A stretch of DNA of 30,031 nucleotides, from positions 1 through 30,031 of the IMG/VR virus record IMGVR_UViG_3300020185_001777. One strand, given 5' to 3'. The translations under genes and the position numbers were made by a program. Below, piece after piece: positions 1-30,031 of this stretch; positions within the stretch are counted from its first letter, which is position 1, and the number at the start of each line of letters is the position of its first letter. Origin of the DNA: a virus. The notes beneath the pieces were generated by a model, which was not told where the DNA came from, searched no databases, and saw only the letters and a program-made list of their open reading frames with translations.

Positions 1-345
1 ACCGTTTTCGTTATCTTCGGCTACTGAAATCTTTATGTAACGACCTGGATATTCATCATTGATCGCTTCAAACAAATCATCTGCTATCATCTCGCAGGAC
101 TTGTTATTAAGTTGGATTATATCTTCTTTGTATAAGTTCTCCAACCATCTTTTAAACTGTATAAACTCTATATCTCTATCGTCATGAAACACTTCAATCC
201 ACACTTTAAAGTGGAAGATGTGTCTGTGAGGATAGCCTAAAAAACTAACATCATACTCATCGCCTGTTGCTAGATTAGGATCTTCTAATGCCGCAGGATA
301 CTTATGTATACCTTCTTTACTAAATGTTACCCAAATACTTCTCAT
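1..345 (-). CDS. QueD/PTPS-like T-fold protein, 3' part missing
   Basis: The frame starts at ATG 345, after a GAGG ribosome site, and runs off the window after 115 residues. It resembles the 6-pyruvoyl-tetrahydropterin synthase / QueD family, whose QueD members make 6-carboxytetrahydropterin on the way to preQ0. What I see is an H-R-H pair at residues 40-42 followed by an alternating beta-strand pattern, an earlier His14 that could complete the zinc triad, an EFIQFKRWL segment where the family has its DF..LK helix, and a late Glu near residue 110 in the position of the pterin-anchoring Glu. Oddity: no cysteine lies between His14 and His40, where QueD has its catalytic Cys, so the reaction may differ. 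It is the last visible gene of the early operon and lies 17 bases after cspA. The T-fold assignment is moderately supported; the exact activity is inference. Confidence 0.5.
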   Translation of the reverse strand, partial: MRSIWVTFSKEGIHKYPAALEDPNLATGDEYDVSFLGYPHRHIFHFKVWIEVFHDDRDIEFIQFKRWLENLYKEDIIQLNNKSCEMIADDLFEAINDEYPGRYIKISVAEDNENG

Positions 346-362
346 ATTATCCTCACTCTCAC

Positions 363-560
363 TTATCTGATGTTACTTGCTTGTGGTCCTTTCGCACCTT
401 GCTCAACATCAAATGTTACTTCTTGGTTCTCTGATAGAGATTTATATCCCTCACCTTGTATTGCTGTATGATGTGCAAACACATCTTTACTGCCGTCGTC
501 TGGTGTGATAAATCCAAAACCTTTGCTGGTATCAAACCATTTTACTTTTCCTGTCGCCAT
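363..560 (-). CDS. csp: Cold-shock domain protein (CspA family)
   Basis: This is a complete 65-residue single cold-shock domain, the usual length for the family. RNP1 is KGFGFI at residues 13-18 and RNP2 is DVFAHH at 26-31 (the usual form is DVFVHH). The lysine- and tryptophan-containing first strand (GKVKWF) is intact. Such proteins bind single-stranded RNA or DNA in the cytoplasm and melt RNA structure. The start at 560 follows a GAGGAAG ribosome site. It lies between the outer-membrane protein gene and the QueD-like gene in one minus-strand run, so it is probably expressed from the early promoter at 2759-2787. Csp genes are known in several marine phages; a role in keeping phage transcripts unstructured or acting as an antiterminator is inference. 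Confidence 0.95.
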
Positions 561-573
561 TCTTTCTTCCTCG

Positions 574-669
574 TTATGAAGTATTACCTTCGTTGTTTAA
601 TTCTAAAGGTACTTCCTTCAAAACTACATGTCCAATTGGACTATGTTCTTTAATTACTATTATTACCAC
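574..669 (-). CDS. Possible 31-codon ORF, GTG start
   Basis: The otherwise empty gap between the beta-barrel gene and csp holds an open frame of 31 codons. It starts with a GTG that overlaps the stop of the upstream gene and ends 13 bases before the csp start. The predicted peptide begins [14 protein letters not shown] and continues with an alternating hydrophobic/acidic stretch ([14 protein letters not shown]). The overlap and spacing match the packing of the neighbours, which suggests translational coupling. Against it: the start is GTG, the ORF is very short, there is no clear independent ribosome site, and I recognise no family. A perfect 12-base palindrome (GTCCAATTGGAC, 630-641) lies inside it. 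Confidence 0.35.
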
Positions 670-1325
670 TTAACACCTATTGTAACACTTAATACATTAT
701 TGTTAACCGGGTCTTCAGTGTATGTATTACTAAATCCCAGCGACACTTTATCATTTAAACTGTAATTGATTGCTGTTTCATTACGCAAATATGTATCTGT
801 TCCAGTTTCATTAAGTAGTTTGTTGGTAATATTTAAACTGTCATTTAGTTTATAAAATATCCATAAACTATTTCTAAGTATTGCTTCGTCCACTTCATCA
901 GTAGTTAAGTATGCAACTGACGTTTCGTGACTTATTTTCCAATTGTCATTTCTAAAAACTTTTATACCAAGGCCACCACCAGTTACTATTCTATCTCCAG
1001 ATGCTCTTAATTTATCACTGTCATAACTTGTTACACTGAATGCATAATACTTAGATGTGATGTCTTTATTTGCTTTACCAATTATGCTAAACTTATCCAT
1101 TTTAACTACATCTTCTTGTTCTTTGTAAACATAGTCAGTTTCAACTACATAGTCAATAATAGGATTATCCCACTCGTGATCTACACTGAATTTTAATGTA
1201 GTTGTATCACTATTAATCTGTGTCCAACCAAACTTGGCATTGCCTGTTGCATTTGCTGGTAACGTTATCAGCAATAATCCTATTGCTAAAATAAAAAATA
1301 ATACAGCCTTTTTAATGTTACTCAT
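663..1325 (-). CDS. Secreted outer-membrane beta-barrel protein, DUF481-like
   Basis: This 220-residue protein has a typical signal peptide: basic residues 5-6, a hydrophobic core at 7-22 and an ANA cleavage motif ending near residue 26. The mature part is a series of amphipathic strands ending in a C-terminal SVTIGVKW, the aromatic-ended signal recognised by the Gram-negative outer-membrane assembly machinery. The overall look is that of the DUF481/YdiY-like small barrels. The start at 1325 follows AAGGATT and overlaps the previous gene by ATGA. A phage gene for an exported barrel in an early operon suggests that it alters the surface of the infected cell, for example in superinfection exclusion or permeability, but this is inference. 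A virion role is less likely because of the signal peptide. Confidence 0.7.
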   Translation of the reverse strand: MSNIKKAVLFFILAIGLLLITLPANATGNAKFGWTQINSDTTTLKFSVDHEWDNPIIDYVVETDYVYKEQEDVVKMDKFSIIGKANKDITSKYYAFSVTSYDSDKLRASGDRIVTGGGLGIKVFRNDNWKISHETSVAYLTTDEVDEAILRNSLWIFYKLNDSLNITNKLLNETGTDTYLRNETAINYSLNDKVSLGFSNTYTEDPVNNNVLSVTIGVKW

Positions 1326-1522
1326 TGTGAATCCTTTCTTAATACTTCTTGTCTAGTAGTACCCATTTCTTTTAATTTTTCATCTATATCAAAGTCATAA
1401 TATTCACCAGTATACTTTCTTAGAATACTTCTTTCACTTAACATAACACTACTAATCCAACAGCCATATGCCATGAAGCAAAGAAATACTATACCAAATG
1501 CTATCTGGATAATCTCAATCAT
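1322..1522 (-). CDS. Small single-span membrane protein
   Basis: This 66-residue protein has one hydrophobic segment at about residues 5-30 (IIQIAFGIVFLCFMAYGCW and following) and then a charged tail of about 35 residues ending in KDSQ. The topology is probably N-terminus in the periplasm or membrane with a cytoplasmic tail. I do not recognise a family. It overlaps the end of the glycosyltransferase gene by 8 bases and the start of the beta-barrel gene by ATGA, so the three are translationally coupled. The context suggests a joint role in envelope modification or in excluding other phages, but the sequence itself gives no activity. Confidence 0.6.
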   Translation of the reverse strand: MIEIIQIAFGIVFLCFMAYGCWISSVMLSERSILRKYTGEYYDFDIDEKLKEMGTTRQEVLRKDSQ

Positions 1523-2738
1523 ATTTTGCCTTTGCTACTTGTCTTCTGTAATGCTGTCTGTCTCTTTGTTGCTCTAGACCTAAACCAGATATTACTTTAA
1601 GTGTTCTTTCTATTGTACCATTTTGATAATCGCTTATCTTACCTAAACTATATTCGCTTAGGTTATCTGTATTAATATCATCAAACATATTAGACAGTTT
1701 ACTAATACAGTCTTCCATGCTCCAAGGAACGTACAAGTGTCTGCCATTGTTAGCAAACACTTCTGGGAAACTTCTATATGCTGGATATAATGTAAGTGTA
1801 CCTAATGTATCTGCTTCGCTTACTGTATTGCTTACCCAGTCTTGCAAGGCACAATTAAATAATACTTGACTGTCTGCTAGTAAGTTATAGTAATCGTTTT
1901 TCTTTAAGCCTGTGTAGATCTTAAAGTTAGCAGTATTGCCTGCTTGTAATTCTAATGCTCTATCAACATACTCTTGATCTGAACTTTTTAGTTCTGGGTG
2001 TCCACAAAATATAGCAAACTCTGTAGCAGGATCTATTTTGTAATAGGCTTCTGCTAAGTCCATATAAAAGTGTGGTTGCTTCTCATCATCCCAACGTGCC
2101 GCAAAACCAACTCTCTTTGTTCTTTCTTTTAACGGCTTAGGATTAGGAACCCGCTCTTGTACTTCGCTTTTACCAAACGGCAAACCTGTTACATATATAG
2201 GCTTTTTAAATCCTGCTGTTCTTAAGTGTGCAACAAATTCTTCACTTGCTACACATATACCTGTAACAAATTCATCTACCATTTGTTCATATCTACGCAT
2301 CCAATCAAACATGCCTTCTCTAATAAGGAAGTCATCTGGGTCTGTTGTTTGTGCTAAGAATCTTAAGAATACTTTAGGTCTGTATTCAGGTGGGGATTGA
2401 TCCATTATGTAAGGCAAACATTCTAAGCCTGGTGTAAACATATCTTCATAAAAGATAACATCATCGCTAGTAATTTCACCGTTCTTCATTTTCTGTACTA
2501 AGTTCATTGTTTGACTTAGACTGTAATAACTTCTACCATGTGCGTCTAACACACTACCTGTAACGATTGCTTTACTGTTATCTAGTTCTTCGCCTTTGAT
2601 AATTTCATAGTCAATGCCATGCTCTTTAAAAACACGCTCGTTCCATTCTTGTAATTGTAATGTATACCTTGCTTCATAAGACTCTAGTCCCATGTAGAAC
2701 AGTTTACGCATGTTTATATCATAAACTCCATCACTCAT
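1515..2738 (-). CDS. GT-B fold glycosyltransferase (GT4-like)
   Basis: This 407-residue protein reads as a GT-B enzyme. The N-terminal Rossmann half ends with a surface strand (VTGICVASEEF, about 158-168) and GLPFG at 185-189. The C-terminal half begins with VGFAARWDDEKQP near 210-221, followed by FAIFCGHPEL near 241-250 and a donor-binding region, SNTVSEADTLGT, near 303-314, where GT4 enzymes have their E-x7-E type signature. Such enzymes move a sugar from an NDP-sugar. The start at 2738 follows GGAG and is the first gene after a consensus sigma70 promoter. The substrate is unknown. It could be the host surface, since the next genes are envelope proteins, or a modified DNA base, since dpdA lies on the other side. 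Confidence 0.75.
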   Translation of the reverse strand: MSDGVYDINMRKLFYMGLESYEARYTLQLQEWNERVFKEHGIDYEIIKGEELDNSKAIVTGSVLDAHGRSYYSLSQTMNLVQKMKNGEITSDDVIFYEDMFTPGLECLPYIMDQSPPEYRPKVFLRFLAQTTDPDDFLIREGMFDWMRRYEQMVDEFVTGICVASEEFVAHLRTAGFKKPIYVTGLPFGKSEVQERVPNPKPLKERTKRVGFAARWDDEKQPHFYMDLAEAYYKIDPATEFAIFCGHPELKSSDQEYVDRALELQAGNTANFKIYTGLKKNDYYNLLADSQVLFNCALQDWVSNTVSEADTLGTLTLYPAYRSFPEVFANNGRHLYVPWSMEDCISKLSNMFDDINTDNLSEYSLGKISDYQNGTIERTLKVISGLGLEQQRDRQHYRRQVAKAKYD

Positions 2739-2758
2739 ATAGATTCTCCATAATGTTA

Positions 2759-2787
2759 ATTATATCATATTTTATGGCCAATGTCAA
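2759..2787 (-). promoter_or_regulatory. Consensus sigma70 early promoter
   Basis: On the minus strand there is TTGACA (2787-2782), a 17-base spacer and TATAAT (2764-2759), a perfect match to the housekeeping consensus. It lies 20 bases upstream of the glycosyltransferase ATG and probably drives the run from that gene to the QueD-like gene early in infection using host RNA polymerase. Confidence 0.9.
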
Positions 2788-2789
2788 CC

Positions 2790-3296
2790 TCAATCTATCA
2801 CCTCGTCTTTGGTATATTTGGTCCAGTCTGTGAAAGTCTTCCTGTCTTGTAGTTCATGTAAACTATGACACCACACACCTGGATTAGTTGCTTTAAAGTC
2901 TTTGTCATCTAGTTTGAGTGTCGCATTGTAATTGAATTGATTAATGTAAGGCAACTTAACACTTATCATTGGTATAAATGTACTATACTCAGTCCAACCA
3001 CATTCTAATACTTGTTCTGCTAAAGTTACGTCAAAGTCTAGTGTAATCCAAATATCATCTTTTAAAAGACTTGTAACTAGTTCGTCCCAACCCTGCCAAT
3101 CTTTTTCAGTTGGTGGATTAAAACTTTGGTTAGCACCTATATAAATGTGCGGACAACCGCTATTAAGTGCCCTAGCAAGTATTTCCTCTTTTGGTTGATA
3201 CCCAACTACAAACAAAGTCTTTTGACCATAAGCAGGCGTATGCTCTACTTCAGTGCCTATAAAAAACTTTGTATCCTCGTGACCTTCTCTATTCAT
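2790..3296 (-). CDS. Conserved-looking unknown protein in the dpdA cluster
   Basis: I place the start at ATG 3296 because it forms a TAATG overlap with the stop of the 64-residue gene. A GTG at 3317 would add seven residues. The 168-residue protein has an alternating beta/alpha pattern: TLFVVGYQPKEEILARALNS, then PHIYIGANQSF, then DIWITLDFDVTLAEQVLECG, then FIPMISVKLPYINQFNY, like half of a TIM barrel or a Rossmann-like sheet. It ends with an aromatic-rich segment containing NPGVWCHSLHEL. I recognise no family and no catalytic motif. Its coupling to dpdA and the 64-residue gene suggests a partner in the same process. It stops just before the early promoter at 2759-2787. Confidence 0.6.
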   Translation of the reverse strand: MNREGHEDTKFFIGTEVEHTPAYGQKTLFVVGYQPKEEILARALNSGCPHIYIGANQSFNPPTEKDWQGWDELVTSLLKDDIWITLDFDVTLAEQVLECGWTEYSTFIPMISVKLPYINQFNYNATLKLDDKDFKATNPGVWCHSLHELQDRKTFTDWTKYTKDEVID

Positions 3297-3490
3297 TAGT
3301 AACTCGTATAACCCCACTTAATTAATTGATCTTGATAATCTACACCTTCATCAATGTTTACAACTTTAGTAGGTGTAGTTTTACCATCTTTAGTCTCTAG
3401 TATTTCCATTTCAGCACCATTCTCTAGTATATGAAATTGTACATCATGTCCTTCGTATGTGTATGTGCCACTGTATGCTTTATTCGCCAT
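3296..3490 (-). CDS. Small unknown protein coupled to dpdA
   Basis: This 64-residue protein has no recognised family. It looks like a small beta-rich domain: an amphipathic strand pair (YSGTYTYEGHDVQFHILENG), a charged turn and a final helix-like segment ending KWGYTSY. No cysteine cluster, signal peptide or membrane segment is seen. Its ATG at 3490 overlaps the last 11 bases of dpdA, and its stop overlaps the next ATG (TAATG), so it is almost certainly translated from the dpdA mRNA. A role as an accessory subunit of the transglycosylase is inference from position only. Confidence 0.6.
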   Translation of the reverse strand: MANKAYSGTYTYEGHDVQFHILENGAEMEILETKDGKTTPTKVVNIDEGVDYQDQLIKWGYTSY

Positions 3491-5021
3491 CGAAATCTGC
3501 CCTCATTATGTCTTCTTGCATATCTGCTTCACTGTCACCTGACTCGTATTCGTCAGTTTCAAATAAAGCACCAAATGTAGATTGTTCCGCACTACCATCT
3601 GAGAAACTAATCTCTTTTAAAAACTCTTTGTTATCTTCTAACATTTGCCTTGCATTTGTGTTATTAGGATCTAACACTTCTTCTGCAAAACTATCAAACA
3701 TTAAAATAGTACCAGGTACATAAGGTGAAGTTTCATTGCTTACACTACTACCTTTTACCTTCTTCCAGTTCTTCCAATGTGTAGGTGTTCTATATTTTTC
3801 CATATCAGCAAGTCTATTTGCTTCTTGCGTTGCTGTAATATGATTATAAACACTATGACCCATGTAAAGAGCATAACTTAGTGTGTCCCAACTAGTTGTG
3901 CATTCTTTACCATTCCTGTTTGTATCTCCATGTCCTAAAACACAGATATCACCAACAGTTAGTCTACTCATTATAGGGGAATGTGCAAAAGGCATAGGCA
4001 TCTTTGATCCTTTCATGTCTTTGTTATCGAATGCTCTATCCATAAAGTATCCAAATCGCTTGGCTCTGTACTCATTATGTGTGTAAGTCTGGCCATATGC
4101 TGTATTAACAAAAGGCGATGCCGCATCAAATGAAAGTGTTATATTAGGATTGTCGTGCTTTCTCAACTGTCTTTGGATACTAGTGAGGTGACATGCCCAA
4201 TTAAGGCGTCCAGTACCTAAGAAGTGTATCCAATCCTTGCCTTCAAGTAAACCGTCTTCTCTAAGATCCAACAATCTACTTAGCACACTATACATGTGCT
4301 TCATATTGATACCAGCGAATGCGTAACCCTCTAAGGTTCTATTCTCATCACCGTATGCTTCTTGCACAAAACTTTTATTGGAAAAATGCTTTACTGCATC
4401 ATACCATGTTTTGCTATTCTCTTCGTTACTACCACTTAACACATTTAAAAACTTAGTAGCACCTGGTGTTCTGTTCCTCATAAAATAGTCTAAATTAAGT
4501 AGACTGATATCTAGTGTGTCTTGAAATTCTGTAAGTCCTGTCCTTTCGCTTAGTTTACCAACTGCCGCAAAAGCAGGAACATCTAATGTCATACTCCAGT
4601 CTGCTGTATGCTCTAACCATGTAAGTATCTTATTACAAAATGCTGTTCTTACAGGATCATTAGGATCTTTAGCATTGCTCCAATCCATTTTAATAACACC
4701 TGTGGCAAGTTGGAAACCACCTGAGTCTCCTAGTATCATAGTTTTACTACGATCTCTACCTTGTATCATTGGCTCACGTTCATCGCTTTTAACAGGATCT
4801 AAGTGAGCATGTCCACCTGAGTAAAGACCCCATGGGTAATGATAATAACTGTTCTCAGGATCAAGGAAGTTCATACCTTGTGTGCCTTTTTCAAAGCCTT
4901 CAGGGCATCTCCATTCACTTGGATTAGCATCCATTTTCTGTAATTGCGTTACATAGAACCCACTAATGGCGGGCAGGTAAACTGCCCAATCCTGGTGCTT
5001 CTTTCCTAAATCTTCTGTCAT
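3480..5021 (-). CDS. dpdA: DpdA-like DNA guanine transglycosylase (TGT paralogue)
   Basis: This 513-residue protein is a relative of tRNA-guanine transglycosylase. DSGGFQ at 99-104 matches the strictly conserved DSGG(F/Y)Q whose Asp binds the base. LDVPAF at 146-151 sits where TGT has its second base-binding Asp. FAGINM at 235-240 matches the glycine-rich turn. SFDAASPFVNT at 297-307 matches the FD....TRN region with the nucleophile, here Asp299. The canonical CxCxxC zinc motif is absent; Cys360, His364, Cys374 and His389/394 are scattered in the right region and could form a variant site. DpdA enzymes swap guanine in phage or island DNA for a 7-deazaguanine base. It starts 2 bases after the clamp-like gene and overlaps the next gene. 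A tRNA-acting TGT is less likely given the divergence and the phage context. Confidence 0.75.
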   Translation of the reverse strand: MTEDLGKKHQDWAVYLPAISGFYVTQLQKMDANPSEWRCPEGFEKGTQGMNFLDPENSYYHYPWGLYSGGHAHLDPVKSDEREPMIQGRDRSKTMILGDSGGFQLATGVIKMDWSNAKDPNDPVRTAFCNKILTWLEHTADWSMTLDVPAFAAVGKLSERTGLTEFQDTLDISLLNLDYFMRNRTPGATKFLNVLSGSNEENSKTWYDAVKHFSNKSFVQEAYGDENRTLEGYAFAGINMKHMYSVLSRLLDLREDGLLEGKDWIHFLGTGRLNWACHLTSIQRQLRKHDNPNITLSFDAASPFVNTAYGQTYTHNEYRAKRFGYFMDRAFDNKDMKGSKMPMPFAHSPIMSRLTVGDICVLGHGDTNRNGKECTTSWDTLSYALYMGHSVYNHITATQEANRLADMEKYRTPTHWKNWKKVKGSSVSNETSPYVPGTILMFDSFAEEVLDPNNTNARQMLEDNKEFLKEISFSDGSAEQSTFGALFETDEYESGDSEADMQEDIMRADFDGE

Positions 5022-5023
5022 GT

Positions 5024-5767
5024 TTAACTCTTAGCAGGTAATATATATTTGTATTCGCCTAAGCCACTGTCAATCACAATTTGCATTGCTCCTGCGTTAG
5101 CAAAACTAACAGTACAATTTGCACTATCGCTTAGTCTTAGAATACTTAATGTTTTGTCTATTTCCCATTTCCAGTTGCCAGACAGTTCGCCTTCAACATT
5201 ATTATTAATAGGAAGTTTACCTTTATCACCGGCACCTTCACCAATGCTAAAATATAAAGCACCATCTTCTGTACTTGGAGAAAACACTGGTTCAAAGCCA
5301 CCTAACACACCATTGAAGTAACCTAAGTCTTTTAAGTTCTTCTGTGACGGTGTAATAGTAACGTCCCATGGTATCTCTTTCATTGTAACAGATTTTAGTT
5401 GCTGATTAATAACATCTGCTAACATAAATCTATAACTACCTGTGTGTCCTTCTGCACTTGTGAAACTAATCTGTACAGGAATATCGTCTCCATTCCTGCT
5501 TTGTGTTTCTACATTTACAGTAGAACCTTCATCTACAAATCCTGGAAACTTTAAGTATCCATCTAGTACACTCATTCTACTAAGACCTACTGTTTGGTCT
5601 ACAAAGTCTGCTACAGGATTGTGTAGTTTACCTTGCAGGATAACAGTTTTGTCTGCATCCATGGCCTCTATAGTTGTACTTTCAGCAGTACCACTAATTT
5701 TAACCTGTTCAATAAAGCCTAAGGCGTGGGTGTGCCTTAGAATGTCTTTAAATATATCTTTTATCAT
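5024..5767 (-). CDS. Probable sliding clamp (gp45/PCNA-like)
   Basis: This 247-residue protein has the length and pattern of a clamp subunit. An N-terminal helix (FKDILRHTHALG) is followed by a strand series with TTIEAMDADKTVILQGKL, which resembles the first PCNA repeat. A second half begins near TGSYRFMLADVINQQL and ends in the strand GEYKYILPAKS, like the usual clamp C-terminus. Clamps encircle DNA and hold the polymerase. Supporting context: the gene follows the DNA polymerase gene directly, and that polymerase ends in a PIP-like tail. Similarity to T4 gp45 is weak by eye, so a different beta-rich DNA-binding role is possible. It has its own CTAAATA promoter, and its stop lies 2 bases before the dpdA start, so both are likely transcribed together. 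Confidence 0.55.
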   Translation of the reverse strand: MIKDIFKDILRHTHALGFIEQVKISGTAESTTIEAMDADKTVILQGKLHNPVADFVDQTVGLSRMSVLDGYLKFPGFVDEGSTVNVETQSRNGDDIPVQISFTSAEGHTGSYRFMLADVINQQLKSVTMKEIPWDVTITPSQKNLKDLGYFNGVLGGFEPVFSPSTEDGALYFSIGEGAGDKGKLPINNNVEGELSGNWKWEIDKTLSILRLSDSANCTVSFANAGAMQIVIDSGLGEYKYILPAKS

Positions 5768-5795
5768 ATGTTGTCACCTCTTACATTAAAGTTAT

Positions 5796-5802
5796 TATTT
5801 AG
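5796..5802 (-). promoter_or_regulatory. Late-type promoter CTAAATA
   Basis: The minus-strand motif CTAAATA, known as a late promoter element in marine T4-like phages, lies 28 bases before the clamp-like ATG, with AGGTG as ribosome site between them. It would allow the clamp, dpdA and the two small genes to be expressed late, separately from the polymerase. The motif overlaps a short inverted repeat, TTTAGG/CCTAAA (5798-5817). Confidence 0.6.
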
Positions 5803-5831
5803 GCCTTTACACCTAAAAAGTTTATAAATCC

Positions 5832-5855
5832 TGGCCGTTTGATACCTAACGACCA
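5832..5855 (-). terminator. Hairpin just after the polymerase gene
   Basis: In minus-strand RNA, UGGUCGUU pairs with AACGGCCA (8 bp including one G-U) around an 8-base loop. It sits 2 bases after the polymerase stop. A U-run follows only after about 13 bases, so it may be a weak terminator or an RNA-processing or stability element. Confidence 0.4.
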
Positions 5856-5857
5856 AG

Positions 5858-8563
5858 TTAATCATTAAAATTAAATAAACTATGGAATGTATTGCTGGTA
5901 TCTGTTGCTGACAAATCCCATTTAAGTACATTCAATAAGTTTTCTACTTTCTTATCAACAACTGCTTCTTCCATTGAATCTTCATCAAAGGGTAGTTGTT
6001 TAAACCATTCTGGTATATGCATTTCATCTGTTGGATATGCAATACTAGTATATCCCATGGCATTACTTTTAAGCCTGCATACAATAACTTTCATACCATC
6101 TGTTATTTGCATACTGTATTGATCGCTATTTGCTTTTAGCATATTATTCCAATTAATACTTGCTCTAACATGCCCGGGGATCATTATTTTCTTTTCGTCT
6201 TTGAGTTTTTCTAACTTGTATAAACTAGCACTTTTGTTCATACTAAATGCTTTATTATATGCTTCTGTGTAGTATGTTAAGTTGTTTACACGTTTTGGCA
6301 TACCTTTACGCCAAGGGTCCATTGCTTTAAACTCTTTCTTAAACTCTCTAACATTTGCTAAAACCTTTGTTTCACCATCGCCATTTAGTGTTTGCCCTAA
6401 TATGTCTGATAAAAAGTCTTGCACAAACTCTGGAGTATCTGACCTCTTAAGGTCTAACCCCATTACTTTGAGTTTACCACCTTCGGGTTGATACCCTTCT
6501 AAATCTAATACATTAATAGCATATCTTTTCTTTGTAATAAAGATGCCGGCTCTACCAACTACTTCTCTGCCGGCTTTAAGTATATTACCTTGGCTAGTTG
6601 AAATGTTAAATGAATTTTTTGCAAATAAAGGGAAAGAATCACTAACGGTATCTGATATAGTATCATATAATTTAATTGCACTATCCATGTCTAATTCAAT
6701 GTCTTGCTTTTTACTAATCTCATGAGCACTAAAATACACTGAGTCAGTATCACCATATACTATTGTATCTCCAGTATGATCATACTCGCCTGTGAGCATT
6801 TTGTTTGTCTCTGCTCCCATGTGTCTAGTGATTGCACGACCAGTAAGTGTAGTACTTTGACCTATCCTGTGGTCAAAGAACCTACTACCTGGATTACAAA
6901 TAGCACCATATGTACTGTTAAGTAGAATCTTTCTGACTAACTGTCGCTTATCCCAAAATGCTATGTCTTCTGGCGTTGTTGCTTTTTTCTTTTTAGCCTG
7001 TAACTCTTGTCTTTCTGCATACCATCTCTCCAATAGTCCTGGTATAATACCTTGTACATCTGTTCTGTATATAGTACCATTTGCACTAATGCACCAAGGC
7101 TCATCACTGTTAAACAGCATGTTATATACATCAGCACCTTTGACACTAACTTCTCTTTTATCTTCTAAATCTAATATAAGTGGCTTATCAATATCTTTAG
7201 CCATTACCATTTCATATTCATTTGTACCGAACTTACCTGCCCAGGCATCTGCAAATGACTTCTTCTCAATTTGCATTTTTTCTGTAATTTCTTTGTCTGT
7301 GTACTCTTGTCTTAGTTGCCCAACAATAGTTTCAGGAGCCATATTCAATGCTCTAATAACACTTGGATACAGACTGTTTATATCCATTGATCCTACCCAT
7401 TCATGCATACCTTTCTTAGGAAATGCCACATAGGCACCTGCAACTGTATTCCCCCATGGATTCTCAGAATCTTTGTTTCGCTTTCTATCTGGTATAACCA
7501 TACCGCGTCTGTGTGCTTCATTGATAATAGCAGAGTCAATTGTTTGTACCGCTCCCATTGTTACTGGAAGTAATACTGTATTCTGATGAGCAATCTCACT
7601 AGCAAGACTAATAAATTGTAACTTGTCGTCTAACTTTTTAAGTAGCATTGTGTCTTGAATATTGTATTCTAAAAACAATTCAAAGTCATGATTGTAAAGT
7701 CTATCAAGCGAACCATCATATACAACCTTCTTTTCACCTACTTCCATTTCGCCAATGTAGTCTAGTCTATAACTATGGCGTTCTTCGTAGTTGTATTTTC
7801 TATACAGTTGCATATAGTCTAAATGCACACGACCTACTAGATCATATGTTTGTGTTTCTCTACCGTGATTGATGTATTCTCTTTTAACAATATTCTTATC
7901 AAGTAAACACAGACGCCTTGTTTCGCTTTTACCTAGTACTTTGATAATTCTGTTTACGGTATAAGGAATATCATAACCTTCACTGTTCCAACCACTTAGT
8001 ATATCAGCATCATCAATGAGGCTAAGGAAAGCATCTAACATTGCTTTCTCGCCACCAAATAGTATTGTATCGCCTACATTATCTGCAATCTTTTGTGCTT
8101 GTTCCCAATTAAGTGTTTTAGGTGGAACTGCTAAACATACTATTTTATCCATCCAGTCTAAGTAAACACTGATACTAGTGATAGGCATAAATGCATCTTC
8201 AGGAGAACTATAACCTCTTTCAGGGTCAAAGTCTACCTCAATATCAAAAAAGCATTTGTGTAAGTCTGGTGCATCAACACCCAAGTAATGATCTGCTAAT
8301 ACTCTATTAACAGGCTTTAGGTCGCTTTCGTATGTTTGTTTGTTTTGATATAGTGCTACATTGCGTTTAAAGTCTTTCCAGTTGTTTGCTGTAATCTTGC
8401 TAACTGGGTCACCGAATACACTATGCTGTTTGCCTTTTGGATCATCTACATAAAAGTAGTACCGCATAGGGTGATCAATGATCTTACGTTCGCCTTCTTT
8501 TGTTCGCTCGACTACTCTTACTATGCCTTTGTTCTGTTCAAAAACTGCGTCAACGTAACTCAT
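5858..8563 (-). CDS. 43: Family B replicative DNA polymerase (gp43)
   Basis: At 901 residues it is almost the length of T4 gp43 (898). The 3'-5' exonuclease motifs are FFDIEV at 105-110 (Asp107, Glu109), NSEGYDIPY at 193-201 and YNIQD at 300-304. The polymerase motifs are DINSLYPS at 394-401, KILLNSTYG at 545-553 and YGDTDSVY at 603-610, so both activities should work. The C-terminus ends in FHSLFNFND, similar to the clamp-binding tail of T4 gp43. The start at 8563 overlaps the preceding 86-residue gene by 14 bases, and both should be driven by the sigma70 promoter at 8817-8844. It copies the phage genome, and its tolerance of modified template bases would matter if dpdA acts on the DNA. Confidence 0.97.
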   Translation of the reverse strand: MSYVDAVFEQNKGIVRVVERTKEGERKIIDHPMRYYFYVDDPKGKQHSVFGDPVSKITANNWKDFKRNVALYQNKQTYESDLKPVNRVLADHYLGVDAPDLHKCFFDIEVDFDPERGYSSPEDAFMPITSISVYLDWMDKIVCLAVPPKTLNWEQAQKIADNVGDTILFGGEKAMLDAFLSLIDDADILSGWNSEGYDIPYTVNRIIKVLGKSETRRLCLLDKNIVKREYINHGRETQTYDLVGRVHLDYMQLYRKYNYEERHSYRLDYIGEMEVGEKKVVYDGSLDRLYNHDFELFLEYNIQDTMLLKKLDDKLQFISLASEIAHQNTVLLPVTMGAVQTIDSAIINEAHRRGMVIPDRKRNKDSENPWGNTVAGAYVAFPKKGMHEWVGSMDINSLYPSVIRALNMAPETIVGQLRQEYTDKEITEKMQIEKKSFADAWAGKFGTNEYEMVMAKDIDKPLILDLEDKREVSVKGADVYNMLFNSDEPWCISANGTIYRTDVQGIIPGLLERWYAERQELQAKKKKATTPEDIAFWDKRQLVRKILLNSTYGAICNPGSRFFDHRIGQSTTLTGRAITRHMGAETNKMLTGEYDHTGDTIVYGDTDSVYFSAHEISKKQDIELDMDSAIKLYDTISDTVSDSFPLFAKNSFNISTSQGNILKAGREVVGRAGIFITKKRYAINVLDLEGYQPEGGKLKVMGLDLKRSDTPEFVQDFLSDILGQTLNGDGETKVLANVREFKKEFKAMDPWRKGMPKRVNNLTYYTEAYNKAFSMNKSASLYKLEKLKDEKKIMIPGHVRASINWNNMLKANSDQYSMQITDGMKVIVCRLKSNAMGYTSIAYPTDEMHIPEWFKQLPFDEDSMEEAVVDKKVENLLNVLKWDLSATDTSNTFHSLFNFND

Positions 8564-8810
8564 TTAATTTGTCCGAATATTTTAACATAAATTTATATTT
8601 GCTTGCCTCTGTTATAAACTTTGCATATACTTTTGCAACTGGTTTATAACTGCTTTCAAAGTCTACTTCTTTAGAAAAGGTTGCTTCTTCACCAAATGCA
8701 AAGAAAGGAATCATTGTGTCATGCAACCTATCTTCAAAGATGTGCTCATAGTCAGCATCATCTGTCCATTGCATGTCAAATAAATATACCTTTTCTATAG
8801 TCAGACTCAT
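8550..8810 (-). CDS. Unknown 86-residue protein upstream of polymerase
   Basis: This is a small soluble protein, acidic and aromatic-rich in its first two thirds (EKVYLFDMQWTDDADYEHIF), with a basic helix-like C-terminus (VYAKFITEASKYKFMLKYSD). There is no signal, membrane segment, cysteine or recognised motif. It is the first gene after a sigma70 promoter and overlaps the polymerase start by 14 bases, so translation is coupled. A polymerase-associated role is suggested only by this position. I do not recognise the family. Confidence 0.6.
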   Translation of the reverse strand: MSLTIEKVYLFDMQWTDDADYEHIFEDRLHDTMIPFFAFGEEATFSKEVDFESSYKPVAKVYAKFITEASKYKFMLKYSDKLNELR

Positions 8811-8816
8811 ATTAGT

Positions 8817-8844
8817 AGTATAACAGATAGAACTATATTGTCAA
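8817..8844 (-). promoter_or_regulatory. Sigma70-type promoter for the polymerase operon
   Basis: The minus strand has TTGACA (8844-8839), a 16-base spacer and TATACT (8822-8817), ending 6 bases before the ATG of the 86-residue gene at 8810. The 5' leader must be extremely short or absent, another candidate for leaderless translation. Confidence 0.75.
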
Positions 8845-8870
8845 CCTGTTTTTAGTTTATTGGTCCTGTT

Positions 8871-9137
8871 TTATAAGTGGTCTTTACCAACTGCGGCTAG
8901 AATAGTTTCTAGTGCATCAAACTTATCTGTTTCATCGGTAAATGATGCCTTATGAGCAACTTTAACTGCTTTCATAAGGACTGCTGGTTTAATATCCATT
9001 TCTTCTGCTATTGCCTTAACGGTTTCTCTTAAACCAACTTGGAGTGATTCTACTTCATAAAGGACTTGGTCTCCTTCCTGAACTAGTTTTTTAAGTCTTG
9101 CGACTTCTTCTTGATTGAATGTTTTGTTGAACGCCAT
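8871..9137 (-). CDS. dsbA: DsbA-like dsDNA-binding late transcription protein
   Basis: At 88 residues it is nearly the length of T4 DsbA (89), a small helical dsDNA-binding protein linked to late transcription; this is not the disulfide oxidoreductase of the same name. The helical segment ESLQVGLRETVKAIAEEMDI, followed by KPAVLMKAVKVAHKASF and an acidic final helix (DETDKFDALETILAAVG), parallels the T4 pattern of helix, (R/K)AKDELGV, helix, E-rich helix. It has its own sigma70 promoter (9174-9202), fitting a regulator needed before late transcription. Assignment is by length and pattern only. A generic small helical DNA-binding protein is the alternative. Confidence 0.7.
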   Translation of the reverse strand: MAFNKTFNQEEVARLKKLVQEGDQVLYEVESLQVGLRETVKAIAEEMDIKPAVLMKAVKVAHKASFTDETDKFDALETILAAVGKDHL

Positions 9138-9173
9138 ATAAATCCTGTGTGTATGTTAATAATTATCTAAAGT

Positions 9174-9202
9174 ATTATACTAGAAATAAGTAATGTGGTC
9201 AA
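9174..9202 (-). promoter_or_regulatory. Sigma70 promoter for the DsbA-like gene
   Basis: The minus strand has TTGACC (9202-9197), a 17-base spacer and a perfect TATAAT (9179-9174). It lies 36 bases before the DsbA-like ATG at 9137, so this gene has a normal leader with an AGGAT ribosome site. Confidence 0.85.
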
Positions 9203-9205
9203 GTA

Positions 9206-9511
9206 CTAATATTCAGTACTGGCCTCAAAGTCCCAATCAGGTACATCTAATTCCTCTGCAAGAATTTTCGCAATCTGCGTACCTTCTTCTGCACTAATGT
9301 CATCTTGTGTTAATACCTCATATACTTGAACATCATCTGATTCGTAATGTACAACTTCTGCTTTTACTTTGTTGCCACTGCCATCAAATGATGAAAATAC
9401 TTTGGTTGGAACAACACTTTGTACTATGTCAAAGAAGTCTACAATATCATCACGTGATATTTCATCCTCTACGACTATTCTTACAAAGTGTTTTCTTACC
9501 TTATCTACCAT
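9206..9511 (-). CDS. Unknown acidic 101-residue protein
   Basis: The protein is strongly acidic and probably an alpha/beta fold. An N-terminal strand (KHFVRIVVEDE) leads to an acidic helix (RDDIVDFFDIVQSVV), then beta strands (KAEVVHYESDDVQVYEVL), and the tail ends DWDFEASTEY. There is no membrane segment or signal. It starts 5 bases after the stop of the EF-hand membrane protein and has no good ribosome site of its own, so coupled translation is likely. High acidity is a feature of small DNA-mimic inhibitors, but nothing specific supports that here. I do not recognise the family. Confidence 0.6.
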   Translation of the reverse strand: MVDKVRKHFVRIVVEDEISRDDIVDFFDIVQSVVPTKVFSSFDGSGNKVKAEVVHYESDDVQVYEVLTQDDISAEEGTQIAKILAEELDVPDWDFEASTEY

Positions 9512-9516
9512 AGTAA

Positions 9517-9843
9517 TTACTTACCTTTACTAAATGCTTGAGCACCAAAGAAGGCGGCAACAATACCTGCTACTGCTACAAAGTATGTAGCGGCCATATC
9601 GCCTAGTATCTCACTTGCTTGATTTAGTCCAGCCAATACTGCAATTACTACAGCAAATGGATATAAAAGCATACCACTTAGTGCGAACCAAGCCATGCTA
9701 CGTTGAGCATCTCTCATTGCATCTAAATCTTCCAGTTCTTTTCTTTTGAACTCTAGGAACATTTGCTCTTCTTGTTTTGAAACCTTTCCATCTCCATTTG
9801 TATCAGCCGGATGATGTATTGCTGTATTACTTTCGTCTGCCAT
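9517..9843 (-). CDS. Membrane protein with EF-hand loop, possible holin
   Basis: Residues 14-25 (DTNGDGKVSKQE) are a textbook EF-hand calcium loop, with Asp14, Asn16, Asp18, Gly19, Val21 and Glu25 all in place. A charged coiled helix follows (EQMFLEFKRKELEDLDAMRD), then two hydrophobic spans at about 49-71 and 84-103 and a basic tail (FSKGK). This looks like a family seen in marine T4-like phages. Two spans with a charged C-terminus resemble class II holins, and the phage must have a holin, but calcium binding would be unusual for one. The start at 9843 follows AGGAG. It belongs to the late transcript of the upstream fibre-like gene. Confidence 0.6.
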   Translation of the reverse strand: MADESNTAIHHPADTNGDGKVSKQEEQMFLEFKRKELEDLDAMRDAQRSMAWFALSGMLLYPFAVVIAVLAGLNQASEILGDMAATYFVAVAGIVAAFFGAQAFSKGK

Positions 9844-9856
9844 TTATGTTCTCCTA

Positions 9857-10969
9857 CTAACTTATGACTGCTCTGTCTGTTACTCTTCTCCAGTTAGTGC
9901 CATCACTAAATGCCATTACTGGACCCCCTGTGTCATTGGTTACATAAATCATATGCCCAATGTATGCAGATGCATCAGGTACTGATAAAACTGCATATCG
10001 TGGAAACTCAACTGGTCCTCCACTTGTTTCAACTACGCCATAGTCACTGTTGACCAGTGCAACTACTGAATCTGTTAAATTACCATAGTCTAAACTGTCT
10101 GTTGCTGAGGCTGTAATTGCACCGTAATCACTTACGGTTTCAAATAAAATTGATGAAACAGTACCACCTACTGATAGTTTTGCTTCTGCTTCATTATATG
10201 TAAATGCAGTTGAACCACCTAATGAACCACTGTCATTATATTGTACATTTGTATTACTACCTGCTGGGGTGGCATCTACATTTGCAAAACTTACTGTACC
10301 ACTACCATCTGTTGTTAATACTTGGTTAGCACTACCATCTGCTGTTGGCATTGTGTAAACACCATTAACAATTAATGTATTTGCTTTAACAACATTAGGT
10401 GCACCGTTTGGTGCTATACTTCCTGTTACATTACCACTTAGGTTACCAACAAAAGCACCAGCACTAAATGTTTGACCATTAACTGTCCATTCGCCTTCTT
10501 CTTCGTCCCAACGAATGTAAACGTTACTTTCGTTACCACGATTAATTAATATTCCTGCGTTAGCAGTTGCGGGTTGGTTTGAAGGAAGGTCGCTGTTTAA
10601 AACTATTTCATTGTCAGCAATATTGAGAGTCTCGGTATTGATTATAGATTGTGTACCGTTTACAATTAAATTACCTGTTATGGTAACATCATTTGCAAAG
10701 GTATTATCTGTATCAACTCTGGCAAAACTTGTACTATTAATAGTATCTAATGTGTCTGCATCACCTACAGTGAGTTTGCTCCATGCTACACTACCGTCTG
10801 AAACGGTTGCTATTTTAAGTAATGTATTACTAGAATCGAACCAAAGATCACCTGTCGAGATATGATTGACGTCACTGGGTGCGTCAGATGTCCCGTATAT
10901 TCTAGAACCGCGTTTTCCGATTCTAAAACTGCTTTGCGAGGTACCTTTGGCATTCATTATGATTGCCAT
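9857..10969 (-). CDS. Virion/tail fibre-like structural protein
   Basis: This 370-residue beta-rich protein is of the marine T4-like fibre type. Signs are an LIVNGTQSIINTETLNIADNE segment, the module INRGNESNVYIRWDE shared with the 590-residue fibre protein at 13881-15653 (there IERGDSNNVFIGWDE), Gly/Ser/Thr/Asn-rich repeats and a C-terminal MAFSDGTNWRRVTDRAVIS cap. It probably sits on the tail or baseplate and may contact the host. The start used is 10969, after GGAGAGC; an in-frame ATG at 10957 is possible. It is preceded by a late promoter and an unusual three-hairpin leader (10998-11047). Confidence 0.75.
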   Translation of the reverse strand: MAIIMNAKGTSQSSFRIGKRGSRIYGTSDAPSDVNHISTGDLWFDSSNTLLKIATVSDGSVAWSKLTVGDADTLDTINSTSFARVDTDNTFANDVTITGNLIVNGTQSIINTETLNIADNEIVLNSDLPSNQPATANAGILINRGNESNVYIRWDEEEGEWTVNGQTFSAGAFVGNLSGNVTGSIAPNGAPNVVKANTLIVNGVYTMPTADGSANQVLTTDGSGTVSFANVDATPAGSNTNVQYNDSGSLGGSTAFTYNEAEAKLSVGGTVSSILFETVSDYGAITASATDSLDYGNLTDSVVALVNSDYGVVETSGGPVEFPRYAVLSVPDASAYIGHMIYVTNDTGGPVMAFSDGTNWRRVTDRAVIS

Positions 10970-10997
10970 TCGTTACTGCTCTCCAATATGTACTTGT

Positions 10998-11047
10998 CTA
11001 GCATTCTGCTAGTCTACATGTAAACATGTAGTCAAATCCTATTAGGA
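10998..11047 (-). promoter_or_regulatory. Three consecutive inverted repeats in a fibre-gene leader
   Basis: Three perfect inverted repeats lie back to back: CTAGCA-TTC-TGCTAG (10998-11012), CTACATGT-AA-ACATGTAG (11014-11031) and TCCTA-T-TAGGA (11037-11047). All fall inside the predicted 5' leader, since transcription from the late promoter should begin near 11050. None is followed by a U-run on the minus strand, so they are not obvious terminators. A stability, translation-control or recombination role is possible. Confidence 0.75.
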
Positions 11048-11055
11048 CTTAACTA

Positions 11056-11063
11056 TATTTATC
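11056..11063 (-). promoter_or_regulatory. Late promoter GATAAATA, minus strand
   Basis: The minus-strand GATAAATA lies about 87 bases upstream of the fibre-like ATG at 10969. It stands 5 bases from an opposing TATAAATA at 11069-11076, giving a compact divergent pair. Confidence 0.75.
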
Positions 11064-11068
11064 TTTTT

Positions 11069-11076
11069 TATAAATA
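11069..11076 (+). promoter_or_regulatory. Late promoter TATAAATA, plus strand
   Basis: This is a perfect T4 late consensus ending only 5 bases before the ATG at 11082. As T4 late transcription starts a few bases after this box, the message should begin at or next to the ATG, meaning a leaderless mRNA. Confidence 0.75.
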
Positions 11077-11081
11077 TATGT

Positions 11082-11750
11082 ATGAGTACAGAATATACTA
11101 AATGGACTGTAGATAGGATACTTGATACAGCACCAATAGAAACAGACAAACTACATGTAATGGATGTTGATAACTTTATGCATCCAGATTTGTACGCACA
11201 GGTACAAAATTGCATACCATGGAATAATTGGCAAAACGAAGAATTACCAGGCAGACACGGCTATCATATTAGTCCAGATGAATCGCAAGAAGCATTACAA
11301 ATAGCCACAGAATATGTATATAATAACCAAGAGGTTTTAGATGCAATAGGTAATGTTATGAATATGTCAAGTAATGTAAACATTAATCAACCTTTTATGT
11401 GGATGGACACAAACAAAAATTCTGTTCATGATGTGCATGTAGACCACCCTTCCTATTATTATACAGTTCAGCATTCATTAGCAGACAACGATGAATTTGC
11501 ACATACTGGTACAATGTTTTGGGAGGTTGATTGTGCGTATGATCGGGCAATCGATGAAGGATTAGATCCTACCTTTGGAGAGGATAGTAAATTAGTACGA
11601 ATGGGGCACCAAATGCCTTACATACCTAATAGGGCATACATATTACCAAGAAGCAGTAAAGGTTGGCATAGTTGTCCGGACCTAACAGTAGAGCCAGATA
11701 CTATGCAAAGGGTTATGGTTTATTTAATTGCTACTCTTAGGAAAACTTAA
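11082..11750 (+). CDS. Putative Fe(II)/2-oxoglutarate-dependent oxygenase
   Basis: This 222-residue protein fits the cupin-like 2OG oxygenase pattern. The metal ligands would be His119-x-Asp121 (in VHDVHVDHP) and distal His196 (in SKGWHSC), with Arg210 (MQRVMVYLIA) as the 2OG-binding basic residue. The strands between them (TGTMFWEV, NRAYILPRS) fit a double-stranded beta helix. Such enzymes hydroxylate proteins, small molecules or nucleic acids and are common in marine T4-like phages. Its substrate is unknown. It is a lone plus-strand gene with its own late promoter and no leader, and its end overlaps the convergent gene at 11737 by 14 bases. The unusual orientation suggests separate acquisition. 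Confidence 0.7.
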   Translation: MSTEYTKWTVDRILDTAPIETDKLHVMDVDNFMHPDLYAQVQNCIPWNNWQNEELPGRHGYHISPDESQEALQIATEYVYNNQEVLDAIGNVMNMSSNVNINQPFMWMDTNKNSVHDVHVDHPSYYYTVQHSLADNDEFAHTGTMFWEVDCAYDRAIDEGLDPTFGEDSKLVRMGHQMPYIPNRAYILPRSSKGWHSCPDLTVEPDTMQRVMVYLIATLRKT

Positions 11751-12480
11751 CTCTATTCAAGTAAGTTTCTTTACCACGTGACATCTTGCCTTGTGTATGA
11801 TCTTTAACATACCCTGTAAGTGATACAATATCGCCTACCTCAGGACCGTTAGTAGATGAAAAGAATTTTACAATATTGTGATCACCTTCTTTGGCAACAT
11901 ACAAGTAACTGTTACTTCTCCATATAAATTTCTTGTGAAGTATTTCAAGATTAAATGTTTCACGATCATGTAACGTTCCAACATACCGACTGTGTTGTGC
12001 AAGTTCTTTTTCCATTTTATTAAATGCACGTTGTTTCTGCCCATTTTCATAAACACTAGGCAAACTAGCAATAATACCAATATCTTTATATTGCACAAAC
12101 TCTTTGTTAATAAGACCAAGTATGGTTCTTTCAAAGTCACTGATATCTCTTTTAATTGCTTTAAGACTTAGACCTTTGAAGTATTTAATCATGTGAGCAA
12201 CATTGTCACTATCAGAATCAATAACTTCGACATCTTTATAATATTTAGATAAAGTGCTTTTAATACTATTTGTTTTAAATTTCTCAATACCTAGATGGTT
12301 ATTGATTATAAAAAGGTTAGGCAATTTCTTTTGATAACCATTTTCATCTTCTTCGATGTTGGCATCCTTTTTGATGTAACCACCATTTACTCTGTTTACT
12401 GCTACTGACAATGAAAGAAGATCAGTAAGACTATACTGATCCTCAAACCATTTACCTGTTTTTGCTTTTTGTATATTCAT
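11737..12480 (-). CDS. Unknown protein with OB-like C-terminus
   Basis: The 247-residue lysine-rich protein has no family I can name. The middle part is alpha/beta with an FIINNHLGIEKF strand and a YKDIGIIASLPSV strand. The C-terminal ~35 residues (GDIVSLTGYVKDH ... ETYLNRVKFS) resemble the small OB-like tail found at the end of some phage and plasmid nucleic-acid proteins, where a GTVKxH...T.LxRV pattern recurs. It is the last of three genes linked by TAATG overlaps behind the early promoter at 13155-13183, so a role in DNA or RNA metabolism is plausible, but this is inference. Confidence 0.55.
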   Translation of the reverse strand: MNIQKAKTGKWFEDQYSLTDLLSLSVAVNRVNGGYIKKDANIEEDENGYQKKLPNLFIINNHLGIEKFKTNSIKSTLSKYYKDVEVIDSDSDNVAHMIKYFKGLSLKAIKRDISDFERTILGLINKEFVQYKDIGIIASLPSVYENGQKQRAFNKMEKELAQHSRYVGTLHDRETFNLEILHKKFIWRSNSYLYVAKEGDHNIVKFFSSTNGPEVGDIVSLTGYVKDHTQGKMSRGKETYLNRVKFS

Positions 12481-12737
12481 TAAGCGGCCTCTATCATTGA
12501 AAGTGGAACACTATATGAACGACCTCGCATATCTACAATGGCCTTCTTAACATTCACTTTGGTAATAATACCAGGTGTGCGTTTTGTTTTTTGAACAACA
12601 AATACATTGTCACCAACACTTAGACTTGCTTTAGCATTAAGTGTTTTAACAGAATTAGTAAATGCAGATAACTCGTTAAGTTCTGATAAACTAAAGTTAC
12701 TGTTTTTAATTGCTTGTTTAATTTCTAAAAGTTCCAT
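12480..12737 (-). CDS. Small protein with KOW/SH3-like barrel
   Basis: The 85-residue protein has two parts: an N-terminal helical half (LLEIKQAIKNSNFSLSELNEL and following) and a C-terminal 45-residue barrel-like half (VGDNVFVVQKTKRTPGIITKV ... AIVDMRGRSYSVPLSMIE). The second half has the look of a KOW or SH3-type domain, with its VGD start, central G-I-I-T-K-V strand and final PLS strand. Such small barrels often bind RNA, DNA or the transcription machinery. It is joined to both neighbours by TAATG overlaps. No more exact function can be given. Confidence 0.6.
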   Translation of the reverse strand: MELLEIKQAIKNSNFSLSELNELSAFTNSVKTLNAKASLSVGDNVFVVQKTKRTPGIITKVNVKKAIVDMRGRSYSVPLSMIEAA

Positions 12738-13114
12738 TATACGTTCCTCACTATGTTTGCATTACTATAATCTAAGATGTTACCTTTCTCATCTCTACCA
12801 GGAGATGTTGTAGCATGTAAAATGCTATCAAACTCTCTAATATCAATACCAGTTCTATTAAGAACACTATCAATAACTCTATCTCTCATCACCTTAAGAT
12901 GAGGAACATTAACACTTACAGGATACTCAGAACCTTCTGGGTGGTCAATGTTTTCTTCATGTCCATACCACATTTCTTCTAACGAAGTAAGTTGTATATT
13001 TACAGATTTGCCATCATCTTCGTTGGCATTGTAGCAAGTAAAAGAACCAATATGATATCCAGGTATGGAAACAATTTTGTCCTTGCTTTGATTTTTTGTA
13101 TTTAAGTTTTGCAT
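12737..13114 (-). CDS. Unknown 125-residue protein, first gene of an early trio
   Basis: A soluble acidic protein with no recognised family. Features are a glycine/aromatic stretch (IPGYHIGSFTCYNANEDDGK), an acidic helix (SLEEMWYGHEENIDHPEG), a strand-helix pair (SVNVPHLKVMRDRVIDSVL) and a flexible tail. There is no membrane segment or signal. The ATG at 13114 follows AGGAGG with ideal spacing, and the sigma70 promoter at 13155-13183 lies 40 bases upstream, so it should be strongly and early expressed. Two further genes follow through TAATG overlaps. Confidence 0.6.
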   Translation of the reverse strand: MQNLNTKNQSKDKIVSIPGYHIGSFTCYNANEDDGKSVNIQLTSLEEMWYGHEENIDHPEGSEYPVSVNVPHLKVMRDRVIDSVLNRTGIDIREFDSILHATTSPGRDEKGNILDYSNANIVRNV

Positions 13115-13154
13115 TAAGACCTCCTACCGTCTGTGTTTGCTAAATTATGTATAT

Positions 13155-13183
13155 ATTATAGCAAATTATAGGGTCGAGGTCAA
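13155..13183 (-). promoter_or_regulatory. Sigma70 promoter for the 13114-11737 trio
   Basis: The minus strand has TTGACC (13183-13178), a 17-base spacer and TATAAT (13160-13155). The -35 box overlaps the stop codon of the HAD gene, a sign of compact packing. Confidence 0.85.
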
Positions 13184-13776
13184 CCTTTTTGCACAATTAA
13201 ATTGTATATTTCTTCCCAATTTTTGCACACATTTGCAGGACCATCGTAGTGCATATTATGTCCATGCTCTACTAAAACACCTTGTAATCCAGCATCTATA
13301 CCCCAATCAACATTTTGTGGTTTGTCTTCTATCCAAAATGCTCCTGGATATTTTTTACCAAACTCTAACAATATTTCGTCTTTGTCTGCGCCTGTGTCTA
13401 AACAAATAACTTCTTTAAAACAGTCATCACCAAACAGTTTATTTAAGTTCTTAGTTCTAAGTTCTTGTGCGTAAGGGTCTAAACTCAAACTTGTAATTGC
13501 TACAAATTGATATTGATGTTGCTCGTGTAACTTCTTAACAAAGTATTGAGCATCACGAAGTGGAGGAAGGAATCCTATTGCCGCACTTTCATTAAAGTTT
13601 TTAATTACTTGATCACCAGTAGAGTCGTTTCTTAGATCAAACTTTTCTCTAATGCTGTAATGTAACCTGTGATTTTCTACTGGAAAGTGTCCTCTGTGTT
13701 CCATCCAATTATGGAATGCAAACTCCCAGTCCAATACTACGCCATCGCAATCTGTTAATATAATTTTATTTTTCAT
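13180..13776 (-). CDS. HAD-family phosphatase (deoxynucleotidase-like)
   Basis: Starting at ATG 13776, the 198-residue protein carries HAD motif I TDCDGV (Asp9 nucleophile, Asp11 acid/base), motif II at VAITS, and motif III at FWIEDKPQNVDWG, with acidic Glu-Asp for magnesium. The cap region between motifs I and II is helical. Related phage proteins are usually called 5'(3')-deoxyribonucleotidases or HAD phosphatases. A role in nucleotide turnover is likely but the substrate is not fixed by the sequence. An upstream in-frame ATG at 13791 lies inside the -10 region of the promoter and is unlikely to be used. The ATG at 13776 falls at about +1 of that promoter, so the mRNA looks leaderless. Confidence 0.85.
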   Translation of the reverse strand: MKNKIILTDCDGVVLDWEFAFHNWMEHRGHFPVENHRLHYSIREKFDLRNDSTGDQVIKNFNESAAIGFLPPLRDAQYFVKKLHEQHQYQFVAITSLSLDPYAQELRTKNLNKLFGDDCFKEVICLDTGADKDEILLEFGKKYPGAFWIEDKPQNVDWGIDAGLQGVLVEHGHNMHYDGPANVCKNWEEIYNLIVQKG

Positions 13777-13782
13777 ACATGT

Positions 13783-13811
13783 ATTATACATTCTTTTATC
13801 CTTTGTGTCAA
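13783..13811 (-). promoter_or_regulatory. Sigma70 promoter giving a leaderless HAD mRNA
   Basis: The minus strand has TTGACA (13811-13806), a 17-base spacer and TATAAT (13788-13783). Only 6 bases separate TATAAT from the ATG at 13776, so transcription should start at the initiation codon. Confidence 0.88.
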
Positions 13812-13817
13812 GTCAAA

Positions 13818-13843
13818 AGAAAAGCGACCGAAGTCGCTTTTCT
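13818..13843 (-). terminator. UUCG-tetraloop terminator after the fibre gene
   Basis: In minus-strand RNA an 11-bp perfect stem (AGAAAAGCGAC with GUCGCUUUUCU) closes on a C(UUCG)G loop, the most stable tetraloop known. The U-rich 3' arm plus following UUUU form the release tract. It lies about 40 bases after the stop at 13881 and directly abuts the next promoter. The opposite strand also forms the stem, but no plus-strand gene uses it. Confidence 0.9.
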
Positions 13844-13880
13844 AAGTTGTTTTTGATTAGCCTAAACTATTCAAATGATA

Positions 13881-15653
13881 TTATACATATTTGTATTCAA
13901 CAACACCTGTTACAACACCACCAGTTGGTGTAGCCGCTGTAGTTCCGTCTGCTTGTACAAACGCAACTTCAACTGCCGCATTCTTGGTTAGTGAACTTGC
14001 AAAAGGTAAGTCAACAACATAAGTTCCAACAGCGATATCGTTAGTAGTTGCCGCCGCTAGTGTATTACCAGCACCTGCATTATCTTTAACTAACATACCG
14101 TCTACTGAGCCACCTGATAATAATGTAGTAACGTTTAGAATAACTCTACTTGCGTAATAAGTTCTTCCTGAAACGTTAGGTACTGTACCTATATCAAAAG
14201 TTGAGTCACTGCTGTTTGCTGTGAAACTTGCTCTTAATGTAAGGCCATCACCACCGTTATTTTCTACATAGTCAACAACTGCCGCTGAAGTTGGAATAGT
14301 AGTATCGTTATCGTTACTGCCAATTCCATCTGCTTCGTCAACAAACTTAGTGATTGCAATGCTTTCACCACTGTCAGTTAATGTACCAAATGATACAATT
14401 CCTGATGCTGTGACATTTACTAATCCAGTAGCACTACCTGAACTGATAGAAGCAGTTCCGTCTGTTAATGTACCTGCTTGTACTTGACCACTAAATGTAC
14501 CGGCTGTCATACCAGTAAGTGTAGTATCCATCGCAAAAGTAACGTCATCTGCTGAGTTACTTGAAGTAATGTTTAATCCACCTAATAGTTTTAACTTATC
14601 AGATGCTAATGCTACGACGTTATCTGCCGCGTCATCAGACTGAATTGTTAATGATGTTGAAATACTTGCTGTACTTGCCGCTGTAATTCTACCTTGTTGA
14701 TCAACTGTAAAAGTTGGAACTGCTGTAGAACTACCATATGCACCTGGAGTTACTGCTGTATCATCAAGATCAACACTAATTGTTTGTCCTGATGCTGTAG
14801 TAGTAATACCTGTGTCACCTGAAATAGTAATAGACTGAGTGTCTAAATCTACTGTTCCAGTTCCACTGTCACCTGCTATACCTAAGTCATCGTCTCTGTC
14901 TAAGCCATCGACGTATGCTTTCATTTCAGTGTTTGCAGTATTAACGTAGGTTAACATGTTGCTATTTGCTGTTGTAATTGCTGAATTTAGTGTTGATACT
15001 TCACCATCAACAAAAGCCTTAATACTTTGTTGTGTTGCTAGTTTAGTAGCACTATCTGAAGCCATATTGTCTTCATCAGCAATATCTGTTATTGTTACTG
15101 TACCATCTGATAAAGATCCAAACTGTACTGTGCCTGTGCCAGTAATGTCTGTACCATCAATCGCCGCCGCTTTAAAGTCTGCCGCTGTGATAGTTAATGC
15201 ACCAGTACTAGAACCTGTGAAGGTTCCTGTTCCTGCTACAACTTTATCTTCTGATTCGTCCCATCCAATGAATACGTTATTGCTGTCACCACGTTCGATA
15301 ATTAAACCGACATCGTTTGATGGTGTACCAGTTGTACCCGTTGCTAGTTCTAGCAATGAGTCAGCAATAGTTGTGTTCGTTGAACTAACAGTAGTTGTAC
15401 TACCGTTGACTGTTAAGTCACCAGTAATAACGGCGTCACCGTTAACATTAACGGTTGTCGCTGTAATATCATTGGAAAGTAATGATCCTTGTACGTCTAC
15501 GTTGGCGGCTCTAATAGCCTTCAGTGTTGACCCGTCTGATCCAGTAAATTCGTAACGATCACTCGCACTCACCCACTTAAATCTTCCGCCACCTTTACCA
15601 AGTTGAACGTCATTGGAAATACCTTTTAGACCAAAATTCTTTACATCTGCCAT
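13881..15653 (-). CDS. Virion/tail fibre-like protein with fibre repeat module
   Basis: I choose ATG 15653, which follows CAGGGAG with good spacing; a frame open to 15704 would add 17 residues without a ribosome site. The 590-residue protein is Gly/Ser/Thr/Asp-rich and beta-repetitive. The N-terminal part (VQLGKGGGRFKWVSASDR) is followed by DLTVNGSTTTVSSTNTTIAD and IERGDSNNVFIGWDE, the module shared with the protein at 9857-10969. Then come long trimeric-fibre-like repeats and a C-terminal domain with FDIGTVPNVSGRTYYASRVIL that ends in EYKYV. It is probably part of the tail or fibre network. Its transcript starts at a late promoter (15752-15759) and ends at the UUCG terminator. Confidence 0.75.
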   Translation of the reverse strand: MADVKNFGLKGISNDVQLGKGGGRFKWVSASDRYEFTGSDGSTLKAIRAANVDVQGSLLSNDITATTVNVNGDAVITGDLTVNGSTTTVSSTNTTIADSLLELATGTTGTPSNDVGLIIERGDSNNVFIGWDESEDKVVAGTGTFTGSSTGALTITAADFKAAAIDGTDITGTGTVQFGSLSDGTVTITDIADEDNMASDSATKLATQQSIKAFVDGEVSTLNSAITTANSNMLTYVNTANTEMKAYVDGLDRDDDLGIAGDSGTGTVDLDTQSITISGDTGITTTASGQTISVDLDDTAVTPGAYGSSTAVPTFTVDQQGRITAASTASISTSLTIQSDDAADNVVALASDKLKLLGGLNITSSNSADDVTFAMDTTLTGMTAGTFSGQVQAGTLTDGTASISSGSATGLVNVTASGIVSFGTLTDSGESIAITKFVDEADGIGSNDNDTTIPTSAAVVDYVENNGGDGLTLRASFTANSSDSTFDIGTVPNVSGRTYYASRVILNVTTLLSGGSVDGMLVKDNAGAGNTLAAATTNDIAVGTYVVDLPFASSLTKNAAVEVAFVQADGTTAATPTGGVVTGVVEYKYV

Positions 15654-15679
15654 TTTGTATTCTCCCTGAGAGTTTTTTT

Positions 15680-15729
15680 GAGGGTATTCAACTCCCTCTT
15701 TCAATTTTTACATTGTTCCGGAATAATGT
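15680..15729 (-). promoter_or_regulatory. Two hairpins in the leader of the 13881-15653 gene
   Basis: An imperfect 20-base palindrome centred on TTCCGGAA (15710-15729) and a GAGGG/CCCTC repeat (15680-15698) lie between the late promoter and the ribosome site. The arrangement parallels the hairpin-rich leader of the other module-sharing fibre gene at 10998-11047. Confidence 0.55.
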
Positions 15730-15751
15730 GTACTGATGTGTTTTGTAATAG

Positions 15752-15759
15752 TATTTATC
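15752..15759 (-). promoter_or_regulatory. Late promoter GATAAATA
   Basis: The minus-strand GATAAATAC lies about 100 bases before ATG 15653. Just upstream is a TGCCA/TGGCA inverted repeat (15764-15780), perhaps marking the end of the previous transcript, although it lacks a U-run on this strand. Confidence 0.7.
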
Positions 15760-15799
15760 TTTCTGCCAGAATAAGTGGCAAAAATCGTATTAGAATAGA

Positions 15800-17812
15800 T
15801 TAAATATATGTGACTTTTACGGTGGCATTACCGGCTGTTGCACCGTAATGATTGATTCTGAAGTTTACTTCTAATTCATCTGTATTAGAAGAAGGCCATA
15901 CATACTCTGGATTTGTTATGTATCCACCTGCTGAGCCAGGATCATTGTCGTCCTGTCCATGTAGGAAATCTGTATCTACTGTGGTACCAACTTCCATTGT
16001 GGTTTCTTGTGAACCACCTGTAAATGCTGTGTGTACTTCTACACTAACACTTTGTATTTTACCACCGGGTGATACATTACCTAAGTCATAATTTGTACTG
16101 TTACCAAATCCTCCTACAGGTGCTGTTACATTGTATGTGAGCGTCTGTGCGTCGGTATTAGCACTATCCTGATCACTTACCTTAGTCCAGGCACTACCAT
16201 CCCATAAATACAATGCCCATTCACCTACACCGTTATCAATAACGTATGCTTGGTCACCTGTTGTAGGTGATAATGAATTTCTTGAACTTATGTCAGAAAC
16301 AACTGTAACACTAGCACTTCTAATACCTTGTTCAACATTCATTGCTAATGGAAACATACCATTGTGTACACTGAATATACCAGTATTGTTTTCAAAATTA
16401 CCTGTGCTATCAAATATATCAATTGGGCCACCATCTGTCCTAGTAAGTTTTAATTTGCTACCTGTACTTGCTGATGTAAATGAAGGCAGTCCTGACACAT
16501 TACTTGAACCCACATAAGGATTACCGTTAACATCATTTGAATTATTATATATGTTAATAGCATTACCGTTTGCTTCACTCAGTGTTAATGTTGTACTAGT
16601 AAATGATGCACTTAAATTAGGAATACTTGCGGCATTTATATCTGTTGCCATGTCTTCTGGAATAGCAACTGCTATACCGTAAGCGGCCTGCCCTGCGGCA
16701 TTGGTTGTAAAGTTTACAGTAGTATTACCACTGCCACCATTAAAGATTGCACTAAAAGTAGTATATCCACCAACTAATCCGTATGCTGTACCTGACGCAC
16801 TTGAACTTACTGTTGTTGGTGCTGGTGAGTCACTTGCTACTATACTTGTTCCACTTAGTCCATTAATTTGGCTAACAGTTTCTGCTAATGTACTACTAAA
16901 TCCTGCACCATTAAATGTATGACTGACACTATTAAATTTAACTACTGTACCGTCTGGTACTGTTGGATTGATTGCTGTACCAATTGTACTTGTTTCAACA
17001 GCATTAGCAATCTTTAAGAACATTATTTTACCTGTATCGGATGTAGTTAAATCTCCATCCGTATCTGCGTAAATAAAGTCTCCTGCGTTACCAGGTATTG
17101 CTGGTACAAAGTCTATAATTCTATTGTTAGGTGATACCATAAACGCATCTGGACCCGGTCCGCTTTCAACTACAACACCAAAACTCTTACTAACAAGAGC
17201 GGCATTAGCCTTAACAAATGAACCGGTATCACTAACAGCAATAACATCACCTATAGAAAAACCATGTGCTGTCTTTTCTAGTAAGTAATTTAATTGTGGG
17301 TTTAAGTATTGAAATCTGCTATTAACGTTAGCATAGAAGTCTGAACTAACTATGCCACTTGGTAGTGGATCTAACATTGGATGTCCACTTTCGTTTAATG
17401 TGAATATAACACAACTACCAGTATTAAATATACCGTTACCTGTATTACTTTTAAATGTGTTATAACGTGCAACATCTTCTACTTCGCATGTAACACTTGT
17501 AGAACTTTTAGAAGTTACTGAAATAATTTTAAGACATTGTCCAGATGTTGCTCCTGCTATCCAGTCGCCGACAGTAACATCAAGACCGTTAAACTCTCTG
17601 TCTTTTCTTGTTAAGTGAGAACCATGTGCTTGTGATGTAACAGTAAATGTAATAGTCCATTGATAATTTTTTGGTGATGAACCACCTGAGTACCATCTGT
17701 CTGCTGAGCCATTTGCGTGTGCCCATAGTGTCTTACCAGTAATACTTGTTACATTAACACCTAAAACTTTGTTGGGTACATTGAGTTCTATTTGACTAGT
17801 CTTATAAGACAT
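15800..17812 (-). CDS. Large virion structural protein, fibre-associated
   Basis: The 670-residue protein is beta-rich, with few charged stretches, and shows no enzyme motif. The first 60 residues include a WAHANGSADRWYSGG segment. A central part has Gly/Ser/Asn-rich strands. The part near residue 530 reads AYVIDNGVGEWALYLWDGSAW followed by SDQDSANTDAQTL, an element typical of structural proteins of marine T4-like phages. The C-terminus has a beta-sandwich pattern (LEVNFRINHYGATAGNATVKV). The ATG at 17812 follows GGCGGAG and lies 4 bases after the stop of the collagen-like fibre, so both are on one late transcript. It may be a fibre partner or chaperone-like subunit, or a separate adhesin. 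Confidence 0.7.
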   Translation of the reverse strand: MSYKTSQIELNVPNKVLGVNVTSITGKTLWAHANGSADRWYSGGSSPKNYQWTITFTVTSQAHGSHLTRKDREFNGLDVTVGDWIAGATSGQCLKIISVTSKSSTSVTCEVEDVARYNTFKSNTGNGIFNTGSCVIFTLNESGHPMLDPLPSGIVSSDFYANVNSRFQYLNPQLNYLLEKTAHGFSIGDVIAVSDTGSFVKANAALVSKSFGVVVESGPGPDAFMVSPNNRIIDFVPAIPGNAGDFIYADTDGDLTTSDTGKIMFLKIANAVETSTIGTAINPTVPDGTVVKFNSVSHTFNGAGFSSTLAETVSQINGLSGTSIVASDSPAPTTVSSSASGTAYGLVGGYTTFSAIFNGGSGNTTVNFTTNAAGQAAYGIAVAIPEDMATDINAASIPNLSASFTSTTLTLSEANGNAINIYNNSNDVNGNPYVGSSNVSGLPSFTSASTGSKLKLTRTDGGPIDIFDSTGNFENNTGIFSVHNGMFPLAMNVEQGIRSASVTVVSDISSRNSLSPTTGDQAYVIDNGVGEWALYLWDGSAWTKVSDQDSANTDAQTLTYNVTAPVGGFGNSTNYDLGNVSPGGKIQSVSVEVHTAFTGGSQETTMEVGTTVDTDFLHGQDDNDPGSAGGYITNPEYVWPSSNTDELEVNFRINHYGATAGNATVKVTYI

Positions 17813-17816
17813 AGTA

Positions 17817-20800
17817 TTACTCCGCCATCACAAACGTTATCCAAGCATGGGTGCTTGTTCCAAACGATCTACTTGCTCCTGTAATGGCTTCTGATACTTT
17901 TAAGTCAACATTAGCATCTGTAGAGAAACTACCAAATGCTGTTGGTGATCCGCTACTTCCACCACCGTCTACAGTTCTAGTAGTCCAGTCTCCGCTTACT
18001 GCGTTCATGCTATACTTGTTTGAAGCATACTGATAACCATGAGCCATAATTGCTACTGGCGGATAATCAAATCCTGTGAATTGAACTTCTAATTCAGCAC
18101 CTGCGGCACTTGTAATTGTTGTAGCATTAATGCCTGCTGTGACATTTGATATACTTGTTAATTCGCCTGATGTGTTATAATTTAATTTTAATCTTTCGTA
18201 TGTGTTACCACGTGTTACAGAGCCGCCACCGCCTCCGCCACTAATTGTAATTGTTTTAGTTGTACCTGATCCAGATGCAACAACACCCGAACCTACAAAA
18301 TTAAGAGTTGAAGCCGCTGTTGCTAATGATGAACCTTCGTCTTGTACAGTAATAGCACTACCACTACCTGCTGGTCCTGTTGGTCCAGTTGCACCTGCTG
18401 GTCCTGTTGGACCTGCTACTGTACTTGCTTCACCTTTTTGTCCTTTATCACCTGCTGGTCCTTGTGCACCATCTGATCCTGTAGAACCATCTGCACCTGC
18501 GGCACCTTGTGCTCCAGTTTGACCTTTTTCGCCTTTATCACCTGTGGGTCCTGTTGGGCCACCTAATTCACCTTTGTCGCCCTTACTTCCTGTTGGACCA
18601 GTACCACCTACATTTCCTTGAGGTCCTGTTGGTCCAGTTGCTCCAACTGTTCCTTGTGGTCCTACTTCACCCTTAGTACCCTGTCCACCTTGTGGTCCAG
18701 TAGCACCTTGAGGTCCTAATTCACCTTTTTGTCCTTTTGCTCCGTCACTACCGTCACTACCGTTATTACCAGTAGCACCTGTATCTCCTTTGGTACCTTG
18801 TGGACCTGTTGGTCCTGTATTTCCTTGTGGTCCTGCTACTGTGCTATCTGCACCAGTGGCTCCTTTTTGTCCTTGAGCACCTTGTGGACCTGTGGCACCT
18901 TGAGCACCAGTTGGACCTTGTGGACCTGTATCGCCTTTAGAACCCTGAGGTCCTGTTGGTCCTGCTACACCTTGTGCACCAGTTGTACCTTGAGCACCTG
19001 TAACACCTTGTTCGCCTTTTAGTCCATCGTCACCTTTCTGACCTTTGTCTCCTGCTGGGGAGGCCGCTACCCATGAACTATCATAATAAACATATAGTTC
19101 ACCTGAGTCACTTGCCCACCATAAGTCGCCTTCTACTATACTACCGCTTGGTGATGTATTTGCAACTGTTACAGAAGCATCAACACTATCCAGTGCCGAA
19201 CTTATATCAACACTACTAACACCGCCACTAATAGAAATAACATTACCTGATATGCTTAGTGTTTGGTTAGTACCAGCACCAATTTCACCTTTTTGTCCTT
19301 GTGGTCCTGTTGCTCCAACTTCACCTTTGGTTCCGGTTGGACCTTGTGGACCTGTTGGTCCTACATTACCTTGTGGTCCAGTTGCTCCAACTTCGCCTTT
19401 TGATCCATCGTTACCTGCTGGTCCTTGTGGTCCAATTTCGCCTTTTGCTCCATCGTTACCTGCTGGTCCAGTTGCACCTTGAGGTCCTGTGGCACCTGTA
19501 TTGCCTTGAGCACCTTTATCTCCAGTATTACCAGCAACACCTTGTGCTCCTTGGTCACCTTTTGAACCTTTGTCTCCGTTTGCTCCTGCTGGACCAGTGT
19601 TACCTATAGCACCTTGTGGTCCAGTGGCTCCTGTTGCGCCAGTATCTCCTAATTCACCTTTTTGTCCTTTTGCTCCGTCACTACCTGCAGGTCCAGTTGC
19701 TCCAGTATCACCTTTAACTCCTGCACCACCGCCCCCGGTAGCATCGATTGTAATTGTTTGTGCATTACTATCTGCTGATATTGTTGCATTTGCACCTGCG
19801 ATAAATGTTAATTGGTCTGCGGCTACATTTGCTACTACACTATTACCACCTTGTACACTTACTGTTTTAAATGCTTCGCCGGCTCCACCGCCTCCGCCAC
19901 CGCCTGTGTTATTAATTGTAATAGTATCAGTACTTGCATCAGCAGTAATTGAAATGCCACTACCTGCTACAAAATTTAATGTATCTTGATTGTTGTCTGC
20001 AATAATTAAATCTTGACCAGCAACACTGATATTTTTAAATATACCGTCATTTAATTGTGTATTATTAATTGTTACTGTATCGCCAGTGACTACTGTTGTT
20101 ATTCCTGTGCCACCAACAATATTAAATGTATCGTCTTTTGCACTAGCATCAGTAGAACCTGAATCGCCTGTAAAACTCTTATAATATCTTAATGCAGATA
20201 CATTGGAACTAATTGCTGTATTAACTTCTGCTTTAGTATACTTGTCAATGCTACTGTCGTCTAGTGTAGCATCTATTGTAATTGTATCTGTTCCTGGGTT
20301 AGCAGTAAAACTTACATTGCTACCGCTAACTAAATTAAGTGTATCATTATTATTGTCTGCAATAATAAGTATACCATCTGCACTAACGTTTTTAAATACG
20401 CCTGTGATAGCATCTGTTTTTGAAATCTGTATAGTATTGTTAGCAGTATATTGATTTATACCAATGCCTGTTCCACCCTCAAATCTAATTGCGTGGGTGG
20501 CACTTGTGGCACTGATTGTGTTTGCTGAACCAACACTAGTAACTGTGCTTATAGCATTTTGTAATTGTGCTGATGAAATATTGGCATCAACTTCTGCTTT
20601 GCTGTAAACACCTAAATTTGTTCTTGCTGTTGCGGCATTTGGTAAGTCACTTAAATTATTTGTTTTAATAACTGCATTTGCTAATGTTGCCGCTGTAATA
20701 ATAGTTGCGCCATCTTCTAATCTAATGGCCGCATCTGCTGTTCCTCTAAATCTGTTTGCAAATATATTTAAATATTTGTAATTGCTGTTTCCAATGTCAT

Positions 20801-21617
20801 ATGACATTGTGGTATCTGGCATACTAGTAGCATTTTTAGGTATATAATTTGCTAAGTTGGCAGTTAGTTGACTAGCAGTTAAACCACCAGTTTGTAATGT
20901 TGTCCAACTAACACCACCTGAACCATTTGTTACAAGTACTTGTCCATTTGTACCATCTGATGTTGGTAATGTAAATGCATTAGCAAATGTTGTACTTCTG
21001 TTTGAATTTATTTTTAATGCTGGTGTTGTGCTACTTGCACTACCTACATAAAATACAGTACTGTTTGCACTTCTAACTTCTATATGTCCATCTGTGCTTT
21101 TTGTTGCTAATATTAAACTATGTTGTGAACTAAGTTCTACATCTGCGGCATCGTTTGAACTAATAACAAATCTTGTTTTAGAATCAAATCCTGCACTTTG
21201 ACTGTGTGTAGGATAGTTTGCGTTATTTAATATACCTGCGTATGCTGTGATATTAGCATTATCACCAAAGTTTCTACCTGAGAAGATATTTGTATTGCCA
21301 TTCACATTGTGAATGCTTAATGGTGTTGGTATTGTATATGCTGTTGAGGAAACAGTAATAACGTTTGCAGATTCAGTTACAGTAGTTGCACCTGAGCCTT
21401 GTATCTTTTTAAAGTTTAATTGTGAACCGTCTTTTGCTGAGAATAAGCCTATTCCAGAAGCACCTACATTGCTACCACCTGTAACGGCGGCGTTTGCATC
21501 TGCAGAAACACTATCTTGTGCTACAAAAATTCCTTGCGTAGAATCGTAAACTAGGATCTGATTATCGGTGATCCCGTCTATATTAAAAGTTAAATTATCT
21601 CCTGTTACATTTGGCAT
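17817..21617 (-). CDS. Collagen-like tail fibre protein, 1266 residues
   Basis: This is the largest gene in the window. Residues 1-400 are Ser/Thr/Asn-rich fibre sequence. About 404-450, 523-568 and 580-626 hold three copies of a ~45-residue beta repeat (F.N.S..G.....ADN..DTLN...G......A...DTITI). Collagen-type Gly-X-Y triplets fill about 632-777 and 852-1084, interrupted by a ~75-residue globular linker containing [17 protein letters not shown] further, weaker copy of the beta repeat follows, then a C-terminal domain of about 130 residues ending TFVMAE, probably the receptor-binding or trimer-capping head. Collagen-like segments form extended trimers in phage fibres. The ATG follows a late promoter at 21649-21656. 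Confidence 0.88.
18364..19058 (-). repeat. Collagen-like Gly-X-Y repeat DNA, block 2
   Basis: An approximate 9-base periodic tract codes for about 230 residues of Gly-X-Y triplets rich in GPQG, GPTG and GDKG units. Near-identical units make it a likely place for slippage and recombination. It is coding, not a CRISPR or satellite. Confidence 0.85.
19278..19722 (-). repeat. Collagen-like Gly-X-Y repeat DNA, block 1
   Basis: The first collagen block codes for about 147 residues of Gly-X-Y triplets, such as GATGPQG and GPAGNDG. It shares many short identical units with block 2 across the globular linker, so recombination between blocks could lengthen or shorten the fibre. Confidence 0.85.
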
Positions 21618-21648
21618 AGTATTCCTATTCTAATTTGCAATTATAATG

Positions 21649-21656
21649 TATTTATC
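21649..21656 (-). promoter_or_regulatory. Late promoter GATAAATA for the collagen-like fibre
   Basis: The minus-strand GATAAATAC lies 31 bases before the fibre ATG at 21617. It should transcribe both this gene and the 670-residue gene that follows. Confidence 0.75.
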
Positions 21657-21668
21657 AACAAAGTTGAT

Positions 21669-22028
21669 TTAATTGCTTAATAAAATTTGTGAGATACTAC
21701 CGTATGATAAGTCATATGTACTGCCATCGCCAACTCCTGCTCTATCAAGAACGGCTCTTAGGTATACATAATTACCTTTAAATGTGTGAATTTCTGTGCC
21801 TGTAGTTGCAGATGATTTTTCAATTAGTTTTATATCACCCCAATCGGCTGATTCAGGTGTTAATGATAGTGTGCCTTGTAGTTTAATCTTGCCTACAAAA
21901 GCATTTAACTTCACACTAACGGAGTGAATTCCGTCCGTATAACCGAAATAACTATCTGCTTTGATTTTGTTGCCGGTTAACCCCATATTATTATCGGAGT
22001 TTCCTAGCATTTCTAATGTTCTTCTCAT
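21669..22028 (-). CDS. Small structural-like protein
   Basis: I place the start at ATG 22028, which has GAGG upstream; a TTG at 22040 would add four residues. The 119-residue protein begins MRRTLEMLGNSDNNMGLTG and then becomes a beta-sandwich-like series of strands (IHSVSVKLNAFVGKIKLQGT, TEIHTFKGNYVYLRAVLDRAG) ending ISQILLSN. Such small beta proteins next to fibre genes are usually virion components or fibre attachments. I cannot name the family. It has its own late promoter (22044-22051), which supports a virion role. Confidence 0.6.
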   Translation of the reverse strand: MRRTLEMLGNSDNNMGLTGNKIKADSYFGYTDGIHSVSVKLNAFVGKIKLQGTLSLTPESADWGDIKLIEKSSATTGTEIHTFKGNYVYLRAVLDRAGVGDGSTYDLSYGSISQILLSN

Positions 22029-22043
22029 AAGTAGCCTCAATTG

Positions 22044-22051
22044 TATTTATC
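22044..22051 (-). promoter_or_regulatory. Late promoter GATAAATA
   Basis: The minus-strand GATAAATAC is 15 bases before the ATG at 22028, leaving room for the GAGG ribosome site and a leader of only a few bases more. Confidence 0.7.
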
Positions 22052-22077
22052 TCAATAAGGCTGTTATGAGAATGTTG

Positions 22078-22551
22078 CTAAACTTGTTCTAATCTTTCCA
22101 TTAAACGTTCAGCACGGTTAGTAACTTGTTTATGCCATCTTGAATCTCTACCTTCTACTGCGGCAGTTTTCCAATCTTCTTTAATGATTGCGGCATGCAT
22201 CTTTTTAAACTTGCTTAACCTAGTTCTACCCATATTAAACATCATATTAACCAAGATTTGCTGGACTTCGTCTGGTAAGTCTCCAAATACCCCTGCTTCG
22301 TATAGCAACTCACACTCAGATATTGCTGTGTCGAGGTCTCTTTCAAAACATTCTTTAACACGTTCTTCTGATACTGGTGTGCCAACCTCCGCTCCATGCT
22401 CTGGATCGGTGTCGAGGACCAAATGGCCCACTCCGAAAGTCGGGTATCCCAGGTGGTCGAGGTAAACTTCATTGACTACTCCTTCATCTATTTTGAGTTG
22501 CTCAAATACAGCATCTCTATCTAACTTTGTGTCTCTTCCAAATAATCCCAT
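22078..22551 (-). CDS. T4-type lysozyme (GH24 endolysin)
   Basis: The 157-residue protein matches T4 lysozyme. The catalytic triad Glu-8aa-Asp-5aa-Thr is Glu23 (in KIDEG), Asp32 (in VYLDHLGYP) and Thr38 (in TFGVGHL). Further matches are the substrate-cleft helix INMMFNMG-type segment (VNMMFNMGRTRLSKF) and the C-terminal SRWHKQVTNRAERL, like T4 SRWYNQTPNRAKRV. It cleaves the glycan strands of peptidoglycan at lysis. No signal peptide is seen, so it depends on a holin, possibly the EF-hand membrane protein. An N-terminal extension of about 11 residues precedes the T4-like start. Bases 22381-22460, coding residues about 31-57, are about 61% GC by my count, unlike their neighbours. Confidence 0.93.
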   Translation of the reverse strand: MGLFGRDTKLDRDAVFEQLKIDEGVVNEVYLDHLGYPTFGVGHLVLDTDPEHGAEVGTPVSEERVKECFERDLDTAISECELLYEAGVFGDLPDEVQQILVNMMFNMGRTRLSKFKKMHAAIIKEDWKTAAVEGRDSRWHKQVTNRAERLMERLEQV

Positions 22552-23099
22552 TATAATTCCTCTAGTGTAACTACTTTATAAATTTCGTTTTTACCAAGTG
22601 ATAATTGTAACTTGGCAACATCTTTTTTATTATCTAAGTATATTGTGCTCTTCCACCTATCGGGTGTAGTATTTATTTTTGCATTCATACTTAAACTATT
22701 TACTTTGTCAATCCAACTACTACCTGGATTATACTTATATGTAACGTACCTATATTTATTAAAAAACAGTCTATGTCGTAGTATTTTGTCAGTTGATTGT
22801 ATAACTGCTAATTCTTTATGTGAGCGTATACCTTCTATCTTAATAATACTATCTTTAAATTGTTTTATAAATTTTTTAGCAACTTTGCTGTCTGAGAAAT
22901 ATATAGTAAAGTCCTTATGCCATGCAAACTTCATTGTGTCCCAGCAGTACATATTTTGAAAATTATAGATATCGTTTAATACCATAGCATCGTGTATTAA
23001 CCAATTGCCTTTAACTGATATTTTGATATGGTATTTGTTCCACCATACCTTTAAAGATGGTTGTATAACCAATCCTGCTACTGTATTTCCTAAATTCAT
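22551..23099 (-). CDS. Unknown basic protein between clpA-like gene and lysozyme
   Basis: The 182-residue protein is lysine- and aromatic-rich, with alternating strands (KYHIKISVKGNWLIHDAMVL, DFTIYFSDSKVAKKFIKQF, RLFFNKYRYVTYKYNPGS, WKSTIYLDNKKDVAKLQL). The two segments with an aromatic strand followed by a lysine helix hint at a duplicated small alpha/beta unit. No membrane span or catalytic motif is seen. It overlaps the ClpA-like stop by 4 bases and abuts the lysozyme ATG, so it belongs to that operon. I do not recognise the family. Confidence 0.55.
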   Translation of the reverse strand: MNLGNTVAGLVIQPSLKVWWNKYHIKISVKGNWLIHDAMVLNDIYNFQNMYCWDTMKFAWHKDFTIYFSDSKVAKKFIKQFKDSIIKIEGIRSHKELAVIQSTDKILRHRLFFNKYRYVTYKYNPGSSWIDKVNSLSMNAKINTTPDRWKSTIYLDNKKDVAKLQLSLGKNEIYKVVTLEEL

Positions 23100-25273
23100 T
23101 TAACTGTAAATTCAAACTGCTCAATATAATCTACAAGTACAACGCCTTCTTCTATTTTATCAAACAGTATTTTTTTACTGATAGGTTTTTTAACTACATC
23201 TTCAAACAGTCTTTTCAACGGCCTTGCTCCCATGCTAGGTTCAAATCCATTGTCTGCAATATACTTCTTAGCCGCTTTGGTTAGTTCTATACTAATTTTG
23301 CTGTCATTACTTAGTAGTAATTCATTTGTTTCTTTAACAATTTTGTCAATGATAAGATTAACTTCTTTCATGCCAAGTTTATTAAACTTAACATAAGAGT
23401 CTATTCTATTTCTAAACTCTGGTGTGAAGAAACTTTTAACTGCTTTGATATCTGTATCAGTGTGTGTTGTTTCGCCAAAACCAATTTTACTTGTTTCTGA
23501 CTTTGCGGCACCTAAGTTACTTGTCATTATAAGTGTAACATTACTAAAGTCTACAGTTTTACCTGTAGCACCTGTAAGCCTGCCATCATCCATTACTTGT
23601 AACAATACTTGTAATACTTCTGGTGCGGCTTTCTCTACTTCGTCTAGTAGCAATACACAATTAGGATTCTTATCTATTTCAGATAGCAACATGCCTTGTC
23701 CTAGTTCTCCTTCTGCGTGTCCAACGTAACCTGGAGGAGCACCAATAAGTTTGCTGACACTATGTCTTTCCATATACTCTGACATGTCAAACTTAACTAG
23801 TTTAATATCTAATTCGTCTGCTAATGCTCTTGCTGTTTCTGTTTTACCTACACCTGTTGGTCCTACAAATAGGAATGTACCAATTGGTTTATTAGGCTCT
23901 CTAAGTCCTGCTTTACTAACAAGAATACTTTCTACAAGTTTATCTACTGCTTCGTCTTGACCAAACACTTTCTTTTTAATCTTTCTATCTAATTTACTAA
24001 AGCCTTTTGTGTCTTTAACGTCAACTACATCTTTTTTAATCTTAGCAATCTTTGATACCTGTGTTACTACTGAATCAAGATTTACAACTTTTTTTCCTAG
24101 TACTTTAGAAACTGCACCTGCGGCATCCACAATGTCTAATGCCTTGTCAGGAAAGTATTTGTTTTTAATATATCTATCTGCCAGTTCACATGCTTTTTCT
24201 ATAGCACCTTTTTCATACTTGACTTTGTGAAATTCTTCGTAGTATGGTTGTAGGCCTTCGCATATCTTAATTGTATCTTTAAGTGTGGTTTCTTCTATAT
24301 CAAGTCTAGCAAATCTACGCATCAATGCTCTGTCTTTTTCAAATGTACTTGCAAATTCATCTGGTGTAGTTGCACCAATACACAATAGTTTACCTTTACC
24401 TAACAATGGCTTTAACATGTTTGCCGCATCTACTTGACTGCTACCAGCACTACCGGCTCCCATGATCATATGTATTTCATCAATAAACAAAATAGCCTTG
24501 TCATCTTTTTCAATTTGATCTAATACCGTTTTAAGACGCTCTTCAAAGTCTCCTCTAAATTTTGTACCTGCTAACATTGTACCAACGTCTATTTGATACA
24601 CAATTTTATCTTCTAATGTTTTAGGAACTTGCTTGTTAATAATCTTCCATGCCATGCCTTCTGCAATAGCAGTTTTACCTACACCAGGCTCGCCAACTAA
24701 ACATACGTTATTCTTTTTACGCCTTGCAAGTATTTCGACAACATCATTTACTTCTTCGCTTCTACCAATAAGTGGATCTATGCTACCATTCATTGCTTCT
24801 TCGTTTAAGTTTTTAATGTAATCTGCTGACTCTTCTACTAATTCGCCTTCGTGTACGTCGCCTAATACATCTAATAAGTTTTCTCTATGGCATCCGTTTA
24901 CTGCTAGAAAGTATGCACTATGCGAGTTATCTTCATTGGTGATACTTACTAGTAAATCTATAGCAGATATTTTGTCTCTGCCATTAAAAATACTTTGTGC
25001 AAATGCTCTTTGAAATACTCTTTCAACTGCTACTGTTTTTTTAGGTTTGCCTGTGTTGCCTCCTTCTGACTTTAAATTATTAAATTCGTCGTCATTTAAA
25101 TATGTAACAATATCTGCTTCTAGTTGCTTAATATCAACATTGCATTCACCTAGCACTTTTTTGATTTCTCTATCGTTAATAAGTGCTAATGCAACATGTT
25201 CAAGAGTCATATACTCATGACTAAATTGATTAGATATTTCGTAAGCCTTTTCTATAATTCCTTCAACATTCAT
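23096..25273 (-). CDS. clpA: ClpA-like AAA+ unfoldase
   Basis: The 725-residue protein is a nearly full-length ClpA (E. coli ClpA has 758). Residues 1-140 form the double-repeat Clp N-domain (EYMTLEHVALALINDREI). AAA-1 has Walker A GEPGVGKT at 194-201 and Walker B ILFIDE at 261-266. AAA-2 has GPTGVGKT at 471-478, pore loop GYVG at 515-518 and VLLLDE at 540-545. IGF at 597-599 is at the position of the ClpA loop that docks on ClpP, so it probably works with the host peptidase; no ClpP gene is seen. There is no ClpB-type middle coiled coil. It follows the dnaJ-like gene by 8 bases, so the pair should form a chaperone operon under the 26092-26119 promoter. Confidence 0.93.
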   Translation of the reverse strand: MNVEGIIEKAYEISNQFSHEYMTLEHVALALINDREIKKVLGECNVDIKQLEADIVTYLNDDEFNNLKSEGGNTGKPKKTVAVERVFQRAFAQSIFNGRDKISAIDLLVSITNEDNSHSAYFLAVNGCHRENLLDVLGDVHEGELVEESADYIKNLNEEAMNGSIDPLIGRSEEVNDVVEILARRKKNNVCLVGEPGVGKTAIAEGMAWKIINKQVPKTLEDKIVYQIDVGTMLAGTKFRGDFEERLKTVLDQIEKDDKAILFIDEIHMIMGAGSAGSSQVDAANMLKPLLGKGKLLCIGATTPDEFASTFEKDRALMRRFARLDIEETTLKDTIKICEGLQPYYEEFHKVKYEKGAIEKACELADRYIKNKYFPDKALDIVDAAGAVSKVLGKKVVNLDSVVTQVSKIAKIKKDVVDVKDTKGFSKLDRKIKKKVFGQDEAVDKLVESILVSKAGLREPNKPIGTFLFVGPTGVGKTETARALADELDIKLVKFDMSEYMERHSVSKLIGAPPGYVGHAEGELGQGMLLSEIDKNPNCVLLLDEVEKAAPEVLQVLLQVMDDGRLTGATGKTVDFSNVTLIMTSNLGAAKSETSKIGFGETTHTDTDIKAVKSFFTPEFRNRIDSYVKFNKLGMKEVNLIIDKIVKETNELLLSNDSKISIELTKAAKKYIADNGFEPSMGARPLKRLFEDVVKKPISKKILFDKIEEGVVLVDYIEQFEFTVK

Positions 25274-25281
25274 AATAGTAT

Positions 25282-26085
25282 TTAATTGTTTCTCCTGCGT
25301 TCTTGTTTAATTCTTTGTATAAGATGAACATGCTCATGACTCAATGAATCAGGTGGCATAACTTCTACTTGTAATAAAAAGTTACCAACTATGCTACTGC
25401 GAGGATCTGTAAATCCTTCCCCTCTAAGTTTCAGTCTGCTGTTTGGTTCAGTAAGTGGCGGTATATGAACTGCCAACATTCTTCCGCTAATGTGCCTAAC
25501 ATCTATAGTTGCACCAGTTAATGCATCAAGGTAATCTATTTGTATAATACCAATAAGATCATTTCCGTTTTTTGCAAATTCTGGATGTGGTCGATATCTT
25601 ACTCTTATAAATAAATCACCTGGCGGCAGGTTCGGGTCTTGCTGTGGACCTTTGCCGTGTACAGTAAACCGTGTACCTTCTTGTACACCTTTTGGTATTT
25701 TTAAATCTAACATACCAGTGCCTACATTGATTCGTTGTGTGGAACCGTTATATACATCTTCTAATGATAATAGTATATCAGTTTGTGCATCAAAATTTTG
25801 CTCTCTGCGTTGTTGTCCTCTTTGTCCAAATATATCTCTAAATATGTCTCCAAAAGGACTGGCTCCGCCAAAGCCTTGTCCAAAACCTTCAAAAGGATTA
25901 GGATTATCATACTGATTACGTTTGTTTGGATCACTAAGTGTATCGTATGCTTCTTGTACTCTTTTGAATTCCTCTGGATTACCACCTTTGTCAGGATGAT
26001 GCTTACTTGCTAATTTGCGATATGCTTTTTTGATAGTGGAGGCGTCAGCATCGCGGCCTACCCCCAATGTTTGGTAGTGATCCAT
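25282..26085 (-). CDS. dnaJ: DnaJ/CbpA-like co-chaperone
   Basis: The 267-residue protein has an N-terminal J domain (1-62) with the required His-Pro-Asp at 30-32, a Gly/Phe-rich linker (about 66-95, [16 protein letters not shown]) and two C-terminal substrate-binding beta domains (from about 100: [14 protein letters not shown], then [11 protein letters not shown]). The CxxCxGxG zinc repeats of classic DnaJ are absent, as in CbpA, and it is shorter than CbpA (306), with little dimerisation tail. It should stimulate host DnaK. It is first in an operon with the ClpA-like gene behind a sigma70 promoter. Phage J-proteins are known; a joint role in refolding or degrading host or phage proteins is inference. 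Confidence 0.93.
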
Positions 26086-26091
26086 TGTTTT

Positions 26092-26119
26092 ATTATACAG
26101 TATTTGACAGGAATGTCAA
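26092..26119 (-). promoter_or_regulatory. Sigma70 promoter with overlapping inverted repeat
   Basis: The minus strand has TTGACA (26119-26114), a 16-base spacer and TATAAT (26097-26092). The -35 box is one arm of a perfect inverted repeat, TTGACATTCCTGTCAA (26104-26119), a possible repressor operator. The dnaJ ATG at 26085 is 6 bases after TATAAT, giving an almost leaderless message. Confidence 0.85.
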
Positions 26120-26122
26120 GTG

Positions 26123-26572
26123 CTATTCGTCTTTATTAAACGTTTTTGGCGCAAACTCTTTGTCAGTGCCAAAGTCTTTAAACATATTACTCTTGCCTTC
26201 TTGCTCTTCAGGTTCGTAATATTCTTTGTATGCTTCTATAATTGCTCTAAGTTTTACAATTTGGTTACGCATTCTTACATTGTTTTTAGTTACAAGTTCC
26301 CAATCTTCATCACTGTAACCAAATACCACAGGATCAATATTTGCTTCTTTCATTTTAGCAAACACTTCTTCTTGGTTCTTGCTTGTTACAATAATAACAT
26401 TTACTTGCTCTAATGTTTCTACTGGTGGTAGTTCTAAGTTAAGAGGCATTCTCTCTACTTCTTTAGTAAAAATTTCTAATGATTTAGTTGTACTACATCC
26501 ACTAATAAGGAGTATAGTTAGGATTGGCAATATTAGTACATTCAGCATTGATCTGTGACTTCTTGGTTGCAT
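26123..26572 (-). CDS. Outer-membrane lipoprotein, likely o-spanin (Rz1-like)
   Basis: The 149-residue protein has a lipoprotein signal: basic start, hydrophobic core (LNVLILPILTILLISG) and lipobox ISGC with the lipidated Cys at 26. The mature part has a helix-forming region (NNVRMRNQIVKLRAIIEAYKE) and an acidic end. Its start at 26572, with the strong GGAGGAGG site, lies inside the upstream coiled-coil membrane gene in another frame, overlapping by 71 bases. That is the typical Rz/Rz1 layout. Together the two would span the periplasm and fuse the membranes at lysis. It is longer than lambda Rz1, so an unrelated phage lipoprotein is the alternative. Confidence 0.75.
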   Translation of the reverse strand: MQPRSHRSMLNVLILPILTILLISGCSTTKSLEIFTKEVERMPLNLELPPVETLEQVNVIIVTSKNQEEVFAKMKEANIDPVVFGYSDEDWELVTKNNVRMRNQIVKLRAIIEAYKEYYEPEEQEGKSNMFKDFGTDKEFAPKTFNKDE

Positions 26573-26987
26573 TTAATTCCTCCTCCGTTAGTGGCGAGCC
26601 TTGTGCTATTTCAAAACACCTTGCTCTTTGTTGCTCTCTTTTACGTTCTATTCTTTCTATGCTTTTAGGTTTACTTAGAGCCAAGTTACCTACGTCTCTT
26701 CTTTCACCTGATGCATTTACTTTGTTAAACTTTTCATTTGCTAAGTTTAAGTCTGCTGTTAGTTTAGCATTATTTTCACTTAATACTTTATTGATTGCGG
26801 TCTTAGACTCTATATCTCTTAACTGTTGCTGTATGAGTGCCTGCTGTTGTTCTACAGCACCATTTAGTTTCTCATTGTTAAGTGTAAGGATTTCGTTTTC
26901 TGCTTTTAGATGTTGCACATACCACAAGCCTCCAGCGGCTCCTGATAACAACATAAAAAAGAAAACTAGTTTAATTTGACCCAACAT
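26502..26987 (-). CDS. Inner-membrane coiled-coil protein, likely i-spanin (Rz-like)
   Basis: The 161-residue protein has one N-terminal transmembrane segment (about 6-24, LVFFFMLLSGAAGGLWYV) and a long periplasmic coiled coil (about 26-95, NEKLNGAVEQQQALIQQQL and continuing), then a basic stretch and a tail with two cysteines. This is the architecture of Rz-type i-spanins. The end overlaps the lipoprotein gene by 71 bases and the start overlaps the acyl-carrier-like gene by 17. The expected partner is the lipoprotein encoded at 26123-26572. It is separated from the lysozyme by about 4 kb, unlike lambda's cluster. Confidence 0.75.
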   Translation of the reverse strand: MLGQIKLVFFFMLLSGAAGGLWYVQHLKAENEILTLNNEKLNGAVEQQQALIQQQLRDIESKTAINKVLSENNAKLTADLNLANEKFNKVNASGERRDVGNLALSKPKSIERIERKREQQRARCFEIAQGSPLTEEELNATKKSQINAECTNIANPNYTPY

Positions 26988-27201
26988 GTCTCTCTACTAC
27001 TTCACATAGTGCAGACACAGTCATAATATCAAATGTTTCTTCTTCTGGTATGGAAATACCTAGTTTGGATTCTATTTGAACAAACACGTCGACTATATCA
27101 AATTCGTCACCACCTAAGTCGTCCATCATATGACTATCTTGTGTAATGCTTTTGTCTTTACCAAAATGTGATTCTAATACTTCTAAGATTTCTACTCTCA
27201 T
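26971..27201 (-). CDS. Acyl-carrier-protein-like, attachment serine replaced
   Basis: The 76-residue acidic protein has the ACP length and four-helix pattern: VEILEVLESHFG, DSHMMDDLGGDEFDIVDV and IPEEETFDIMTVSALCEVV all match bacterial ACP in order. At the phosphopantetheine site the usual D-S-L is D-E-F (Glu33 where Ser belongs). The protein therefore cannot carry a 4'-phosphopantetheine at the normal position. It may be a decoy or scaffold that binds ACP partners. The ATG overlaps the previous stop as ATGA, and SD GAGG is present. The fold call is good; the function is unknown. Confidence 0.8.
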   Translation of the reverse strand: MRVEILEVLESHFGKDKSITQDSHMMDDLGGDEFDIVDVFVQIESKLGISIPEEETFDIMTVSALCEVVERHVGSN

Positions 27202-27953
27202 ATTTTCCTCAATAATAAAACATCATCGCTACCTTCTTTAGAAAGTGTAAATCTACCTTCGCTAAAATTGTTGACTACATATGATTTGCCAATTGCATCA
27301 GCAAATGCCAAGTCATCACTTAACATACTTCTAATAGGTTCTGACGAAATGTCTTCTAATATATCTTTTTGACCAAAGTTGACTAATTCAAATTCAAATA
27401 CTCTCTTGCCTCTTTGAAATTGTATTCTATCTTTATCTGTGTCTTTATCTAAATTAACGTTTGACATCAAACTGTCAATTAAAAAGTTTCCTAAGTTTTC
27501 TTTATACTCGCTTTCTTGTGCTTCAACTTTATTTTGTTGAAATGTTTTTTTATCTACATACATATCTGGGTCCACTATTACAAAACTTTTCCATGTATCT
27601 TCGTGTAGTTTAAAGTCTTCATCTGCATAGTATGGCTTTACAGTCCATGCTAGTTTACCAGACAAGTTCTCTACATCATGTAAAATTTTATCTATTTTTT
27701 CAAAGACTTGGTTGTCTCTTTTCATTTCTACAAACACCATGTAGTGTCCGTCATCGTTTGCGGCTGGGGAAGCCTCGCAATCTAATGTTTCATATGCACC
27801 TGACTCTACAAAGTTTGATAAGTCTTTAGCAGGAGCCAAATCGTCTACATAAAACCCCACTACAATTACATCTTTATTATCACCTGTCTTTGGTGAAAAT
27901 TCATCTAAACTGATTTTAGGAATAACTAGATCAACAAGGTCGTGATGTTTCAT
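27198..27953 (-). CDS. Unknown 251-residue acidic protein
   Basis: I do not recognise this family. It is a soluble, acidic alpha/beta protein. The N-terminal half (VIVVGFYVDDLAPAKDLSNF, HYMVFVEMKRDNQVFEKIDK, WTVKPYYADEDFKL) resembles a ferredoxin-like or ACT-type fold with beta-alpha-beta units. The C-terminal half has helices and a final beta hairpin (KSYVVNNFSEGRFTLSKEG). No signal or membrane segment is seen. It overlaps the preceding gene by one base (TAATG) and the acyl-carrier-like gene by ATGA, so it is translated as part of the late run that starts at 28510-28517. Confidence 0.6.
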   Translation of the reverse strand: MKHHDLVDLVIPKISLDEFSPKTGDNKDVIVVGFYVDDLAPAKDLSNFVESGAYETLDCEASPAANDDGHYMVFVEMKRDNQVFEKIDKILHDVENLSGKLAWTVKPYYADEDFKLHEDTWKSFVIVDPDMYVDKKTFQQNKVEAQESEYKENLGNFLIDSLMSNVNLDKDTDKDRIQFQRGKRVFEFELVNFGQKDILEDISSEPIRSMLSDDLAFADAIGKSYVVNNFSEGRFTLSKEGSDDVLLLRKI

Positions 27954-28504
27954 TATACGACGCCTCCTAGTGGATCTGCTGGCATTGGTGCAGTTGGATC
28001 AACTCCTTGTTGCAACATTGCACCTGCTTCGGCATCCTGTGTAGATATTACTTCGTCGTTCATTTTAGTTTCTGCTTCATCATAATGCTCTAAATACTTT
28101 CTTGGCACTCGTAATTCAACTAACCATACAGGATCGCTTTCTGTTTTAGTTTTTCTGTAGACCCTATTGCGTGTGATTTCAACTTCTATATCGTCTGGAC
28201 TCATAATCTTTTTAGGATATTCAAATACATCTTCATTGAACTTAACTTGACATTTTTTGTTAGTTAATCGCAATGCACCTTCTGGATCTGGCATTTCTGC
28301 TTTGTCGTACATTAGTGTTAGGTCAATCCAGTATTTACTAGGACGGCCTACTTCAACTATCTTACCCTTTTTCCAGTTCTTAAATGCATAAATACCTAGG
28401 TGCTCAAAGAGTCCGTCTAGTTCTAGTAGCATATCAAGAAGTGTTCTATCTTGGTTAATAGCCTTTATGGTATTATTGATATCTTCTGAAGTATATTTTG
28501 ACAT
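27953..28504 (-). CDS. Unknown 183-residue protein, first gene of a late operon
   Basis: The start is ATG 28504; a TTG at 28519 would lie inside the promoter. The 183-residue protein has a helical N-terminus (SEDINNTIKAINQDRTLLDM), a beta-rich middle with VGRPSKYWIDLTLMYDKAEM and VEITRNRVYRKTKTESD, and a flexible C-terminus rich in Asp, Ala, Pro and Gly. I cannot name it, though such a tail and the late promoter suggest a virion or assembly protein. The late box GATAAATA ends 5 bases before the ATG, so the mRNA should be leaderless. It is coupled to the next gene by TAATG. Confidence 0.6.
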   Translation of the reverse strand: MSKYTSEDINNTIKAINQDRTLLDMLLELDGLFEHLGIYAFKNWKKGKIVEVGRPSKYWIDLTLMYDKAEMPDPEGALRLTNKKCQVKFNEDVFEYPKKIMSPDDIEVEITRNRVYRKTKTESDPVWLVELRVPRKYLEHYDEAETKMNDEVISTQDAEAGAMLQQGVDPTAPMPADPLGGVV

Positions 28505-28509
28505 ACAAG

Positions 28510-28517
28510 TATTTATC
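28510..28517 (-). promoter_or_regulatory. Late promoter GATAAATA, leaderless layout
   Basis: The minus-strand GATAAATA is followed by CTTGT and ATG (28504). The same spacing as at 11069-11082 puts the start codon at about +1. It should drive the minus-strand run from 28504 to the spanins. Confidence 0.75.
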
Positions 28518-28557
28518 AAAGTTATTAAATGAGTTGTTTTAACATTGACGTTAAATA

Positions 28558-28564
28558 CTAAATA
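28558..28564 (+). promoter_or_regulatory. Late-type promoter CTAAATA for phoH
   Basis: The plus-strand CTAAATA stands divergent to the minus-strand late promoter 40 bases away. The first in-frame ATG of the phoH frame is 7 bases downstream, while the ribosome-site-bearing ATG is at 28677. Confidence 0.65.
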
Positions 28565-28622
28565 ATATTACATGATGATTAACAACCATTCAAAAAGTTG
28601 TAGACAACATATACAGGACCCA

Positions 28623-28652
28623 ACCGTTCATGAATCCATGCACGGTTTTTTT
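28623..28652 (+). terminator. Terminator-like hairpin inside the phoH leader
   Basis: In plus-strand RNA ACCGU pairs with ACGGU and CAUG with CAUG around an AAUC loop, with one mismatch between the two stem parts, and a run of seven U (28646-28652) follows at once. It lies after the promoter and before the AAAGGAG ribosome site of phoH, the position of an attenuator. Confidence 0.6.
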
Positions 28653-28676
28653 ATGGCTTCACAAAAAGGAGATACC

Positions 28677-29426
28677 ATGTCAAGAAAGAAACGCAAAGAA
28701 CGAGAATTCAAGGCGAGCATACGCCAATTACAAACGGAGGATTTAATATTGAAACTTGATAACAGATATAACACTAAGACGGCTAATTGTACAGTAGTAC
28801 CTAGAAACATAACCCAAGACAATTTACTTGCATCGCTAGAGCATACTAATACGTCTATTACATTTGCTGTAGGACCAGCAGGTACGGGTAAAACGTATAT
28901 TGCTACAAAGAAAGCCATTCAGTCGTTATCATCTGGTATGGTGTCAAAAATAGTTATTACAAGGCCAGCGATCAGTGTCGATGAGCAACACGGCTTCTTA
29001 CCTGGTACATTACAGGATAAGATGGCTCCATGGACTAGGCCAATTATAGATATTTTTGAGGAACACTTTACAACCAGTCACATTGAAAACATGATAGATG
29101 CAAATATTATTGAGATTGCGCCATTGGCGTATATGAGAGGTAGAACATTTAAAAACTCTTTTATTATTGCTGATGAAATGCAAAATGCAACTATTGAACA
29201 AATGAAAATGCTTTTAACTAGAATAGGCGTAGGCAGTAAAATGGTTATTACTGGTGACTTACGTCAGCATGATAGAGGCTTTGGTGACAATGGATTAAAG
29301 GATTTCTTAGAGAGATTACAAGACAAAGATTACGAATTTATTAGAACAGTCGAGTTTACTAGCAAGGATATTGAAAGACATCCTGCTGTAGCAGAAGTAC
29401 TCGGTGTATATGATGATTTAAACTAA
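28677..29426 (+). CDS. phoH: PhoH-like ATPase
   Basis: The preferred start is ATG 28677, 5 bases after AAAAAGGAG, giving 249 residues. The frame is open without a stop back to 28572, adding 35 residues if the upstream ATG is used. Walker A is GPAGTGKT at 66-73, Walker B FIIADEMQN at 162-170, and the PhoH-type GDLRQHD is at 193-199 (GD-Q sensor region). All belong to the PhoH-like NTPase family, common in marine phages, whose members are linked to RNA helicase or ribonuclease-associated functions and, historically, to phosphate starvation. It is on the plus strand with its own promoter. Its end overlaps the convergent 69-residue gene by 9 bases. Confidence 0.93.
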   Translation: MSRKKRKEREFKASIRQLQTEDLILKLDNRYNTKTANCTVVPRNITQDNLLASLEHTNTSITFAVGPAGTGKTYIATKKAIQSLSSGMVSKIVITRPAISVDEQHGFLPGTLQDKMAPWTRPIIDIFEEHFTTSHIENMIDANIIEIAPLAYMRGRTFKNSFIIADEMQNATIEQMKMLLTRIGVGSKMVITGDLRQHDRGFGDNGLKDFLERLQDKDYEFIRTVEFTSKDIERHPAVAEVLGVYDDLN

Positions 29427-29627
29427 TTTTTTTAAGATAATTTCACTTACTTGGCCGACTTGGCTATGTTCTAAATCATACAAGTCGGTCATTCTATCTA
29501 CTGCACTTTTAATAGCAACCAAAGGATCACTTTTGTTTTGCTTGATATGTGTGTGGACAAACCCACCTTCTTTAAATTCGGGTTCGAAACGCATCATTTC
29601 TTCTGCTACTGTAACCAGGTCGACCAT
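29418..29627 (-). CDS. Unknown 69-residue protein
   Basis: A small soluble, mostly helical protein with helix (VAEEMMRFEPEF), a Gly/His loop (GGFVHTHIKQNK) and a long amphipathic helix (AIKSAVDRMTDLYDLEHSQ and onwards) ending KKLV. No family recognised. Its ATG at 29627 lies 22 bases inside the end of the short-chain dehydrogenase gene in another frame, and its stop overlaps the convergent phoH end. No strong ribosome site is visible, so coupling to the upstream gene is likely. Confidence 0.55.
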   Translation of the reverse strand: MVDLVTVAEEMMRFEPEFKEGGFVHTHIKQNKSDPLVAIKSAVDRMTDLYDLEHSQVGQVSEIILKKLV

Positions 29628-30031
29628 ATTGATAACTCATTGATTTCTATTTCTTGTGGCTTATCTAAACACCACTTAATTGTTTCTGCTACAGTTTCAG
29701 GCGATAGTTTATTATAGTCCTTGGCACGTGGAGGCACCATATCTGTATCTACATAGCCTGGATTTATATTAATTACTCTGACCCTTTTATTCATATCACT
29801 AAACACATTTGATTGTGCTATGTGATCTAAATGCTTTTTGTCTGCTCCGTAAAGTGATGTTCTAACACCGTCGTACTTGCTTCTGCTGTTTATATTTACA
29901 ATAGTTTTAGTATCATCTGTTCTCCACAAGTTAAACAATTGATCAAATAATTCTGATTGCTTAGTACCTGAGTATGCATTATTAATAAACACATCGCATG
30001 AGTTGGCCGTCATTATAATAGGTTTAATTTC
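29606..30031 (-). CDS. Short-chain dehydrogenase/reductase, 5' part missing
   Basis: The frame is open to the window edge, so the ATG at 30013 is probably internal. The last ~141 residues show SDR signatures: DVFINNAYSG (the NNAG motif), VNINSRSKYD with the catalytic Ser, the Tyr-x-x-x-Lys as YGADK, and VININPGYVDTDM (the PG motif after the active site). The Rossmann nucleotide-binding TGxxxGxG part lies outside. SDR enzymes use NAD(P)H to reduce or oxidise sugars, lipids or other carbonyls; the substrate here is unknown. The gene sits upstream of and overlaps the 69-residue gene. Confidence 0.8.
   Translation of the reverse strand, partial: EIKPIIMTANSCDVFINNAYSGTKQSELFDQLFNLWRTDDTKTIVNINSRSKYDGVRTSLYGADKKHLDHIAQSNVFSDMNKRVRVININPGYVDTDMVPPRAKDYNKLSPETVAETIKWCLDKPQEIEINELSIWSTWLQ

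Follow-up and report, generated by a model that had tools for sequence, protein, structure and literature searches.

What would a base-exchange enzyme do in a DNA replication operon? The question is raised by one ORF of a phage contig (IMG/VR record IMGVR_UViG_3300020185_001777, positions 1 to 30,031; these 30,031 nucleotides are the window of the text below). The first-pass annotation, made from the letters alone, had read this ORF as a DpdA-like transglycosylase that places 7-deazaguanine bases in the DNA of a T4-like marine phage. An anti-restriction role of phage deazaguanines is described in the portion of PMC6884629 consulted here, and a modification of this kind would presumably protect the DNA of the present phage as well. 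The reading that we favor, at a probability of about two in three, is a DpdA-type guanine exchange in DNA by an enzyme that its C-terminal tail would tether to the replication clamp. The features on which the argument draws are collected in Table 1.

Table 1. Features of the window considered in this work
Feature	Position	Strand	Length (aa)	Remarks
Candidate divergent QueD-like T-fold protein	1..345	(-)		Cut by the left edge of the window; family in 42/60 nearest non-redundant loci
Glycosyltransferase-like protein	1515..2738	(-)	407	Family in 41/60 nearest non-redundant loci
Conserved gene	2790..3317	(-)	175	Overlaps ORF 3296-3490 by 22 bases; family in 39/60 nearest non-redundant loci
ORF	3296..3490	(-)	64	Shares 11 bases with the end of the DpdA-like gene; the viral-locus ORFs searched include 20 relatives
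Putative DpdA-like DNA guanine transglycosylase	3480..5021	(-)	513	Asp99, Asp147 and Asp299 invariant; without CxCxxC
Candidate sliding-clamp-binding motif QSTFGALF	3561..3584	(-)		Codons 480-487, in the predicted disordered C-terminal tail of the DpdA-like protein
Predicted PCNA-like sliding clamp	5024..5767	(-)	247	2 bases upstream of the DpdA-like gene; member of phrog_12062, for which no function is given
Family B DNA polymerase	5858..8563	(-)	901	Upstream of the clamp gene
Polymerase motif NTFHSLF	5873..5893	(-)		Codons 891-897, 4 residues from the C-terminus

Conserved residues of the DpdA-like protein

The DpdA-like ORF starts with ATG on the minus strand, and its translation contains all three motifs pointed out in the first-pass annotation, DSGGFQ with Asp99, LDVPAF with Asp147 and SFDAASPF with Asp299. 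Among 154 family ORFs (132 distinct aligned sequences, with some loci in duplicate), Asp99 is conserved in every one, Asp147 in 152 with two gaps, and Asp299 in 149 with five gaps. Since no substitution at these positions occurs across the 154 ORFs, the three aspartates are not a product of chance. An alignment of 58 members shows 15 invariant residues, among them the three aspartates, SGG, Gln104, Trp206 and His266. The earlier observation that the CxCxxC zinc motif is missing also held, as the motif is absent from the window protein and present in a single one of the 154 family members, the divergent L182; it is likewise found in none of the twelve DpdA2 and four DpdA1 sequences used for comparison. 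At the zinc site of tRNA-guanine transglycosylases (TGTs) there is an HN motif, and the family histidine that aligns with it is kept in 144 of the 147 ungapped members.

Structural and profile kinship with TGT and DpdA

The AlphaFold2 model of the DpdA-like protein (pLDDT 91.0, pTM 0.90, with residues 476-513 below 50) superposes on TGTs, which account for all 50 matches listed by VIA-align (Z 18.4-19.4, rmsd 4.3-4.8, 289-323 residues aligned); the structural alignments with tRNA TGTs show 13-15% identity. A Foldseek search of the PDB also placed a TGT at the top, at an E value of 1.5e-4 and a TM-score of 0.37/0.48, a match weak by itself, as other barrels such as xylanases follow close behind and are mixed with the TGTs. 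In the viral library, Foldseek retrieved the DpdA2 of Vibrio phage nt-1 (5.5e-9) as well as a protein of Motura (3.2e-11) that bears the name 'tRNA guanine transglycosylase'.

At the profile level, hhalign aligned the family with DpdA2 over 187 columns, with 98% probability and an E value of 1.8e-13, and in this register Asp99, Asp147 and Asp299 lie over D76, D112 and D266 of DpdA2. The score was 109.0, against no more than 22.6 in 20 column shuffles and 18.3 for the reversed profile. A direct BLASTP link to nt-1 DpdA2 was sought and discarded, as little was found beyond DSGG. The same hhalign comparison with DpdA1 gave no match (probability 0.5%); this is no argument against kinship because the method likewise misses DpdA2 when compared with DpdA1 (1.1%). 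The profile search and structural superposition that the first-pass annotation had proposed thus led to DpdA2 and to TGTs, respectively, with no match to the Pfam TGT family. We file the protein under the TGT/DpdA superfamily, as a probable sister of DpdA2 and not a DpdA2 member, a placement made by profile; by the same measure the family appears to be a separate group, nearer to DpdA2 than to DpdA1. Further DpdA groups go by the names DpdA3, DpdA4 and bacterial DpdA.

Two other readings bear on this placement. The protein could be an ordinary divergent DpdA2, new only in sequence distance, a reading compatible with most of the one that we favor. The profile match to DpdA2 speaks for it, and so does the motif with which several DpdA2 proteins end (see below). 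The alignment extends over those 187 columns only, with little beyond DSGG at the BLASTP level, the gene neighbors differ from those in nt-1 and the family has bacterial relatives of its own, so that we regard this reading as improbable. Alternatively, the enzyme could be a phage tRNA-guanine transglycosylase acting on tRNA instead of DNA; tRNA TGTs are indeed the closest solved structures and the HN-motif histidine is preserved. However, the zinc cysteines have been lost, the one of two DpdA profiles that matches is that of DpdA2, the DNA of the DpdA2 phage nt-1 carrying modified guanines (PMC6884629, in the part consulted), and the gene is set within a polymerase-clamp operon. A tRNA substrate is for these reasons very unlikely, and DNA is the probable one.

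A family outside current libraries

The DpdA-like protein alone gave no Pfam, NCBIfam or PADLOC match up to E 10, no significant PHROG (best E 0.052) and no match among PDB sequences. The same held for 58 family members, none of which matches Pfam at E<=0.01 or PHROG at E 0.001; in particular, PF01702, the family of canonical tRNA TGTs, is matched neither by the window protein at E<=10 nor by the 58 members at E<=0.01. With the family profile, TGTs in the PDB were reached below threshold only (E 1.2 and worse), with DSGGFQ and the HN histidine aligned.

Searched by tblastn, 50,697 phage records yielded 13 matches to the DpdA-like protein. Eleven are Pseudomonas phages of the PA5oct/Paride type, with 49% identity over 96%; the Paride gene is Paride_0115. 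The two remaining matches, to Sinorhizobium phage Phosso and Vibrio phage 2.275.O, have 30% over 94% and 36% over 43%, respectively. The matching features are annotated as hypothetical in these records. The description of the phage as T4-like was loose, as its closest named phages are jumbo Wroclawvirus phages. By profile search, at least 580 of the 599 candidate stretches from viral contigs were confirmed, of which the best 80 were kept; for genome contigs of bacteria and archaea the figure was 40 of 127. From 109 viral loci we drew 60 non-redundant ones, three of them named phages, whose DpdA-like proteins share less than 85% identity; these are the nearest ones. Judged by profile and distribution, the family appears to form a large sister group to DpdA2 that is present in jumbo-phage-like and in bacterial genome contigs. 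A large group of enzymes that probably modify DNA, that of PA5oct included, is thus missed by current family libraries.

Genes for the 7-deazaguanine precursor

The first-pass annotation had called for a search for folE and queE in the rest of the genome, and both are present in the same virus population. Along its full length the window is matched at 99.87-99.96% by an 88-kb contig (G022, IMGVR_UViG_3300025849_000022), which carries FolE and QueE on the same strand, about 4 kb beyond the left edge of the window. The former is a GTP cyclohydrolase I (PF01227, E 8.2e-37); the latter is a QueE-like radical SAM protein, related to the QueE of Paride at E 8.7e-50 and showing the motifs QGEG, CNLQC and GGEP. 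FolE was found in 30 and radical SAM matches in 26 of the 38 viral records searched, out of 110. In the 60 nearest non-redundant loci there are at least 23 with FolE and at least seven with QueE, both lower bounds because the flanks are short. Together with the TGT fold and the colinearity of the aspartates with those of DpdA2, these two genes support the proposed DpdA-type enzyme of 7-deazaguanine DNA modification.

Concerning QueD, the incomplete gene at the left edge of the window has a full-length relative in G022 and belongs to a family in which H14, H40, H42, E85 and E110 are invariant and S-C-E and a C-terminal E-D are kept. The invariant histidines and glutamates could correspond to the zinc-binding histidines and pterin-binding glutamates of QueD. 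The family reached the 6-QueD profile at E 0.0076 with 5% probability and the 17-QueD profile at E 5.6e-4 with 30% probability over 47 columns, the latter with a score of 28.8, where none of 30 shuffles exceeded 15.6. No member matches PF01242 above the cut-off (two of the 35 members searched, from 42, match it at all, best E 0.032), and the unrelated PF01179 matches five members at up to 0.0063. This family may fill the place of QueD, as a candidate only. Among the named phages, Paride has two copies of a canonical QueD (PF01242), and Phosso and Vibrio phage 2.275.O also carry one. It is absent from all 25 IMG/VR contigs searched and, in a further 21 of 82 contigs, present in eight and missing from 13, the contigs of both sets being fragments.

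For QueC, a search of 28 records gave six matches, four of them over the cut-off, and the only full-length QueC is that of Vibrio phage 2.275.O (E 1.7e-51); there is none in the 88-kb contig, Paride or Phosso. Partial matches came from G006, G013 and G016, at 22.7 bits for a cut-off of 22, and the matches of G003 and G022 fell below it; from their motifs, the ORFs of G013 and G022 are presumably NAD-synthetase-like. In the 21 further contigs three partial matches appeared, one of them (G044) over the cut-off. Vibrio phage 2.275.O is also annotated with QueF and with a vitamin-transporter-like gene, which we take to be YhhQ-like. Phages without QueC may rely on the QueC of the host, or may insert carboxy-deazaguanine; Cui et al. 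reportedly described a carboxy-deazaguanine base in phage DNA in 2023.

Sliding clamp, polymerase and gene order

The clamp-like gene that had been noticed upstream is indeed likely to encode a clamp. The predicted model of its product (pLDDT 92.6) superposes on PCNA, which makes up all 50 matches listed (Z 17.2-18.2, 223-229 of the 247 residues). The PCNA-like identity is derived from this predicted structure, since sequence profile searches gave nothing: the profile of the clamp family matched no clamp in the PDB, and hhalign found no match to gp45 of nt-1. When 43 of the 105 clamp-like ORFs were scanned, two weakly matched phrog_223, a processivity factor (best E 0.0034).

A clamp-like ORF is located at most 1.5 kb upstream of the DpdA-like gene in 103 of the 106 viral loci listed, three loci with the DpdA-like gene at the edge having been left out, and in 63 of the 103 it is within 100 bases. 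The viral loci lacking it are those of Phosso (L027), L084 and L141. With neighbors read within 6 kb, up to the ends of contigs or stretches, the clamp family was found in 58 and polB in 53 of the 60 nearest non-redundant loci. The composition of the operon had not been recognized as that of a described DpdA system, but its clamp and polymerase neighbors have parallels in phages 9g and CAjan. In 9g, a DpdA1 phage, DpdA adjoins the annotated clamp and polymerase genes, whereas one small gene lies between in CAjan and two in Dp-1.

A polymerase-like motif in the tail of the DpdA-like protein

In its predicted disordered tail the DpdA-like protein contains EQSTFGALFETD, and the C-terminus of the window's polymerase reads SNTFHSLFNFND. 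No other of the 32 minus-strand ORFs of the window has FxxLF. The similarity was first spotted by eye, and [FLVIM]xx[LFMI][FY] was set as the pattern after the tails had been seen. Of the 60 DpdA-like ORFs, 58 have a stop codon, and 52 of these 58 show the pattern in their C-terminal 45 residues, compared with a mean of 8.2 and a maximum of 17 in 1000 shuffling rounds. In the polymerase ORFs, split and truncated ones included, 51 of 56 contain it in their C-terminal 20 residues, for a shuffled mean of 7.2 and a maximum of 15. When only the C-terminal 30 residues were taken from the DpdA-like tails, the count was 14 of 58, not beyond shuffling (mean 4.4, maximum 15), because the motif sits further inside the tail. 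The two proteins differ in this respect, the motif being placed within a long acidic tail in the DpdA-like protein and at the very end in the polymerase.

FxxLF is found in the last 45 residues of 36 of 58 DpdA-like proteins and 36 of 56 polB ORFs, against four of 528 other neighboring genes, 48 of which (>=120 aa, as all 528) have the broad pattern. In the 88-kb contig, the pattern with one more residue fixed occurs in six of 132 gene calls, the DpdA-like protein and the polymerase included. The motifs also tend to vary together. In L062 and L064 the polymerases end in ALQAFFEF and TMQQFFEF and the DpdA-like tails in VLNEFFEF and VMNEFFEF, and the motif class agrees between DpdA-like protein and polB in 34 of 45 same-locus pairs (shuffled mean 22.8, maximum 31 in 5000 rounds), a comparison in which the first tail motif was taken and related loci count at full weight. 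The pattern is absent from six of the 58 DpdA-like tails, and L063 and L067 lack it though their polymerases have it. Among bacterial relatives it is present in nine of 34 (mean 4.6, maximum 12), a weak excess at most. Seven of the twelve DpdA2 proteins end in similar motifs, such as TLEDLFG and SLEDLFA (shuffle mean 0.64, maximum 4).

According to the part of PMC2988020 consulted, the C-terminal clamp-binding motifs of the T4 polymerase, gp55 and gp33 are highly similar and can replace one another. By its tail, the DpdA-like enzyme would be a clamp client acting behind the fork. The tail motif might instead have no part in clamp binding, the enzyme being a DNA transglycosylase whose position next to the clamp and polymerase genes reflects early co-expression only. 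Shared timing alone can explain a conserved gene order, and the location of the motif inside an acidic tail, the six proteins without it and the result for the last 30 residues are all in keeping with this. It is opposed by the frequency of F..LF relative to other genes and by the locus-wise agreement with the polymerase, to which related loci contribute in full. On balance, we hold a motif without clamp binding to be fairly unlikely and favor the tethered enzyme.

Genes downstream of the DpdA-like gene

The two coupled genes that the first-pass annotation had placed downstream are borne out by their overlaps (Table 1). The longer one showed no Pfam, PHROG or PDB match. It was also considered as QueE-like and rejected, with a score of 22.3 against the QueE profile and of up to 19.8 for shuffles. 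A further neighbor-family alignment covered 30 of 40 ORFs. The third gene downstream belongs to a family that matches PF00534 at E<=0.01 in 14 of the 32 members searched, from 41, and the window's own protein matches it at E 0.0043, below the curated cut-off. In Paride this glycosyltransferase-like gene is Paride_0116. From its position and recurrence, one may speculate that a sugar-bearing 7-deazaguanine is the product of the module: carboxy- or cyano-deazaguanine would be inserted behind the fork by the clamp-tethered enzyme and would then be glycosylated in the DNA by the glycosyltransferase-like protein. We consider this doubtful; no glycosylated deazaguanine DNA was found in the parts of the literature searched.

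Proposed mechanism

In the favored reading, the phage FolE, a QueD-type enzyme and QueE would make the 7-deazaguanine precursor, which would be finished by host QueC to preQ0 or left as 7-carboxy-7-deazaguanine. The DpdA-like enzyme would then swap guanine in DNA for the 7-deazaguanine via a covalent intermediate. By analogy with TGT, we take Asp299 to be the nucleophile, Asp99 the acid/base and Asp147 the residue that holds the base. The disordered tail would dock on the PCNA-like clamp encoded alongside, as the polymerase-like motif suggests; because a tail motif like the polymerase C-terminus would dock there, the enzyme is proposed to act on newly made DNA. The publications searched, in the parts consulted, yielded no nucleoside measurement or modified base for this phage group. 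If the tail docks on the clamp, it would show how a phage can modify its own DNA during copying and whether base exchange is coupled to replication.

Comparison with known systems

A system for deazaguanine synthesis and incorporation has been predicted in the jumbo phages PA5oct and Motura (Iyer et al. 2021, PMC7824862, part consulted), and PA5oct, which has been studied against Pseudomonas infections (PMC13282480, part consulted), represents the closest named group to the window, at 49% identity. Unlike the present analysis, the portion of Iyer et al. consulted does not name the clamp linkage or the tail motif. The literature searched, as far as its consulted parts go, contained neither a clamp-binding DpdA tail nor a clamp linkage of this group. 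Among the papers listed, one names both DpdA and a sliding clamp, in separate gene lists, and the part of PMC6884629 consulted has no mention of a clamp. The deazaguanine system of PA5oct has thus already been predicted in print, while the tail motif and the clamp linkage are apparently new, not having been found in print. A modified base has been described in Vibrio phage 6E351A, with 15% dG modification consistent with dPreQ1 (PMC12028318, part consulted).

With the DpdA2 of Vibrio phages nt-1 and KVP40, the family shares profile similarity, DSGG(F/L)Q and the second and third aspartates in register, and DpdA2 phages are also alike in having pathway genes in the same phage and, in the seven of twelve cases given above, a clamp-motif-like tail. 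In nt-1, by contrast, the DpdA2 gene is surrounded by preQ0 genes, and the annotated gp45 clamp is about 26 kb away. DpdA1 of 9g and CAjan resembles it in its three aspartate motifs, in the same order, and in the nearby polymerase beta subunit and DNA polymerase, but it is shorter (317 aa in 9g) and has no profile match to the family. The tRNA-guanine transglycosylases, such as that of Zymomonas mobilis, have in common the fold, DSGGFQ and, close to the zinc site, the histidine of the HN motif, and they differ from the DpdA-like protein in the CxCxxC, which the latter does not have, in their low identity to it and in its setting in a DNA-replication operon. As for the tail, the closest parallel is offered by gp43, gp55 and gp33 of T4, in which a short hydrophobic and acidic motif is common to polymerase and non-polymerase clients (PMC2988020, part consulted); the other clients are late-transcription factors in T4, whereas here the client would be a base-exchange enzyme.

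Bacterial DpdA-like loci and other genomic features

Bacterial loci with a DpdA-like gene (L146-L180) came, according to the contig titles, mostly from Alphaproteobacteria. Two neighbors recurred among 40 such loci, mostly adjoining the DpdA-like gene: a conserved protein of 500-880 aa is encoded in 26 of them, and a tyrosine recombinase of small size (about 190-200 aa) in 18. Among five of the conserved proteins scanned, four had no Pfam match, the fifth matched at E 0.0099 and none had a PADLOC match. The bacterial locus resembles a mobile cassette and may be a system for defence or modification.

Coordinates of the features discussed
Feature	Location	Remark
Collagen-like protein, 1266 aa	window 17817-21617	long Gly-x-y repeats
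Bacterial DpdA-like locus	L149:3275-7359	example
Bacterial DpdA-like locus	L152:4331-7332	example
Bacterial DpdA-like locus	L166:3686-7263	example
NAD-synthetase-like phage gene (G022)	L049:9549-10529	presumed from motifs
NAD-synthetase-like phage gene (G013)	L044:13732-14718	presumed from motifs
Paride DNA polymerase	L026:5614-10840	annotated as two genes

The Pfam QueC model weakly matched a gene in each of the viral contigs G022 and G013, which we take to be NAD-synthetase-like and which may serve in NAD replenishment. Six environmental contigs of 90-231 kb (G036, G038, G041-G044) gave 10-18 radical SAM matches each, greatly exceeding the requirement for one QueE; these genes possibly represent large biosynthetic clusters of giant phages.

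The collagen-like protein of the window is possibly a tail fibre. The G+C content is 0.467 at window 18001-20000 whereas the remaining 2-kb steps range from 0.33 to 0.40.

A homing endonuclease gene separates the two annotated Paride polymerase genes. Concerning known enzymes, DpdA1 of phages 9g and CAjan end in short hydrophobic motifs (RLQDLFDE and RVMELF) and are encoded near annotated clamp genes, so that clamp tethering, as judged from these termini and neighborhoods, may be more widespread among phage DpdA proteins.
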